From Roseibium aggregatum (GTDB taxonomy: Bacteria; Pseudomonadota; Alphaproteobacteria; Rhizobiales; Stappiaceae), in assembly GCF_014692675.1 (NCBI RefSeq), contig NZ_JABFCZ010000009.1, forward strand, positions 1 to 64,000: a stretch of 64,000 nt of DNA, written 5' to 3'. The notes under the pieces are model-generated. The model was given only the letters and a program-made list of their open reading frames with translations, did no database searches and had not been told where the DNA came from. Below are positions 1 through 64,000 of the stretch, in pieces. The translations under genes and the position numbers were made by a program. Numbering within the stretch: position 1 is the stretch's first letter; every line of letters begins with the position of its first letter.

Positions 1-202
1 ATTATGAGGACCAGACTGCGCGGATCTCCATCTTGGCCGGGGCTCGACCCCGAGACCGGATACGTTGACGCAGACTGAACAGAGCAATCTTCAAATTACC
101 CCTTGCAGACGGGGCGGGCCATACGTTTCAAATTGGTTGAACGCTTGAACCCATTCCGGCCTCAATCCGGCTTCACCAGCCCTGTCCGCGCAGGAGAAAC
201 CG

Positions 203-1207
203 ATGACCACGCCACACCAGTCCGGCAAAAAGACATCGCACGGCCACCATTCCGGACAGGGCCATGCCGGTCACGGCCACCGCGGCGGGCATGGCCATAG
301 CCACCAAGGCGGAGATGGTCACGGCCATTCCCATGCGCCCGACGTGAATGACAAGAACGCCCGCGCGGTGGCCATTGCCGGGCTTCTGATCCTGTCCTTC
401 ATGTTCGCGGAGCTGATCGGCGGCTACCTGTCCGGGTCCCTGGCGCTGATGGCGGATGCCCTGCATATGGTGACCGATGCGGCCTCGCTCGGCCTGGCCT
501 GGTGGGCGTTCCAGCAGACGAAGAAACCGCCCACTGCGTCTCTGAGCTACGGCCGGCACCGGCTGCCGGTGCTGATCGCCTTCGCCAATGCGATCTTCCT
601 TCTGATCGTCACCGGCTGGATCTGCGTGGAAGCGGTCGGGCGGTTCATCACCCCGGAAAAGGTGCTGGCCGGTCCCATGATGGTCATCGCCATCATCGGT
701 CTTCTGGTCAACATCGCCGCGTTCTTCGTGCTCCGCCAGGGCGGTGACGATTCCCTCAATATCCGGTCCGCGATCCTGCATGTGCTGGGCGACCTGCTCG
801 GATCGGTGGCAGCGATCGCCGCGGCGGCGGTGATCGCCGTCACCGGCTGGTATCCGATCGATCCGATCCTGTCGGTCTTCGTCGCCCTCCTGATCGTGCG
901 TTCCGCAATCGCCATCCTGCGCCAGTCCGGCCACATTCGGCTGGAAGGCACGCCGGAGGAGATCGACTGCCGGGAAATCATCGACGATCTGACCGTGAAA
1001 ATCCCGGACTTGCTCGAGATCCATCACGTTCACATCTGGGCGCTTGCCGAAGGTCGCCTCAACGCCACGCTGCACGCACGCGTCCGTTCTGCCGATGACG
1101 TCCCGCGCATCACGGCTGCCATTCGCGAGGAACTTTCCAGCAGTCACGGGATCGGCCACGCGACCATCGAATGCGAAATCGAAGAAGCGGTTTCCGCGGA
1201 CGCCTAG
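203..1207 (+). CDS. Cation diffusion facilitator (CDF) metal efflux protein
   Basis: Predicted inner-membrane proton/metal antiporter of the CDF family, exporting Zn, Co, Cd or similar divalent cations from the cytoplasm. The 334-aa product begins with a very histidine- and glycine-rich cytoplasmic tail (residues about 5-44), followed by six membrane segments. HxxxD metal-site motifs are visible (DALHMVTD near residue 90 and HVLGD near 198), and a C-terminal cytoplasmic domain contains HHVHIW. AGGAG lies 6 bases before the ATG. Family membership is clear; the metal specificity cannot be read from the sequence. No regulator of obvious metal type is adjacent. The histidine tail is typical of zinc transporters, so zinc is the first guess. 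Confidence 0.93.
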   Translation: MTTPHQSGKKTSHGHHSGQGHAGHGHRGGHGHSHQGGDGHGHSHAPDVNDKNARAVAIAGLLILSFMFAELIGGYLSGSLALMADALHMVTDAASLGLAWWAFQQTKKPPTASLSYGRHRLPVLIAFANAIFLLIVTGWICVEAVGRFITPEKVLAGPMMVIAIIGLLVNIAAFFVLRQGGDDSLNIRSAILHVLGDLLGSVAAIAAAAVIAVTGWYPIDPILSVFVALLIVRSAIAILRQSGHIRLEGTPEEIDCREIIDDLTVKIPDLLEIHHVHIWALAEGRLNATLHARVRSADDVPRITAAIREELSSSHGIGHATIECEIEEAVSADA

Positions 1208-1285
1208 TCGCTTCGAGGAATTGTCAGCCCGATCCCGGCCATGCCCTAATTGCCGGATGGAATCAGCCCGGGGGAATTTGCACTC

Positions 1286-1951
1286 ATGAAATTGTGGCAC
1301 TGCTACAACGCACGGTCCCTGGGCCCGCTCTGGGCGCTGGAGGAACTGGGTCTTGATTACGACATCGAGACCCTGCCTTTTCCGCCCCGGGTCTTTCAGC
1401 GCGACTATCTTGAGATAAACCCGCTAGGAACGGTGCCTTATTTTACCGACGGCGATATCAGCATGACGGAATCGACCGCCATCTGCGTCTACCTGATCGA
1501 AAAATACGGGCGAAACGACCTTGGGCTTGCGACCAACCACCCGGACTACGCCGACTACCTGAACTGGCTGTTCCAGAGCGATGCCACGCTGACCTTCCCG
1601 CAGGCGCTGGTGTTCCGCTACTCGTGCCTCGAACCGGAGGACCGCCGCCAGCCGCAGGTGGTGTCCGATTACGCCAAGTGGTTCCTCGCCCGGCTGAAGC
1701 GGCTGAACACCCATCTGGAGACAAGAGATTATCTGTGCGACGGCCGCTTCACCATCGCCGACATCGCCGTCGGCTATGCGCTCCACTTCGGCGAAATCAT
1801 CGGCTTCTTCGATTATTACACCCCGCAGGTTCAGGCCTATCTGAAACGGCTGCAGGAACGGGACGCCTTCAAACGCGCGCTGATGGTGGCCAAGGACCTC
1901 GACCCGTTCAAGGGTTTCACACCGGATCTTGCGCCTTATCTGGCGACCTGA
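1286..1951 (+). CDS. Glutathione S-transferase family protein
   Basis: A 221-aa glutathione transferase-like protein. The N-terminal thioredoxin-like half starts MKLWHCYNARSLGPLWALEE and carries the family proline (GTVPYF) and the glutathione gamma-glutamyl contact (MTESTAIC, residues about 60-67). The C-terminal helical half contains the N-capping-box-like FTIADIAVGYAL. An upstream in-frame ATG at 1250 exists, but family alignment starts at MKLWHC, so 1286 is preferred. It lies 78 bases after the CDF gene on the same strand and stands alone functionally. The substrate is unknown; it could detoxify electrophiles or act as an isomerase-type GST. Confidence 0.88.
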   Translation: MKLWHCYNARSLGPLWALEELGLDYDIETLPFPPRVFQRDYLEINPLGTVPYFTDGDISMTESTAICVYLIEKYGRNDLGLATNHPDYADYLNWLFQSDATLTFPQALVFRYSCLEPEDRRQPQVVSDYAKWFLARLKRLNTHLETRDYLCDGRFTIADIAVGYALHFGEIIGFFDYYTPQVQAYLKRLQERDAFKRALMVAKDLDPFKGFTPDLAPYLAT

Positions 1952-1964
1952 AAGGAGCGATTAT

Positions 1965-2699
1965 CTAGCCGTCGTCCCGCGGAACGCGCCTCAGGTCGGC
2001 GAGTTTGCGGGTATAGGCGGCAAGCTGGTCGAGCTTGTGCTGCGCGGTCACGGCATCCCGGGCTTCCAGCGCATCGGTCATCGCCTTGTGCAGGTCGGCG
2101 ATGCTTTCCCGGTCGCGCAGGCGGTAGACCAGCATGTTCATCAGCGGCTGCATCGCCTCGACCGCGCCGGAGACCTGGAAACCGAGCAGCGGGTTTCCGC
2201 TGGCACGCGCAACGACGGAATGAAAGCGCACGTCCGAGGCGCAGAAATCCTCGTCGCTCAGGTCCTTGTCCCGCTGCTTGTAGACTTCCGCGCGAAGAGC
2301 GGCCAGGTCGTCGGCCGTCCGGCGCTGCGCCGCCAGCGGCAGGCAGGAGGCTTCCATCGTGAAGCGCGCCTCGATAGCGTCTTCCAGGGGAATGTCGTTC
2401 ATGCCGATCAGGAGCCGGCAGGTGGAGACGAGATCGTCCTGCGCCTCGTCCCAGGTGATCCGGTTGACGAAGGCGCCGCCGGCCGCGCCGCGCTCGGAGC
2501 GGATCAGGTTCTGGGCGGCGAGCCGTTTCAGCGCCTCGCGCACCGTTGCCCGCGACACACCGAACCGGTCTGCGAGTTCCGTCTCGCTCGGCAGCTTTTC
2601 CTCGACGGCCAGATGGCCGTCGACGATGGCCTTTCGGATGGCATTGGCGATTTGGGTCGACAATCCTTCCTTCCGGATTGCCTGATATTCGATCGCCAA
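1965..2699 (-). CDS. GntR/FadR-family transcriptional regulator
   Basis: A 244-aa regulator with an N-terminal winged helix-turn-helix (about residues 9-75, containing LPSETELADRFGVSRATVRE) and a C-terminal all-helical FCD ligand-binding domain. This marks the FadR subfamily of GntR regulators, which usually sense organic acids or acyl compounds. The start is taken as TTG at 2697-2699, because a perfect AGGAGG (2705-2710) sits 5 bases before it. An ATG start further upstream would run into the operator. It is divergent from the DUF2182-DUF1326-AcuI genes, with a palindromic operator between them, so it probably controls them and itself. The effector is unknown. Confidence 0.9.
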   Translation of the reverse strand: MAIEYQAIRKEGLSTQIANAIRKAIVDGHLAVEEKLPSETELADRFGVSRATVREALKRLAAQNLIRSERGAAGGAFVNRITWDEAQDDLVSTCRLLIGMNDIPLEDAIEARFTMEASCLPLAAQRRTADDLAALRAEVYKQRDKDLSDEDFCASDVRFHSVVARASGNPLLGFQVSGAVEAMQPLMNMLVYRLRDRESIADLHKAMTDALEARDAVTAQHKLDQLAAYTRKLADLRRVPRDDG

Positions 2700-2803
2700 T
2701 TGCACCTCCTTAGCCGTTCCTGAAAAGCGTCCGGAACACATGGGTGCCGGATGGTCTTCGCAAGGGTAAGAAGGCCGGGCGTCAACGTCAATGCGAAACA
2801 ATC

Positions 2804-2818
2804 AATTGTCTGACAATT
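2804..2818. promoter_or_regulatory. Palindromic GntR-type operator
   Basis: AATTGTC-T-GACAATT is a perfect 7-1-7 inverted repeat. It lies between the divergent GntR/FadR gene and the DUF2182 gene and is followed by a related half site (AATTGTTTGAC). FadR-subfamily operators are short A/T-flanked palindromes of this shape. The adjacent regulator makes autoregulation and control of 2883-5351 likely (inference). Confidence 0.7.
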
Positions 2819-2882
2819 AATTGTTTGACTTTTATCTCCTTCCGGATCAGCCTCACCGGAAACGAAAAACGGGAGGAGACAC

Positions 2883-3686
2883 ATGGGCTTGAGCGCGGGC
2901 CTGATATCCAGTCGCGAATTGGGCCGCCAGCTGGTCTGGGGCTTCTTTTTCGCCAGTATCCTGGCCGCCTGGGGCCTTCTGTTCGCCATGCAGCCCGGCC
3001 TCGACCTGCCTGCCGGCTGGCAGGATCTCGGCCCGGATTACCTCGCCTCCCTGTGCCGGGGGAATGCGGGAACGGCCGGATATATGCCTGTCCTGGCCAT
3101 GTGGGCTCTCATGGCGCTGGCGATGATGGCCCCGACCACCGTTCCCGCGCTGAAGACCTATACCGATCTCGGCCATGCAGGTGCGGCGTCCGCGTCCGGC
3201 CTTGCCGCGCTCATTGCCGGTTATCTCGCCGTCTGGCTCGGCTTTTCGGCCGCCGGTGCTGCGGCCCAGGTGCTGCTGTCCGGCTTCGGCCTGATCGATC
3301 CGCTGGGGCGAAGCACGGCAACCTTTTTGAACGCAGCGCTTCTGGCAACCGCCGGCGCCTATCAGTTCAGCCGTTTGAAACAGGCCTGCCTCAACAGCTG
3401 CCAGAGCCCGATGATGTTCTTCATGGCCCATTGGCGGCCGGGCGCCGCGGGCGCTTTCCGCATGGGCCTCAAACTCGGCGCCGTCTGCCTCGGCTGCTGC
3501 TGGGCGCTGATGCTGCTGGCCTTCGTCGCCGGCACCATGAACCTGGCCTTCATGGGCCTCGCCATGGCGCTGATGACAATGGAGAAAATGCCCGTTATCG
3601 GGCGCACCCTCACGGTCCCCGTCGGCATCGCGCTTCTCGCGGGCGCGGCGGCAACCATTTTTATCGCACTAACGACAACGAACTGA
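2883..3686 (+). CDS. DUF2182 integral membrane protein
   Basis: A 267-aa hydrophobic protein matching the DUF2182 family (predicted metal-binding integral membrane protein; no established role known to me). Several membrane segments are visible: residues about 18-38, 68-88, 98-122, 140-160, 195-215 and 240-262. Between them is the family core with MWALMALAMMAPT and a loop with cysteines (QACLNSCQSPMMFF). GGGAGGAG precedes the ATG. It sits 14 bases before a DUF1326 gene, a pairing seen repeatedly in proteobacteria, and under a divergent GntR regulator. The clustered Met, Cys and His residues fit metal handling, but this is inference. Confidence 0.85.
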   Translation: MGLSAGLISSRELGRQLVWGFFFASILAAWGLLFAMQPGLDLPAGWQDLGPDYLASLCRGNAGTAGYMPVLAMWALMALAMMAPTTVPALKTYTDLGHAGAASASGLAALIAGYLAVWLGFSAAGAAAQVLLSGFGLIDPLGRSTATFLNAALLATAGAYQFSRLKQACLNSCQSPMMFFMAHWRPGAAGAFRMGLKLGAVCLGCCWALMLLAFVAGTMNLAFMGLAMALMTMEKMPVIGRTLTVPVGIALLAGAAATIFIALTTTN

Positions 3687-3700
3687 AAGGGAGAGGCGCC

Positions 3701-4327
3701 ATGAGCGGATGGGCCATAAAGGGCGAATTGATTCTCAACTGCAATTGCACGGTCTTCTGTCCGTGCGTCGTCTCGCTCGGAAAGCACCCTCCCACCGAGG
3801 GCTACTGCCAGGCCTGGGCCGGGGTTCGCATCGACACCGGCCACTACGAGGGCGAAGACCTCTCCGGCCTGAATGTCGGCCTTGTCCTGGAGATCCCCGG
3901 GCTTATGGCCCGCGGCAACTGGAAGGCGGCCGCCTATATCGACGAACGCGCCTCCGATGCTGCCTATGACGGGCTCCTGAAGATCTTTTCCGGCCAGGCC
4001 CGTGGTACCACCGGTCTCTTCCGGGTGCTGGTCAGCGAATTTTTGGGGGCTGAACGTGCGCCCGTTTCCTATACCATGGAGGGCCGGAAGCGCCGGCTGA
4101 TCGTCGGCAAGGCGATCAAGGGCGAAGTCGAACCGATTTCAGGCACGAGGCCGGACGAGGAAGTCGTGGTGACCAATACCGAATACTGGATGGGTCCGGA
4201 CATCACGGTCGCAACCGCCAACCAGGGCCGGGTCCGCGCCTATGGCCGGGTCTGGGACTTCGACGGCCGAAGTGCGGAAATCTGCCAGATCGACTGGTCC
4301 GGTCCGTCCGCCGAAATCGCCGCATGA
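3701..4327 (+). CDS. DUF1326 domain protein
   Basis: A 208-aa soluble protein of the DUF1326 family. Near the N-terminus it carries a dense cysteine motif CNCTVFCPC (CxCx3CxC, residues about 13-21), suited to metal or redox chemistry. The rest looks like a beta-rich single domain ending QIDWSGPSAEIAA. There is no signal peptide, so it is probably cytoplasmic. It follows DUF2182 by 14 bases and precedes an AcuI-type reductase by 31 bases, forming a probable operon under the GntR operator. No function is established that I know of; a metal-loading or redox partner for the DUF2182 membrane protein is a hypothesis. Confidence 0.85.
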   Translation: MSGWAIKGELILNCNCTVFCPCVVSLGKHPPTEGYCQAWAGVRIDTGHYEGEDLSGLNVGLVLEIPGLMARGNWKAAAYIDERASDAAYDGLLKIFSGQARGTTGLFRVLVSEFLGAERAPVSYTMEGRKRRLIVGKAIKGEVEPISGTRPDEEVVVTNTEYWMGPDITVATANQGRVRAYGRVWDFDGRSAEICQIDWSGPSAEIAA

Positions 4328-4358
4328 CCGAAAACCGAACCGAAAAGGAGATTGCCGA

Positions 4359-5351
4359 ATGACCTTCAAGGCGTTGCTCGTTGAAAAGGACGATGAGGGC
4401 AAGACCAGCGCGTCCGTTCAGGACCTGGACGACAGCCGGCTTCCCGACGGAGACGTGACCGTCGCCGTGGACTATTCCACGGTGAACTACAAGGACGGTC
4501 TGTGCATCGGCCCGGGCGGCGGCCTTGTGCGCACCTATCCGCATGTGCCCGGCATCGACTTTGCCGGCACGGTCGAGACGTCAAGCGATGATCGCTACAA
4601 GCCCGGCGACAAGGTGGTCCTGACCGGCTGGCGGGTCGGCGAGGTCTGGTGGGGCGGTTATGCCCAGAAGGCCTGCGTCAAGGCCGACTGGCTGGTTCCC
4701 CTGCCGAGTGGACTGTCGACGAGGGACGCCATGGCGATCGGCACGGCCGGCTTCACCGCCATGCTCGCGGTCATGGCTCTGGAAGACCACGGACTGAAGC
4801 CGGGCAACGGACCGGTGCTGGTCACGGGAGCGGCCGGCGGCGTCGGTTCCGTGGCAACGGCCATCCTGGCCAATCTCGGCTACGAGGTTGCCGCCGTCAC
4901 CGGCCGGCCGGAAACCGAAGACTACCTGAAGTCGCTCGGCGCCACGCAGATCGTGGCGCGGACTGAGATCAACGAAACGGTCAAGCGGCCGCTGGAAAGC
5001 GAGACCTGGGCCGGCTGCATCGATGCGGTCGGCGGACCGATGCTTGCCCGTGTGCTCGGCCAGATGAAATACGGCGCTTCGGTCGCAGCCGTCGGTCTCG
5101 CGGGCGGCGCAAGCCTGCCGGCGACCGTCATCCCGTTCATCCTGCGCGGCGTCAACCTGCTCGGCATCGACAGCGTGATGCGGCCCCATGAGGACCGGAT
5201 CCGCGCCTGGACCCGTCTGGCAAGCGACCTGCCCATGGAAAAGCTTCATGCCATGATCCAGCCGGCAACGCTTTCGGATCTGCCCGAGCTGGGCGCCGCG
5301 ATCCTGAAAGGCCAGGTCAAGGGCCGAGTCGTCGTCGACGTGAACGCCTGA
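4359..5351 (+). CDS. acuI: MDR-family NADPH oxidoreductase, AcuI/YhdH type (acrylyl-CoA reductase-like)
   Basis: A 330-aa zinc-free medium-chain dehydrogenase/reductase. The N-terminal GroES-like domain (VNYKDGLCIGPGG, HVPGIDFAGTV) and the nucleotide-binding fold (VTGAAGGVGSVA, residues about 150-161) match the YhdH/AcuI group. Members reduce acryloyl-CoA to propionyl-CoA with NADPH, including in DMSP breakdown and propionate-forming routes in marine alphaproteobacteria. The start ATG has AAGGAG 8 bases upstream. It is the third gene after the GntR operator. No dmd or prp genes are adjacent, so the exact substrate is uncertain. Confidence 0.82.
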   Translation: MTFKALLVEKDDEGKTSASVQDLDDSRLPDGDVTVAVDYSTVNYKDGLCIGPGGGLVRTYPHVPGIDFAGTVETSSDDRYKPGDKVVLTGWRVGEVWWGGYAQKACVKADWLVPLPSGLSTRDAMAIGTAGFTAMLAVMALEDHGLKPGNGPVLVTGAAGGVGSVATAILANLGYEVAAVTGRPETEDYLKSLGATQIVARTEINETVKRPLESETWAGCIDAVGGPMLARVLGQMKYGASVAAVGLAGGASLPATVIPFILRGVNLLGIDSVMRPHEDRIRAWTRLASDLPMEKLHAMIQPATLSDLPELGAAILKGQVKGRVVVDVNA

Positions 5352-5404
5352 AATTAGGCGTTCAAAGGACAAGAGAACAGCTGACAAAGTTCCCTCTCTC
5401 AATA

Positions 5405-5537
5405 GTCACCCCGGCCAAGCGATAGCGCGAGCCGGGGCCGGGGAGGCAGAGGCCTTATGAATTTCGCCGGGGTGTTCCAATATAGAGACCCCGGCTCGCC
5501 GGTCCCGGGTCTCACTGACGTTCGCCCGGGATGACCA
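5405..5537. repeat. Palindromic intergenic repeat element
   Basis: Non-coding stretch with nested inverted repeats. CACCCCGGC (5407-5415) pairs with GCCGGGGTG (5466-5474), and GCGAGCCGGGG (5427-5437) pairs with CCCCGGCTCGC (5489-5499). The ends (GTCACCCCGG and CCCGGGATGAC) are also roughly complementary. This composition resembles dispersed intergenic palindromic elements of Rhizobiales. Only one full copy was noticed in the window, so the dispersed nature is inferred. Confidence 0.6.
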
Positions 5538-5561
5538 AATTGGAGTTTGTCATCAAGCTGG

Positions 5562-5591
5562 CAAACGGCCGCCGGACAACCCGGCGGCCGT
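5562..5591 (-). terminator. Hairpin terminator after trkH
   Basis: On the minus strand ACGGCCGCCGG pairs with CCGGCGGCCGT around a 5-base loop, followed by TTTG, directly after the TrkH stop codon. Confidence 0.7.
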
Positions 5592-5592
5592 C

Positions 5593-7035
5593 TTACCGTT
5601 CCATCCAGAAATCCGGGGTCAGGATGACGATGCCGGCGATGATCTCAAGCCGGCCGAGGATCATCTGGATCGCCAGCAGCCATTTCGCCGTATCCGACAG
5701 GCTCTGGAAGTTGCCGGCCGGGCCGATGATCTCGCCGACGCCGGGACCCACATTGGCAAGGGCCGTGATCGATGCGCTGAGCGCCGTTTCCAGGTCCATC
5801 CCCAGCAGGCTATAGATGGCGGCAAAGGCCGCAAAGGTTCCCGCGTAGAGAATGCTGAACACCAGGACGCCCTCGATCACCGAACTGCCGATCGGCTTGC
5901 CGGAATAACGGGTGTTGACCACCCGGTGCGGATGGATCATTCGCCTGAGCAGCGTGTGGATGAAGTTCAGCAACACCGCGATGCGGAACATCTTGAAGCC
6001 GCCGGCCGTCGATCCGCTGCACCCGCCGAGGAATGTCAGCAGGAAAAACATGGAAATGAAGAACGGGCCCCATTTGAGGTAATCGTCGGTGGCATATCCC
6101 GTCGTCGTCACCACCGAGACCACGTGAAACACGGAGTCCGTGAACAGGGCCAGCGGCGCACCGTCGTTTGTGGAGCGAAGGGTCAGGAAAACGGCGAAGC
6201 TTGCGACGGTGATAGTGCCGAGAAAATAGACGATCTGCGACGTATCCTCGAGCGGCTTGCGCTCGAAAAACCGGATCAGAACCAGGAACGGCACGCTCGA
6301 GGCGCACATGAAGATGATCGCCACCCAGTAGACCGCGATATTGTGGAACTGGCCGAAGGACAGGTCCGAGGTCGAGTAGCCGCCGGTCGAAACCGTGGTC
6401 ATCGCGTGGTTGATCGCCTGGAAGGCGGTCATGCCGCACAGGAAATAGAGCAGCGTGCAGCTCAGCGTCAGACCCGCATAAAGGATCAGCAGACGGGCCA
6501 GGAACGGCTCGATCCGCCCGTAAGGCTTGGACGCGTTCTCCGACGATTCAATGGCGAACAGCTGGCTTCCGCCGACCCGCAGGCCGGGCAGCAGCCAGAT
6601 GCCGATGACCACGATGCCGATGCCGCCGATCCACTGCATCAGCGACCGCCACAAAAGGATGCCCGGCGGCATGTTGTCCAGGCCGGTCAGGATGGTGGAC
6701 CCGGTGGTCGTCAGCCCGGAGGCCGCCTCGAAAAAGGCGTCGGCGAAGGAAATGTTCAGCCCGCTGCCATAAAGCGGAATGGCGCCGGCGATCGAAAAGG
6801 CGAGCCAGGCGGCATTCACGAACAAAAGGGTTTCCCGCGACCGGTAGGTGAATTTCCGCCCCGCAAGGGCCGCGACCGTCAGGGCGCCGACACAGGCGAT
6901 CATGAGCGCGGAGGCCAGGAACACGACCCAGTCCGGATTACCCGCCACGAGATCCGCGGTGGCCGGAATGAGCATGAATCCCGCAATCAGGATCAGAAGC
7001 CGGCCGATGGGAAGCGCAATCGCGCGATAGTCCAT
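5593..7035 (-). CDS. trkH: TrkH-family potassium uptake transporter
   Basis: A 480-aa multi-pass inner-membrane protein of the TrkH/KtrB family, the K+-conducting subunit that usually works with the cytoplasmic NAD-binding subunit TrkA. The four pore-loop repeats are recognisable by their glycine-rich filters: EAASGLTTTGSTIL, MTTVSTGGYSTSD, VSVVTTTGYATDD and ITALANVGPGVG. The chosen start MDYRAIALPIG (ATG ending at 7035) removes an implausible arginine-rich leader. No trkA is in the window, so the partner must be encoded elsewhere. It is followed by a strong hairpin and is divergent from ffh. Confidence 0.93.
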   Translation of the reverse strand: MDYRAIALPIGRLLILIAGFMLIPATADLVAGNPDWVVFLASALMIACVGALTVAALAGRKFTYRSRETLLFVNAAWLAFSIAGAIPLYGSGLNISFADAFFEAASGLTTTGSTILTGLDNMPPGILLWRSLMQWIGGIGIVVIGIWLLPGLRVGGSQLFAIESSENASKPYGRIEPFLARLLILYAGLTLSCTLLYFLCGMTAFQAINHAMTTVSTGGYSTSDLSFGQFHNIAVYWVAIIFMCASSVPFLVLIRFFERKPLEDTSQIVYFLGTITVASFAVFLTLRSTNDGAPLALFTDSVFHVVSVVTTTGYATDDYLKWGPFFISMFFLLTFLGGCSGSTAGGFKMFRIAVLLNFIHTLLRRMIHPHRVVNTRYSGKPIGSSVIEGVLVFSILYAGTFAAFAAIYSLLGMDLETALSASITALANVGPGVGEIIGPAGNFQSLSDTAKWLLAIQMILGRLEIIAGIVILTPDFWMER

Positions 7036-7417
7036 ATCAAGTACCCTGCGGAGCCTCGTGATTACCCGCAACAGCGGAACAGACGACACCGGATGACTGC
7101 GATCTACTCCCTATAAAGGAAGATTCCGGTTAGACATACCCGCAAACCGGAGCGCCGGGCAATCTGGCCCTTTTCCTTGACTCTCGCGCCCGATTGCTTC
7201 ATAGAGCGCCAACTCCATATGAGTGACTGACATTTCGATCCGCCGACCGGGACCCGCAAAGGTGTAAAGAGATCCCGGAGGTTCACATCCGACAGCGCGA
7301 TGCGCCCTCGGGTGTCAAACTGCTTTGCGCGGATCCCGAACTGCTTTGCGCAGATCAATGTTAGTCCCCATATGGTCGGGAGATCCTCCCGAAACCTGAA
7401 ATGCCAAGGACCAGTTA
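7036..7417. other. Divergent trkH-ffh intergenic region with direct repeat
   Basis: 382 non-coding bases. TTGACT at 7177-7182, then 17 bases and CATAGA, is a weak sigma-70-like promoter candidate pointing to ffh. An 18-base direct repeat (AACTGCTTTGCGCGGATC at 7318-7335 and the same with one change at 7339-7356, period 21) lies about 60-100 bases before ffh. AAGGA 7 bases before the ATG is the ffh ribosome-binding site. Confidence 0.4.
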
Positions 7418-8980
7418 ATGTTCGAAAGCCTGTCCGATCGACTAAGCGGAATTTTCGACAAGCTCACCGGCCGCGGGGCCCTGTCGGAAAACGACGTCAA
7501 CGAAGCGCTGCGCGAAATCCGCCGCGCGCTGATCGAGGCTGACGTTGCGCTTCCGGTCGTCCGGTCCTTCACCGACAAGGTCCGCAACCGCGCGATCGGC
7601 GCAGAGGTGGTCAAGTCGATCACCCCGGGCCAGATGGTGGTCAAGATCGTCCACGACCAGCTCGTGGAGATGCTCGGCTCCGAAGGCCAGGGCATCGACC
7701 TGAATGCCGCGGCCCCCGTACCCGTGATGATGGTGGGCCTGCAGGGCTCCGGTAAAACGACCACCACCGCCAAGATTGCCCGCCGCCTGACCCAGCGCGA
7801 CAAGCGCAAGGTGCTGATGGCCTCGCTCGACACCCGCCGGCCGGCCGCCCAGGAACAGCTCAAGGTCCTCGGCGAGCAGAACGGGATCGACACCCTGCCG
7901 ATCATCGAAGGCCAGGGACCGGTCGAGATCGCAAAGCGGGCCATGTCGGCGGCCAAGCTCGGCGGCTATGACGTGGTCATGCTCGACACCGCCGGCCGCA
8001 TCCACATCGACGAGCCGCTGATGGTGGAAATGGCCGAGGTCAAGGCCGCCGCCAACCCCCATGAAATCCTGCTCGTCGCCGATGCGCTGACCGGTCAGGA
8101 CGCGGTCAACCTCGCCAAGAGCTTCGACGAGCGCGTCGGCATCACCGGGATCGCGCTGACCCGTATGGACGGCGACGGCCGCGGCGGCGCGGCCCTTTCC
8201 ATGCAGGCGGTCACCGGCAAGCCGGTGAAGCTGATCGGGACCGGCGAAAAGGCCGATGCGCTGGAGGATTTCTATCCGAAGCGGATCGCCGACCGCATCC
8301 TCGGCATGGGCGACATCGTATCGCTCGTTGAAAAGGCGGCCGAAGCCATCGACGCGGAAAAGGCCGCGCAGATGGCGAAGAAGATGCAGAAGGGTCACTT
8401 CGACCTGAACGATCTCGCCGAACAGCTCAAGCAAATGGAAAAGCTCGGCGGCATGTCGGGCATGATGAGCATGCTGCCCGGCGTCGGCAAGATGAAGAAG
8501 CAGATCGAGGCTTCCAATCTCGACGACAAGATGTTCAAGCGCCAGGTCGCCATCATCCAGTCCATGACCGCGAAGGAGCGCGAAAAGCCCGAACTCCTGA
8601 AGGCAAGCCGCAAGAAGCGGGTCGCCGCCGGGTCCGGCGTCGATGTCGCGGAGGTCAACAAGCTTCTGAAGATGCACCGCCAGATGGCGGACATGATGAA
8701 GATGATGGGCAAGAAGAAGGGCATGCTCGGCAAGATGATGGGCGGCCTGACCGGAATGGGCGGCATGCCCAATGTCGATCCCAAGCAATTGGAAGAAATG
8801 GCCCGATCCGGCCAGATGCCCGGCGGAATGGATCTGCCCAAGGGCCTGCCCGGCGGCCTAGGGGGCGGCATGGGCGGCGGTTTGCCCGGCGGCATGCCCG
8901 GTCTTCCCGGCCTCGGCGGTCCGAAAATGCCCGGCGGCATGCCCGGTCTTCCCGGGATGGGCAAGGGCAAGAAGAAATGA
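7418..8980 (+). CDS. ffh: Signal recognition particle GTPase Ffh (SRP54)
   Basis: A 520-aa protein component of SRP, which binds signal peptides of nascent membrane proteins and docks with FtsY. The N domain is followed by the G domain with GLQGSGKTTTTAK (G1, from about residue 107), DTAGR and TRMDGDGRGG, and by a methionine-rich M domain. The C-terminus is unusually long and low in complexity, rich in Gly, Met and Pro, with a near-perfect 45-base tandem duplication (8883-8910 and 8928-8955) and a terminal GKGKKK. It overlaps the chorismate mutase gene by 4 bases (ATGA) and starts the rpsP-rimM-trmD-rplS block, as in many alphaproteobacteria. Confidence 0.97.
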   Translation: MFESLSDRLSGIFDKLTGRGALSENDVNEALREIRRALIEADVALPVVRSFTDKVRNRAIGAEVVKSITPGQMVVKIVHDQLVEMLGSEGQGIDLNAAAPVPVMMVGLQGSGKTTTTAKIARRLTQRDKRKVLMASLDTRRPAAQEQLKVLGEQNGIDTLPIIEGQGPVEIAKRAMSAAKLGGYDVVMLDTAGRIHIDEPLMVEMAEVKAAANPHEILLVADALTGQDAVNLAKSFDERVGITGIALTRMDGDGRGGAALSMQAVTGKPVKLIGTGEKADALEDFYPKRIADRILGMGDIVSLVEKAAEAIDAEKAAQMAKKMQKGHFDLNDLAEQLKQMEKLGGMSGMMSMLPGVGKMKKQIEASNLDDKMFKRQVAIIQSMTAKEREKPELLKASRKKRVAAGSGVDVAEVNKLLKMHRQMADMMKMMGKKKGMLGKMMGGLTGMGGMPNVDPKQLEEMARSGQMPGGMDLPKGLPGGLGGGMGGGLPGGMPGLPGLGGPKMPGGMPGLPGMGKGKKK

Positions 8981-9306
8981 GCGTGAGCGACGCGGAAAAC
9001 CGGCTGGGCGAAAGCCCGGCCATGGCCGAGCTTCTGGCGCTGCGCGCCTCCATCGACAACATCGATGCCGCACTGGTCCACATGCTCGCAGAGCGATTCA
9101 AATGCACCCAGAAAGTGGGGATGCTGAAAGCAACCAACGACCTGCCGCCGGCGGACCCGGCGCGGGAGAAAATTCAGATCGAACGCCTGCGCCAGCTGGC
9201 TGTGCAGGCCAATCTCGATCCTGATTTTGCCGAAAAGTTCCTGAACTTCATCGTGAAGGAAGTCATCCGGCATCACGAAGCCATTGCCGCTGAAACCGGC
9301 AAATGA
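8977..9306 (+). CDS. Chorismate mutase, AroQ type
   Basis: A 109-aa all-helical protein of the AroQ chorismate mutase family, converting chorismate to prephenate for Phe/Tyr synthesis. Visible family residues include LLALRASIDNIDAALVHMLAERF (helix 1, with the Arg that binds substrate), the basic segment KVGMLKA, and the C-terminal helix FLNFIVKEVIRHHEAIA. It is a monofunctional stand-alone domain of normal length. The start overlaps the ffh stop by 4 bases, so translation is probably coupled. Placement between ffh and rpsP is a conserved arrangement in Rhizobiales as I recall it. Confidence 0.88.
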   Translation: MSVSDAENRLGESPAMAELLALRASIDNIDAALVHMLAERFKCTQKVGMLKATNDLPPADPAREKIQIERLRQLAVQANLDPDFAEKFLNFIVKEVIRHHEAIAAETGK

Positions 9307-9326
9307 ACAAACTGGAGAACTGAAAA

Positions 9327-9743
9327 ATGGCTACCAAAATTCGTCTGGCACGTGGCGGTTCCAAGAAACGCCCGTATTACCGCATCGTCATTGCCGACAT
9401 CCGCTCCCCGCGCGATGGCCGCTTCATCGAAAAGGTCGGTTCCTACAACCCGATGCTGCCGAAGGATTCCGAAGAACGCGTTCAGCTGAACGTCGAGCGC
9501 ATCCAGTACTGGCTCGGCACCGGCGCAAAGCCGACCGACCGCGTGGCCCGTTTCCTGGATGCCGCCGGCCTCTTGAAGCGCGAACCGCGCAACAACCCGA
9601 AGAAGGCTCAGCTCGGTCAGAAGGCCCAGGAACGACTGGACGCCAAGAAGCAGGCTGAAGAAGACGCAGCCGCTGCCGCCGCAGAAGCCGCAGCCGCACC
9701 GGCAGCCGAAGAAGCTCCGGCTGAAGAAGCCGCCGCTGAATAA
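9327..9743 (+). CDS. rpsP: 30S ribosomal protein S16
   Basis: A 138-aa S16, with the family N-terminus [20 protein letters not shown] and [13 protein letters not shown]. The conserved globular part ends near residue 85. The remainder is an alanine/glutamate-rich tail (about 40 residues, ending [11 protein letters not shown]) that lengthens the protein beyond the usual 80-90 residues, as is common in alphaproteobacteria. GGAG lies 8 bases before the ATG. It is followed by rimM. Confidence 0.97.
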
Positions 9744-9792
9744 GATGCAGTACTCGGCCTGCGCCGGACGGCTTTGAGGATGACACCGTACA

Positions 9793-10338
9793 ATGGGTGA
9801 TGTCGGCAAAGACATGGTCCTCATGGCCGTTATCGGCGCAGCCCACGGCATTCGCGGTGAGGTGCGGGTCAAACCCTATGGCGACGACCCGCTTTCCTTC
9901 ACCGACTACGGACCCCTGGTCACCGAGGACGGCAGCCGCACCTTCGAGGTGTTGAATGCCCGGGTCCAGAAGACGGTTGTCATCACCAGGTTCAAGGGCA
10001 TCGACGACCGCAACCAGGCCGAGGCCCTGAACGGCCTCAACCTGTATATCCCCCGCGACCGGCTTCCCGAGCCGGAAGAAGACGAATTCTACTATTCGGA
10101 TCTTGAGGGGCTTGCCGTCATCTCGACGGCAGGCGAGGACCTTGGCAAGGTCGTTGCGGTGCAGGATTTCGGCGCCGGAGACCTGCTGGAAGTCCGCCCG
10201 AAACGCGGCCGGACCTTCTACATCCCCTTCACGAAAGCCTTTGTTCCGGAAATCGACCTGGAAGCCGGCGTCGTGAAAGCCGATCTGCCGGACGATTACT
10301 TTTCAGACGAACGGTCGGAGTCGGCAGACAGATCGTAA
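9793..10338 (+). CDS. rimM: Ribosome maturation factor RimM
   Basis: A 181-aa factor for maturation of the 30S head; it binds S19. The N-terminal RimM domain starts VLMAVIGAAHGIRGEVRVKP, and the C-terminal PRC-barrel-like half contains EFYYSDLEGL and LLEVRPKRGRTFYIPF, ending IDLEAGVVKADLPDDYF. It lies between rpsP and trmD as usual. The last 43 bases overlap the 3' end of the convergent VanZ-like gene, so the two transcripts are complementary at their ends. No strong ribosome-binding site is visible. Confidence 0.95.
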   Translation: MGDVGKDMVLMAVIGAAHGIRGEVRVKPYGDDPLSFTDYGPLVTEDGSRTFEVLNARVQKTVVITRFKGIDDRNQAEALNGLNLYIPRDRLPEPEEDEFYYSDLEGLAVISTAGEDLGKVVAVQDFGAGDLLEVRPKRGRTFYIPFTKAFVPEIDLEAGVVKADLPDDYFSDERSESADRS

Positions 10339-10790
10339 TAGATCGGCTGCAGACCCATCTGCTCCAGATCGAGCGGCACCGGCTTTTCTTCCATGACCTG
10401 CTGCGTTTCGGACCGGATCAGGGCGATGGCGGCGACGACCATGGCGATCCCCACTCCGTTGGCGAAGGCATCGGAAAGCGAGGATTCATGGTTGGGAAGG
10501 AACCCCTGGACAACCTCTCCGGCAAGGCCCATGGAAAAGGCCGCAACCGCGGAGATCCGCAGGCGGCAACAGAACAGCGCATGGATCGACAGGGTCAGAA
10601 GCGCGTAAAAGGCGACGTGGATGATCTTGTCGTAGGGATGCCCGACGCCCGTGTTAAAGACCAGCCCGGCCAGAACGCCGAATGTGAGCAGGGCAAGAAG
10701 CGGCAAAACGCGGCTCAGCGAAACATCCAGATAATGCTGGTCGACGCGCTCCTGGATAAATTTGGGCAGCTTCAAACGGAATACGGGCAT
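10296..10790 (-). CDS. VanZ-like membrane protein
   Basis: A 164-aa protein with about four membrane segments (residues about 26-46, 58-78, 82-100, 110-135) and the VanZ-family pattern: DKIIHVAFYALLTL, then GEVVQGFLPNHESSLSDAFANGVG. The hydrophilic C-terminal tail is encoded in the segment that overlaps rimM by 43 bases. VanZ proteins have an unclear role; the founding member gives low-level teicoplanin resistance, but most bacterial relatives are not resistance genes. It interrupts the rimM-trmD pair on the opposite strand, which is unusual for this conserved block. Confidence 0.8.
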   Translation of the reverse strand: MPVFRLKLPKFIQERVDQHYLDVSLSRVLPLLALLTFGVLAGLVFNTGVGHPYDKIIHVAFYALLTLSIHALFCCRLRISAVAAFSMGLAGEVVQGFLPNHESSLSDAFANGVGIAMVVAAIALIRSETQQVMEEKPVPLDLEQMGLQPIYYDLSADSDRSSEK

Positions 10791-10952
10791 TGGAAAACCT
10801 GACGCGACTACCTTCCCTAAGACTTGATACTATGCCGTGGGAAGTTTAATGCGCCACTTAAAGGCGCCGCTAAGGTGTTCAAAAGAATGGTAAACTTGTA
10901 TTAACCCTAAGCATTCCCTACGAATGGCAAAACGATCCGCCGGTGACAGGAC

Positions 10953-11657
10953 ATGGCCTTCAAGGCAACCGTATTGACGCTTTACCCGGAGATGTTTCCA
11001 GGACCGCTGGGCCAGAGCCTGGCCGGCCGCGGGCTGGAACGCGGGCTATGGGCGCTGGAAACCGGCCAGATCCGGGATTTCGCCACCGACAGGCACAGGT
11101 CGGTGGACGATACGCCGGCCGGCGGCGGCGCCGGCATGGTGCTTCGCGCCGATATCCTGGCAAAGGCGATCGACGGCTCGGTGCCGGAAGACGATCCGCG
11201 ACCGAAGCTGCTGATGAGCCCGCGCGGCAGGCCCTTCACCCAGTCCATGGCGCATGACCTTGCCGAGGGACCGGGCGCCGTCATCGTCTGCGGCCGGTTC
11301 GAAGGGGTCGACCAGCGGGTGATCGACGCCCGGAACCTGACGGAAGTCTCCATTGGCGACTACATCCTGTCGGGCGGCGAGATCGCCGCGATCACCATGC
11401 TGGATGCGATCGTGCGCCTGATCCCGGGCGTGATGGGCAATATGGAAAGCGCTGAAACCGAGAGCTTCGAGACCGGCCTTCTGGAACACCCGCACTATAC
11501 CCGCCCAGCCGAATTCGAAGGCCGAACCATTCCGGAGGTACTGACCTCCGGAAATCACCGGAAAATCGCCGAATGGCGCCAGCAGCAGGCGGAAAAGCTC
11601 ACCCGGGAACGGCGGCCGGACCTGTGGGAACGGCATCTGCTGCAGCAGAAGGACTGA
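10953..11657 (+). CDS. trmD: tRNA (guanine-N1)-methyltransferase TrmD
   Basis: A 234-aa SPOUT-class enzyme that methylates G37 of tRNAs with S-adenosylmethionine and prevents frameshifting. The trefoil-knot region is clear: [24 protein letters not shown] and [14 protein letters not shown] (residues about 130-143). The C-terminal domain has [13 protein letters not shown]. Length is normal. It follows rimM, with the opposite-strand VanZ-like gene in the gap, and ends 11 bases before the stop of the convergent LuxR-type gene. Confidence 0.96.
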
Positions 11658-11668
11658 TCCCGTGCGCC

Positions 11669-12823
11669 TTACCCGAGGCCGAGCTCCGGCGTTCCGGGAA
11701 GTCGGGCCAGAAGCTGCGCGCCCATACGAACCACGTCGGACTGGGACCGTGTCCCGGTCTTGGTATGCACGCTTGCCAGCTGATTGCGCGCGGTATTGTA
11801 GGCAATGCCGAGGCGGTCTGCGGCCTCGCGCAAGCTGGAGCCGTAGATCAGTTCCTGGAGGAGCGCGCTCTCGCGTTCGGTCACTCCCAACGCGCCGGCC
11901 AGCACGCCCTGAGCGGTTTTCGGTCTGTCCTCGGGATTGAAATAGGTGACGAGGAACGGCATTCGCGGCCCGAGGAACGGGGCCAGCGACGGATGAACCT
12001 GTCCTTCCGGGCGGACCGGAAGGACAAAGAAAAAGCTGCCTCTTTGGCCCGGCCCGCGGAGGAAGACCGGACCGACGGGGCTGGAGGTTGCCTGCGCGCG
12101 GCCGATCGCATCCTCGATCCGTTTCCGGACCAGGATATCGGAGGATGTCAGGACCGCCCCGGGCGATGTGGTCAGGGCATCGTCGCGTTTCAGGGTCTGT
12201 TCCGCCAGGGTGTTCATGTGGATCAATCGACGGCCACCGTCCACGACAAAGGCGGGCGTTGGAATTTGTTCCAGCCAGAAACCGTAGCGGGCGGTATTCA
12301 CCTCCCGTTTGCGGACTTCGAGAAGGAGCTTGAAGGCGCCTTGGAAATGCGGCCGCAGAAACCGCATAACGTCATTGGCGCGCGCTTCGTCCTCGTCGCT
12401 GAATTCCTTCGGGAAATTGGCGGCGACGAAGGCGGAATCCGCGCCTTGCCGGTGCAGGATAATCCCCGTTGCCCTGTTGATGTGGATATTCTCGCGGCAG
12501 AATTCGTCATAGAAGTCGGTTTTCTCCATCTCCTGCGGAGAAATCGTGTGTGCGGTTTGAACGATATCCGAGACGTCGCAGTTCAGAGCAATCGGCGGGA
12601 ACGGATTGGCGGATTCGACCCGGCTCAGCTTTTCCAGCACATCGGGCCCGTGATTGTAAAAGGCACAGTCGTAGAATTCGTTCTGATAGACGCATTGCGC
12701 CTGATAGGAGATCGGCAGATCCGGGAACGCGATTGCCAGATCGGCCAGCACGCCGGTTAAACCGCCCTCCAGCAGAGCGGCGGAATAAAGCTTCTGAAGC
12801 AGTCCTTCCCGATCGAGCTGCAT
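11669..12823 (-). CDS. LuxR-family transcriptional regulator
   Basis: A 384-aa regulator. The C-terminal helix-turn-helix of the LuxR/NarL class is clear (residues about 310-370): TERESALLQELIYGSSLREA, then IAYNTARNQLASVHTKTGTR. The roughly 300-residue N-terminal part is not a classical autoinducer domain. A PAS-like segment (IPTPAFVVDGGRRLIHMN) is visible around residue 190. The signal is unknown. The gene lies on the opposite strand between trmD and rplS and breaks that conserved pairing. The upstream 500 bases are non-coding. Confidence 0.85.
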   Translation of the reverse strand: MQLDREGLLQKLYSAALLEGGLTGVLADLAIAFPDLPISYQAQCVYQNEFYDCAFYNHGPDVLEKLSRVESANPFPPIALNCDVSDIVQTAHTISPQEMEKTDFYDEFCRENIHINRATGIILHRQGADSAFVAANFPKEFSDEDEARANDVMRFLRPHFQGAFKLLLEVRKREVNTARYGFWLEQIPTPAFVVDGGRRLIHMNTLAEQTLKRDDALTTSPGAVLTSSDILVRKRIEDAIGRAQATSSPVGPVFLRGPGQRGSFFFVLPVRPEGQVHPSLAPFLGPRMPFLVTYFNPEDRPKTAQGVLAGALGVTERESALLQELIYGSSLREAADRLGIAYNTARNQLASVHTKTGTRSQSDVVRMGAQLLARLPGTPELGLG

Positions 12824-13068
12824 ATGATCCCCTGTCAGACCCAGCGGACGACATCATACCGGAATGAGACAAATCTTATAGTGCATTTGGATCATTCGGG
12901 ACTTTTCGCAATGCTATAAAATGAAAACTGCCGATGGGGAAAGAGAATGCCGACCGGATTGCGATTTCAATCAGGCCCGTTGTTCTCCCTCTGCAGGCTG
13001 CGAATAGCGGACTTGTTTATGAGGCATTTGCCTTCGGCCGTTTTTAAAGCACTTTGACAGGCATCAGC

Positions 13069-13098
13069 GGCGACCGGTATCCCCGGTCGCCGTATTTT
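13069..13098 (+). terminator. Rho-independent terminator-like hairpin upstream of rplS
   Basis: GGCGACCGG pairs with CCGGTCGCC around a 5-base loop and is followed by GTATTTTT. It would stop plus-strand readthrough from trmD or act as an attenuator ahead of rplS. Confidence 0.65.
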
Positions 13099-13201
13099 TG
13101 GGCGTGACGGCCCGTAAAGCTCTCCGATTTTGTGCTTTTCTTAAAAACCGCATGACAAACGTTGCGTCTTCCTGTATCACGCGCGGCGAATGGACCGGAT
13201 G

Positions 13202-13260
13202 GGTGAAGTCTTCCCACCGGCCGGGAAATGTCACCATGGCCCAGAGACGGTGAACCCGTC
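13202..13260 (+). promoter_or_regulatory. Structured rplS 5' leader (candidate)
   Basis: Nested pairing GGTGA/TCACC (13202-13206 with 13231-13235) encloses TTCCC/GGGAA, and is followed by GACGG/CCGTC. This sits about 60 bases before the S19-partner protein gene rplS. Ribosomal protein leaders often fold for autoregulation; whether this one does is inference. Confidence 0.35.
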
Positions 13261-13322
13261 CCCGCGCAGTTTGATGCGGAGGACGCTCTGACCGCTTTGT
13301 AAATTGAAAAGGGAAATATGCC

Positions 13323-13823
13323 ATGAACATTATCGAGCAGCTCAACGCCGAGGAAATGGCGAAAATCGAGGAAAGCCGCAAGCTTCCGGAATTTTCCCCC
13401 GGCGACACGGTCAAGGTCAACGTCCGCGTGACGGAAGGCAACCGGACCCGTACCCAGGCTTATGAAGGTGTCTGCATCGCCCGTTCCGGCGGCGGCATCA
13501 ACGAAAGCTTCACCGTCCGCAAGATCTCCTACGGCGAAGGCGTCGAACGCGTATTCCCGGTCTACTCGCCGATGCTGGAAGGCGTCGAAGTGGTCCGCCG
13601 CGGTAAGGTTCGTCGCGCGAAGCTCTACTACCTGCGCGATCGCCGCGGCAAGTCGGCTCGTATCGTGGAAGCCACCAACGCCCGCGCCAAGCGCCTGAAC
13701 GAGGAAGTTCGCGCAGACGCCGCTGCCGTCAAGGCAGCCGCAGCCGCTGAAAAAGAAGCCGCCAAGGCAGCCGAAGCAGCAGCAACTGAAGCAGCAGCTT
13801 CTGCCGAAAGCGCCGCGGAATAA
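13323..13823 (+). CDS. rplS: 50S ribosomal protein L19
   Basis: A 166-aa L19 at the 30S-50S interface. The family core runs from [20 protein letters not shown] through [50 protein letters not shown] and [14 protein letters not shown]. After about residue 125 it has a 40-residue alanine-rich tail with [11 protein letters not shown], longer than in most bacteria and parallel to the tail on S16 in this window. AAGGGAAAT precedes the ATG. A strong terminator follows the stop. Confidence 0.97.
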
Positions 13824-13852
13824 GACGGACGCAGCTTTCAGGTTCGAATTTC

Positions 13853-13882
13853 AAAAGGGCAGTCCAGCGGGCTGCCCTTTTT
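13853..13882 (+). terminator. Rho-independent terminator after rplS
   Basis: AAAGGGCAG pairs with CTGCCCTTT around a 9-base loop, followed by a T-run, 30 bases past the rplS stop. Confidence 0.85.
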
Positions 13883-14096
13883 GCGTTGAGTTCCGCACGT
13901 TTCAATCTCAGTTGAAGAATACTCAACTCAAACGTCTTGACCGCGCGACCTGCTTTGAGTCATTGAAATGCCCAACAATGGGGAGGGAGTGACTGCCGTT
14001 TCCCCGACAACAAAGACCGGTCCACAGACGTCTGCAGCGGATGCACTGCCGGCAGACGCTTAGAGAAAAGGCCCGGCCCGGTTTCAGGAGAGAACC

Positions 14097-15509
14097 ATGA
14101 CGCAAGCCAGGACGCTTTACGACAAGATCTGGGACGACCATGTGGTCGACATGCAGGAAGACGGAACGGGCCTGCTCTACATCGACCGTCATCTGGTTCA
14201 TGAGGTGACCAGCCCCCAGGCCTTCGAAGGCCTGCGCATGACCGGTCGCAAGGTTCGCCAGCCGCACAAGACCCTGGCCGTTGTCGACCATAACGTGCCG
14301 ACCACCGACCGCAGCCACGGCATCGACGATCCGGAATCCGCCCTGCAGGTCGACACGCTGGCAAAGAACGCCGCCGACTTCGATGTCGAGTACTATAACG
14401 AACTCGACCACCGCCAGGGCATCGTCCACATCGTCGGGCCGGAACAGGGCTTCACCCTGCCGGGCATGACCATCGTCTGCGGCGACAGCCACACCTCGAC
14501 CCATGGCGCCTTCGGCGCGCTGGCACACGGTATCGGCACCTCGGAAGTGGAACACGTTCTGGCCACCCAGACGCTGATTCAGAAAAAAGCCAAGAACATG
14601 CTGATCCAGGTGGACGGCAAGCTGCCGGAAGGCGTGACCGCCAAGGACATCATTCTGGCGATCATCGGAGAGATCGGCACCGCCGGCGGCACCGGCTATG
14701 TCATGGAATATGCCGGCGAGGCGATCCGCGAGCTCTCCATGGAAGGCCGCATGACCGTCTGCAACATGTCGATCGAGGGCGGCGCCCGCGCCGGCCTGAT
14801 TGCGCCGGACGAAAAGACCTTCGCCTATATCAAGGGCCGCCCAAAAGCTCCGACCGGCGAAGCCTGGGACCGCGCCGTCGAATACTGGAAGTCGCTGCAC
14901 ACCGAAGAAGGTGCGCATTTCGACAAGATCGTCGAACTCGATGCCGCCAATCTGCCGCCGATCGTCACCTGGGGTTCGTCTCCGGAGGATGTCGTCTCCG
15001 TGACCGGCGTCGTCCCGAACCCGGACGACATCGAAGACGAAACCCGGCGCACCTCCAAGTGGCGCGCGCTGGAATACATGGGCCTGAAGCCCGGCACGAA
15101 GATCACCGACATTGAGCCCAATGTCGTTTTCATCGGCTCGTGCACCAACGGCCGTATCGAGGATCTGCGCGCCGCCGCCGCCGTCATCGGCAACGGCAAG
15201 GTCAAGGACGGGATCCGCGCCATGGTGGTCCCGGGCTCCGGCCTCGTGAAGGAACAGGCGGAAGCCGAAGGTCTGGACACCATCTTCAAGGCGGCCGGTT
15301 TCGAATGGCGCGAGCCGGGATGTTCCATGTGTCTGGCCATGAACGCCGACAAGCTGGCGCCGGGCGAGCGTTGCGCATCCACGTCGAACCGCAACTTCGA
15401 AGGCCGTCAGGGCTTCAAGGGCCGCACCCATCTGGTGTCCCCGGCCATGGCCGCGGCAGCCGCCATTGCCGGCCATTTTGTCGACATTCGCGAATGGCAG
15501 GCGCCCTGA
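14097..15509 (+). CDS. leuC: 3-isopropylmalate dehydratase large subunit
   Basis: A 470-aa aconitase-family subunit that, with LeuD, isomerises 2- and 3-isopropylmalate in leucine synthesis. The [4Fe-4S] ligands are in [14 protein letters not shown] (Cys near 350) and GCSMCLAMN (near 408 and 411). Substrate and catalytic segments [12 protein letters not shown] and [13 protein letters not shown] are present. AGGAG lies 6 bases before the ATG. leuD is not next to it here, so the small subunit is encoded elsewhere. A perfect terminator hairpin follows, making leuC monocistronic. Confidence 0.97.
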
Positions 15510-15543
15510 TTCGACGCAATTTGGCCTGAGGTTGGCCTGAAAC

Positions 15544-15578
15544 AAACGGGCGCCCACCGGGCGCCCGTTTGCATTTTG
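15544..15578 (+). terminator. Terminator after leuC
   Basis: AAACGGGCGCCC pairs perfectly with GGGCGCCCGTTT around a 3-base loop (15544-15570), followed by GCATTTTG. Confidence 0.8.
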
Positions 15579-15637
15579 TCGCGGGTTCTTCGCCCCGACA
15601 AAGTCGCCTGGTTCGTTCATTTCGAAATTTCAAATGG

Positions 15638-15652
15638 TTAACAGGCATTAAC
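15638..15652. promoter_or_regulatory. CtrA-like half-site pair with 6-base spacer
   Basis: TTAACAGGCATTAAC lies about 160 bases before the HNH gene. The CtrA consensus is TTAA-N7-TTAA; this one has N6, so binding is doubtful. Confidence 0.3.
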
Positions 15653-15809
15653 CCCGGCCTGCACCGGGTGTCTCAGAATTGGGATTTGCGAATTTATCAG
15701 GCTTCACAAGAGTGTCACAGCCGCTCTACAATACTCGCGTCTCATGAGGACAGGCCTTGCGTCCGCACAGCCGGACGACAGCCGTCCGAGCAGGCATGAG
15801 GAGCGGAAG

Positions 15810-16367
15810 GTGACGATAGCGGTTTCGTCTGGAGCACACCCGGCTTTGGTGCTCAATGCGGACTACCGGCCATTGAGCTACTACCCCCTGTCTCTCTGGT
15901 CGTGGCAGGATACGATCAAGGCTGTGTTTCTCGACAGGGTGAACATCGTGTCGGAATACGACACCTGTGTCCGAAGTCCGAGCTTCGAGTTCCGATTACC
16001 CAGCGTCGTTTCCCTCAAGAGTTACGTCAAGCCCAGCCGCTACCCTGCCTTTACCCGTTTCAACGTCTTCCTCCGCGACAAATTCCAGTGTCAGTATTGC
16101 GGCTCCAGGGAGGAGCTGACCTTCGACCACCTCGTTCCCCGGTCGAAAGGTGGACAGACGACCTGGGACAATGTCATCACCGCCTGCTCGCCCTGCAATC
16201 TCAAGAAGGCCAACAAGTCCTGCAAGCAGCTGAACATGTGGCCGATGCACATGCCGTTTCAGCCGACCATCCAGGACCTGCACAACAACGGCCGCGGTTT
16301 CCCGCCGAATTACCTCCACGAAAGCTGGCTCGACTTTCTCTATTGGGATACGGAACTGGAGCCGTAA
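15810..16367 (+). CDS. HNH endonuclease family protein
   Basis: A 185-aa single-domain HNH protein. The nuclease motif is complete: zinc ligands CQYC (Cys 94 and 97) and CSPCN (126 and 129), with the catalytic segment FDHLVPRSKGG (His 107) and WDN. The start is GTG at 15810, with AGGAG 6 bases upstream, rather than the in-frame ATG at 15744. Homologues of this type are chromosomal and widespread in alphaproteobacteria without a methyltransferase partner, so a restriction role is not supported here. Substrate and role are unknown. It precedes the TadG-like pair on the same strand. Confidence 0.87.
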   Translation: MTIAVSSGAHPALVLNADYRPLSYYPLSLWSWQDTIKAVFLDRVNIVSEYDTCVRSPSFEFRLPSVVSLKSYVKPSRYPAFTRFNVFLRDKFQCQYCGSREELTFDHLVPRSKGGQTTWDNVITACSPCNLKKANKSCKQLNMWPMHMPFQPTIQDLHNNGRGFPPNYLHESWLDFLYWDTELEP

Positions 16368-16520
16368 TCATCGGCTTCGCGCGGCGCCCCGGGTTTCATC
16401 AATCGAAGTAAGCAACACTTAACCGAGACCGCAGGTTCCTCGATATTTCTTACAGATTTTAATAAATAAGAATTGGTTTTGTCCGACGCTCCCGGCAGGT
16501 CACATCCTGGAGAGTGCGTC

Positions 16521-17864
16521 ATGTTTTCAGCTGCCCGCCGACAGCTCAGGTTTTCTGCGGCCCGGTTCGCAGAGAACGCAAGCGGTTCGATCCTGCCGAT
16601 GGTCGCGATCATGGCCGTCATCCTGCTCGTCGTCGGCGGCGCCGCCGTGGATTACAGCCGCGCGATCGGCAATCGCACCACCATGGCAAACGCGTTGGAT
16701 GCCGCAGCTCTGACCATTGCCAGCCAGTTGTCATCCTCGGTCATGACCGATGCGGAAATCGGCCAGAACCTGAAGGACGCGTTCACGGCCAATCTCAACA
16801 ACATGGGCTATTCGGACGCCGCCATAGAAAACCTGCAGCACACCATCAACAGCGACGCCGGCACGATCCACGTGTCCTCCTCGATCGCCATCCCCACCAA
16901 ATTCATCCATATCGGCGGAATCGGGCCGGACACGATTTCGGTCGGCGTGGAAACCGAGGTGTCCTATTCCAAATTCGATGTCGAGCTCGCCCTGGTACTC
17001 GATGTGACCGGCTCCATGAGCGGCGACATGACGACCCTGAAGGAGGCCGCAAATTCCCTTGTCGACACCCTGATTCCGAAAGGTACGTCCGAAGCCGACA
17101 GCAAGATCCGGATTTCGATCGTCCCCTACAGCCAGGGCGTCAATCTCGGCGAATTCGCCCAGGCCGTGACCGACGGCAACAAGGGAACCAGGAACTGCGT
17201 GACCGAGCGAACCGGCGATGCCCAGTATACGGACGATCCTTACGATTATGATGCGACCAATGCGGAATCCTATTTCGGCGGCGGCTCCGACGGTTGCGCC
17301 TCGACGCCGCAGATGGAGCCGCTGACCGCCAAGCGCAACAAGCTGACCACGGCGATCAACAAGCTTTCCGCCAGCGGTTCGACTGCCGGCCAGACCGGGA
17401 TTGCCTGGGGCTGGTACTCCCTGTCGCCCAACTGGACAAACCTGTGGCCGACGAAAAGCGCCCCCGGCGACTACGGTGACGACGAGATCCTGAAATTCGC
17501 GGTCATCATGACCGACGGCGATTTCAACACTTATTACAATTATGAAGATCATCGGGAGTGCAAAGGCTGGGGCTGGGGCCGGAAATGCTCGACGGTCAAG
17601 GGTTGGACGGAGAAAAGGGAATCGGAAAACGACACCAACATCTCCTCGACACGGGCCAAGGCACTCTGTTCCGCAATGAAGGACGAGGGGGTCGACGTCT
17701 ATACGATCTATTTCGGTTCGAACAGCAGCTCGGCCGGCGCGAAGGTCATGAAATCCTGCGCCACCAGCGGATCGACCTTCTACATGGCCTCATCCGATGA
17801 TGCCCTGGTCGCCGCCTTCGGCAACATCGCCAAGAAAGTGCAGGCAATCTATCTCGCAAAATAG
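16521..17864 (+). CDS. TadG-like pilus-assembly protein with von Willebrand A domain (copy 1)
   Basis: A 447-aa secreted or membrane-anchored protein. A single N-terminal membrane segment (PMVAIMAVILLVVGGAAVDY, about residues 30-50) has the Flp/TadE-TadG-type junction SGSILPM. A vWA domain begins at VELALVLDVTGSM (about residue 155). The metal-ion site reads DVTGS, a DxTxS form of DxSxS, with IMTDGDFN later. The start ATG at 16521 follows GGAGAG. The next gene is a close paralogue. No other tad/cpa gene is nearby, so assignment to a Flp pilus is by family only; an adhesin role is equally possible. Confidence 0.85.
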   Translation: MFSAARRQLRFSAARFAENASGSILPMVAIMAVILLVVGGAAVDYSRAIGNRTTMANALDAAALTIASQLSSSVMTDAEIGQNLKDAFTANLNNMGYSDAAIENLQHTINSDAGTIHVSSSIAIPTKFIHIGGIGPDTISVGVETEVSYSKFDVELALVLDVTGSMSGDMTTLKEAANSLVDTLIPKGTSEADSKIRISIVPYSQGVNLGEFAQAVTDGNKGTRNCVTERTGDAQYTDDPYDYDATNAESYFGGGSDGCASTPQMEPLTAKRNKLTTAINKLSASGSTAGQTGIAWGWYSLSPNWTNLWPTKSAPGDYGDDEILKFAVIMTDGDFNTYYNYEDHRECKGWGWGRKCSTVKGWTEKRESENDTNISSTRAKALCSAMKDEGVDVYTIYFGSNSSSAGAKVMKSCATSGSTFYMASSDDALVAAFGNIAKKVQAIYLAK

Positions 17865-18073
17865 GACTGCCAGGCATCAGACTTCAATTCTATATCCGTA
17901 ATTGTTCTGTTCCGAATTTCTACTTATAGTTTGAAAATAGTTTCAAATAATCCGAGAGGATTTATATTATTTCGCAGGAAAAGTGGTTAATGTATATAAC
18001 TTTATACATTTGATTTAAGAATTCTCCAACTTTTATAAGATATGTAAAGCTGGTTGACCTTGGAGTCGCCTCG

Positions 18074-19435
18074 TTGAAATATGAATCCGGTTTAATACAG
18101 CTACAAAAACTAAAAACAGACCAGCGCGGCTCCATCATGCCGATGTTCGCCATCCTAGGCGTTCTGATAATGGTCATTGCCGGCGCGGCCGTGGACTACA
18201 GCCGCGCGGTGAACAACCGTGAAAAAATGGCCCATGCCCTGGATGCCGCCGCATTGACGCTGGCAACCCAGCTGTCGACATCGGTCATGACCGACAGCCA
18301 GATCGACACCCAGCTTTCCGAAGCGTTTGCGGCGAACATCCAGACACTCGGCCTGGATGACGTCGCGATTTCCAACCTGACCCATACCGTTGACCCCGAC
18401 AACGGGATCATCGACATCTCCACGACCGTCGCGGTTCCGACCCAGTTCCTGAGCATGGGCGGTATCGGACCGGACAACCTGACCGTCCACGTCAAAACGG
18501 AAGTGAACTATTCCAGGTTCAACGTCGAACTGGCGCTCGTGCTCGATGTGACCGGTTCGATGCGCTACGACATCGACACGCTGCAGGAAGCTTCGAACGA
18601 CCTTCTGGACACGCTTATTCCCGACGGCACAGATCCTTCGGACAGCAAGGTACGGATCTCGATCATCCCCTACAGCCAGGGCGTCAACCTCGGCAGCGAT
18701 GCGTCGACGGTCACCAATGGAGACGCCTCCGGCAGCTGCGTGACCGAACGCGTTGGCGAGGCGCAATATACGGATGATCCGTATGATTATACGCCGGCGG
18801 ATACCAGCCTGGTCTCCTCCAGCTACTTCGGCGGCGGCACGGGAAGTTGTCCGGGCAGTTCGATGAAGCTCCAGCCGCTGACCAGCAACCGGACCACCCT
18901 TCAGAACAAGATCACGGCTCTGGACGATGGCGGCGGAACCGCCGGCCAGACCGGTGTGGCCTGGGGCTGGTACACGCTGTCGCCGAACTGGACGAACCTT
19001 TGGCCCGCGGACAGCGCACCCGGTGCTTATGATGACGATGAACTTCTGAAGTTTGCGATCATCATGACCGACGGTGACAACAACCGCTATTACGACCTGG
19101 ATGTCGAAAAGTGCGGCTGGAAATACAACTACTACAAACACAGTTACGAATATTCCTGTTACACGGACACCGGCTGGTCGGAGAACTCCGAAAGCGAAAG
19201 CTACAGCAACGAATCGTCGACACGGCAGCGGGCCCTGTGCCAGGCCATGAAGGACCAGGGGATCACGGTCTACGGAATTTATTTCGGAACCAACACCTCG
19301 TCGGCGGGCGCAAAAAACATGTCATCCTGCGCGACCGACGACACAACCTTCTATCAGGCGAATTCAAGCAGCGAACTGATCAGCGCCTTCGGCAACATTG
19401 CCAAGAAGATCCAGTCGATCTATCTCGCGAAGTAG
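18074..19435 (+). CDS. TadG-like pilus-assembly protein with von Willebrand A domain (copy 2)
   Basis: A 453-aa paralogue of the preceding gene with the same order: N-terminal membrane segment after RGSIMPM, AVDYSRAVNNREKMAHALDA, then a vWA domain with LDVTGSM and IMTDGDNN, and the same ending IAKKIQSIYLAK. The start is probably TTG (18074), with GGAG 8 bases before it; the nearby ATG is out of frame. The insert around residues 345-375 is rich in Tyr and Lys and differs most from copy 1. The 209-base gap between the copies is strikingly AT-rich. A bidirectional terminator follows. Confidence 0.85.
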   Translation: MKYESGLIQLQKLKTDQRGSIMPMFAILGVLIMVIAGAAVDYSRAVNNREKMAHALDAAALTLATQLSTSVMTDSQIDTQLSEAFAANIQTLGLDDVAISNLTHTVDPDNGIIDISTTVAVPTQFLSMGGIGPDNLTVHVKTEVNYSRFNVELALVLDVTGSMRYDIDTLQEASNDLLDTLIPDGTDPSDSKVRISIIPYSQGVNLGSDASTVTNGDASGSCVTERVGEAQYTDDPYDYTPADTSLVSSSYFGGGTGSCPGSSMKLQPLTSNRTTLQNKITALDDGGGTAGQTGVAWGWYTLSPNWTNLWPADSAPGAYDDDELLKFAIIMTDGDNNRYYDLDVEKCGWKYNYYKHSYEYSCYTDTGWSENSESESYSNESSTRQRALCQAMKDQGITVYGIYFGTNTSSAGAKNMSSCATDDTTFYQANSSSELISAFGNIAKKIQSIYLAK

Positions 19436-19459
19436 AGCCGGATAACGCGCCGCAAACAA

Positions 19460-19492
19460 AAAGCCCGCCGGTCCGGCGGGCTTTCCTTTTTT
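19460..19492. terminator. Bidirectional terminator
   Basis: AAAGCCCGCCG pairs perfectly with CGGCGGGCTTT around GTC, with T-runs on both strands. It separates the convergent TadG-like and acs genes. Confidence 0.9.
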
Positions 19493-19507
19493 CATGCAGC
19501 GGACTGA

Positions 19508-21445
19508 TCAGCCGCGGTTCTGCCGGTTCTCGATCAGGTCGTCGACCACGGCCGGTTCGGCCAGGGTCGACGTGTCGCCCAGATTGTCGAAGCTGTCCTC
19601 GGCGATCTTGCGCAGGATTCGGCGCATGATCTTGCCCGAGCGGGTCTTCGGCAGGCCCGGCGCAAACTGGATCAGGTCCGGAGAGGCGATCGGCCCGATT
19701 TCGGACCGCACGTGGGCGACCAGCTCCTTCTTGAGCGCGTCGGTCGGCTCCTCGCCTTCCATCAGGGTGACGTAGGCATAGATGCCCTGACCCTTGATGT
19801 CGTGCGGATAGCCGACCACGGCAGCTTCCGAGACCTTCGGATGGGCCACCAGCGCGCTTTCCACTTCCGCCGTTCCCATGCGGTGGCCGGACACGTTGAT
19901 CACGTCGTCGACGCGGCCGGTGATCCAGTAATAGCCGTCTTCGTCGCGGCGGCAGCCGTCACCGGTGAAATAGAGGCCCTTGTAGGTGGCGAAATAGGTC
20001 TGCACGAAACGCTCGTGATCGCCGTAGACCGTGCGCATCTGGCCGGGCCAACTGTCCTTGATGACCAGATTGCCTTCGGTCGCCCCTTCCAGGAACTTGC
20101 CGTCCGCATCGACCACGCCGGGCTGGATGCCGAAGAACGGCCGCGTTGCGGAGCCCGGCTTCAGATCCGTGGCGCCGGGCAGAGGCGTGATCAGGATGCC
20201 GCCGGTTTCCGTCTGCCACCAGGTATCGACAATCGGGCAGCGCTTTTCGCCGACCACGTTGTAATACCAGGTCCAGGCTTCCGGGTTGATCGGCTCGCCC
20301 ACCGACCCGAGCAGGCGCAGCGACTTGCGCGAGGTCTTGGTGACATGCTCGTCACCGGCCCCCATCAGGGCGCGGATCGCCGTCGGCGCGGTATAGAAGA
20401 TGTTGACGTTGTGCTTGTCGCAGACTTCCCAGAACCGGCCCGGTCCAGGATAGGTCGGCACGCCTTCGAACATCAGCGTGGTCGCCCCGTTGGCGAGCGG
20501 CCCGTAGACGATGTAGCTGTGCCCGGTGACCCAGCCCACATCCGCCGTACACCAGTAGACGTCGCCGTCATGGTAGTCGAAGACGTACTCATGGGTCATG
20601 GAGGCGTAGACGAGATAGCCGCCCGACGTATGCAGCACGCCCTTCGGCTTGCCGGTCGAACCCGAGGTATAGAGGATGAACAGCGGGTCTTCGGCGCTCA
20701 TTTCCACCGGCGTGCAATGGTCGGACACGCGATCGGCTTCCTCGTGGTACCAGACGTCCCGGCCGGACTGCATGGCAATGTCGCCGCCGGTGCGCCGGAC
20801 CACGATGACGCTGTCGACGGGGGCCTTTTCGGCCGCCCGGTCCACATTGGCCTTGAGCGGCACCTTGCGCCCGCCGCGCAGGCCCTCATCGGCGGTGATG
20901 ACGCATTTGCTTTCGCAGTCCTCGATGCGCTGCGCCAGCGAATCCGGCGAGAACCCGCCGAAGACGATGGAATGCACCGCGCCGATGCGCGCGCAGGCGA
21001 GCATGGCGTAGGCCGCTTCCGGGATCATCGGCAGATAGATGGTCACCCGGTCGCCCTTCTTCACGCCCTGGGCGTGAAGGACGTTGGCGAACACGTTCAC
21101 TTCATGATGAAGCTGCTTGTAGGTGATGACCTTGTGCTCGGACGGATCGTCGCCTTCCCAGATGATGGCCGGCTGGTCGCCGCGGGTCGCCACATGGCGG
21201 TCGACGCAATTGGCGGAAACGTTGAGCGTGCCGTCCTCGAACCACTTGATGGAAACATTGTGGTAGTCGTAGGAGGTGTTCTTCACCTTCGTGAAGGGCT
21301 TGATCCAGTCGATCCGCTTGCCGTGCTCGCCCCAGAACCCGTTCGGGTCGTCCACGGAGCGCTGGTACATCTCAAGGTACTTGGCATTGTCCACGTGCGC
21401 GCGCGCGGCAACTTCCGCAGGCACGGGGAAAACATTATCCGACAT
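19508..21445 (-). CDS. acs: Acetyl-CoA synthetase
   Basis: A 645-aa AMP-forming ligase that activates acetate to acetyl-CoA. Signature segments are [14 protein letters not shown] (phosphate-binding P-loop-like), [11 protein letters not shown] and [18 protein letters not shown]. The C-terminal [12 protein letters not shown] carries the acetylatable lysine of the Acs family. The start MSDNVFPVP is preferred over an upstream ATG because GGGAGG lies 7 bases before it. It is monocistronic, with a strong terminator downstream. Confidence 0.97.
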
Positions 21446-21591
21446 GTAATTACCTCCCAAACACCACTGATGGGCACGCCCCTCACTCGGGCACCCAATT
21501 TAGTCGGCGCCATTATGCTTACCGGCCTGCCAAGCGTCCATACGGAAGGGCTGGTACTTTCGTAGGCGTCAACTTTTGTCCAGAATACCGG

Positions 21592-21996
21592 TCAGGAAAC
21601 CTGACCGAACAGACCGATCACGGCACCCTGGATGAGGAGCACACCGAGCCAGTGGCCGCCATCGATCACGGTGAGGCTCCATGGCGCCCCCTGAAACCGG
21701 TGATTGACGATCTGCGTCGTCACCACGAAGCCTAACCATATCAGGACCGCCGAAATCAATCCCGTTTTCAAGGTCGTCTCGCCGGTGTGAAAGATCACAC
21801 CCGCCAGCACGAATGCCATCACAAGCTGGCAGATGAAGGCGGTCATGAAGGTTTTCGGGTCCGGCCTGACGTCGTCTTTCGTCAGCCCCGCCGCTTTCAT
21901 CCAGGCTTTCCCGAGCACCCCGTACCAGAGCGCCCCGAAAACGAAGGCAACGACGGCGGCAATGAAAACACCCAGCAGATTGATGGTCTCGAACAT
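21592..21996 (-). CDS. DUF1761 membrane protein
   Basis: A 134-aa protein with four membrane segments, starting MFETINLLGVFIAAVVAFVF and containing the DUF1761 hallmark FGALWYGVLGKAWMKAAG and a conserved NHRFQ segment. No function is established for this family. AGGAGG lies 9 bases before the ATG; a TTG three bases further out (ending 21999) has better spacing and cannot be excluded. It is downstream of, and close to, another small membrane protein gene on the same strand, so the two may be co-transcribed. Confidence 0.8.
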   Translation of the reverse strand: MFETINLLGVFIAAVVAFVFGALWYGVLGKAWMKAAGLTKDDVRPDPKTFMTAFICQLVMAFVLAGVIFHTGETTLKTGLISAVLIWLGFVVTTQIVNHRFQGAPWSLTVIDGGHWLGVLLIQGAVIGLFGQVS

Positions 21997-22017
21997 CAAA
22001 AAATTCCTCCTGTAATC

Positions 22018-22575
22018 TCAGGGCTTCCTGACCGTCCATCGGCGGTAGACAAACATCACGATCAGCGCAGCGAGGACAATGAATTCGAGGGTGAGAAAAG
22101 CGAATTTCGTCTGGGTGGCGCTGCTGGCGAAGCGGACAAGATCCGGAGACAGGTCTTCGGCACTGCCGGTCAGAATGCCGGCAACGGCCAGGTTCTCCAG
22201 ATAATCGGCGATCATTGCGGGAACCGTAACCAACGGCAGGAGATAACGCGCCCGACCCCACCCTTTTGGTGTCAGACGCAGGATCGACCAGCCGACGGAA
22301 AGCGCCAGCAACAGAGGAAAGGTACGGTCCAGTCTCTGCACGACGTACAGATATTTCCGCTTTTCGGCTTTGGGCATCTCCTCCAGATAGGTCTTTGCCG
22401 CGTTAAAATCGTAGCCGCTGATCCGTTCATCAAAGGTCGGCAACGCCTTGTCGTCATGGATGACCTGCGGCGCCCAGACCCGCATTGCACCAAAAACAAG
22501 ACAAGCCGCGATCAGGACAGCCCAGAACAGGCCAGTCCGCCAGTACCTTTGCCGTTTGTCTCGCGTCACCGCCAA
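22018..22575 (-). CDS. Hypothetical membrane protein (about 4 TM)
   Basis: A 185-aa protein not assigned to a family by me. Hydrophobic segments run about residues 14-32, 85-102, 108-130 and 158-176, separated by a charged 50-residue loop (YDFNAAKTYLEEMPKAEKRK). The N-terminus is basic and the C-terminus RRWTVRKP is also basic, consistent with an inner-membrane protein with cytoplasmic ends. It lies 21 bases before DUF1761 on the same strand. No conserved catalytic residues were recognised. Confidence 0.65.
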   Translation of the reverse strand: MAVTRDKRQRYWRTGLFWAVLIAACLVFGAMRVWAPQVIHDDKALPTFDERISGYDFNAAKTYLEEMPKAEKRKYLYVVQRLDRTFPLLLALSVGWSILRLTPKGWGRARYLLPLVTVPAMIADYLENLAVAGILTGSAEDLSPDLVRFASSATQTKFAFLTLEFIVLAALIVMFVYRRWTVRKP

Positions 22576-22646
22576 CCCCCGGTATTTTTGCCGGGCATCA
22601 TAGAACGGCCGATTGATTCCGCCGATCGTTTTCTGAAAGGGGGCCG

Positions 22647-23258
22647 TCAGAGCCCGCCCTTGTCCTTGATGAAATCGACCACCTGCTGAATGCCGTCTCC
22701 CGCCCGCATGTTGGCGAAGACGAACGGCCGGTCCTTGCGCATGCGCTCAGAATCCCGCTCCATGACGGCGAGATCGGCGCCGACATAAGGCGCAAGATCG
22801 GTCTTGTTGATCACCAGAAGATCGGACCGGGTGATGCCCGGGCCGCCTTTGCGCGGGATTTCCTCGCCCGCGGCAACGTCGATCACATAAATCGTCAGAT
22901 CGGCAAGTTCGGGCGAGAAGGTCGCCGCCAGATTGTCGCCGCCGGATTCGATCAGGATCAGGTCCAGATCCGGGAACGCCTGATTGAGATCATGCACGGC
23001 CGCCAGGTTGATCGAGGCGTCCTCGCGGATCGCCGTGTGCGGACAGCCGCCGGTCTCCACGCCGCGGATCCGCGCGCTTGGCAGCGCCTGTGAGCGCATC
23101 AGCGCCTCCGCATCCTCGCTGGTGTAGATGTCGTTGGTGATGACGGCGAGCGAATAGGCATCGCGCATGGCCTTGCAGAGCCGGTCCGTCAGGGTGGTCT
23201 TGCCCGAACCGACCGGGCCGCCGATACCGACGCGCAAGGGACCGTTGGGTGAAGTCAT
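22647..23258 (-). CDS. ureG: Urease accessory GTPase UreG
   Basis: A 203-aa SIMIBI-class GTPase that delivers nickel to apo-urease with UreE, UreF and UreD. GPVGSGKT (residues 14-21) is the P-loop, CPH is the metal-binding motif in [23 protein letters not shown] is switch II, and [13 protein letters not shown] holds the guanine specificity motif. The length is normal. The ATG overlaps the stop of the DUF3995 gene by 4 bases, so translation is coupled. It is the last gene of the ureC-to-ureG unit. Confidence 0.97.
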
Positions 23259-23695
23259 TGGGACACTCCAAGAAAGACAGCTGTGAACCCTGCGCCGAAT
23301 ACCAGGCACAGGGGAGAATAGAACCGGCGATCGAACGAACGGAAAGGCTCTTCGGAAAAGCGCCGCGAAAAAGGCCCCGAATAACCTGCCAGTCCGCGCA
23401 GCAGAAACACCGCCGCAAACGCGGCCACCAGATACCGGCCGAAGACGCCAGCTGGTTCCGGCAAAGGGAAGAAATTCAGCGCCGCCCATAGGGCGAGCGC
23501 CCCGATGCAAAGGGCGCCGGCGACGAGAAAACACGAAAGACCGGGCGGCATTTTCTCAATGCCGGTCTGGCCGACCACGGTCCGGGCAAGCGCGGTTTCG
23601 TCCGCAATCGGCCACCAGACCTTTACGCCCCACAGGGCATGGATCACCGCGATAACCAGCAATCCGAAAGAAAGAGCCGCGGCGAGAACGGTCAT
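23255..23695 (-). CDS. DUF3995 membrane protein inside the urease operon
   Basis: A 146-aa protein with four membrane segments. The N-terminus [20 protein letters not shown], followed by LWGVKVWWP and a TVVGQTG loop, fits DUF3995. It lies between ureF and ureG with 4-base overlaps on both sides (23692-23695 and 23255-23258), which argues for a role or at least co-expression with urease maturation. It is not part of the canonical set. A nickel or urea transport role is possible but unsupported; the family has no established function known to me. Confidence 0.78.
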
Positions 23696-24420
23696 GACCG
23701 GAACAGCCGCGAATATTTCGTCTCATGCGCCATGGAGGCAATGTCGCCGAGGAAGGTGCTGCTGCCAAGATCGTCAAGGCCGGAGCGAAGCGCCTGTTCC
23801 GTTATCCCGGCGACCGCAGGTTCCAGCCGTGCCAGCACCCGCTGGCCGTCGCTCTGGCCGAGCGGAACCGCCCTGACGGCCGCCGATATCACATTGGCCA
23901 TGAAGGTATGCAGAAATCCGGTCACCGTCGCCTCGACCGGAATCTCCCAGGCCGCCGCGACCAGACCGACGGCGACCGGATAGGGCCAGAGCTTCGGCCT
24001 GTCCGAGCTAGAGCGATCGGTCAGCCGCGCAAACAGGCCCGCCGCCGGTCCGTCCGTTTCCGGCGCCCAGGCCTTCAGGACCGCTTCGATGAAGGCAGAC
24101 CCTTGCGCGCTTGTCTCAAGGTGCCGCTCCTTTGACGGCTGCAGCGCGAGACCGAGATCGATCAGCCCCCGGACGGCCGCCTCATCGCCCCGTTCCGCCG
24201 CACCCATCGTTTCCTTCAGGAGAATCGCGTCGCTCCGCCCGGAGCCGTGGTTCAGAACATCCAGAAGCCAGGCTTCGAGGCTGGCCGCGTCGGAGACGCC
24301 GCCGTCCTCGATCACCTGTTCCAGCCCATGGCTGTAGGTGAAGGCGCCGACCGGAAAGGCCGGGGACAGGAAAGCGAGCAGACGGTAAAGGGCAGCAAGC
24401 GAGACGTTTTCAGTGGTCAT
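23692..24420 (-). CDS. ureF: Urease accessory protein UreF
   Basis: A 242-aa all-helical accessory protein that regulates UreG during nickel insertion. Family residues [26 protein letters not shown] are in the first 35 positions and the conserved end is SRLFRS. The start [12 protein letters not shown] is preferred; further upstream in-frame ATGs would lie inside the ureE His tail. It overlaps ureE by 11 bases and the DUF3995 gene by 4 bases. Confidence 0.94.
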
Positions 24421-24925
24421 GGGAATGCCCATGATGATGACTGTGCCCATGCGAATGCCCATGGTCGTGCGGGTGATCATGACCGTGGGTCTGGCCGTGT
24501 CCGTAGGCGCCGCCTTCCGGATCGAACGGCGCCTGCAGCGGCGTCAGCCGGCCGCCGAGACGGGCCACCATATCCTCGATCACATGATCGCGGCGGATAC
24601 GCAGCGTCGTTCCCATGAGCTGGGTCGGCAGGTGCCGGTTGCCAAGATGCCAGGCGATCTTCACCAGATGCCCCATGTCGTCGGCTTCGATTTCGACAAG
24701 GTCCTCCGGTGCCGCCAGCACTTCCACGATCCGGCCGTCTTCCAGCTTCAGCCCGTCGCCGTGATGCAGGGTGACCGCACTCGGCTGATCGAGGAGGAAG
24801 GAAAGCCCGCCCGCACCGGTCATGACCGCCCGCCGGCGGTGCCGGTCGTCCCGTTCCAGCATGATCGTATCGGCGGGAGGACCCTCCCAGGTTCCGGCGG
24901 TCAGAATCTCGGAGACGCGGATCAT
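24410..24925 (-). CDS. ureE: Urease nickel metallochaperone UreE
   Basis: A 171-aa nickel-binding chaperone. The N-terminal peptide-binding domain ([11 protein letters not shown]) and the metal-binding domain with [18 protein letters not shown] (conserved His in GNRH) are clear. The C-terminus is a classic nickel-storing histidine tail (about residues 138-171, alternating Gly-His, Asp-His and Ser-His). The ATG overlaps the upstream GST stop by 4 bases. The His-tail codons overlap the start of ureF by 11 bases. Confidence 0.95.
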
Positions 24926-25527
24926 GACGCGGCCTTGACCTTGGCCATCAGCCGCTGGAATGCGGGACGGGCGCGCAAGCGCATGGAGTAGTCGTAGAGC
25001 GGACCTTCCTTCGGCAGGTCGAACTTGGCGGCGATCGCCCACCCCAGACAGTGACCGGCAATGATATCGGCAATGGTGAAGGTGTCGCCCATGAGGTAGG
25101 GGCCGTCGCCCAGGCGCGCTGCAAGGGTTTTCAGCGCCCTGTCGAATTCAAGCCTGCAGACCGCCTTGATTTCCGGAACCCGCACCTCTTCCGGGTGGAC
25201 GAAGGAATTCTTCGCCGCCGTCCACAGCACACCGTCCAGTTCGTCGACGCCGAACTGGGTGAGACTGTCCTGACGGGCCCGCTCGACGGTTCCGGCCGGA
25301 AAGGTCAGCTTGCCGTGCTTGTCGGCGAGATAGGTACAGATCGCCACGGAATCGGTCACCACCGCGTCACCGTCGATCAGGATCGGAATCTTGCCGGCGG
25401 GATTGAGCGCAAGCACGGTTTCCGACCGCGGAGGTGCGGGGTCGTGTTCATAAGGCTCGCCGAGTTCTTCAAGCGTCCACAAAACGCGCATGACGCGCGA
25501 CTGAAAGGCACCGATGACCTTGTACAT
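24922..25527 (-). CDS. Glutathione S-transferase inside the urease operon
   Basis: A 201-aa GST with an N-terminal thioredoxin-like half ([20 protein letters not shown]; cis-Pro in [16 protein letters not shown] glutathione contact) and a C-terminal helical half with [12 protein letters not shown]. It is unrelated in sequence placement to the GST at 1286. Overlaps with ureE (4 bases) and the 20-base gap to the preceding gene place it firmly in the ureC-to-ureG unit. GST is not a known urease factor. A role in handling glutathione-bound nickel or in electrophile defence is a guess. Confidence 0.87.
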
Positions 25528-25547
25528 TCCGTTTCTCTCCTCGGATC

Positions 25548-26060
25548 TCAGTCCGGAGCCGGTTCTTTTCGCGCAGCCTGCGCAGCAAAAATTCCGGTCT
25601 TCCGATGCACCGGCCGCAACATTGTTTTCGATGTCGACGCGGTGTCCGCAAGTGCCTTTTGTATACGGCTGTCCCGGGCCGTAATCGCATCGGCCAGCCC
25701 GGCGAATTCCGGCTCCAGGGCGGCGTCTTCATCGCTCAGCAATTTGCCGACCATCCCGACATCCCGCCACAGGCTCAAGCGTGCATCAAACCCGGTCCAC
25801 CGGGCGACGCCATCAGTGAGTTGCCCCCTGAAGGCCGCCGCGCACCGATTCGCAGGCGTGCTGTCTTTTTCCCAGTTTCCGACGGAAATCAGCAACTCGA
25901 CGGTGCCGCTCGCACCATAATCCCAATCTGCAAAGTAGATCGCATGGGGCTGCCCGCCCCTGCTGACATATCCTTGCGGAAAACAGGCCTCGGGATCGCA
26001 GCAGGGGCAGCCTCCGGACGGAGCGCTGCCCAGCTCAATGGTAATGTCTGCCGCTGTCAT
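25548..26060 (-). CDS. Hypothetical protein with CxCC motif, downstream of ureC
   Basis: A 170-aa protein of unrecognised family. The N-terminus carries GGCPCCDPEACFPQG (Cys 18, 20, 21 and 26), a dense CxCC-x4-C cluster suited to metal or zinc binding, then HAIYFADWDYGASGT. The rest is moderately acidic, with an alanine-rich end. No signal peptide or membrane segment is present. It follows ureC by 35 bases and precedes the operon GST by 20 bases, so it is probably co-expressed with urease. The function is unknown; a metallochaperone-like role is an inference from the cysteines and context only. Confidence 0.75.
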   Translation of the reverse strand: MTAADITIELGSAPSGGCPCCDPEACFPQGYVSRGGQPHAIYFADWDYGASGTVELLISVGNWEKDSTPANRCAAAFRGQLTDGVARWTGFDARLSLWRDVGMVGKLLSDEDAALEPEFAGLADAITARDSRIQKALADTASTSKTMLRPVHRKTGIFAAQAARKEPAPD

Positions 26061-26095
26061 TCCGAAAACGCCGCTGCTTGTGGTTTCCCGTCAGT

Positions 26096-27808
<1,713 letters not shown>

Positions 27809-28158
27809 TCAATCCTCTGGGAACTGCTTGTATCGGAAGGCGCAGGATCGCCATTTGCTATGTAATTAAGCATGCATATTTATTCATCCGCAAGGTCAAA
27901 CACCCCGGAATGGCAAGGCTCGAACATTATTTTCCGACGACCCTGGACAAACTGCAACACCGGGAACGATCCGATTGGCTTTCCACCTGCCTCAGGCGAA
28001 ATCAAGGCGGCATTCCGCTCCTATCCAATGTGCCCTTTTGGCAACGGATCTTCGATAACGACCCGATGGAGATACCGGTTTCAAGTTGCAGATTGAAAAC
28101 ACTGCAAGCCGGGATACTGTTGATCGGATAGACAAATGGATATGGGGCGGCGGCCTTC
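27809..28158. other. Divergent ureC/DUF2167 intergenic region
   Basis: 350 bases without a supported gene. Two short open frames on the plus strand (near 27872-28131) have no convincing ribosome-binding site or family match. It must contain the promoter of ureC, which is no longer contiguous with ureB. No clear hexamers were identified. Confidence 0.5.
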
Positions 28159-29088
28159 ATGAAGAAACTATATGCCGGACTTGTTCTGGGCTGCCTCCTT
28201 GCGAGCAGCGCCCAGGCGAAAACCTATGCGGAAATGTTTGGTCAAGAGCCGCCGTACGAAGGCGACGCCGTCAAGCTCCTGAACAGCCTGGATTTCAAGC
28301 AGGGTCACATCGACCTGCCTGATGTCCCTGCCTCCCTGGATGTCCCGGACCAGCTTTATTACCTGGACGTCAGGGACACGAAAACCCTGCTGACCGAGAT
28401 CTGGGGCAACCCGCCGTCTGCCGCCGAGGGCGTTTCCGGCATGCTTATGCCGGCGAAATACCCGCCGGAAGCCGACATCGGTTGGGGAACCGTTATTTCC
28501 TACGAAGCTGACGGCTACGTCTCCGACGAAGACGCCGAAGAGATCGACTACAACGAACTTCTCTCCAGCCTGAAGACGGCCATCAGCGAAAACAATCCGG
28601 AACGCGAGAAAGCCGGATACGAGCCCATGGAACTGATCGGCTGGGCATCGCCTCCCCACTACGAAAAACAGGAACATGCCCTGCACTGGGCCAAGGATCT
28701 GCTGTTCGGCAAAGACAAAGATGGGCCGCACACCCTGAACTATGCGGTTCGGGTCCTTGGGCGCGAAGGTGTCCTGGAAATGAATTTTATCGCCGGCCTC
28801 GATCAGCTCGATGAAATCAAGACCAATATTCCAAGCTTCCTGAAGGTCACGAATTTCGATCAGGGCAAGAAATACACGGATTTCATGGAAGGCGACAAGG
28901 TCGCCGGCTATGGCCTTGCCGGCCTGATTGCCGCCGGTGCGGGCGCAAAACTGGCCGCCAAGGCGGGCATTTTCGCGATTGCGCTCGCCTTTTTGAAAAA
29001 AGGCTTCGTTATCGTGCTTGTCGCGGCAGCAGGCGCCTGGCGTTTCGTCAAGGGCCTGTTCGGCAAGAAGGACGGACCCACCGGCTAG
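28159..29088 (+). CDS. DUF2167 membrane protein (opposite strand, inside the urease locus)
   Basis: A 309-aa protein with a Sec signal peptide (MKKLYAGLVLGCLLASSAQA) and a long exported domain of the DUF2167 type (ADIGWGTVISYEADGYVSDED; IGWASPPHYEKQEHALHWAK; LNYAVRVLGREGVLEMN). At the C-terminus are two hydrophobic helices (about residues 252-275 and 280-298). DUF2167 proteins are membrane proteins without an established role known to me. It is transcribed against the urease genes and splits ureB from ureC. Base composition resembles its neighbours. Confidence 0.87.
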   Translation: MKKLYAGLVLGCLLASSAQAKTYAEMFGQEPPYEGDAVKLLNSLDFKQGHIDLPDVPASLDVPDQLYYLDVRDTKTLLTEIWGNPPSAAEGVSGMLMPAKYPPEADIGWGTVISYEADGYVSDEDAEEIDYNELLSSLKTAISENNPEREKAGYEPMELIGWASPPHYEKQEHALHWAKDLLFGKDKDGPHTLNYAVRVLGREGVLEMNFIAGLDQLDEIKTNIPSFLKVTNFDQGKKYTDFMEGDKVAGYGLAGLIAAGAGAKLAAKAGIFAIALAFLKKGFVIVLVAAAGAWRFVKGLFGKKDGPTG

Positions 29089-29193
29089 TGCCGGAAGTGC
29101 TTGGAAACCGGTAAGGCGCGCCGGCGCGGGATATTTCCCGGGCCGGACCTCGCCTGAAAGATCCCCTCGAGCGATTGCCTGGTGTTCAGACCC

Positions 29194-29628
29194 CTAGTTT
29201 CCGAGCCCGCCGATGAGGTCTTTCAATTCCTCTATGCGCGCCCGGGTCATTGTCGCCATGCAGCCGTAGATCAGCATGGGTTCCATCGTGCCGCCGCGGG
29301 CCTGAAAGCCGTAAGACGCACAGGCCTTGTCGCGGTAGGGGATCCAGGCGCGCTGCGCTTCCTTCAGCGCATCTGCCGCCCCTTTCAGCGAGGCGTCCAG
29401 ATAGCTGTCCATCTCGCGCATCCTGGCCATGGCGTCCTTGTAGACCGCGTTCAGCTCCGCATCCGCCTCATGCCAGCCCTTTTCGGCGCAATAGGTCATT
29501 TCGTTCTGGTTGATCGGGTAGCCGCAGTCGATGTTTTGCTGGGCCGAAGCCGAACCGATTTCGGCGGCAATCAGGAACACCGTACCAAACGCCAGGTGAA
29601 ACGGTGGCCTTTTGATTGCGTCTTTCAT
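29194..29628 (-). CDS. LprI/DUF1311-family secreted protein
   Basis: A 144-aa exported protein. The start [20 protein letters not shown] gives a signal peptide cut near ASAQQ. The mature part has the DUF1311/LprI pattern with paired cysteines: DCGYPINQNEMTYCAEKGWH, LKEAQRAWIPYRDKAC and YGCMATMTRARIEEL. Relatives include lysozyme-inhibitor-like lipoproteins, but here no lipobox is seen. GGGAG lies before the ATG, which overlaps the upstream stop by 4 bases. It is the last gene of the ureD-to-DUF1311 unit and converges on DUF2167. Confidence 0.82.
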   Translation of the reverse strand: MKDAIKRPPFHLAFGTVFLIAAEIGSASAQQNIDCGYPINQNEMTYCAEKGWHEADAELNAVYKDAMARMREMDSYLDASLKGAADALKEAQRAWIPYRDKACASYGFQARGGTMEPMLIYGCMATMTRARIEELKDLIGGLGN

Positions 29629-30032
29629 TCGTCTCTCCCGGCGATGGAGTTGGCGAGTTTCCACAGGTCACCCGTATCGAATGCGATCGGCGATCCGCCC
29701 GCGCCGATCTGAAAATAATTGTCAGACAAAATTACCTTGAGCTTGATATATTTTATAGAAAATTCTCCAAATATTTTCCCTCGAACATATGTTCCGTCTT
29801 CTATTTTTTTAAATCCAAGTTTATCGAGATTAGCCTTGACGTTATCTGCTTCGATACCTTCAACTCTATACTTCGGAAGGAATGCTATAAACGGCTTGCG
29901 GGCAGGAATTTTTTTATAAGGGCGTCTTTGATAGTAAAAATACATAACGACACAAATAAATATCACAATCGGCATGCAATACAACAAAGCCTGAAGCACT
30001 GCGACACCGACATAATATGCCAAGTCTGTCAA
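29625..30032 (-). CDS. AT-rich hypothetical membrane protein after ureB
   Basis: A 135-aa protein of unrecognised family. An N-terminal membrane segment (about residues 12-33: [20 protein letters not shown]) precedes a basic stretch ([14 protein letters not shown]) and a cytoplasmic domain of mixed alpha/beta character ending [12 protein letters not shown]. It starts with TTG overlapping the ureB stop by 4 bases and its stop overlaps the next ATG by 4 bases, so it is part of the transcription unit. The middle of the gene is clearly AT-rich compared with the flanking urease genes, a sign of later acquisition. Confidence 0.72.
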
Positions 30033-30334
30033 AGTGCGCCCATGACCTTCTGATTGAAGCCGTAGACCGTCCGGTCACCGCGGAAAGCCACCAGCGTCAC
30101 CGACCGGCTCTGGCCGGGCTCGAAACGCACGGCGGTCCCGGCCGGGATGTCGAGCCGCATGCCGCGGGCCTTTTCCCGGTCGAACGACAGGCCTTCGTTG
30201 GTCTCGTAGAAATGATAGTGGCTGCCCACCTGGATCGGCCGGTCGCCCGTGTTCGAGACGTCCAGCGTGACCGTTTCCAGGCCCGCATTCAGTTCGATCT
30301 CGCCTTCGGCGGGAAAGAGTTCTCCGGGGATCAT
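30029..30334 (-). CDS. ureB: Urease beta subunit
   Basis: A 101-aa urease beta chain, starting [18 protein letters not shown], with the family segments [19 protein letters not shown] and [10 protein letters not shown]. Length and sequence are standard. Its ATG overlaps the stop of the 67-aa gene by 4 bases, and its stop overlaps the TTG start of the AT-rich gene. Normally ureC follows at once; here ureC starts 2.2 kb further on. Confidence 0.97.
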
Positions 30335-30534
30335 TTGCTCGTCTCCTTGCGGCGGCGGTACCAGGCAATCGTACCGCCGATGCTGAGACCGAGGGCAAAG
30401 ATCACCAGGGTCTCGATGGTGAAATAACTGGCGGCATCATTGTGGGGATGCGTGTGCTCCTGCAGGCCCGAATGGGCAAGAGCGGTTGCGGTTGAAAAAC
30501 TGAAGGCAAGAAGGCCCGGGAGGATCCGTTTCAT
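30331..30534 (-). CDS. Small histidine-containing single-TM protein between ureA and ureB
   Basis: A 67-aa protein not recognised as a known family. It has a signal-like N-terminus ([20 protein letters not shown]), an exposed segment with clustered histidines ([13 protein letters not shown], residues about 21-33), one membrane helix (about 41-58) and a basic end ([10 protein letters not shown]). This suits a membrane-anchored protein with a periplasmic metal-binding patch. It sits 21 bases after ureA and overlaps ureB by 4 bases. Nickel capture for urease is the obvious hypothesis, but the sequence alone cannot show it. Confidence 0.72.
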
Positions 30535-30555
30535 CTCATGCTCCTTCGGGAAAAT

Positions 30556-30858
30556 TCAGCGGATCGGATCGTGGACGGTAACAAGCTTGGTCCCGTCGGG
30601 AAAGGTGGCTTCGACCTGGACGTCGTGGATCATCTCCGCAATCCCTTCCATCACCTGATCGCGGGTCAGCACCTTGGCGCCGGCCTCCATCAGGTCCGCT
30701 ACCGTGCGTCCGTCCCGGGCGCCCTCGACGACGAAATCGGTAATCAGCGCGATGGCTTCCGGATGGTTCAGCTTGACGCCCCGTTCCAGGCGGCGGCGGG
30801 CAACCATGGCCGCAGTCGCAATCAGCAGTTTGTCTTTTTCACGTGGCGTGAGATTCAA
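30556..30858 (-). CDS. ureA: Urease gamma subunit
   Basis: A 100-aa gamma chain with the standard N-terminus [14 protein letters not shown] and [22 protein letters not shown]. The start is decided by the sequence: TTG at 30856-30858 has GGGGAGG 5 bases upstream (30864-30870) and gives the exact family length. An in-frame ATG upstream would add nine residues that no UreA has, as far as I know. It lies between ureD and the 67-aa gene. Confidence 0.96.
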
Positions 30859-30888
30859 AACGACCTCCCCTTCGGTGGCAATCAAGTT

Positions 30889-31734
30889 TCAGCAATGCCA
30901 GACCCTCGGAAGGTCTGCAGAGCGGTAGGTTTTCAAAAAAGTCATCAGCCCGTCGCGCAGCGACCGGCCGTCGGCGCCGACGAAGCGGGCAACCAGGACC
31001 CCGTTCCAGGCACTGGCCGCCGCCCGTATTTCTAACTGCCCAAGGGCCTCACGAGCGAGGCCAAGGCGGGTATCCGCATCCACCGCACAATCGACCAACG
31101 TGGCAAAGGCCAGTCCGCCGCCCGCCGTCGCCGGACCGTTGAGAATGCCGCGCCCGTCCCCCTCCAGCCGGACATCATCGGCAAAGACAAGACGGCCGTC
31201 GCGGTGAACCCGCCAGCGGTCGCGGAAGGCGACCCGGTCAACGGTTTCCCCCATCGCGGTCCGTCCCAGGACAACCGATTCAATGGCAAGCAGACGGGCA
31301 TCGCCGGCCAGATCCGCGGTCATGGACCGGTGCAGGCCCGATGCGTTGAACAGGATGGTTTCCTGCGGCAGCCATTCCAGGGCCGCGCCGGTTCCGGCCG
31401 ACAGCCTGTTTGCAACCTCGGCCACGCCGCCGGAACTGCGGTACGCCCGTTCGGCCGCCTGGGTGGTCACGACCGCGCGGCCGCCGGCGCCGACGCCGGC
31501 TTCATAGGTCAGCCGGTCGCCCCCGGTCAGTCCGCCCGAGGTATTGATCAGGACCGCGACCGGAACGCCGTCATAGACCTTGGGCAACCGGATTTTCGCC
31601 GAGCCGCTCTGATGAAGATCGCTCAGGCGGGTCAGGCCGGATGTGTGCTTGAAGGCAACATGTCCCCGTCCGCTCACCCGCTGCATGCGGGGCGCGTTGT
31701 CATTGATCGGCTCAACGATTGCAGCTTCATACAT
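30889..31734 (-). CDS. ureD: Urease accessory protein UreD (UreH)
   Basis: A 281-aa scaffold that binds apo-urease together with UreF and UreG and channels nickel. Family segments VAVLINTSGGLTGGD, TTQAAERAYRS and LPQETILFNAS are clear, and the C-terminus ends LPRVWHC, close to the typical end. It is the first gene of the ureD-A-B unit, and its promoter must lie in 31735-32163. Length is normal. Confidence 0.95.
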   Translation of the reverse strand: MYEAAIVEPINDNAPRMQRVSGRGHVAFKHTSGLTRLSDLHQSGSAKIRLPKVYDGVPVAVLINTSGGLTGGDRLTYEAGVGAGGRAVVTTQAAERAYRSSGGVAEVANRLSAGTGAALEWLPQETILFNASGLHRSMTADLAGDARLLAIESVVLGRTAMGETVDRVAFRDRWRVHRDGRLVFADDVRLEGDGRGILNGPATAGGGLAFATLVDCAVDADTRLGLAREALGQLEIRAAASAWNGVLVARFVGADGRSLRDGLMTFLKTYRSADLPRVWHC

Positions 31735-32163
31735 TACGTGATCTGGCCTTGCCGCAGACGAACCCCGCCAGCGCGGGGAACCCGGTCTCCACTTGAAACA
31801 GGTTGATCGGCGAATGCAAGCCGTTCAGCCGGCATCCGCGTTTACACGCGCTTGATGCAAACAGGAGGCCATATCAGGTTCATGCGCACAACATGACGGC
31901 AATGGCCGGGATCGTTCCGTCGAAAAGGCTGAATTTCTGGGCGAATGCCTAAAATCTCGCCATTTTTACAAATTTCCTTAGGTTAGTTTTTGCAATCGGG
32001 AAGCCGGATCGTTTATGAATGGACCTGGCCGGGAGCCGATCGACAATCAGATTTTGAAACGTTGCATTAACGCCGGAACGCGAAAGTATTTCCGCCCGAA
32101 TCCTGAATTTCGACCGGCTGGCCGCCGGAGCCCGAGACCGCGAAATCGACCAGCGAGGCTATA
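31735..32163. other. Divergent ureD/DacF intergenic region
   Basis: 429 non-coding bases between ureD (minus) and the penicillin-binding protein gene (plus). A small hairpin CCCCGC-CAGC-GCGGGG is at 31763-31778. No nickel-responsive or nitrogen-type operator was recognised. Confidence 0.45.
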
Positions 32164-33606
32164 GTGTTCACAAGACTGCTAGACTGCCGGTTCCACGTGT
32201 TCGGTTTGGTATTCGCCCTCTCGCTGGTGGCTTTATCGGCCACGCCGCTTCGTGCGGAAATCGGCACCTATATCCTGTTCGATGCCAAGACCGGCGCTGT
32301 CCTGGACGAACACGACGCCACCCGGAAATGGTATCCCGCATCGCTCACCAAGATGATGACCGCCTATGTCACCTTCAAGGCGATCCGGGACGGCAAGGCA
32401 TCGCTGAATTCGATCGTTGTGCAGTCGGCAAATTCGATCAAGGAACCGCCCAGCAAGATGGGGTTCAAGGTCGGCACGCAATTTACCGTCGATACGGCGC
32501 TGAAAATCATCCTGATCAAGTCGGCGAACGACATCGCCATTGCCCTCGGTGAAGCGATCGGCGGATCGGAAGCCGCCTTCATCGACATGATGAATGCCGA
32601 AGCCCGCCGTCTGGGGATGAACGACACCGTCTTCGTCAATCCGAACGGTCTTCCCGACAACCGCCAGATCACCACCGCGCGAGATCTTGCGATCCTGGCA
32701 CAGGCCCTCAGGCGCGATTTCCCGCAGGCGCAGAATTATTACAATCACCCGGGCATCAAATTCGGCAAGAAGACACTGCGGTCCGCCAATCGGGAGTTTC
32801 TGCTCCGGGTCCGCGGCGCGAACGGCATGAAAACCGGATACATCTGCAATTCCGGCTACAATGTCGCCGCATCGGTTACCCGCAACGGCCGGACGCTGAT
32901 CGCAATCGTACTCGGTGCGGCCTCCGGCCTGGAGCGGATCGCCTTCACCCGCGACCTGATGGACAAGGGCTTCCGGAAACGCTCCGGCAGGTACACGCTC
33001 AAGACGCTCCCCCGCAGGGGCGGCAATCCTCCGGCGGACCATTATTGCAAACGGAACGAAAAACCCGGCGCTGAAGGCATCATGGCGCAGTTTGACATGC
33101 AGGGCGGGAACAGCGGCATCCAGGTCCTGTCCTACACCTCCCCCAGCAAAGGCAGAGGCCCCGCGATCCCCGGTCTCCGGCTCGGCAACGGCGGCAAAGC
33201 CGAAGGGACCGGCGGGAAAGTGGACGATTCGGTCAAGCTTGCGAATGGGAAAATCGACTGGCGCAAGGTGATGGACCGGACGATCGGACCGCGCCGGATC
33301 GCCTATGCGCCGATTCCGATAGACCTCAACGTCCCCAACGGCGCGACGCCGCCCGCCGCCTCGATAGCGGACGATACGGACACCGGATCCGGCGAACCGG
33401 ACGACGAACTCGCCGTGGTGCCGCTTCCCACCCCCAATCCCCTCCGGATTCTCGAAATCAAGCTGAAGTCGGCGGCAAAGGTGGCGGGTCCCGGCGCCGT
33501 CGCCCAGAAGGATTTCGTGAAGACGGAGACCGATGCCCACATGACGGCCTCGGGATCGCTGTTCCAGAAGGGAACCGGAATCGCCGTGCCGGCTCCGAAG
33601 CCGTAA
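32164..33606 (+). CDS. D-alanyl-D-alanine carboxypeptidase (penicillin-binding protein)
   Basis: A 480-aa low-molecular-mass PBP that trims the terminal D-Ala of peptidoglycan stem peptides in the periplasm. A signal peptide ends near residue 31. The serine-hydrolase triad motifs are all present: SLTK (Ser60), SAN (120-122) and KTG (223-225). The region after about residue 270 is a long, proline-rich, low-complexity extension without the classical PBP5 beta domain. The start is GTG at 32164; the ATG codons nearby do not open the frame better. It is likely monocistronic. Confidence 0.92.
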   Translation: MFTRLLDCRFHVFGLVFALSLVALSATPLRAEIGTYILFDAKTGAVLDEHDATRKWYPASLTKMMTAYVTFKAIRDGKASLNSIVVQSANSIKEPPSKMGFKVGTQFTVDTALKIILIKSANDIAIALGEAIGGSEAAFIDMMNAEARRLGMNDTVFVNPNGLPDNRQITTARDLAILAQALRRDFPQAQNYYNHPGIKFGKKTLRSANREFLLRVRGANGMKTGYICNSGYNVAASVTRNGRTLIAIVLGAASGLERIAFTRDLMDKGFRKRSGRYTLKTLPRRGGNPPADHYCKRNEKPGAEGIMAQFDMQGGNSGIQVLSYTSPSKGRGPAIPGLRLGNGGKAEGTGGKVDDSVKLANGKIDWRKVMDRTIGPRRIAYAPIPIDLNVPNGATPPAASIADDTDTGSGEPDDELAVVPLPTPNPLRILEIKLKSAAKVAGPGAVAQKDFVKTETDAHMTASGSLFQKGTGIAVPAPKP

Positions 33607-33645
33607 GGTGGAAACCCTCTCCGGCAAGCCCAGCATGTCCCTACG

Positions 33646-33661
33646 TTAACGCGATATTAAC
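33646..33661. promoter_or_regulatory. Perfect CtrA-type box (TTAA-N7-TTAAC)
   Basis: TTAACGCGATATTAAC matches the alphaproteobacterial CtrA consensus exactly and is rare in such GC-rich DNA. It lies about 120 bases before the 76-aa gene at 33779 and just past the PBP gene. Confidence 0.6.
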
Positions 33662-33778
33662 CGTTAAAATTAACAGTATGTTCAGAATAGCATTTGCCGC
33701 GGTGCGGGCCTGATCAGCTTCAGGAAAGCCTCCGCGGATCATGCTGGGCAGAAGCCCTTTATTTTATGGAGCATTTCC

Positions 33779-34009
33779 ATGGCTGAACCGAACTCCTCCG
33801 CCACGATCCGGGCGCTGGCCGATCTTGCGGAGCTTAGCGCGACCCAGCTGGAAGAAGGCCGCTCCGTCGACGATGTCATCGAAATCCTGCGCAAGGCCGC
33901 CAAGTCCGTCCGCTCCGCCCTGGACCCCAAAACCGAAGCGCCGGAAGAAGACTTTACCCCGGTCGATCTGAAGGAAGAGCTGGAGAAGGTCGAAGACCTT
34001 TCCGCTTGA
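33779..34009 (+). CDS. Small hypothetical protein, 76 aa
   Basis: A charged, soluble protein, probably two or three helices: residues 8-30 (ATIRALADLAELSATQLEEG) and 31-48 form the likely helical core, and the rest is acidic (EAPEEDFTPVDLKEELEKVE). GGAG precedes the ATG. No family was recognised. The CtrA-type box 120 bases upstream hints at cell-cycle control. It stands alone between the PBP and CobW genes on the same strand. Confidence 0.65.
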   Translation: MAEPNSSATIRALADLAELSATQLEEGRSVDDVIEILRKAAKSVRSALDPKTEAPEEDFTPVDLKEELEKVEDLSA

Positions 34010-34091
34010 GGATCTGCCTCATTAGGGCTGGATTTTCCGTTCCCTACATCCTAGGTGACTGCCTGAAGGTTCCGGCACAGGCCGGAGCCAG

Positions 34092-35312
34092 ATGGTTGGA
34101 GCCGCCTGCCGAATGACCCGAACCCCTGCCGACGAAACCACGGACAAGCCGCAGCGCGGGCCGAAACCGCCGATCCCGCTGTCGGTCATCACCGGATTTC
34201 TGGGATCCGGCAAGACGACCCTTCTGAACCGGATCCTGAAGGACCCGGCCATGGCGGATACGGCGGTCATCATCAACGAATTCGGCGAAATCGGCCTGGA
34301 CCACCTGCTGGTCGATCAGGCCAGCGACGGCATTCTCGAACTCTCGTCCGGGTGCCTGTGCTGCACCATTCGCGGCGACCTTGTCACCACGCTGGAAAAT
34401 CTCCTGAGACGCCTCGACAACGGCCGCATGGACCGGCTGGCGCGGGTCGTGATCGAAACCACCGGGCTCGCCGATCCGGCACCGATCCTGCACACGGTCA
34501 TGCTGCATCCCTATCTTGTCATGCGCTACCGGCTGGAAAGCGTCGTGACCCTGGTCGATGCCGTCAACGGCCTGGAGACGCTCGATACCCACGAGGAAGC
34601 CCGCCGCCAGGTGGCTGTCGCCGACCGGCTGGTGCTGACCAAGACCGATCTGATCGAGGCGCAGGGCGCGCATGAAGGGCTGACGGCCCTGAAGGAACGG
34701 CTCGCCCATCTCAATCCGGGCGCACGGCTGCTCGACACCCAGGCCGGCGAGGCAACGCCGGACCGCCTGTTCGACGCCGGCCTCTACAATCCGGAAACGA
34801 AGATCCCCGACGTTGCCAAATGGCTGAATGCCCAGGCCTATGAGGCGGCGCACGACCACGATCACGCCGATCATGATCATGGGCAGCGCCATCATCATGG
34901 CCACGGACACGACGTAAACCGGCACGACGACAAGATCCGCGCTTTTACGCTGTCCACCGACCGGCCGGTGTCCGCTTCCGCCCTGGAAATGTTTCTCGAC
35001 CTGCTGCGCTCCGCCCACGGATCGAAACTGCTCCGGGTCAAGGGCATCGTCTGCCTGGCCGAGGACCCGGACCGTCCGGTCGTGATCCATGGCGTGCAGC
35101 ACGTCTTCCATCCGCCGGCGACCCTGGAAGGCTGGCCGGATCAGGACCACCGCACACGCATGGTCTTCATCACCTACGATCTTCCCGAAGGCTTTGTGCG
35201 CAAGATGTTCGAGGCCTTTTCCGGCGCGCTTTTACCCGACACTCCGGATGCGAAAGCCATGACGGAAAATCCGCTGGCGATTTCGGGCTTTACCAGCCCA
35301 ATCCGAAATTGA
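34092..35312 (+). CDS. CobW/COG0523-family GTPase with histidine-rich loop
   Basis: A 406-aa metallochaperone-type G3E GTPase, a relative of UreG. The P-loop GFLGSGKT is at residues 35-42, the CxCC metal site is in SSGCLCCTIRGDL (Cys 88, 90 and 91), ETTGLADP is switch II, and NKTD-like TKTDL follows. Between the GTPase and the C-terminal CobW domain is a histidine-rich stretch (about residues 253-276). Family members load zinc, cobalt or nickel. Its nearness to the urease genes is suggestive but other genes intervene; zinc homeostasis is the more common role. Start could also be ATG at 34113. Confidence 0.9.
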   Translation: MVGAACRMTRTPADETTDKPQRGPKPPIPLSVITGFLGSGKTTLLNRILKDPAMADTAVIINEFGEIGLDHLLVDQASDGILELSSGCLCCTIRGDLVTTLENLLRRLDNGRMDRLARVVIETTGLADPAPILHTVMLHPYLVMRYRLESVVTLVDAVNGLETLDTHEEARRQVAVADRLVLTKTDLIEAQGAHEGLTALKERLAHLNPGARLLDTQAGEATPDRLFDAGLYNPETKIPDVAKWLNAQAYEAAHDHDHADHDHGQRHHHGHGHDVNRHDDKIRAFTLSTDRPVSASALEMFLDLLRSAHGSKLLRVKGIVCLAEDPDRPVVIHGVQHVFHPPATLEGWPDQDHRTRMVFITYDLPEGFVRKMFEAFSGALLPDTPDAKAMTENPLAISGFTSPIRN

Positions 35313-35315
35313 GAA

Positions 35316-36182
35316 TCACGGCCTGGTTCTGAGCCGCATCAGGCCTTCCTGGGTCGTGGAGGCAACCAGCTTGCCGTCCAGGTCGAACAGGGATCCGCGG
35401 TTGAAGCCGCGCGCGCCGGAACTCGACGGGCTGTCGGAGGTGTAAAGCAGCCAGTCATCGGCCCTGAACGGCCGGTGGAACCACATGGCGTGGTCGAGGC
35501 TCGCACATTGGACCCGGTCGCTGAAGACCGAAAGACCATGGGGATGCAGCGCCGTATCCAGCAGCGTCATGTCGGAGGCATAGGCAAGCACGCACTGATG
35601 AATGCGCGGGTCGTCCGGCAGCGTATCGGTCGCCCGGACCCAGACATGCTGCACCGGCGGCAACGGCTTGTCGGAATAATAATGGGTCAGGTCGACGGGG
35701 CGCATTTCGATGGGCCGCTCCCGTTCCCAGTATTTGCGTACATTTTCAGGCGCCAGCTGAAGAAACTTTTCCTTCAGTTCCTGCTCGCTCGGCAGGTCTT
35801 CCGGCCGCGGCACATCCGGCATCTCGATCTGGTGCTCCATGCCTTCCTCCAGCACCTGGAAGGAGGCCGACATGGAGAAGATCGCCTTGCCGTGCTGGAT
35901 CGCGACCACCCGGCGGGTGGTGAAACTGCCGCCGTCGCGAATCCGGTCGACTTCGTAGATGATCGGTACCGACGGATCGCCCGGGCGCATGAAATAGCCG
36001 TGGAGGGAATGCACATGCCGGTCTTCGACCACGGTCCTGGAGGCGGCGACCAGTGCCTGCCCGATGACCTGACCGCCGAACACCCGCTGCCATCCGACCT
36101 GGGGGCTGCGACCCCGAAACAGGTTGTGTTCCAGCGGTTCCAGGTCGAGAATTTTCAGAAGTGTGTCAATGGCCGTGTTCAT
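35316..36182 (-). CDS. tesB: Acyl-CoA thioesterase II (TesB)
   Basis: A 288-aa double hot-dog enzyme that hydrolyses medium- and long-chain acyl-CoA. The TesB pattern is clear: FGGQVIGQALVAASRTV, HSLHGYFMRPGD, SFTTRRVVAIQ and, in the second half, LDHAMWFHRPF and the C-terminal LFDLDGKLVASTTQEGLMR. The start MNTAIDTLLKILDLEPLE is chosen, as AGGGA lies 8 bases before it. It converges on the CobW gene with a 3-base gap. Confidence 0.94.
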   Translation of the reverse strand: MNTAIDTLLKILDLEPLEHNLFRGRSPQVGWQRVFGGQVIGQALVAASRTVVEDRHVHSLHGYFMRPGDPSVPIIYEVDRIRDGGSFTTRRVVAIQHGKAIFSMSASFQVLEEGMEHQIEMPDVPRPEDLPSEQELKEKFLQLAPENVRKYWERERPIEMRPVDLTHYYSDKPLPPVQHVWVRATDTLPDDPRIHQCVLAYASDMTLLDTALHPHGLSVFSDRVQCASLDHAMWFHRPFRADDWLLYTSDSPSSSGARGFNRGSLFDLDGKLVASTTQEGLMRLRTRP

Positions 36183-36311
36183 CGGCGCGATCCCTGCTAA
36201 ATAAGACAGTCGAAGCACGAGTTGATCGCCATATGGGGATGGCGTGCCTCTGAGATGGGCGAGCCGCGGCACATAAGTCAAGGTGCCCTTAAGGAACGGT
36301 CCGGGAGACGG

Positions 36312-37553
36312 ATGATGGTAAAAGCCGGCAAGAATACCGAAATGTTGGACGTTGTCGTCGCCGGAGGCGGCTATGTGGGCCTGTCGCTTGCGCTCGCGCT
36401 GAAGCAGGCCGACCCGACGCTGAAAATCGCCGTCATCGATCCCAAACCGGCGGAAAGCCTGTCAAAGGATCCGCGGGCATCGGCCATCGCCGCCGCGGCC
36501 TGCCGCATGCTCGATCAGCTGGGTGTCTGGCAGGACATTCTGCCTTCCGCCCAACCGATCAACGAAATGATCGTCACCGACAGCAAGCTGCGCGATGTGG
36601 TGCGGCCCGTGTTCCTGACATTCGACGGCGAAACGGCCGAGGGCGAGCCCTTCGCCCACATGGTGCCGAACGGTGTGATGATGCCGGCGCTCTATGAAGC
36701 GGCAGCCGGCGCCGGGGTCATCTTTCACGCGCCCGACAGCGCCGAAACCTTCCGCAACACCAACGATCATGTCGCCCTGACGCTGGCAAGCGGCGAGACC
36801 CTGTCGACCCGCCTGCTGGTCGCCGCCGACGGCGTGCGCTCCAAGCTTCGCGACCTTGCCGGCATCCGGACCGTCTACTGGGACTACGGCCAGTCCGGCA
36901 TCGTGACCACCGTCAAGCACGAGCGGCCGCACAACGGCCGGGCCGAAGAACATTTCCTGCCAGCAGGCCCGTTCGCGATCCTGCCCCTGCCGGGCAACCG
37001 GTCATCGCTGGTGTGGACCGAGCGCACGGCGGACGCCAAACGTCTGGTGGCAAGCGACGACTTCACCTTCGAGATCGAGCTGGAGCGCCGCTTCGGCCAT
37101 CACCTGGGCAAGATCGAACTCGACGGACCGCGTCACGCCTATCCGCTGGGCCTGCGCCTTGCCCGTGACTTCGTCAAACCGCGTTTCGCGCTTGCCGGCG
37201 ATGCCGCGCACGGCATTCACCCCATTGCCGGCCAGGGCCTGAACATGGGATTCCGGGACGTGGCCGCCCTGTCGGAAGTCCTGATCGAGGCCCGCCGCCT
37301 GGGCCAGGATATCGGTGCGCTTGATGTTCTGGAGCGCTATCAGCGCTGGCGCCGGTTCGACACCTTCCAGATGGGCGTGGTCACCGATGTGCTCAACCGG
37401 CTGTTTTCCAACGACAACGACATCCTCCGCGGCATACGGGATTTCGGATTGGGTCTTGTCGACCGGATGCCGGGCCTCAAAACGCACTTCATCAAGGAAG
37501 CCGCCGGATTTGCCGGACCCTCCCCGAAGCTGCTATCAGGCGAACCGCTGTAA
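36312..37553 (+). CDS. UbiH/UbiF-type FAD monooxygenase of ubiquinone synthesis
   Basis: A 413-aa flavin hydroxylase (UbiH/UbiF/Coq6 group) that hydroxylates the ring of ubiquinone precursors. The dinucleotide motif VAGGGYVGLSLALAL is near the N-terminus, and the second FAD motif GDAAHGIHPIAGQGLNMGFRD is near residue 293. VAADGVRSKLR is the DG motif. Which ring position it attacks is not readable. The start ATG at 36312 has GGGAG upstream; ATG 36315 is an alternative. It is divergent from tesB. Confidence 0.9.
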   Translation: MMVKAGKNTEMLDVVVAGGGYVGLSLALALKQADPTLKIAVIDPKPAESLSKDPRASAIAAAACRMLDQLGVWQDILPSAQPINEMIVTDSKLRDVVRPVFLTFDGETAEGEPFAHMVPNGVMMPALYEAAAGAGVIFHAPDSAETFRNTNDHVALTLASGETLSTRLLVAADGVRSKLRDLAGIRTVYWDYGQSGIVTTVKHERPHNGRAEEHFLPAGPFAILPLPGNRSSLVWTERTADAKRLVASDDFTFEIELERRFGHHLGKIELDGPRHAYPLGLRLARDFVKPRFALAGDAAHGIHPIAGQGLNMGFRDVAALSEVLIEARRLGQDIGALDVLERYQRWRRFDTFQMGVVTDVLNRLFSNDNDILRGIRDFGLGLVDRMPGLKTHFIKEAAGFAGPSPKLLSGEPL

Positions 37554-37609
37554 CACCTGTTACCATCGGTATAACTGACAACCTCATATGAAGCGATCGA
37601 CGCCCGCGC

Positions 37610-38482
37610 ATGTCTGACGATCTTTTGATGTACAGAAAACCCCGGACGCTCCTGATCACGGGATGCTCCTCCGGGATCGGCGAGGCTGCGGCGCATTTGA
37701 TGCGGGGGCGGGACTGGCGCGTGTTTGCCACAGCACGCAAGGTCGAGGACGTGGACCGTCTGAAGCAACAGGGCTTTGAAGCCTTCCGTCTGGATTACGA
37801 GGATCCGGACAGCATCATGAACGCCGCCGATTCGGTCCTGGAGGCCTGTGACGGCAAGCTCGACGCCCTGTTCAACAACGGTGCCTATGCGGTGCCCGGC
37901 GCCATTGAAGACATGCCGGTTGCCGCGTTGCGCACCCTGTTTGAGGCCAATTTCATCGGCTGGCACGATCTCACCCAGCGCATCATTCCGTCCATGCGCC
38001 TCAACAGAAACGGCCGTATCGTGCAATGTTCCTCGGTGCTGGGACTGGTCGCGCTGAAATACCGGGGCGCCTATACGGCTTCCAAATTTGCGCTGGAGGC
38101 CTATTCCGACACCCTGCGCCAGGAGTTGTGGGGAACCGGAATTCACGTAAGCCTGATCGAGCCCGGACCGATCGACACTCATTTCACGCAGAATGCTCTC
38201 GCCAATTTCGACCGCTGGATCGGTCCGGAGGCCATGAAAGACTCGCCCCATCGCAAGGCTTACGAAAAGCGGCGCAAGCGCATGGAAAAGGGCGAACCCG
38301 GGCCGTTCAAGCTGCCGTCCTCGGCCGTGGTCAAGCGCCTGATCCATGCGCTTGAAGCCAAACGGCCGAAACCGCGCTATTATGTCACGATACCGACGAC
38401 GGTGATGGGTGTGGCAAAACGGCTGCTCTCGACGAAGCTCATGGACCGGGTCAGCCTGGCCGCCGCCAAGTCGGAAGAATGA
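37610..38482 (+). CDS. Short-chain dehydrogenase/reductase
   Basis: A 290-aa classical SDR. The cofactor motif TGCSSGIG (residues about 17-24) follows the first strand, NNGAY replaces the common NNAG, and the catalytic Ser-Tyr-Lys are in CSSVLG and YTASKFALEA. The last 60 residues are a lysine/arginine-rich, membrane-associating tail (KRRKRMEKGEPGPF) typical of SDRs acting on lipids or quinones. The substrate is unknown. It is on the same strand as the ubiquinone hydroxylase. Confidence 0.88.
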   Translation: MSDDLLMYRKPRTLLITGCSSGIGEAAAHLMRGRDWRVFATARKVEDVDRLKQQGFEAFRLDYEDPDSIMNAADSVLEACDGKLDALFNNGAYAVPGAIEDMPVAALRTLFEANFIGWHDLTQRIIPSMRLNRNGRIVQCSSVLGLVALKYRGAYTASKFALEAYSDTLRQELWGTGIHVSLIEPGPIDTHFTQNALANFDRWIGPEAMKDSPHRKAYEKRRKRMEKGEPGPFKLPSSAVVKRLIHALEAKRPKPRYYVTIPTTVMGVAKRLLSTKLMDRVSLAAAKSEE

Positions 38483-38555
38483 CCTGATCCTCTCGCCGGC
38501 CCCTGATCGGGCCGGACAAATAGTCGGCCGCCACCGGTCAGATACAGGAATGGAA

Positions 38556-38753
38556 ATGGAAACAGTTTATCACGCACTGGTGCCGGTCGGTCTGGCCGCA
38601 GTGACCCTCGTGCTCCTGCTCGGCATCTGGAACATGCTGCGCGGCGGTCCGGGCAACCGCTCGCAGATGCTGATGCGCTGGCGCGTCGGCCTGCAGTTCA
38701 TCGTTATCGTCGTCATCATGACCGGAATTTATTTCTTCGGCACTCCGAGCTGA
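38556..38753 (+). CDS. Twin-transmembrane (HIG1-type) protein
   Basis: A 65-aa protein with two membrane helices (about residues 6-26 and 42-60) joined by a conserved loop, GIWNMLRGGPGNRSQMLMRW. It is close to small alphaproteobacterial proteins annotated as twin transmembrane, HIG1-like, which associate with respiratory complexes. The start at 38556 (METVYHALVP) has AGGA 5 bases upstream; an in-frame ATG two codons earlier is possible. It precedes the cobalamin adenosyltransferase gene, a conserved neighbour as I recall it. Confidence 0.8.
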   Translation: METVYHALVPVGLAAVTLVLLLGIWNMLRGGPGNRSQMLMRWRVGLQFIVIVVIMTGIYFFGTPS

Positions 38754-38773
38754 CACCAGGATCATCCAGACAC

Positions 38774-39349
38774 ATGGTCGTTCTGAACAAGATCTACACC
38801 AAGACCGGCGACGACGGCACGACCGCACTCGGCACCGGCGAACGCCGGCCGAAGAACGATCTGCGCATCGAAGCATACGGCACGGTCGACGAAACCAATG
38901 CCATCGTCGGCATTGTCCGTCTCCATACCGCGGGCTCCACGGCCGATGTGGATGCGATCCTCGGCCGGATCCAGAACGACCTGTTCGATCTCGGCGCGGA
39001 CCTGGCCACCCCGGAAACGGATGAAGACCTGGGTTACGAACCACTGCGTCTGACCGACGGCCAGGTGAGCGCCCTGGAAGAAGCGATCGACCGGCTGAAT
39101 GCCGACCTGCAGCCCTTGCGCTCATTTGTCCTGCCCGGCGGCAGCGCGGCTGCGGCCCATCTTCATCTGGCGCGCACCGTTTCGCGGCGCGCGGAACGCC
39201 TGATGGTGGAGCTGCAGGCCCGCGAGAAGATCAATCCCTGCGCCATCCGCTACATGAACCGCCTGTCGGATTTCTTTTTCGTCGCCTCGCGATTCCTGAA
39301 TTCGAAAGGCGACGGCGACGTGCTATGGGTTCCCGGTCAAAACCGCTGA
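38774..39349 (+). CDS. Cob(I)alamin adenosyltransferase, PduO type
   Basis: A 191-aa trimeric corrinoid adenosyltransferase that makes adenosylcobalamin from ATP. The N-terminus MVVLNKIYTKTGDDGTTALG is diagnostic, followed by YGTVDETNA and the C-terminal ARTVSRRAERLMVEL and NRLSDFFFV. Adenosylcobalamin supplies enzymes such as methylmalonyl-CoA mutase. Twenty bases follow the twin-TM gene, so co-transcription is likely; the rhomboid gene follows on the same strand. Confidence 0.94.
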   Translation: MVVLNKIYTKTGDDGTTALGTGERRPKNDLRIEAYGTVDETNAIVGIVRLHTAGSTADVDAILGRIQNDLFDLGADLATPETDEDLGYEPLRLTDGQVSALEEAIDRLNADLQPLRSFVLPGGSAAAAHLHLARTVSRRAERLMVELQAREKINPCAIRYMNRLSDFFFVASRFLNSKGDGDVLWVPGQNR

Positions 39350-39386
39350 AAGTTCGGACATACTGCGGTTCTGAGGGGAGCCGCCG

Positions 39387-40076
39387 ATGTTCATACCGCT
39401 GCACGACCACAACACGATCAAGCACGTCTACCGGCCCATTGTGAACTGGGCATTGCTGGCGACGAACGTCCTCGTCTTCGTCGTCGTGCAGCACGCCGGT
39501 GTCGGCGACGCGGCCACCATTTCCGACTACAGCTACGGCCTGATCTCCAGCGTCCTGTTCGACATGAAGGACCTGACGCCGGACCTGCAGGCCGTCCCCG
39601 ATACGGCGACCCTCATTACCTACGCCTTCCTGCACGGCGACTGGATGCACCTGATCGGCAACATGCTGTTCCTGTGGGTCTTCGGCGACAATGTGGAAGA
39701 CGCCATGGGTCACGTCCGCTATCTTGTCTTCTATCTTGCCTGTGCCGCCGGGGCCGGTCTTGCCTATGCCCTCACATCCTACGGCTCGGACGTGCCGCTG
39801 ATCGGCGCCTCGGGCGCGACGGCCGGCATCATTGCGGCCTACCTGATGCTTCACCCGCACGTGAAGATCTGGGTGCTCGCCCTCGGGCGGATCCCGCTGC
39901 GCCTGTCCGCCCGCTGGGTGCTGGGCGCATGGATTGTGCTGCAGGTTTTCAATGTGGTGGTCGATCAGGAATCCAATGTGGCCTGGTCGGCCCATATCGG
40001 CGGATTGATCACCGGAGCAATTCTGGTGCTTTTCCTGCGCAGGCGGGGCGTGCCGCTGTTCGATAAAAACCTGTAA
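39387..40076 (+). CDS. Rhomboid-family intramembrane serine protease
   Basis: A 229-aa six-helix membrane protease. The catalytic Ser142 is in LIGASGATAG, the partner His203 in WSAHIGG, and the HGDWMHLIGN signature (His83, His88, Asn92) is in the second helix; together they match active rhomboids. It cleaves membrane proteins within their helices; the target is unknown. GGGGAG precedes the ATG. There is no fused domain. Confidence 0.92.
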   Translation: MFIPLHDHNTIKHVYRPIVNWALLATNVLVFVVVQHAGVGDAATISDYSYGLISSVLFDMKDLTPDLQAVPDTATLITYAFLHGDWMHLIGNMLFLWVFGDNVEDAMGHVRYLVFYLACAAGAGLAYALTSYGSDVPLIGASGATAGIIAAYLMLHPHVKIWVLALGRIPLRLSARWVLGAWIVLQVFNVVVDQESNVAWSAHIGGLITGAILVLFLRRRGVPLFDKNL

Positions 40077-40473
40077 CCGGGGCCTGTGACCGGCTCACCC
40101 GGTGGCAATCGGAACCGCCGGGTCGCTTATGCTCCGGTTCACGCCGGTTTTCGGGCCGGATTCCTCATTTACCTGCCCATAATGATGAATTGGCACGCAG
40201 GTCCGTCCCGGTTATGGTCCCGTCCGCGGGAGCGCGCCGAGCGGGACGGAAGTTTGCATGGGCACAATTGACAGCGCCAGGTGGTTAGAATGAAACCCGA
40301 TTTCGCAAACTTCCGCAAAGCCATCGTTGACACATGAACTACAGGTGATTACCGTCCCGCGTCATGCGCCAGGATTGGCCAAAAACTGCAGTTTATGACC
40401 CTTTGTCCCTGCGATGGCGAAGCCGAATGATGCGGTGCGGTATCCCTGCCCACCCAGCGGAGGTTGAAACCTT
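40077..40473. other. Intergenic region upstream of etfB
   Basis: 397 bases without a gene. TTGACA occurs at 40268-40273 and at 40327-40332, each with only weak -10 matches; one of them may belong to the etfBA promoter. GGAGG lies 10 bases before the etfB ATG. Nothing else was recognised. Confidence 0.4.
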
Positions 40474-41223
40474 ATGAAGATCCTAGTGCCCGTAAAGCGG
40501 GTAATTGACTACAATGTTAAGGTCCGTGTGAAAGCGGACGGTTCCGGCGTCGATCTTGCCAACGTCAAGATGTCGATGAACCCGTTCGACGAGATCGCCG
40601 TTGAAGAAGCCCTGCGCCTGAAAGAGGCCGGCAAGGCGGAAGAAGTCATCGTCGTTTCCGTCGGCCCGCAACAGGCGACCGAGACCCTCCGCACGGGTCT
40701 GGCCATGGGCGCCGACCGCGGCATTCTGGTCAAGACCGACGAAACCACCGAACCGCTTGCCGTCGCCAAGATCCTCAAGGGCATTGTCGAGGCGGAAGAG
40801 CCGGGGCTCGTGATCCTCGGCAAGCAGGCCATCGACGACGACTGCAACCAGACCGGCCAGATGCTGGCCGCCCTGCTCGGCTGGGCCCAGGGCACCTTCG
40901 CCTCCAAGGTCGATATCGGCGACGGCACGGTCGACGTCACCCGCGAGGTCGACGGCGGCCTGCAGACGGTAAAGCTGAAGATGCCGGCCATCGTGACCAC
41001 GGACCTGCGCCTCAACGAGCCGCGCTATGCGTCCCTGCCGAACATCATGAAGGCAAAGAAGAAGCCGATCGACGAAAAGACCCCGGACGACTTCGGCGTC
41101 GACATCGCTCCGCGCCTGACCGTCGTCTCCACTGCTGAGCCCGCTGCCCGCCAGGCCGGCGTGAAGGTCGGCTCCGTGGCCGAACTCGTCGACAAGCTCA
41201 AGAACGAAGCCGGCGTCCTTTAA
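40474..41223 (+). CDS. etfB: Electron transfer flavoprotein beta subunit
   Basis: A 249-aa ETF beta chain carrying the AMP-binding fold. [45 protein letters not shown] and [19 protein letters not shown] are family segments. ETF accepts electrons from acyl-CoA dehydrogenases and passes them to ETF-ubiquinone oxidoreductase. It is followed 23 bases later by etfA, then hbd and an acyl-CoA synthetase. Confidence 0.97.
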
Positions 41224-41246
41224 GACGCGCCCAGGGAGAAAAACCA

Positions 41247-42179
41247 ATGACAACACTTCTTGTGGCCGAACATGCCGGCGGCGCGCTCAACGATGCGACC
41301 GCCAAGGCCCTGACCGCAGCCGTCGCCCTTGGCGGCGATGTCCATGTGCTGGTTGCCGGCAAGGATGTCGGCCCGGTCGCCGATGCCGCTGCCAAGCTTT
41401 CCGGCGTCGCCAAGGTTCTGACCGCGGAAGGCGACGACCTGGCCCACCAGCTCGCCGAGCCGATGGCCGCCCTGATCGTCGATCTCGCAGGCTCCTATGA
41501 CGCCATCGTCGCGCCCTCGACCGCCAACGGCAAGAACATCCTGCCCCGCGTCGCAGCCCTGCTCGACGTGATGCAGATTTCCGACGTGATCAAGGTGATC
41601 GACGCAGACACGTTCGAACGCCCGATCTACGCCGGCAACGCCATCCAGACGGTGAAGTCGAACGATCCGAAGAAGGTGATCACGGTCCGGACCTCGACCT
41701 TCGCCGCTGCCGGGGAAGGCGGATCGGCGCCGATCGAGGCCGCCTCGGCCCCGGCGGCATCCGGCCTGTCCGACTTCGTTGGCGAGGAACTGTCCAAGTC
41801 CGACCGCCCGGAACTGACGTCTGCAAAGATCATCATTTCTGGCGGCCGCGCGCTCGGCTCGGAAGAGAAATTCCAGGAAGTCATCATGCCGGTGGCCGAT
41901 GCGCTGGGTGCCGCCGTCGGCGCATCGCGTGCAGCCGTCGATGCGGGCTATGCCCCGAACGACTGGCAAGTCGGCCAGACCGGCAAGGTGGTCGCTCCGG
42001 ACCTTTATATCGCCTGCGGGATTTCCGGCGCCATCCAGCACCTGGCCGGCATGAAGGACTCGAAGGTGATCGTGGCCATCAACAAGGACGAGGAAGCACC
42101 GATTTTCCAGGTTGCGGACTACGGCCTGGTCGCGGACCTCTTCGACGTTCTGCCGGAGCTGAAGGCAGCCGTCGAGTAG
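41247..42179 (+). CDS. etfA: Electron transfer flavoprotein alpha subunit
   Basis: A 310-aa ETF alpha chain. The N-terminal half starts [20 protein letters not shown] and the C-terminal FAD-binding half has [43 protein letters not shown] and [13 protein letters not shown] (the FAD contacts). It pairs with etfB upstream. A long perfect hairpin follows the stop. Confidence 0.97.
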
Positions 42180-42203
42180 ACGGCGAAACATTATGCATAT
42201 TCT

Positions 42204-42237
42204 CCCTTGGGCGGAAGTTACGAATTCCGCCCAAGGG
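42204..42237. terminator. Hairpin after etfA (terminator-like, no T-run)
   Basis: CCCTTGGGCGGAA pairs perfectly with TTCCGCCCAAGGG around 8 bases. There is no T-run, so it may protect the etfBA mRNA end rather than terminate. Confidence 0.5.
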
Positions 42238-42320
42238 TGCTTGCCGTTCGGCATTATACTTGCCAAAAATAGCCCGGCAGGACTTCCGAACGGACTGTCA
42301 CTCAAGGATCGGAATGGACG

Positions 42321-43202
42321 ATGGTGGTCGAAATCAAGAAAGTCGGTGTGATTGGAGCTGGTCAGATGGGCAGCGGGATCGCCCATGTCTGTGCTCTGGC
42401 CGGGTTCGACGTGGCCTTGAGCGATCTCTCCATGGAAAAGATCGAATCGGGTCTTGCCTCGATCAACGGCAACATGGCCCGGCAGGTTCAAAAAGAGCAG
42501 ATTAGCGAACAGGTGCGGACCGCCGCCCTCGACCGGATCACGCCTGCGGTCGATCTCGACCTTTTGAGCAATGTCGATCTTGTCATCGAATCGGCCGTCG
42601 AAAACGAACAGGTCAAGCGCAAGATCTTTTCCCAGCTCTGCCCGATCCTGAAACCGGAAGCGATGCTGGCAACCAACACATCGTCGATTTCCATCACCCG
42701 GCTGGCCGCCTCCACGGACCGCCCGGAACGGTTCATCGGGATCCACTTCATGAACCCGGTTCCGCTGATGGAACTGGTCGAGCTGGTCCGCGGCATTGCC
42801 ACCGAGGACGAAACCTTCGAAGCGGCGAAGGCATTCGTCGACCGCCTCGGCAAGCAGATCGCCGTTGCCGAAGATTTCCCCGCCTTCATGGTCAACCGCA
42901 TCCTGCTGCCGATGATCAACGAGGCCATCTACACCCTTTATGAAGGGGTCGGATCGGTGGAATCCATCGACAAGGCCATGAAGCTCGGCGCCAACCACCC
43001 GATGGGTCCGCTGCAGCTGGCTGACTTCATCGGCCTCGACACCTGCCTGTCGATCATGCAGGTGCTTTATGAAGGCCTCGCCGATACCAAGTACCGGCCG
43101 TGCCCGCTTCTGGTGAAATATGTCGAAGCCGGCTGGCTCGGCCGCAAGACCCAGCGGGGCTTCTACGACTATCGCGGCGAAACTCCGGTTCCGACCCGCT
43201 AA
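42321..43202 (+). CDS. hbd: 3-hydroxybutyryl-CoA dehydrogenase
   Basis: A 293-aa NAD-dependent dehydrogenase that oxidises 3-hydroxybutyryl-CoA. The nucleotide motif GVIGAGQMGSGIAH is at residues about 9-22, and the catalytic His and Glu are in GIHFMNPVPLMELVE. The C-terminal domain contains GANHPMGPLQLADFIGLDT. Context after etfBA suggests a role in short-chain acyl-CoA or polyhydroxybutyrate metabolism. Confidence 0.95.
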   Translation: MVVEIKKVGVIGAGQMGSGIAHVCALAGFDVALSDLSMEKIESGLASINGNMARQVQKEQISEQVRTAALDRITPAVDLDLLSNVDLVIESAVENEQVKRKIFSQLCPILKPEAMLATNTSSISITRLAASTDRPERFIGIHFMNPVPLMELVELVRGIATEDETFEAAKAFVDRLGKQIAVAEDFPAFMVNRILLPMINEAIYTLYEGVGSVESIDKAMKLGANHPMGPLQLADFIGLDTCLSIMQVLYEGLADTKYRPCPLLVKYVEAGWLGRKTQRGFYDYRGETPVPTR

Positions 43203-43209
43203 ATTCGGG

Positions 43210-44688
43210 ATGAATCTTGCCCGCTATTGCCTGACAAATGCGTCGCCCGCCGCGGAAGCGATCGCGCTGGAAGTGGTCGGTCCGAACGGCGCCCTGAAAG
43301 AGCGCTGGACTTACGGCGACATTGAAAGGACCGTCCTTTCCATCGCCGGCGGACTAACCGAAAAAGGCCTGATGCGCGGCGACCGCATCCTGTTGCGGCT
43401 CGGCCACTCCAGCGACTTCCCGCTGGTCTATTTCGGCGCGATCGCCGGCGGTTTCGTTCCGATCCCCACATCCGAAATGCTGACCTCGGCCGAAGCGACC
43501 GCGATCCTTGAAGACAGCGGCGCGGCCGCCGTCGTCCATGACGGGCGCACGGCCCTGCCCGAAGGCAACGCACTGGTCCTCGGACCCGACGAGCTGACAG
43601 CCCTCAAGCAGTTCGGCGGTGGCGTTTACGCGGACACCAAGCCCGACGACCCCGCCTTTCTGATCTATACATCCGGCACCAGCGGAACCCCCAAGGGCGT
43701 TCTCCATGCACAGCGCGCCGCCATCGGGCGGGCGCCGATGTACAAGGGCTGGTACGGCATGTTCTCCGCCGACCGGCTGCTGCATGCCGGCGCCTTCAAC
43801 TGGACCTACACGCTCGGCGTCGGCCTGATGGACCCCTGGGCCAACGGCGCCACGAGCCTTGTCTATGACGGCCCCCGCGACCCGGAAATCTGGCCGGGTC
43901 TCATCGAAAGCTGCAAGGCGACCCTGTTTGCCGCCGTCCCCAGCCTTTACCGGCGCCTTCTGAAATACGGCGATGTCACCACCGGATCGTTCCCGTTCCT
44001 GCGCCACGGCCTGACGGCCGGCGAAGCGCTTCCGGCCGGCCTTCACCGCGAATGGGTCGAACGCACCGGGCGTCCGCTTTATGAGGCGCTCGGCATGAGC
44101 GAGATTTCCACCTACATTTCCAGCGGCCCGACGGTCCCGACCAGGCCCGGATCGCCCGGAAAGCCCCAGGCAGGCCGGAAAGTCGCCATCCTGAGCGAAG
44201 ACGGAGATGGAGAGGAATTCGCCGCCACCGGCGAAGCAGGCCTTCTGGCGGTGCACGAGAGCGAAACCGGCCTGATGCTCGGTTACTGGAACCGCCCCGA
44301 AGAAACCGCCGCCGCCTTCCGGGCCGGATGGTTTCTGACCGGCGACCGGGCGCGCGCGGATCAGGAAGGTTATTACTGGTACGAAGGCCGCGCCGACGAC
44401 CTCATGAACGCCTTCGGCTACCGCGTGGCCCCGGAAGAAGTCGAACGGGCGCTCGGCGCCCACCCGGACGTGCTGGAGGTCGCGGTGACAAGCGTAGAGG
44501 TGCGCGAAGGCGTGAGCCTGATAACCGCCTTCATCGTTCCCAGGACCTCTGGCTGGCATGACGAAACCGCCCTGGCCAACTGGGCGCACGATCGTCTCGC
44601 CGAATACAAACGCCCGAAAGCCTACCGCTTCGTCGCATCGCTGCCCCGAACGCCCTCGGGCAAGATCCGCCGAAAAGCGCTAGTTTAG
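43210..44688 (+). CDS. AMP-dependent acyl-CoA/benzoate-CoA ligase family protein
   Basis: A 492-aa adenylate-forming ligase. The phosphate loop YTSGTSGTPKGVLHAQ, the GMSEIS substrate/adenylate segment and the hinge and lysine loop (GRADDLMNAFGYRVAPEEVE, TPSGKIRRKAL) are intact. Sequence style is close to benzoate- and short-chain-acyl-CoA synthetases. ATG at 43210 (MNLARYCLTN) is chosen; it lies 7 bases after the hbd stop, so the gene is co-transcribed. The acid it activates is unknown. Confidence 0.85.
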   Translation: MNLARYCLTNASPAAEAIALEVVGPNGALKERWTYGDIERTVLSIAGGLTEKGLMRGDRILLRLGHSSDFPLVYFGAIAGGFVPIPTSEMLTSAEATAILEDSGAAAVVHDGRTALPEGNALVLGPDELTALKQFGGGVYADTKPDDPAFLIYTSGTSGTPKGVLHAQRAAIGRAPMYKGWYGMFSADRLLHAGAFNWTYTLGVGLMDPWANGATSLVYDGPRDPEIWPGLIESCKATLFAAVPSLYRRLLKYGDVTTGSFPFLRHGLTAGEALPAGLHREWVERTGRPLYEALGMSEISTYISSGPTVPTRPGSPGKPQAGRKVAILSEDGDGEEFAATGEAGLLAVHESETGLMLGYWNRPEETAAAFRAGWFLTGDRARADQEGYYWYEGRADDLMNAFGYRVAPEEVERALGAHPDVLEVAVTSVEVREGVSLITAFIVPRTSGWHDETALANWAHDRLAEYKRPKAYRFVASLPRTPSGKIRRKALV

Positions 44689-44718
44689 GTTTTCCGCTAA
44701 GTTTTCGTTTACCCTGTC

Positions 44719-44733
44719 TTAACGCCTCTTAAC
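44719..44733. promoter_or_regulatory. CtrA-like site with 6-base spacer
   Basis: TTAACGCCTCTTAAC lies 31 bases before the YjfB-like gene. The spacing is N6 rather than the consensus N7, so it is a weaker candidate than the box at 33646. Confidence 0.4.
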
Positions 44734-44764
44734 CTAATAACGGGTGAACCCGTAGGAGAGCGGA

Positions 44765-44971
44765 ATGGACAGTACAGGCATTGCTGCGACCTACGCAGTC
44801 ACGTCACAGGCACAGACACAACAGGCCCTTCAGGCGCAGATGATGAAGATGGCCGCGGCTCAGGATGCAAGCGTCGTCGCACTGCTCCAGTCGGGAGCCG
44901 AGAACCTGGCCGAAACGACAAGCGCCGCCCCGCCGGCGGGCATGGGCAACGTGGTCGACGTGACCGCCTGA
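44765..44971 (+). CDS. YjfB-like putative motility protein (68 aa)
   Basis: A 68-aa helical protein with MDSTGIAATYAVTSQAQTQQ at the N-terminus, a methionine/alanine-rich helix and the end GMGNVVDVTA. It resembles short YjfB-family proteins, some of which occur with flagellar genes. GGAG precedes the ATG. It shares its C-terminal motif with the next two small genes. A perfect terminator follows. No flagellar gene is in the window, so a motility role is by family resemblance only. Confidence 0.65.
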   Translation: MDSTGIAATYAVTSQAQTQQALQAQMMKMAAAQDASVVALLQSGAENLAETTSAAPPAGMGNVVDVTA

Positions 44972-44995
44972 AACATTTCCGCTCCAAAAGGGACA

Positions 44996-45024
44996 AAGCC
45001 GCTCAATTGAGCGGCTTTTTTTAT
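44996..45024 (+). terminator. Rho-independent terminator
   Basis: GCCGCTCAATTGAGCGGC is a perfect palindrome followed by TTTTTTT, 25 bases after the YjfB-like stop. Confidence 0.9.
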
Positions 45025-45204
45025 TTTAATCCAAACAATGCGGATTGCCTTACACCTCAACACCTTACCCAAAGTTCGCTAAAATTTTATTCAAATACAT
45101 ATCATGTATAAAACACAGCATGAAGTCTGAATTACATTAGTTTTACGCCTTTACTTTTATTTACTTCTCGACGTTTTAAATATCTGGCAAGTCGGTCCCA
45201 AGAA

Positions 45205-45477
45205 GTGGATAGAACGATGCCGGAAGGAATTGGATACGGCGTACAGGCCGCATCCGCCTCTTCTGCGGCGACATCGCAACGCCAGAAGGTGGCGGAACAG
45301 GTTGAACGGATCAGCGCCCGCAAGGAAAAAACCGTTGCCGCGGTTGTCCAGAGGCAGGCGAGCTTCAGCGCCAACAGGGCCGAGACCCTGACGCGGCAGG
45401 CCGAAAAGGCTCAGGATCGCGTCGAGTCCCGAGAGGCCCGGAACGGGCTGGGGCTCAGGCTGGACGTCAGCGTTTGA
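45205..45477 (+). CDS. Small coiled-coil hypothetical protein (90 aa)
   Basis: A 90-aa, Ala/Glu/Arg-rich, strongly helical protein (residues about 20-80 look like a coiled coil) ending GLGLRLDVSV. The start is GTG (45205), or ATG at 45217; neither has a strong ribosome-binding site. The roughly 180 AT-rich bases upstream suggest a separate promoter. No family was recognised. The C-terminus matches the pattern of the genes on both sides. Confidence 0.6.
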   Translation: MDRTMPEGIGYGVQAASASSAATSQRQKVAEQVERISARKEKTVAAVVQRQASFSANRAETLTRQAEKAQDRVESREARNGLGLRLDVSV

Positions 45478-45519
45478 TAAGGTGCGCGCCCTCCCGGCGC
45501 GCCGAACAGGAGAAGAAAC

Positions 45520-45726
45520 ATGGACAGCGTTTCCAGCGCAGGCTCAGCCGCCTCACAGGCTGCCGGTCTCCGGAGTGAACTGGCGACCAATGCCATTCGC
45601 GATGCGAATGAACAGGAGCAGGCAGTCGCTGACCGGCTCGAGGACGCCCAGTCGAACGAGCAGGAAGCCCGCCGTCAGCAGCGGCAGATTCCCGGCCTCG
45701 GCCAGGCAGTCGACATCACCGCCTGA
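45520..45726 (+). CDS. Small hypothetical protein (68 aa)
   Basis: A 68-aa protein with MDSVSSAGSAASQAAGLRSE, a charged Gln/Glu/Arg-rich helix and the end GLGQAVDITA. AGGAG lies before the ATG (AGGAGAAGAAACATG). Composition and C-terminus parallel the 68-aa YjfB-like protein at 44765. It ends 11 bases before the convergent TlpA gene. Confidence 0.62.
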   Translation: MDSVSSAGSAASQAAGLRSELATNAIRDANEQEQAVADRLEDAQSNEQEARRQQRQIPGLGQAVDITA

Positions 45727-45737
45727 CCTGAATTCGT

Positions 45738-46400
45738 CTAGTTGGCCTTCGTCTTCAAGGCGGCGGTCAAAAGAGCTTTGGCCTCGTCGGATGCCCATTC
45801 GGCGGGGCCATACATTGTTCCGATCTCGCATCCCGAAGGTCCGACGAGAATCGTCGTCGGCAGGCCCGTCGCCCGGGCCTTCGCCTTGAGATCCTTGAGG
45901 ATGCCGTTGCTGGCGTCGCTGTAGAAACCGAGGCGGCTGACGCCGATTTCCTTCCAGAACGCCTTTGGCTTCTCCGGACCGCTCCGGTCCACATTGACCG
46001 CAACGACCTGGAAATCCTGATTTCCCATTTCCCCCTGAAGTTCATCGAGCGCCGGCATTTCCTTGCGGCAGGGCGCGCACCATGTCGCCCACAGGTTCAG
46101 CAAAATCGTGCGATCTTCGAAATCGCTGATGCGCACCGGATTTCCGTCCGGCCCGTCGAACGTCAGCTCCGAAAGCCCGAGAGGACGTTCCGCAGGACGG
46201 AAGGCGGCGACCTCGCCGGTGGCAAACGGCCTGGTCTGCTCCGCCAGCGCCATTTCCAGCGCGCAGCTTTGCGTATCGTCCGTGTTGCCATGCGGGCCGA
46301 CGATCACGTATACCGCCGCAAGGACGGCGGCAGCGCCGGCAATGCCTGCGGCGATCAGACGTCGTTTCGGGCGTTGTCCAGGTTCGGTCGGCTGGGTCAT
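45738..46400 (-). CDS. tlpA: TlpA-family thiol:disulfide reductase
   Basis: A 220-aa thioredoxin-like protein anchored by one N-terminal membrane helix (about residues 13-35) with the active site WATWCAPCRKEMP (Cys108 and Cys111) in the periplasm. TlpA reduces disulfides for cytochrome c and cytochrome oxidase assembly. The cis-Pro motif ATGLPTTILVG is present. It is divergent from argH by 41 bases, an arrangement I recall as common in Rhizobiales. Confidence 0.93.
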   Translation of the reverse strand: MTQPTEPGQRPKRRLIAAGIAGAAAVLAAVYVIVGPHGNTDDTQSCALEMALAEQTRPFATGEVAAFRPAERPLGLSELTFDGPDGNPVRISDFEDRTILLNLWATWCAPCRKEMPALDELQGEMGNQDFQVVAVNVDRSGPEKPKAFWKEIGVSRLGFYSDASNGILKDLKAKARATGLPTTILVGPSGCEIGTMYGPAEWASDEAKALLTAALKTKAN

Positions 46401-46441
46401 TCTTCAAAACCTCGCAAGGGGCGTGATTAAAAGGACAGGGC

Positions 46442-47830
46442 ATGAGCAATCGCATGTGGGGCGGCCGGTTTGCCGAAGGACCGGATGCCATCATGGAGGA
46501 AATCAACGCCTCCATCGATTACGACCGCAAGCTTTATAGGCAAGACATTGCGGGTTCGAAAGCCCATGTGCGCATGCTCGCGGCCTGTCAAATCGTCACG
46601 CAGGACGATGCGGACAAGATCGTTCAAGGTCTAGACACGATCCTGTCAGAAATCGAAAACGGCGAGTTCAAGTTCTCCCGCGCGCTTGAAGACATCCACA
46701 TGAACATCGAGGCCCGCCTGGCCGAACTGATCGGTCCGGCAGCCGGCCGGCTGCATACGGCGCGCTCGCGCAACGACCAGGTGGCGACCGACTTCCGGCT
46801 CTGGGTGCGCGATACGCTCGACACGCTCGACGAACAGCTGACCGACCTGATGCAGGCGCTCGCCGAAAAGGCCGAGGCCCATGCGGGCGACGTCATGCCC
46901 GGCTTCACCCATCTCCAGTCCGCCCAGCCTGTCACCTTCGGCCACCATCTGCTCGCCTATGTGGAAATGTTTTCCCGCGACCGCGGCCGGGTCCGCGATG
47001 CCCGCAGGCGCATGAACGAAAGCCCGCTCGGCGCGGCCGCCCTTGCCGGCACCTCCTTCCCGATCGACCGCAGGGCGACCGCCGAGGCCCTCGGCTTCGA
47101 CCGTCCGACAGCCAATTCGCTGGATGCGGTCTCCGACCGGGACTTCGTGATCGAGGCGCTGGCCGCAGCCTCGCTGTGTTCCATGCACCTGTCGCGCCTG
47201 GCGGAAGAAATCGTCATCTGGTGCTCCGCCCAGTTCGGCTTCATCAAGCTGTCCGACAAGTTCTCCACCGGCTCCTCGATCATGCCGCAAAAGAAGAACC
47301 CGGACGCCGCCGAGCTGGTGCGCGCCAAGACCGGGCGTATTTACGGCTCGCTGCAGGCGCTCCTGACCATGATGAAGGGTCTGCCGCTCGCCTATTCCAA
47401 GGACATGCAGGAAGACAAGGAACAGGCCTTTGACGGCCTTGCCAGCATCTCCCTGGCCCTTGCAGCCATGACCGGCATGGTGAAGGACCTCGAGCCGGTG
47501 ACCAAGACGATGAAAAAGGCTGCCGGGTCCGGCTATTCGACTGCGACCGACCTGGCGGACTGGCTGGTCCGGGTTCTCGGACTGCCGTTCCGCGACGCCC
47601 ATCACGTGACCGGCCGGATCGTCGCCATTGCCGTGGAAAAGAATATCGAGCTGCACAAGGTCCCGCTTGAAGACATGCAGGCGGTGGAGCCGAAAATCAC
47701 GCCCGAAATCTATTCGGTTCTGTCCGTCGACAAGTCGGTCAGGAGCCGGACCAGCTACGGCGGAACGTCGCCCGTCAACGTCCGCAAGCAGGCGCGGCGC
47801 TGGCTGAAGGACCTCGGCCGGGGCAAATAA
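46442..47830 (+). CDS. argH: Argininosuccinate lyase
   Basis: A 462-aa lyase that splits argininosuccinate into arginine and fumarate. The family signature [17 protein letters not shown] is present near residue 280, with the N-terminal [20 protein letters not shown] and [20 protein letters not shown]. Length is standard. It heads a block with lptM, lysA and TIGR02302. Confidence 0.98.
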
Positions 47831-47924
47831 CGCGGCAAACGGCGAAATCGGCCTTGCCGCGGGACTGCGCCCGTGCGAGGAAAAAGACGGAATGCACGAT
47901 TTGAGCAAAGGGGCGGAAGTGGCC

Positions 47925-48134
47925 ATGCATTGGGGATCCAAGGCGCTGTTATTGTGTGCGCTCTCGCTCATGCTGGCACTGGGCGGCTGCGGACGGCGCG
48001 GCGCCCTGGACATTCCCGCGGCCCCTGCGGCGACGGCGACCTCCGGCGATGACGTTCAGACCGGCCGGACAACGCAGCAGCAGACGGTCAAACCGGCAGG
48101 AAACAGCTTTCCTCTGGACTTTCTGATCAAGTAG
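47925..48134 (+). CDS. lptM: LptM-type lipoprotein (YifL-like)
   Basis: A 69-aa lipoprotein. The start at 47925 gives a signal peptide with lipobox LGGC (Cys22), followed by the LptM hallmark GRRGALDIP. The rest is disordered and threonine/glutamine rich, ending FPLDFLIK. In enteric bacteria LptM helps form disulfides in LptD for lipopolysaccharide export. ATG at 47892 would put a charged leader before the signal. It lies between argH and lysA as in many proteobacteria. Confidence 0.82.
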   Translation: MHWGSKALLLCALSLMLALGGCGRRGALDIPAAPAATATSGDDVQTGRTTQQQTVKPAGNSFPLDFLIK

Positions 48135-48196
48135 CCGCAGCAATCAGTCGGCGCCCCCGTGGCCCTCCGTGCCCCTGGATTATTCGAGGACACCCC

Positions 48197-49471
48197 TTGC
48201 ACCATTTCGATTACAGGAACGGCGTACTTCATGCCGAGGATGTGCCGGTCGAAAAGATCGCAGCCGAAGTCGGCACGCCGTTTTACTGCTATTCGGCGGC
48301 GACACTGACCCGTCACTACAACGTCTTTGCCTCCGCCTTCGACGATATTCCCTCGCTGGTCTGCTATGCCATGAAGGCGAATTCGAACCAGGCGGTGCTG
48401 GCGACCCTGGCGCAGCTGGGCGCCGGCATGGACGTTGTCTCCGAAGGCGAGCTGCGCCGCGCCCGCGCCGCCGGTGTTCCCGGCGACAGGATCCTGTTTT
48501 CCGGCGTTGGCAAGACCGAGGCCGAACAGGCCTATGCGCTCGACGAGGACATCCTGTGCTTCAACGTGGAATCCGAGCCGGAACTGGTTCAGCTGTCGCG
48601 GGTGGCGAGCGAAAAGGGCAAGACCGCCCGGGTCTCCCTGCGCATCAATCCCGACGTTGACGCCATGACCCATGCGAAGATTTCCACGGGCAAGGCGGAA
48701 AACAAGTTCGGCATCCCCTGGCAGCGGGCCCGTGAGGTCTACCACGAAGCGGCCGAACTGCCGGGCATCCAGGTCTCCGGGATCGACATGCATATCGGCT
48801 CGCAGATCACGAAGCTGCAGCCTTTCGACAACGCCTTTGCGCTTCTCGGCGAGCTGATCACCGATCTGCGCGCGGAAGGTCTTGCCATCGATCATGTCGA
48901 CCTGGGCGGTGGCCTCGGCATTCCCTACATGACCGACAACGAGCCGCCGCCCCATCCGGACGCCTATGCGGAAGTGGTCAAGAAGCACGTCAAGCGCCTC
49001 GATTGCCGGGTCATCTTCGAGCCCGGCCGGTTGATTGCCGGCAATGCCGGCATTCTGGTGACCAGCATCATTTATGTGAAGGAAGGTGCGGACAAGACCT
49101 TCGTCATCGTCGATGCGGCGATGAACGACCTGATCCGCCCGACCCTTTATGATGCCTATCATGAGGTGCGCCCGGTCCAGGACCTGACCGCCCGGACCCG
49201 CCGAATCAGGGCGGATATCGTCGGACCGGTGTGCGAAACCGGGGATTATCTCGCCCATGACCGGGATCTGCCGGAGGTCAGGGCAGGGGAAATGCTCGCG
49301 GTCTATTCCGCCGGCGCCTATGGCGCGGTTCAGTCGGGCACCTACAATTCGCGCCTGCTCATTCCCGAAGTGATGGTAAATGAAGACCAATTCGCCGTTA
49401 TCCGTCCACGACCGAACTACGACGACCTGATCGGCCTTGACCGGCTTCCCGGCTGGCTCAAGAATTCGTGA
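48197..49471 (+). CDS. lysA: Diaminopimelate decarboxylase
   Basis: A 424-aa PLP enzyme that makes lysine from meso-diaminopimelate. The PLP lysine is in CYAMKANSNQAV, the PLP phosphate glycine loop in DLGGGLGIPY, FEPGRLIAGNAG is a substrate segment and the C-terminal YGAVQSGTYNSR holds the catalytic face. The start is TTG at 48197 with GAGGA 8 bases upstream. It follows lptM by 62 bases. Confidence 0.97.
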   Translation: MHHFDYRNGVLHAEDVPVEKIAAEVGTPFYCYSAATLTRHYNVFASAFDDIPSLVCYAMKANSNQAVLATLAQLGAGMDVVSEGELRRARAAGVPGDRILFSGVGKTEAEQAYALDEDILCFNVESEPELVQLSRVASEKGKTARVSLRINPDVDAMTHAKISTGKAENKFGIPWQRAREVYHEAAELPGIQVSGIDMHIGSQITKLQPFDNAFALLGELITDLRAEGLAIDHVDLGGGLGIPYMTDNEPPPHPDAYAEVVKKHVKRLDCRVIFEPGRLIAGNAGILVTSIIYVKEGADKTFVIVDAAMNDLIRPTLYDAYHEVRPVQDLTARTRRIRADIVGPVCETGDYLAHDRDLPEVRAGEMLAVYSAGAYGAVQSGTYNSRLLIPEVMVNEDQFAVIRPRPNYDDLIGLDRLPGWLKNS

Positions 49472-49607
49472 TCCCGGGGTTTTCCACTTGGTTGTTTCGA
49501 CAACTTGCCGGAACCTCGCGTTTGCCCCAGTCTAATCAGGAATATGTCCCTGTGCAGGAATGACGTGGAATTAGGGTTCGATCGGGGGGCAAACCGGAGG
49601 TACCCTG

Positions 49608-52178
49608 TTGGAGCAAAACGGCAGACCGGAAATCAGCACCCGTCCGGCCGATGATGGCCTGACCAAAGCCGAGGTGGATGCGAAGCTTGACCGGCTCGTG
49701 TTCCGCAGCCGACTGGCCCTGCTTGTTGAAAGCATCTGGCGCGCTTCCCTGCCTCCCCTTGTCGTCCTCGGATTTTTCGTCGGCCTGTCCTGGCTTGGAC
49801 TGTGGCTCTACCTGCCGTTCTGGGCGCGGCTGATCGGCATCATCGGATTTGCCGTTCTGTTCATCTGGTCCTGCCGCGACCTTCTTGCCGTGAAATGGCC
49901 CTCCCGCGAGGCGGCCCTTAATCGCATAGAGCGCGACAGCGGCCAGTCGCACAGACCCCTGACCGCGATCGAGGACGACCTGTCTTCGGGCGAAAACAAT
50001 CCGCAGACCGCAGCCCTCTGGGTTCTGCACAAGAAACGCATGATCCGTGCACTGGCGGCCATGCGCACACGCTTGCCCGATCCGCGGGCTTACAGGCGCG
50101 ACCCCTATGCCTTGCGCGTCGCGGCCCTGATCCTGGTGATCATCGGCTTCGCCGCGACCGGCGGTGAACGCTGGACCCGGCTCGGCTCCACCTTCCGCAG
50201 CCCGATCGATGCGGAAGAAATCGCAAGCCGGCTCGATGCCTGGGTCACCCCGCCGCTCTATACCAGCGAACCCCCGGTCTATCTGACAGGAGACAGTGCA
50301 GCACTCAGGGATCCCGGCTCCGCCATCGGCATTCCGGAAGGCTCGGTTCTTGTGGTCCGCTCCCAGGGCGAAACCGGCCTTTCCATGCGGTTTGTCGGCG
50401 ATGGTGCCGGCGACCCTCCCAAGCCGGTCGAGCCGGAGGCCGAAAACGGCGATCCGGAATCGGGCCTGCCGGTCGAACGGCGCCTGACCCTGGCCGAATC
50501 CGGTCGCGTCGACATGCTCAAGGACGACACGGTCGTGAAAAGCTGGGCGTTTCAGGTCAAGCCCGACGAACCGCCGATGATCCGTCTCGACAACGATCCG
50601 GAAGAACAGTTGAGCGGCGCGCTGAAGTTTTCCTACCTGGTCAAGGACGACTACGGCGTGGTTTCCGCCGAAGCCAGGATCAGCCCGGTACCGGGCACGT
50701 CCGCAGGCACAAAGACCCCGCGTCCCCTGGTCGAGGCGCCGCAATTCCCGCTTTCCCTTCCCGCCTGGACCGGGACGGCAAAGACCGGGGAAACGATCCG
50801 GGACCTGACATCCCATCCCTGGGCCGGATCGGAAGTCGATCTGGTCCTGACCGCCCGCGATGAAGCCGGACAGGTGGGAACGTCCGCACCGCACCGCTTC
50901 AAGCTGCCGCAGCGGCTCTTCCGCAAGCCTCTGGCGCGCGCGGTGGTCGAACAGCGCCGGGACCTGGCGATCGACGCCAACAACCTCAACCGCGTGCTGA
51001 TCGCCTTCGACGCGCTCCTGCTCGCCCCGGACGTGTTCAACATGGAAACGCGCACCTACCTGGGGATGGATTTCGCCTACCGGCAATTGGTCAAGGCCAA
51101 AACCGATGAGGACCTGAAGGAACTCCTGCCGCTCCTGTGGGATGTGGCGCTCACCATCGAGGACGGCGACCTGTCCGTGGCGGAGCGCAATCTCCGCGAC
51201 GCCCAGGAAGCGCTTCGCAAGGCGCTTGAAGAAGGCGCAAGCGAGGAGGAAATCGCCAAGCTCACCCAGCAGCTTCGCGAGGCGCTCAGCGAATACATGC
51301 AGGCCCTGGCGGAACAGATGCGGCGCAACCCGCAGGTCATGCAGCCGTTCAATTCCAATCAGCAGACGCTCAGCCAGCAGGATCTGAACGAAATGCTGAA
51401 CCGGATCGAGGAACTCGCCCGCACCGGATCGCGCGACGCCGCCCGCGAATTGCTCGCCCAGATGCAGCAGATGCTGGAAAACCTGCAGGCCGGCAGGCCG
51501 CAGATGATGCCGGACAAGATGACCAGCGAAATGATGCAGATGCTCAACGAGCTCGGCAAGATGATCCAGCGCCAGCAGCAGCTGATGGACCAGACCAACA
51601 AGTTCAACCGCGATCAGCAGCAGCAGGGCGGCAAGCGGAGCCAGCAAGGCCAACAGGGAGACCAGGACGGTCCGGGCCAACCGATGACGGCCGAGCAACT
51701 GGGCAAGCTCCTGGAGCAGTTGCAGCAGGGTCAGGGCGATCTCGCCCAGCAGTTGCAGGAGCTCATGGATCAGCTCAGCCAGAACGGCATGGGCGAAAAC
51801 AAGGAACTCGGCGAAGCCGGCGACGCCATGGGCCAGGCGGAACAGTCGCTCGGCGAGGGCCAGGGCGAACAGGCCGTCGGCGAGCAGGGCAATGCCCTCG
51901 ATGCCCTGCGTCGCGGCGCCCAGGGCCTGACCGAGCAGATGATGAACCAGGGTCAGGGGCCGGGAATGGCCGAAGGGCGCGGGCCGCGCGACGAGGATCC
52001 TCTCGGCCGGCCGCGGCGGACCGACGGCGCCGATTTCGGCAATCGCGTGAAGGTTCCCGACGAGATCGACGTGCAACGTGCGCGCCGTATCCTGGAAGAA
52101 CTGCGCCGCCGCTACTCCGATCCGTCACGGCCGAAGCTCGAACTCGATTATCTGGAACGGCTGCTGAAGCGGTATTAG
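49608..52178 (+). CDS. TIGR02302/DUF4175 large membrane protein
   Basis: An 856-aa protein. Three N-terminal membrane helices (about residues 37-58, 63-85 and 165-182) are followed by a long exported region. The last 300 residues are extremely Gln/Met/Glu-rich (RQQQLMDQTNKFNRDQQQQG, QLLEQLQQGQGDLAQQLQEL style), predicted coiled coil. This architecture is the TIGR02302 (DUF4175) family of alphaproteobacteria, without established function known to me. The start is TTG with GGAGG upstream. It is the last gene of the argH-lptM-lysA block and ends at a bidirectional terminator. Confidence 0.9.
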   Translation: MEQNGRPEISTRPADDGLTKAEVDAKLDRLVFRSRLALLVESIWRASLPPLVVLGFFVGLSWLGLWLYLPFWARLIGIIGFAVLFIWSCRDLLAVKWPSREAALNRIERDSGQSHRPLTAIEDDLSSGENNPQTAALWVLHKKRMIRALAAMRTRLPDPRAYRRDPYALRVAALILVIIGFAATGGERWTRLGSTFRSPIDAEEIASRLDAWVTPPLYTSEPPVYLTGDSAALRDPGSAIGIPEGSVLVVRSQGETGLSMRFVGDGAGDPPKPVEPEAENGDPESGLPVERRLTLAESGRVDMLKDDTVVKSWAFQVKPDEPPMIRLDNDPEEQLSGALKFSYLVKDDYGVVSAEARISPVPGTSAGTKTPRPLVEAPQFPLSLPAWTGTAKTGETIRDLTSHPWAGSEVDLVLTARDEAGQVGTSAPHRFKLPQRLFRKPLARAVVEQRRDLAIDANNLNRVLIAFDALLLAPDVFNMETRTYLGMDFAYRQLVKAKTDEDLKELLPLLWDVALTIEDGDLSVAERNLRDAQEALRKALEEGASEEEIAKLTQQLREALSEYMQALAEQMRRNPQVMQPFNSNQQTLSQQDLNEMLNRIEELARTGSRDAARELLAQMQQMLENLQAGRPQMMPDKMTSEMMQMLNELGKMIQRQQQLMDQTNKFNRDQQQQGGKRSQQGQQGDQDGPGQPMTAEQLGKLLEQLQQGQGDLAQQLQELMDQLSQNGMGENKELGEAGDAMGQAEQSLGEGQGEQAVGEQGNALDALRRGAQGLTEQMMNQGQGPGMAEGRGPRDEDPLGRPRRTDGADFGNRVKVPDEIDVQRARRILEELRRRYSDPSRPKLELDYLERLLKRY

Positions 52179-52200
52179 GCCGTGCCGTATTCCGGAAAAC

Positions 52201-52235
52201 AAAAGGCCCCGGTCAGCGATGACCGGGGCCTTTTT
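52201..52235. terminator. Bidirectional terminator
   Basis: GGCCCCGGTCA pairs with TGACCGGGGCC around GCGA, flanked by AAAA and TTTTT; it serves TIGR02302 and the convergent cpdR. Confidence 0.9.
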
Positions 52236-52252
52236 CAATTCAGGTGCCGGCT

Positions 52253-52648
52253 TCAGGCGTAGTAGCGGGTTTCCTCGCGCTCCGCGCCGGAAAGCGCATT
52301 GCGCACCGCACGGCGAATGTCGGCCAGCGAAAACGGCTTGGTGACCACGTCGCGGACGAGTTCGTCGAGACCGTTCGCCCGCTCGCGCTGATCGGCAAAG
52401 CCCGTCATCAGCAGGATCGGCATGTCCGGCCAGTCGCGCGCCGTATGCAGCGCCAGCGCGATCCCGTCCATGACCGGCATCTTGATATCCGACAGGAGCA
52501 GATCGAATTCGCCTTTTTCCCGGGTCAGGACTTCGACCGCCTCGCCGCCGTCTTCAACCGCCTTCACACTATGGCCATCCAGTTCCAGAGCCCGTTTTAC
52601 AAAGCTCCGGACGGCTTCGTCATCTTCTGTCAGAAGGACGCGAGCCAT
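52253..52648 (-). CDS. cpdR: Response regulator CpdR
   Basis: A 131-aa single-domain receiver. MARVLLTEDDEAVRSFVKRA is diagnostic of CpdR. The acidic pocket (Glu8, Asp9, Asp10), phosphorylated Asp54 (LLSDIKMPVMDG), Thr82 and Lys104 (VTKPF) are all in place. Unphosphorylated CpdR recruits ClpXP substrates and, in Caulobacter, promotes degradation of CtrA and others. The ATG starts 2 bases after the hpt stop, so it is co-transcribed with hpt. Confidence 0.94.
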   Translation of the reverse strand: MARVLLTEDDEAVRSFVKRALELDGHSVKAVEDGGEAVEVLTREKGEFDLLLSDIKMPVMDGIALALHTARDWPDMPILLMTGFADQRERANGLDELVRDVVTKPFSLADIRRAVRNALSGAEREETRYYA

Positions 52649-52650
52649 GG

Positions 52651-53214
52651 TCACTCTCCTCTGGTTTCGCCGGACGATGTTTCTTCGTCCGGAACGACAT
52701 ATCCGATAAACGGCAGCTGCCGCCACGCATGCCCCATATCCATGCCATAGCCCACAACGAACTTGTCGGGACAGATAAATCCGACATAGTCAGCGGAAAT
52801 GGCTGCTTTGCGGTGTTCCGGCTTGTCCAGAAGCGCCGCGATTCGTACCGATCGGGCACCCCGTTTCGCAAGCCGCTCCTTGGCGAAGCTCAGGGTCCGT
52901 CCGGATTCCAGGATATCATCCACCAATATTATATCCCGCCCGTTAACGTCGCTTTCCACATCCCGCAAAATACGGACCTCATCGGCCCCTTGCGTGCCGG
53001 CCCCGTAGCTGGACAGGTGCATGAACTCCATCTCCGGTGTCAGTCCCGCCCGGTGCATCGCCCGGACAAGATCTGCCGCAAATATGAAACTTCCCTTCAA
53101 CACCGCCACCACCAGAAGGCGTTCAGGCCTTGCATCCGCGATCTCCCTGGCCAGGGCGTCGACCCTGGCAGCGATGGCGTCTTCATCGAAGAGCGTGTTT
53201 ATAGTGACAGTCAT
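52651..53214 (-). CDS. hpt: Hypoxanthine phosphoribosyltransferase
   Basis: A 187-aa purine salvage enzyme that makes IMP or GMP from hypoxanthine or guanine and PRPP. The PRPP motif is DIILVDDILESGRTL, with ANKVVAVLKGSFIFAADL-type N-terminal segment (VVAVLKGSFIF) and LSSYG. Start taken as ATG at 53214, one base after the stop of the zinc-ribbon gene; a TTG three codons upstream is possible. cpdR follows 2 bases after the stop. Confidence 0.93.
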   Translation of the reverse strand: MTVTINTLFDEDAIAARVDALAREIADARPERLLVVAVLKGSFIFAADLVRAMHRAGLTPEMEFMHLSSYGAGTQGADEVRILRDVESDVNGRDIILVDDILESGRTLSFAKERLAKRGARSVRIAALLDKPEHRKAAISADYVGFICPDKFVVGYGMDMGHAWRQLPFIGYVVPDEETSSGETRGE

Positions 53215-53215
53215 C

Positions 53216-54223
53216 TTACTCAAGTATTACCTGCTTCCGGCCGCGATCGATAAAGCGCACCAGGATGTCCGAAGCGCCGTCCGGCGGGTTCGACAGGATG
53301 GTCCGGAACCTGGTTTCGTCCAGTCCTTTTAACATGGTTGTCCGCGGTTCGACGGTCCAGGCGTAAATTTCCTGAAGATCCGTGCCCCGGATCGAAAGCC
53401 TGACGGCAGGAACCGGCGTCTGTTCCTCTCCGATGTTCCGGATCGTTCCTTCAACGACGAGAACCTGCTTTCCTTCGGCGACCTCGGAAAAGGTTCTCAG
53501 GTCGCGGAATTCCAGACCGCGCAGGTTGACTTCGAGGCCAACGAATTCAAACAGGCTCGCCAGATCCGGCGCATCCCGGACGATCTGATCGCGGATCAGC
53601 ACCAGGAACGCACAGATCGCGAGCGCCCCACCGAACAGCCCGATGCCGGCAATGCGGCGGTAGTTGCGCCGTGCCAGCCATTTCAGGACCGCGCCGACGA
53701 CGCTTCGTTTGAACTTGTTCGGGTTGACGATGATCTTCGGGCGCTTTGCCAGGGTCTCGATGTCCGCCGGCCGCTTTGACGGGTCCCCCGTATCGTCCTC
53801 GTCCTCTTCGTCGTAGTCGTCATCGTCTTCCGAGGCCAGAGTGGCGCGCGGCGCGGGTGCGGGCGTGGAAGCGGCGGGCTCTTTTTCCTCCTCCTCTTCG
53901 TCCTCATCCTCTTCGGAAAAGGCGTCGCCGGAGGTCACGCTGTCGAGGTCATCATCCTCGTCGTCCGCGGCTTCCGCCGCAAAACCTTTTTCCTCCGCTG
54001 CGCGTTGTTCATCGGCCTCGTCCTCCATCCAGTGGGCTTCGTCCGCAGTGTCGGCATCCGCCGGCGGCGAATCGGCCTCCAGGTCGAGGTCTTCATTTGC
54101 CTTCTTCGGGCTGACGAACCAGCGGTTGCCGCAGCGTGCGCATTTGACGCTGCGCCCTTCTTCGCCAAGAATCTCGGGCTTGATGTCGTAGGCAGTCTTG
54201 CAGTCGGGGCATTTGATCTTCAT
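53216..54223 (-). CDS. MJ0042-type zinc-ribbon / DUF3426 membrane protein
   Basis: A 335-aa protein. The N-terminal MJ0042-type zinc finger has CPDC (Cys5 and Cys8) and CARC (Cys28 and Cys31). A very acidic linker (about residues 42-155, runs of Glu and Asp) follows, then one membrane helix (about 193-215) and a DUF3426-like exported domain (VVEGTIRNIGEEQTPVPAVR). This architecture is common in alphaproteobacteria next to cell-division or ftsEX genes. The role is unknown. Its stop lies 1 base before the hpt start. It is divergent from ftsE. Confidence 0.88.
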   Translation of the reverse strand: MKIKCPDCKTAYDIKPEILGEEGRSVKCARCGNRWFVSPKKANEDLDLEADSPPADADTADEAHWMEDEADEQRAAEEKGFAAEAADDEDDDLDSVTSGDAFSEEDEDEEEEEKEPAASTPAPAPRATLASEDDDDYDEEDEDDTGDPSKRPADIETLAKRPKIIVNPNKFKRSVVGAVLKWLARRNYRRIAGIGLFGGALAICAFLVLIRDQIVRDAPDLASLFEFVGLEVNLRGLEFRDLRTFSEVAEGKQVLVVEGTIRNIGEEQTPVPAVRLSIRGTDLQEIYAWTVEPRTTMLKGLDETRFRTILSNPPDGASDILVRFIDRGRKQVILE

Positions 54224-54360
54224 CCGAGAAGACCCTTCGCCTTATGTGTTATGAGGACGTTCAAGTGTAGCCGATCTGGTCGAAATTTCGGTACAAATTC
54301 CGGTCAGGCAACATATCCACACACTCCGACCTTTATCGTTTCTAAAGGACCTTTATATGT

Positions 54361-54376
54361 TTAATGAAGCGTTAAC
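54361..54376. promoter_or_regulatory. Perfect CtrA-type box upstream of ftsE
   Basis: TTAATGAAGCGTTAAC fits TTAA-N7-TTAAC exactly and ends 40 bases before the ftsE GTG. CtrA controls division genes in alphaproteobacteria, so cell-cycle control of ftsEX is a reasonable inference. Confidence 0.65.
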
Positions 54377-54415
54377 GGGACCGCGTTAGCGTTTGCCGTT
54401 TTCAGGAGGTATTGG

Positions 54416-55075
54416 GTGATCCGCTTCGAAAATGTCGGACTGAGATATGGCATGGGGCCGGAAATCCTGCGGGACTTGACGTTTCAGATCGAGCCTCAGT
54501 CGTTCCAGTTCCTGACCGGTCCGTCCGGCGCGGGTAAAACCAGTCTGATCAGATTACTTTTCATGTCCCTTCGCCCCACCCGCGGCCTGATCAGGGTTTT
54601 CGACCGGGACCTGTCCGTCATATCCAAGCAGGAATTGCCGGAACTGCGCCGAAAGATCGGCGTCGTGTTCCAGGACTTCCGCCTGCTCGACCATCTGACC
54701 ACTTATGAAAACGTCGCCCTGCCCCTGCGCGTGCTCGGCAAGGAGGAATCGGACTATCGTGCCGACGTGATCGAACTTCTCAAATGGGTCGGCCTGGGCG
54801 ACCGGATGCATGTGCTGCCGCCCGTTCTTTCAGGTGGGGAAAAACAGCGTGCCGCCATCGCCCGCGCCTTGATCACCCGGCCGGACATGCTGCTGGCGGA
54901 CGAGCCGACCGGCAACGTGGATCCGCCTCTGGCGCGCAGGCTACTGCGCCTTTTCATCGAACTGAACAAGCTCGGCACGTCCGTCGTGATTGCAACCCAC
55001 GACATTGCCTTGTTGGAACAGGTGGATGCACGGCGTATGGTGCTGGCGGATGGCCGTCTTTCCATATTCGATTAA
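54416..55075 (+). CDS. ftsE: Cell division ATP-binding protein FtsE
   Basis: A 219-aa ABC ATPase that with FtsX activates septal peptidoglycan hydrolases. Walker A GPSGAGKT is at 35-42, the signature LSGGEKQR at 138-145 and Walker B LLADEP at 159-164. The start is GTG with a perfect AGGAGG 6 bases upstream (54404-54409). A CtrA-type box precedes it. ftsX follows after 13 bases. Confidence 0.97.
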   Translation: MIRFENVGLRYGMGPEILRDLTFQIEPQSFQFLTGPSGAGKTSLIRLLFMSLRPTRGLIRVFDRDLSVISKQELPELRRKIGVVFQDFRLLDHLTTYENVALPLRVLGKEESDYRADVIELLKWVGLGDRMHVLPPVLSGGEKQRAAIARALITRPDMLLADEPTGNVDPPLARRLLRLFIELNKLGTSVVIATHDIALLEQVDARRMVLADGRLSIFD

Positions 55076-55088
55076 TACGAGCTCCTGA

Positions 55089-56138
55089 ATGAGGCCTGCC
55101 AAGATGGCCACGGTGAAAAAACAACCGGCGCGGAACAAGATCCGGAACGCCGTCAAGGCGCCGCGCAAACCCGCGCGTCCGAAACTGCCGCCCAAGGCCG
55201 CAAACGCCGGTGGCGCAGTCTACGCGGACGAACGGAAGCTGCGGCCGACGGCTGCAATCGTGCCGCCGCAATCCGTCGCCGGGCGGGCGCTGACCCTAGT
55301 GGTCGCCATCATGAGCTTCCTCGCCTGCCTGACCATCGGTGCGGTCTCCATCGTCTGGGATGCCGCCGATGCCTGGCAGAACGACCTGGTCCGCGAAGTC
55401 ACGATCCAGATCAGGCCGGCCGACGGCGTCGACATGATCCGGGAAATCGACAAGGCGGTCGCACTCACCCAGGAATTTGCCGGTGTCGGCTCCGTCCGCG
55501 CCCTGTCGGACGAGGAAACAAAGGCCCTGCTCCAGCCCTGGCTCGGGGAGGGGCTGGATCTTGAAAGCCTGCCCGTTCCGCGGCTCATCGAGGTTTCGAT
55601 CGACGATCCGTCCGCCCTCGACCTCAACCAGCTCCGCCAGGCGCTTGAGCGCCAGGTCTCCGGAGCGAGCCTCGACGACCATTCGATCTGGACCTCCCGC
55701 CTGTCCGCCATGGCGGGGGCCGTCGTCATTGCCGGCTTCGCGATCATGGCGCTGGTCATGGCCTCCATGGTGCTCAGCGTGGTCTTCGCGACACAGGCGG
55801 CCATGGCGGGCAACAAGGACGTCGTTTCCGTCCTCCACTTCGTCGGCGCGGAAGACAGTTTCATCGCGCGGGAGTTCCAGCGTCACTTTCTGCTTCTCGG
55901 CCTGAAGGGCGGCGTGACCGGCGGGGCTGTCGCATCGCTTTGCTTCGTCCTGCTCGACATGTTCACCCGGGAGACCGCAGGACAGGCAAGTTCCGACCAG
56001 CTGTCGGCTCTTTTCGGAACCGTTTCGGTCAGCCTGCCGGGCTATCTCGGGGTCGTTGGCATCGTCTTTCTGGTCGCCGTATTGACCGCTCTGACCTCAG
56101 GGCTCGCGGTCAAGGCGCATCTTGCGAAGGCCGATTGA
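55089..56138 (+). CDS. ftsX: Cell division protein FtsX (permease-like)
   Basis: A 349-aa partner of FtsE, with a Lys/Arg/Pro-rich cytoplasmic N-terminus (about 70 residues), one membrane helix (about residues 73-95), a periplasmic loop and three more helices (about 200-225, 255-280 and 310-335). The periplasmic part is where FtsX contacts hydrolase activators. An ATG at 55104 could also start translation. YdcF and PlsC genes follow on the same strand. Confidence 0.92.
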   Translation: MRPAKMATVKKQPARNKIRNAVKAPRKPARPKLPPKAANAGGAVYADERKLRPTAAIVPPQSVAGRALTLVVAIMSFLACLTIGAVSIVWDAADAWQNDLVREVTIQIRPADGVDMIREIDKAVALTQEFAGVGSVRALSDEETKALLQPWLGEGLDLESLPVPRLIEVSIDDPSALDLNQLRQALERQVSGASLDDHSIWTSRLSAMAGAVVIAGFAIMALVMASMVLSVVFATQAAMAGNKDVVSVLHFVGAEDSFIAREFQRHFLLLGLKGGVTGGAVASLCFVLLDMFTRETAGQASSDQLSALFGTVSVSLPGYLGVVGIVFLVAVLTALTSGLAVKAHLAKAD

Positions 56139-56216
56139 TAAAATACCCTTCCGCTTTTTCCCAAAAGCAACCCATTTTGCACGCAAAAAGGCCGAATCAT
56201 CTAAGATAATAAGGAT

Positions 56217-56948
56217 ATGAGCAGTACGCGGACTGCCGATGACAATCATGCGGAAGCCTGTGAGGTCAGCGGCATGCAGATACCGGCCGAACCGAAACCG
56301 GAAAGCGGCCTCTCGACACCGGCCGGAAAGACGCGCCGGCGCAGGACAGGTGTACGGTCTGTCCTGGCTCTTTTCTGCGTCCTCATTCTGACGGCAGTGA
56401 CCGCATCCTTCATCCGCTTTGCGGACAAGGTCGCGTCGATAACCATGCCCGACGACATCCAGGCGGATGCCATCGTCGTCCTGACCGGGGGAACCGAGCG
56501 CGTGTCCCATGCGATCAGGCTGCTTGAGGAAAATCGCGCCGAACGCCTGTTGATCTCGGGCGTCCATCCGGGAACCACCGTGGCCCAGATCTCCACCATG
56601 ACCGGCAGCGATACGGCTCTGTTCGATTGCTGCGTCGATCTCGATCGTCTTGCGTTGAACACGGAAGGCAACGCCATTGAAACCGCAAGCTGGGTCCGCA
56701 AACATGCGTTTTCGTCGCTCTTGCTGGTGACCAGTGCCTATCACCTGCCCCGCGCAGAAGCGGAACTGCAGGGCGCCTTGCCGGATGTGCGCCTTATTCC
56801 CTATCCGGTCCAGCCGTCCGGAATGGATCTGAAGTCCTGGTATCGCGAACCGGCGACAATCCGGCTTCTCTTGCGCGAATATGTGAAGTATACCGTCGCA
56901 AGCCTTCGGATCCTCGGCCAGAACGCCCTACGCTCGCTTCGCTTCTGA
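56217..56948 (+). CDS. YdcF/SanA-family (DUF218) membrane protein
   Basis: A 243-aa protein with one N-terminal membrane helix (about residues 44-65) and an exported DUF218 domain: DAIVVLTGGTERVSHAIRLL, LLISGVHPGTT, NTEGNAIETASWVRKH and LLLVTSAYHLPRAEAEL. This family is linked to envelope biogenesis, including late steps of peptidoglycan or O-antigen metabolism in some members; no specific reaction is assigned. It sits between ftsX and plsC. Confidence 0.87.
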   Translation: MSSTRTADDNHAEACEVSGMQIPAEPKPESGLSTPAGKTRRRRTGVRSVLALFCVLILTAVTASFIRFADKVASITMPDDIQADAIVVLTGGTERVSHAIRLLEENRAERLLISGVHPGTTVAQISTMTGSDTALFDCCVDLDRLALNTEGNAIETASWVRKHAFSSLLLVTSAYHLPRAEAELQGALPDVRLIPYPVQPSGMDLKSWYREPATIRLLLREYVKYTVASLRILGQNALRSLRF

Positions 56949-56994
56949 CGGACGTGGCCAGCCGGGTACCGCGCCCCAAATGCCTCCAGGTGCC

Positions 56995-57777
56995 ATGCTT
57001 TTCCTGCGTTCCTCCATCTTCCAGGTCCTGTTTTACACGGTCACCCTCGCCCTGATGGTCATCGGCTCTCCCTTGCTCCTGCTGCCGCACCGGTGGGGCT
57101 GGTGGATCGTTCCGTTCTGGGCCAACGTCATGCTGTTTCTCCTGCGTCTGGTCGTCGGGCTCAAGGTTGAGGTGCGCGGCAAGGAAAACATTCCGCAAGG
57201 CGGCTATCTCGTTGCCTCCAAGCATCAGTCCGCTTGGGAAACCTTCGCGCTGATCCCCCATTTCCCGAGTGTCACCTTCATCCTGAAGCGGGAACTGCGC
57301 TGGATCCCGATTTTCGGCTGGTACACCGCCAAATACCGCCAGATCCCGATCAACCGCGGCAAGCGTGCCGCAGCCCTTGCCGCCATGATCGAAGCCGCCA
57401 AACAGGCCATTGCCGACGAACGGCAAATTCTGATTTTCCCGGAAGGGACGAGGCGTCCGGCCGGCGCAGAACCGCAGTTCAAGTTCGGCATCGCGCACCT
57501 TTACCGCGACCTGGACTGCCCGGTGCTGCCCGTCGCCCTCAATGCCGGCCTCTACTGGCCCCGCGCGTCGTGGGTCATCTATCCGGGTACGGTGATCGTC
57601 GAATTCCTGCCGCCGATTGCGCCGGGCCTCGGGCCGCGTGCCTTTCACGTAACCCTCGTGGAAACCATCGAAAGGGCAACCACCCGCCTGTGCGAAGAAG
57701 CGCGAAACGCGGACAACCCGACGCCCATGCTCGCCGTCTACGACCGGAACCGGAAGGCGGCCGGCGCGAAGGCTTAG
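56995..57777 (+). CDS. plsC: 1-acyl-sn-glycerol-3-phosphate acyltransferase (PlsC)
   Basis: A 260-aa membrane-bound acyltransferase that makes phosphatidic acid. The catalytic segment reads SKHQSAWETF, with Glu instead of the usual Asp of HX4D, and the motif FPEGTRRP and the RIPINRGKR-type segment (QIPINRGKRA) are intact. An N-terminal helix anchors it. The start at 56995 (MLFLRSSIFQ) has AGG upstream. ftsEX-YdcF-PlsC look like one transcription unit. Confidence 0.92.
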   Translation: MLFLRSSIFQVLFYTVTLALMVIGSPLLLLPHRWGWWIVPFWANVMLFLLRLVVGLKVEVRGKENIPQGGYLVASKHQSAWETFALIPHFPSVTFILKRELRWIPIFGWYTAKYRQIPINRGKRAAALAAMIEAAKQAIADERQILIFPEGTRRPAGAEPQFKFGIAHLYRDLDCPVLPVALNAGLYWPRASWVIYPGTVIVEFLPPIAPGLGPRAFHVTLVETIERATTRLCEEARNADNPTPMLAVYDRNRKAAGAKA

Positions 57778-57932
57778 GATCAGGCCCCTGGGATATGGAC
57801 TCATTCCGGCCAATATTATGGGTTCGAATCCCAGGATTGCGCTGGATCGTTTCGATTCCCATATGAAAGGGCAACCGGCAAATTCGTTCAAAACGGATTT
57901 GTCAATGTTCCTCTTCTGTTCTAGTATGCGGC

Positions 57933-58310
57933 ATGTCTACGACGTCAGTTACCGGTTCCAGTTCCTCTCCCGGCTTTCTGAGCGGTCTCGCCCAGGCGGA
58001 ACGCTATCGCTATTTCGCCGGACGCAGCGGACAACGCTATATTTTCACGAAGATGTCCGTCGCCGATCTGGAAGATTGCCGGCAGGCCGTCGTCATCCTG
58101 CTGTCGAAACCGGACCCGAGGTCGGGAAAACGAAAGAGCGACTGTCCGGTCTGGCTCGGTGAGATCGACCGGCACGGCAAGCGCCACGGCCCGCGGCTCA
58201 CCAAGGGCAAACTGGCAAGATCGGACGTATTTGTGCACCTTCTGGCGGAAAATGCCGGCATGCGCCGATCGATCCTGGAAGATCTGTCGGTTCCCGACGA
58301 GGAAGATTAG
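57933..58310 (+). CDS. Hypothetical protein (125 aa)
   Basis: A 125-aa soluble protein of unrecognised family. A Ser/Thr-rich N-terminus is followed by RYRYFAGRSGQRYIFTKMSV, LEDCRQAVVILLSKPDPRSG and CPVWLGEIDRHGKRHGPRLT; the end is acidic (LSVPDEED). No signal peptide or membrane helix is present. It ends 9 bases before the stop of the convergent gamma-glutamylcyclotransferase gene. The role is unknown. Confidence 0.6.
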   Translation: MSTTSVTGSSSSPGFLSGLAQAERYRYFAGRSGQRYIFTKMSVADLEDCRQAVVILLSKPDPRSGKRKSDCPVWLGEIDRHGKRHGPRLTKGKLARSDVFVHLLAENAGMRRSILEDLSVPDEED

Positions 58311-58319
58311 GGTAGCCAA

Positions 58320-58838
58320 TCAGCCCTTCAGCTGCTCGGCGAGCCAGCCGACGCTGTGATCGACGATCCCCAGCTCCTCCAGGTGTGCTGCGGTGCTCAG
58401 CACATAGTCCGGATTCCGGCCCGATTTCCCAACGGCGCCGATCACGATGCCGAGCTGGTCTGCAAGCGGCAGGGCGCCCGCGTATTGAGGATGCCTGCGG
58501 TCAACGACGTAGGTCAGTGCTTCAGCCGTCTCCCCGCCGCCGAGGGAAATTTTCCGCCAGCTCTCCTGATAGACGCCGGTCACCTGTTCGCGCGCCCTGA
58601 GATAGGCGATGGTCTCTTCCCGGTTGTCGCCATGAACCCGGAATGCCATCCCGCGGCAGGCGCCGCCGTGGTCCAGACCGAAGACAAGACCCGGATTTTC
58701 CTCCGTTCCGCGGTGAACCCACGAATAGACACAAAGCGACCGATGCGCCCCGCGCAGAAGCGCCGGCCGTGCCATATCGTGGTCAAAGCCGGGGTTCCAC
58801 ATCAAAGACCCATAGCCAAAGACCCAAAAATCGCTCAT
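58320..58838 (-). CDS. Gamma-glutamylcyclotransferase, ChaC type
   Basis: A 172-aa enzyme that releases 5-oxoproline from gamma-glutamyl peptides, in the ChaC class glutathione. The N-terminus MSDFWVFGYGSLMWNPGFD carries the YGSL substrate loop, and REQVTGVYQESW and TYVVDRRHPQY are ChaC segments. It is a single-domain protein of normal length. It may act on glutathione handled by the window's GSTs, but no functional link is shown. Confidence 0.88.
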   Translation of the reverse strand: MSDFWVFGYGSLMWNPGFDHDMARPALLRGAHRSLCVYSWVHRGTEENPGLVFGLDHGGACRGMAFRVHGDNREETIAYLRAREQVTGVYQESWRKISLGGGETAEALTYVVDRRHPQYAGALPLADQLGIVIGAVGKSGRNPDYVLSTAAHLEELGIVDHSVGWLAEQLKG

Positions 58839-58951
58839 ATCCGTCCGTTAAATCGTCAAGGTTTCCGCTCAGATAACAACGGTCGGAGGCCGGTGCAACG
58901 GGCAGCGCATCGCCGCAGCAGGATTTTGAAGCACAATTGCAGGAGACCGCC

Positions 58952-59992
58952 TTGGGCGCCGGACCGAAAAAAAACCTGAAACTCCGTTACATAACGATGG
59001 CCGCGGCCGTTGCCGTCCTCATCGCGGTCTGGTCCGGCGGCTGGTTCTACATTCGCGGCCTGGTGGATCAACGCATGACCGCCGGACTCGACGCCATCAA
59101 CGGTTCGGGAAACCTGATTGCCTGCAAGGACAGGGAGATCGGCGGATTTCCCTTCCGCTTCGAAGTCGGCTGCATCGGGCCGGTCATAACCGACCCCTCC
59201 GGCCTGTCGGTTTCTCTCAAGCGTCTGGAAGCCGTCGCCCTGGTCTACAATCCCTGGCATGTAATTTTCGAGGCTGACGGCCCGGCTGCCGCAGGCCTCC
59301 CGGTGCAGGGAAATGCCCTGTCAGCCACGTGGACGTCCGCGCTTTCCAGCATGCGCGTTTCAGGTAACGGCATTCGCCGGGCCGATCTGTCGGTCAAGGA
59401 TTTCGATCTCGCTTCGAACGATATCGACTTCGCGGGCCTCAAGGCCAAAACGGTCGAGTTTCATGCCAGGCCGGTTCCCGAGACGCCCGATGCCATCGAG
59501 GCATTCGGCTCGGCGGACGGGCTTCAGGTCCATCAGCCGGGCGGGCTTGCCGCCCCGGTCGACACCCGCGTGCATCTGCGCCTGGAAAACGGCCTTGCTC
59601 TTTTCTCCGCCGCTCCGTTGAGCGCACTTCCGCACGACGACGACGGGTCGCTGCCGATCGACCTTGTGTGGATGTCGCTGAAATCGGAACAAACCGAAAT
59701 CACCGCCAGCGGACATCTCCGGCTGACCGCCGATGGCACCCTGTCGGGAAAGGTCGACCTGAAGATCAAGGGCATCGATCAGGCCGACGATCTGCTGTCA
59801 CGCCTGTTTGCCGCCGAAACCGGCATACCTTCAACACTGAAGGGAACCGCCATCGCCTTCGGTGTCCGGGAAACGGATCCCGACGGCACCCCGGTTACCC
59901 ATCTGCCGCTGACGATCGACGGCGGCGCGCTCCGCGTCGGGATCGTGCCGCTCGGCATCACGATCCCGCCGTTGGAAGCGGGCATGTCCTGA
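58952..59992 (+). CDS. DUF2125 membrane-anchored protein
   Basis: A 346-aa protein with one N-terminal membrane helix (about residues 14-36) and a large exported beta-rich domain of the DUF2125 type, seen only in alphaproteobacteria to my knowledge. Segments include GWFYIRGLVDQRM, ACKDREIGGFPFRFEVGC and PLTIDGGALRVGIVPLG. The start is TTG at 58952 with AGGAG 6 bases upstream. The role is unknown; an envelope function is inferred from topology. Confidence 0.85.
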   Translation: MGAGPKKNLKLRYITMAAAVAVLIAVWSGGWFYIRGLVDQRMTAGLDAINGSGNLIACKDREIGGFPFRFEVGCIGPVITDPSGLSVSLKRLEAVALVYNPWHVIFEADGPAAAGLPVQGNALSATWTSALSSMRVSGNGIRRADLSVKDFDLASNDIDFAGLKAKTVEFHARPVPETPDAIEAFGSADGLQVHQPGGLAAPVDTRVHLRLENGLALFSAAPLSALPHDDDGSLPIDLVWMSLKSEQTEITASGHLRLTADGTLSGKVDLKIKGIDQADDLLSRLFAAETGIPSTLKGTAIAFGVRETDPDGTPVTHLPLTIDGGALRVGIVPLGITIPPLEAGMS

Positions 59993-60003
59993 ACTTTGGT
60001 GCT

Positions 60004-60465
60004 TCAGTCGCCCGCGATCCGGTCGATCGGAATGACATAGCTCTTGCGATGGTCGGGCTCGGCAATCTTTTCGTAGAGCGTCACGGCCGGGACGTTCTTG
60101 CCCGGAACCAGCCAGCGCAGATGCAGCCAGCCCCGGCTCTGGCCCTCCGCCACCAGGGTTTCGACCATCTTGCGGCCGATGCCCTGCCTGCGGCTGTCCG
60201 GATGCACGTAGATATCTTCAAGCTGGCCGATACGCAGACCGGTGATCAGTTCGGGCAGATCGAAGAAAACCGCGAAACCGACCAGTTGGTCCTTCTGGAA
60301 CGCACCGATCACCTCGGCCGTCTTGTCGGCGAGAATCCGTTCCGCGTAGTAATCGTCGGGGCGCCGCGGGGCGCCGCGTTTCAGAGCCTGGGCATTTTCG
60401 GCAATGAGCGGTGCAAGTTTATGGGCCTCGTCGGACCTGATGGCCCTGATGTCCGTTTTGCTCAT
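60004..60465 (-). CDS. GNAT-family N-acetyltransferase
   Basis: A 153-aa GNAT enzyme. The acetyl-CoA loop reads RRQGIGRKMVETLVAEGQSRG (about residues 94-114), after the strand LEDIYVHPDS. YEKIAEPDHR is at the C-terminal substrate face. The substrate is unknown. The chosen ATG at 60463-60465 has CGGAG upstream and gives the usual family start. Confidence 0.88.
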   Translation of the reverse strand: MSKTDIRAIRSDEAHKLAPLIAENAQALKRGAPRRPDDYYAERILADKTAEVIGAFQKDQLVGFAVFFDLPELITGLRIGQLEDIYVHPDSRRQGIGRKMVETLVAEGQSRGWLHLRWLVPGKNVPAVTLYEKIAEPDHRKSYVIPIDRIAGD

Positions 60466-60629
60466 AAGATCTCCGGGAGCTGATCGGTATGTGAGTGCGC
60501 AAGATGTCCCGAAATGCGGCTGACAATCAAGCGCCCCGGTAAAATTCCGGTTGCGAATTGGCGCCCGTGTCCGCCATATGCCTCTGCAACAAACCGAACG
60601 ACAACAAAAGCGCAAGGATTGGGACCCCC

Positions 60630-61538
60630 ATGTCAGCTCACGCCGGTCGGCTGCGTGCCACGCTTATCGGGCTGAGCGCCATTCTGATGTGGGCAACCCT
60701 CGGCCTGTTCGGCGCCGGTTCGGGAAAGGTTCCGCCGTTTCTTCTGAATGCCCTGTGTTTCGGCCTCTCAGGCGTGCTTGCCATCCTGTGGCTGGCCGCG
60801 AAGGGAAAATTGTATCTGCTGCGCCAGCCCCTGAAGGTCTGGGCCTTTGGAACGCTCGGGCTTTTCGGCTTTCATTTCTTCTACTTCACGGCCATTCGCA
60901 ACGCCCCTCCGGTCGACGCCAATCTGATCAACTACACCTGGCCACTCCTGATCGTGGTCTTTTCCGCCTTCCTGCCCGGCGAACGGCTGAGGCTCCATCA
61001 CGTTATCGGAACCGTCCTGGGCCTGGGCGGTGCCGCCCTGCTGATTACCGGCGGCGAGGGCCTGTCCCTTGAGGGCGGCTCGGCGCTCGGCTACGGCGCG
61101 GCGGTTACATCATGCCTGTTCTGGTCCTCCTATTCGGTCCTGTCCCGCCGGCTCGGCAGCGTTCCGACCGAAGCGGTCGCCGGCTTCTGCCTGATGACGG
61201 CCCTGCTGTCCGCCCTGTGCCACGTCTTTCTGGAACAGACCGTCTGGCCCGCCGAGGCAAGCGAATGGCTGTCCGTCGCCGCCCTCGGACTGTTTCCGGT
61301 CGGACTTGCCTTCTTCACCTGGGATATCGGCGTGAAGCGCGGGGATATCCAGGTGCTGGGCGCTGCCGCCTATTCGGCGCCGCTTCTCTCCACCCTGCTT
61401 CTGATCGCCTTCGGCTTTGGCGCCTTCACCCTTTCGGTCACGCTTGCCTGCATCGCGATTACGGTCGGCGCGGTCATCGCGGCCAAGGACATGATCTTCC
61501 GCAGGCGCGCCCGGCCGGAAACCGCTTCCGAAGCCTGA
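60630..61538 (+). CDS. DMT-superfamily transporter (EamA type)
   Basis: A 302-aa membrane protein with about ten helices and two EamA repeats. Typical segments are TLIGLSAILMWATLGLFGAGSG, FYFTAIRNAPPVDANLINYT and GAAVTSCLFWSSYSVLSRR. Such proteins export amino acids, nucleotides or drugs; the substrate is unknown. ATG at 60630 is preferred to an in-frame upstream start that lacks the first helix context. It is alone between a GNAT gene and a CitE-like gene. Confidence 0.88.
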   Translation: MSAHAGRLRATLIGLSAILMWATLGLFGAGSGKVPPFLLNALCFGLSGVLAILWLAAKGKLYLLRQPLKVWAFGTLGLFGFHFFYFTAIRNAPPVDANLINYTWPLLIVVFSAFLPGERLRLHHVIGTVLGLGGAALLITGGEGLSLEGGSALGYGAAVTSCLFWSSYSVLSRRLGSVPTEAVAGFCLMTALLSALCHVFLEQTVWPAEASEWLSVAALGLFPVGLAFFTWDIGVKRGDIQVLGAAAYSAPLLSTLLLIAFGFGAFTLSVTLACIAITVGAVIAAKDMIFRRRARPETASEA

Positions 61539-61635
61539 TCGCGGCAGGGCCGTCTTCCACCCTTAGGTGAATTCCATCCCGGATCGGCTTCCTCTAAGTT
61601 GGCTGCACGAATTTCCGGTACCGAGAGACCCTCCG

Positions 61636-62526
61636 ATGACGACATCCATTCGCCCGCGCCGTTCCGCCCTCTACATGCCCGGGTCCAATGCCCGCGCGTT
61701 GGAAAAGGCCAAGAGCCTCGACGTCGATTGCCTGATCCTCGACCTCGAGGACGCGGTCGCACCCGACATGAAGGCCGACGCCAGGGCCCAGATCGTGGCA
61801 GCCGTTCAGGGCGGCGGCTATGGCGACCGGGAAGTCGTCATCCGCATCAACGGCCTGGACACGGCCTGGGGCGAGGACGACCTGAAGGCGGCCATCGACG
61901 CCAGGCCCGACGCGATCCTGATCCCGAAGGTCAACAGTCCGGCCGACCTGGAGCGGGCCGCACACAAGTTGGCGCTCGGCAACGCACCCCAGACCGTCAG
62001 GCTCTGGGCAATGATGGAAACGCCGCTCGCCATGCTCAATGCCGCCGCCATTGCCGCCTGCGGCCGGGACCCGGAAGTGCGCCTGTCCTGCTTCGTCATG
62101 GGCACCAACGATCTTGCCAAGGAAACCCGCGCCAAGCTCAATCCGGGCCGGGCGGTGATGATGCCCTGGCTGATGACCTGCGTGGCGGCAGCGCGCACCG
62201 GCGGCATCGACATTCTCGACGGCGTCTACAACAACTTCTCCGATCTGGACGGCTTTGCGGCGGAATGCGCGCAAGGGGTGGAAATGGGCATGGACGGCAA
62301 GACCCTGATCCACCCGAAGCAGATCGAGGCCTGCCATGCCGCCTTCAGCCCGTCGGAAGAGGAAGTGGCCTGGGCGCGCAAGATCAACGAGATCTTCGCC
62401 CTGCCCGAAAATGCCAGCAAGGGCGCAATTCAGGTGGACGGAAAGATGGTCGAGCGGCTACATGCGGATATGGGCCTGCGCGTCATCGCCATCGCCGATG
62501 CCATCGCGGCCCGCTCCAACGCATAA
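61636..62526 (+). CDS. HpcH/HpaI-CitE family CoA-ester lyase
   Basis: A 296-aa beta-subunit-like lyase. SALYMPGSNARALEKAKSLD, LILDLEDAVAPDMKADAR (metal Glu/Asp), and ETPLAMLNAAAIA are the CitE/malyl-CoA lyase signatures, with HPKQIEACHAAF near residue 232. Members cleave citramalyl-CoA, malyl-CoA or methylmalyl-CoA; the exact substrate is not resolved here. The start is the ATG 23 codons inside a longer frame. DUF1737 follows 27 bases later. Confidence 0.87.
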   Translation: MTTSIRPRRSALYMPGSNARALEKAKSLDVDCLILDLEDAVAPDMKADARAQIVAAVQGGGYGDREVVIRINGLDTAWGEDDLKAAIDARPDAILIPKVNSPADLERAAHKLALGNAPQTVRLWAMMETPLAMLNAAAIAACGRDPEVRLSCFVMGTNDLAKETRAKLNPGRAVMMPWLMTCVAAARTGGIDILDGVYNNFSDLDGFAAECAQGVEMGMDGKTLIHPKQIEACHAAFSPSEEEVAWARKINEIFALPENASKGAIQVDGKMVERLHADMGLRVIAIADAIAARSNA

Positions 62527-62553
62527 TCCCGAGCCTGAGAAGAGACGGATATC

Positions 62554-62757
62554 ATGAGACTTTACCGCTTCATCACCGGTGTCGATGACAGCGAATTCTG
62601 TCATCGCGTGACCCAGGCGCTCAACAAGGGCTGGGAGCTTTCCGGTTCGCCGTCGCTCACCTATGATGCGGCCCGCGGCCGGACCATGTGCGGCCAGGCG
62701 GTGACCAAGGACGTTCCCGGCGAATACACGCCGGACATCAAGCTCGGCGATTATTAA
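62554..62757 (+). CDS. DUF1737 small protein
   Basis: A 67-aa protein with the DUF1737 pattern MRLYRFITGVDDSEFCHRVT and GWELSGSPSLTYD. The family has no established role known to me. It is co-oriented with and close to the CitE-like gene. Its stop overlaps that of the convergent ATP-grasp gene by 4 bases (TTAA). Confidence 0.82.
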   Translation: MRLYRFITGVDDSEFCHRVTQALNKGWELSGSPSLTYDAARGRTMCGQAVTKDVPGEYTPDIKLGDY

Positions 62758-63791
62758 GCCCTGAGCCGCCGGTTGATGGCGTCGAACACTCGGTTATAGG
62801 CGGCTTCGGCAACGGTCGCCTGAGCGGCCCCGAGCGGATGCAGCTGATTGAGGCCCGGCGCGGCGTTCACTTCCAGAATGGCATACCCGTCTGCCGGATC
62901 AGACAGGTTGGAAACCAGCATATCTACGCCAAAATAATTCAGGCCTAGTTTTTCTCCGGCTAAGACAGCGATTTCCATAAAGGCGCTGCCGAGGTCGTCG
63001 GTCACGACAGCCCCGGTTCCCCCTGACGACAGATTGGCGGCCGGCAGAAGCCGGACAGTGCGCCCGGATTCAGGCACGGATTCAAGCGTCAGGTCCTGTT
63101 CGGCAAGTTCCGCCAATAGCCGCAGATCCGCCCGCGTCTGCCCGGGCATGTCGGACAGAAGGACCTCGACCGTCCGCACGCCGTCACCGCGGATTTCCGC
63201 GGGCCGGCGCTCAATTGCGCAAAGAACCTTGCCCTCCAGCACGACGATCCGGAGATCGCGGCCCGCAACCGCCTCCTGGACAAGCAGGTGATCGTGATGC
63301 CGGAACAGGCGGGTCAGGCCGGTTTCGAGCTGATAGGGGCTTGAAATCTTGAGGACATCGACGCCTTCCCGGCCGTCATTGGGTTTGACGAAGACGGGAA
63401 ACCCGGTTTCTGCGGCAAAGCCTTGCGCGTGATCGGGACCGATCATCCTTTCGGCCCGGGCCGGATTTTTCCTGCCGATGGCATCGATTGCGGTCGGAGC
63501 GCTGACAAGAACGCCGCGCGGCACCTGGAACCCGGCTTCTTTCAGGAAATGCGCGGTATAGGCCTTGTCTCTCGCAATCTCCGCAGCGCCCAGGGGATTG
63601 AGATCGAAATGGGTTCCCTTGAACCAGGACCGCCGGCCGTTCGGCGCCTCGATGTAGCCGGCATGGCCGATCTGCGGATCAAGCGCGAGCCGCAGGCCGT
63701 TCTTGGCGCAATACTCCGACAGGAGCCGGGCCACGAGAGGCCCCTGCCCGGTCGCATGTCCGGGCGGGCCGGAAAAGGCGGAACCGCTCAC
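62754..63791 (-). CDS. ATP-grasp ligase family protein (cyanophycin synthetase-like)
   Basis: A 345-aa ATP-grasp enzyme. The ATP-contact lysine strand reads PVFVKPNDGREGVDV, the metal site EVNAAPGLNQLHPLG is near the C-terminus, and VQEAVAGRDLRIVVL is the central loop. Relatives ligate amino acids or glutathione-like peptides; the substrate is unknown. The start is GTG at 63791. It has no fused partner domain and no cyanophycin-like neighbour. Confidence 0.82.
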   Translation of the reverse strand: MSGSAFSGPPGHATGQGPLVARLLSEYCAKNGLRLALDPQIGHAGYIEAPNGRRSWFKGTHFDLNPLGAAEIARDKAYTAHFLKEAGFQVPRGVLVSAPTAIDAIGRKNPARAERMIGPDHAQGFAAETGFPVFVKPNDGREGVDVLKISSPYQLETGLTRLFRHHDHLLVQEAVAGRDLRIVVLEGKVLCAIERRPAEIRGDGVRTVEVLLSDMPGQTRADLRLLAELAEQDLTLESVPESGRTVRLLPAANLSSGGTGAVVTDDLGSAFMEIAVLAGEKLGLNYFGVDMLVSNLSDPADGYAILEVNAAPGLNQLHPLGAAQATVAEAAYNRVFDAINRRLRA

Positions 63792-63812
63792 TCGGATGGG
63801 TCCTGAAACGGC

Positions 63813-64000
63813 CTAGTTACGGCCTTGCCGGGCATTCGCCAGATAATCGATCTTGAACAGGTCCGGGTTGGTCGGGCCGTTGGCGACGACGTTATAGACC
63901 GCGACAGAGGTCTCGTAGCCTTGCGCATCCCGCACCGTCCACTGCTTCAATTCATAGGTCTTGGCATCGAAGATCAGGGTCAGGACACCGGAATTGAACG
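63813..64000 (-). CDS. lolA: Outer-membrane lipoprotein carrier LolA-like, C-terminal part
   Basis: The window cuts this gene; only about 62 C-terminal residues are visible. The reading frame on the minus strand gives GVLTLIFDAKTYELKQWTVR, then DAQGYETSVAVYNVVANG and the end LFKIDYLANARQGRN before TAG (63813-63815). This matches the beta-rich end of LolA, the periplasmic carrier of lipoproteins. The assignment rests on the short tail only. Confidence 0.65.
   Translation of the reverse strand, partial: FNSGVLTLIFDAKTYELKQWTVRDAQGYETSVAVYNVVANGPTNPDLFKIDYLANARQGRN

Follow-up and report, generated by a model that had tools for sequence, protein, structure and literature searches.

A tandem trio of small genes in Roseibium aggregatum that carries the C-terminal signature of the YjfB family

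Introduction

The yjfB gene of Bacillus subtilis presumably belongs to the sigma-D regulon, and the profile of the YjfB family (Pfam PF14070, ‘putative motility protein’) also rings in this species. One study places YjfB, a small protein that it treats as uncharacterised, in a flagellar superoperon together with sigma-28 and FapA (PMC10802407). Among the papers found on YjfB and PF14070, none announces a function for the protein in its title or the opening of its abstract. In a second study, the full site of the regulator CtrA is given as TTAA-N7-TTAAC, and CtrA controls motility in the bacterium concerned, though its motility genes are without clear boxes (PMC3692519).

The present analysis concerns a stretch of 64,000 nucleotides from Roseibium aggregatum (the window), which is part of contig 130 of a 5.66 Mb genome. 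The genus was formerly named Labrenzia. Three small genes of the window, here termed P1, P2 and P3, form a small gene cluster that is real and conserved and belongs to a family already known but not yet characterised. New to us are a C-terminal signature at a fixed position and its retention on protein bodies that no longer match YjfB.

The locus and its genes

The trio is preceded by an AMP-binding ligase gene (43120–44688) and followed by a TlpA-like thioredoxin gene in the reverse orientation (45738–46400), an argininosuccinate lyase gene and a lysA-like gene, all named from their Pfam families. Ten neighbouring ORFs scanned against Pfam included no flagellar gene. The three ORFs of the preliminary description, with their C-terminal sequences, were recovered at the positions it gave (Table 1), except that the start of P2 has been moved. 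This gene most likely begins at the ATG at 45217 rather than the GTG at 45205, because a methionine stands there in all 31 aligned distinct P2 sequences, the starts of which were picked by script. The remark that two of the proteins begin with MDS is correct for the window; among distinct orthologous sequences it applies to 24 of 33 for P1 but to only 2 of 32 for P3.

Table 1. Features of the P1–P3 locus (positions in the window).
Feature	Position	Strand	Description
CtrA-like box TTTA-N7-TTAAC, 5' of P1	44708–44723	+	one base off TTAA-N7-TTAAC
TTAAC-N5-TTAAC, overlapping the CtrA-like box	44719–44733	+	seen in the sequence
P1	44765–44971	+	68 aa; diverged YjfB (PF14070) relative; tail GMGNVVDVTA
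Tail of P1, including stop	44939–44971	+	strict tail pattern match
Intrinsic terminator, 3' of P1	44995–45025	+	10-bp stem, then T run (read from the sequence)
P2	45217–45477	+	86 aa; no Pfam family; tail GLGLRLDVSV
Tail of P2, including stop	45445–45477	+	strict tail pattern match
P3	45520–45726	+	68 aa; no Pfam family; tail IPGLGQAVDITA
Tail of P3, including stop	45694–45726	+	strict tail pattern match

The tail of P3 reads GLGQAVDITA. Downstream of P1 the region 44972–45030, which contains the terminator, folds as RNA with −19.1 kcal/mol (z −4.08). Because of this strong terminator P1 is probably transcribed on its own, with P2–P3 as a second transcript. The gap between P2 and P3 is 42 bases long and contains a GGAG, and the two genes probably share one transcript.

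Orthologues were assigned with phmmer, with ORFs longer than 400 residues and duplicate proteins excluded. In a sample of 61 genomes, P1 and P3 are each present in all 37 of the Roseibium genomes and lie within 2 kb of each other on one contig in 36 of these; in the remaining genome (G027) they are found on two contigs, each close to an end. The rates of difference between orthologues at codon positions 1, 2 and 3 are 0.227, 0.171 and 0.544 for P1, 0.349, 0.265 and 0.583 for P2, and 0.255, 0.164 and 0.572 for P3, so that the third position varies 1.7 to 3.5 times as often as the first two. Such a concentration of changes at position 3 is what translated genes should show, and all three are genes under selection. 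These sequence comparisons show P1, P2 and P3 to be real genes whose tandem arrangement is kept throughout Roseibium.

P1 is a diverged relative of YjfB

Residues 6–67 of the 68 of P1 align with the whole PF14070 profile (positions 1–57 of 57), with a score of 19.4 bits (E 0.0011) that does not reach the curated cut-off of 27. The resemblance of the first protein to YjfB, noted beforehand, is borne out by its orthologues, since each of the 33 distinct P1 sequences has a PF14070 match at E≤1, the best being 2.2e-8. Seven further Roseibium orthologues were scored against the cut-off; two pass it (31.6 and 31.9 bits) and five fall short (21.2 to 26.1), as does the one P1 orthologue checked from another genus of the same family. 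P1 is termed a diverged YjfB relative here, and not a PF14070 member, because the window copy lies below the cut-off and two of the seven orthologues above it; by profile score the orthologue group straddles the Pfam boundary. A PF14070 search of the R. aggregatum genome itself gives no match at E≤0.001, the window P1 being too diverged, and a search of NCBIfam returned only noise.

Matches to the P1 profile (E≤0.01) occur in 64 of 249 genomes of the order, representing 34 of 111 genera. Among these 64 are all seven genomes that the sample shows from other genera of the same family. In a genome of another family (G060) a lone P1-type gene has a 3-hydroxyacyl-CoA dehydrogenase gene on one side and TlpA-like and argininosuccinate lyase genes on the other. 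As this single gene sits in the same neighbourhood as the window trio, gene order suggests that P1 is the older gene of the three.

The C-terminal signature

The tail has a fixed geometry when counted from the C-terminus: Gly at −8, Val, Ile or Leu at −5, Asp or Asn at −4 and a hydrophobic last residue. It is present in 33/33 P1, 31/31 P2 and 32/32 P3 distinct sequences, so that the shared terminal tag proposed previously is constant in every sequence tallied. Loss of the tails in orthologues had been named as a sign of chance similarity and was looked for; the tails are conserved and the proposal stands. The same geometry is found in all 29 PF14070 hits examined across Pseudomonadota (L154–L182), taken from a phylum sample with 43 PF14070 matches in 40 of 347 genomes. 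Homologues outside Roseibium were also re-selected on the body alone, by searching a P1 profile lacking its last 12 columns against ORFs lacking their last 12 residues (E≤0.01); the geometry was present in 30 of 30 distinct sequences, though the loci themselves came from full-length profile searches (for one search, the best 30 matches), which may have missed homologues without a tail. The comparison identifies the shared tail as a C-terminal signature of the YjfB family, held at a fixed distance from the C-terminus.

P1 is thus alike to the YjfB proteins of PF14070 in its tail geometry, and is of similar length. The two differ in detail. All 33 P1 sequences have Gly at −10, compared with one of the 29 phylum-wide hits, and residue −4 is Asp in 32 of the 33 P1 sequences and Asn in 19 of the 29 hits; Asn also replaces Asp in one P1 and four P2 sequences. 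No tallied sequence extends past the tail. This strict anchoring at the C-terminus suggests that the free carboxyl group may be part of the recognised feature.

Within Roseibium the mean majority identity of the last ten columns, compared with that of the body, is 0.82 against 0.79 for P1, 0.70 against 0.68 for P2 and 0.89 against 0.75 for P3. Because the values for P1 and P2 are barely above those of the body, the tail stands out in conservation across the family and in P3, and hardly at all in P1 and P2 within the genus.

For a search of the genome at DNA level the tail was written as G-[ILMV]-G-x-x-[ILMV]-D-[ILMV], a codon NSN, [AV] and a stop, with the Leu codons TTA and TTG excluded. This strict pattern has three matches in 5.66 Mb, all at P1, P2 and P3, and its reversed control has none. 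A looser pattern (G-x-G-x-x-[ILMV]-D-x-x-x-stop) shows no enrichment, with seven matches in the genome against 13 for its control. The seven are P1–P3, a 59-residue ORF, what look like an ABC-type ATPase and a response regulator, and one match that does not end in a stop.

The 59-residue ORF provides a fourth tail, GTGSKVDITA, and lies on the minus strand between recF and gyrB (G000 contig C44:73924–74100; L183:9925–10101). GAGGA precedes its ATG, and its body is rich in Pro, Gly and Asp and non-helical in appearance. Among 12 contig-end stretches from six other Roseibium genomes, recF–gyrB was found only in G005. The gap there is too short for a counterpart, and the ORF has therefore been left out of the finding.

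Relationship of P2 and P3 to P1

The window P2 has no PF14070 match at E≤10, and none of the 32 P3 members matches at E≤1. Comparison of profiles connects P3 with P1 over the full length (E 1.1e-5 for the single pair, probability 82%), whereas for P1–P2 and P2–P3 the support sits at the tail end. In two genomes the P3 profile matches the same protein as the P1 profile (4.8e-8 in G317, 3.3e-8 in G356). It does so weakly in two more (0.0015 in G490, 0.0022 in G042), where matches without a tail score alike; such tail-less matches in G516, G440 and G444 range from 2e-4 to 0.0058. As a single query, the window P3 matches the P1 orthologue of G024 (E 0.004, 38% identity). With its tail columns included, the P1 profile picks up 46 P2 and 37 P3 ORFs at E≤0.1, the best at 8.6e-5, counts in which overlapping loci repeat genes.

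The picture changes when the tail is removed. Among the ORFs of the loci compared, the tail-trimmed P1 profile finds no P2 and no P3, and the tail-trimmed P2 profile finds P2 only. The tail-trimmed P3 profile reaches single YjfB-like proteins at 1.7e-4 and 1.6e-3, and an unrelated ORF at 8.5e-4. From these comparisons P3 is probably a paralogue of P1 and P2 possibly one. A common ancestor is suggested for P3, and less clearly for P2, with the tail kept and the helical bodies diverged. Since no body-only profile links P1 with P2 or P3, either the bodies would have diverged quickly after duplication or the tail would have been reused on other bodies. The view of the trio as one diverged family therefore holds as far as descent is suggested, but the tail-trimmed P1 and P2 profiles leave the bodies unjoined.

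A tandem trio is also present in another genus of the same family (G390, locus L118), with the tails GTGGFVDVTV, GMGNRVDVTV and GLGNAVDITA. It differs from that of the window in its strongly diverged P2 and P3 bodies (body-only E 1.4e-9 for P2 and 0.083 for P3). The loci examined from two further genera (g211 and g213) show one such gene each. A genome from another family of the order (G372, locus L131, 1498–2520, minus strand) likewise has three small YjfB-like genes in tandem, with the tails GVGGNLDVTV, GTGEVLDISV and GSGGSLDITV, but on other bodies; for the second and third of them Pfam gives no match at E≤0.01. This trio looks like a separate, independent expansion.

Upstream elements

The CtrA-like box before P1 (Table 1) is the sole match to TTTA-N7-TTAAC in the 64 kb, both strands included. 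The exact form TTAA-N7-TTAA is present in 27 of 33 regions upstream of P1 orthologues and in 24 of 31 named Roseibium loci, a set overlapping the first, mostly 51–61 bases 5' of the start. It occurs in none of 1949 other 150-base windows on the same strand of the same loci, and in 10 of 6200 shuffles. Outside Roseibium the full box precedes the gene in 4 of the 27 relatives examined (from loci L114–L141, 27 of 28), and these four all belong to the same family. Over the whole genome the exact box shows no enrichment (43 matches against 44 for the control), and its weight therefore rests on its conservation before P1. By this conservation, the greater part of the genus has a CtrA-type promoter element in front of P1. 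A sigma-28-like promoter, searched for with a spacer pattern of our own, was found before none of the 33 P1 sequences.

No such box precedes P2 in any of 31 orthologues. Upstream of P2, at approximately 45080–45190, two AT-rich blocks, TaaAatTTTA...AAAT and aTTTACctt, are conserved in the orthologues.

Elsewhere in this genome an exact box lies about 215 bases upstream of a FliO-like gene, which scores 21.2 bits and so just misses its cut-off, and of fliP. Some kilobases away flhB adjoins the gene for a PAS-type hybrid kinase, whose domains we read as CckA-like. These features lie at G000 C41:109080–112842 and 115208–118034 (L184:9081–12843 and 15209–18035).

Association with flagella

The sample of 249 genomes of the order includes incomplete ones; FliM is detected at E≤0.01 in 175 and above its family cut-off in 170. 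P1-type genes are found only in genomes with FliM. All 64 genomes with a P1 relative, among them marginal matches with E up to 0.0064, have FliM, compared with 111 of the 185 without (Fisher p 2e-12), and by genus the figures are 34 of 34 compared with 81 of 111 overall (p 1.8e-6), with the p-values overstated because genomes related by descent are not independent. The link of the P1 family to a flagellar or motility role is correlative. In a sample of the class PF14070 is found in 8 of 241 genomes, all eight with FliM, which is present in 138 of the 241; this overlap was dropped as evidence, the eight hits being too few and too related.

Among 20 proteins neighbouring the alphaproteobacterial relatives, two at each of 10 loci out of a set of 11, none is flagellar by Pfam: 14 matched other families and six had no match.

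The genome also contains a second, far more distant FliM (G000 C86:149801–150355; 101 bits compared with 221), which occurs in G019 and G390 as well and perhaps represents a second flagellar system.

Predicted structure and a possible mechanism

AlphaFold models of P1 and P3 each consist of one helix (residues 3–51 and 3–54, respectively) followed by an unstructured tail. Confidence is low, with mean pLDDT of 59.8 and 70.5, which is too weak for a fold search. The mainly helical bodies of these models agree with the description of the trio as small helical proteins. A profile search of the PDB yielded no solved relative, its best match (E 0.62) being at chance level.

A mechanism can be proposed in which the three proteins act as helical adaptors linked to the flagellum, each with a docking peptide at its C-terminus, and their genes arose by local expansion around one YjfB-type gene; we regard this proposal as evenly poised between right and wrong. 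Each protein would consist of one α-helix, a short flexible linker and a tail peptide of the form G-x-G-x-x-V-D-V/I-S/T-A/V-COOH. The tail would dock by its end into one common partner in the flagellar system. CtrA would cause P1 to be made together with the flagellum, and P2–P3, from a promoter of their own, would present other helical bodies at the same docking site, as adaptors that compete or serve as alternatives. With its alternating residues, the V-D-V-T-A ending could join a β-sheet of the partner as an extra strand. Alternatively, it could occupy a carboxylate-binding groove in the manner of a PDZ ligand.

The signature does not vary among the tallied sequences when counted from the final residue, which leads to a concrete hypothesis, namely that a free C-terminal peptide fits a single partner. 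If this is correct, the tail could serve as bait for that partner. The family would also be wider than Pfam shows, because the tail picks out candidates with bodies that have ceased to match.

A variant of this proposal takes the C-terminally anchored tag (Gly at −8, Val, Ile or Leu at −5, Asp or Asn at −4, a hydrophobic residue at −1 and the free carboxylate) rather than the helix as the conserved unit of the YjfB family. The tag would be a transplantable means of docking to the flagellum, kept on or moved to unrelated helices, and its single receptor in the flagellar machine would be shared by several competing small adaptors. The 59-residue ORF, which ends in such a tail without looking helical, would fit this reading. 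Our estimate of it was lowered slightly by the lack of enrichment of the looser pattern and by the tail clearly surpassing the body in conservation only in P3, and it is now considered rather doubtful.

Docking to a flagellar partner has further to be set against other roles for the tail or the proteins. The trio could belong to a cell-cycle or polarity programme controlled by CtrA, the correlation with flagella being secondary since CtrA would drive motility in these bacteria. The box before P1, the CckA-like domains of the hybrid kinase beside flhB and the non-flagellar neighbours found in Alphaproteobacteria would all suit such a programme. PF14070, however, also rings in B. subtilis, which is not known to have CtrA. 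The placing of YjfB in a flagellar superoperon (PMC10802407) and the presence of FliM in 64 of 64 genomes with a P1 relative point the same way, and a role in the cell cycle or polarity is judged unlikely. The tail as an export signal, by which the proteins would pass out via the flagellar export gate, or via a type I exporter recognising the C-terminus, to act outside the cell or in the filament, would account for the strictly C-terminal position and for the co-occurrence with FliM. Short C-terminal signals in which an acidic residue is followed by hydrophobic ones are known from type I substrates. Flagellar export signals, on the other hand, are N-terminal as far as is known, and the seven matches to the looser pattern include no larger tail protein that looks exported, which makes export improbable as well.

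The free C-terminus with its hydrophobic and mostly small last residue, common to every tallied member, could also be read as an element recognised by a protease, which would govern the turnover of the three proteins as short-lived helical regulators. The conservation reaches Gly at −8, and mostly −10 in these alphaproteobacterial proteins, probably further than a simple degron needs, and this role is thought quite improbable. That three unrelated small ORFs are alike by chance would be in keeping with P2 and P3 bodies that, once the tail is removed, are not detectably related to P1. Coincidence can nonetheless be set aside with near certainty: the strict pattern occurs three times here and nowhere else in the genome, the tail is kept in every orthologous sequence tallied, and the same trio is found in another genus of the family (L118).
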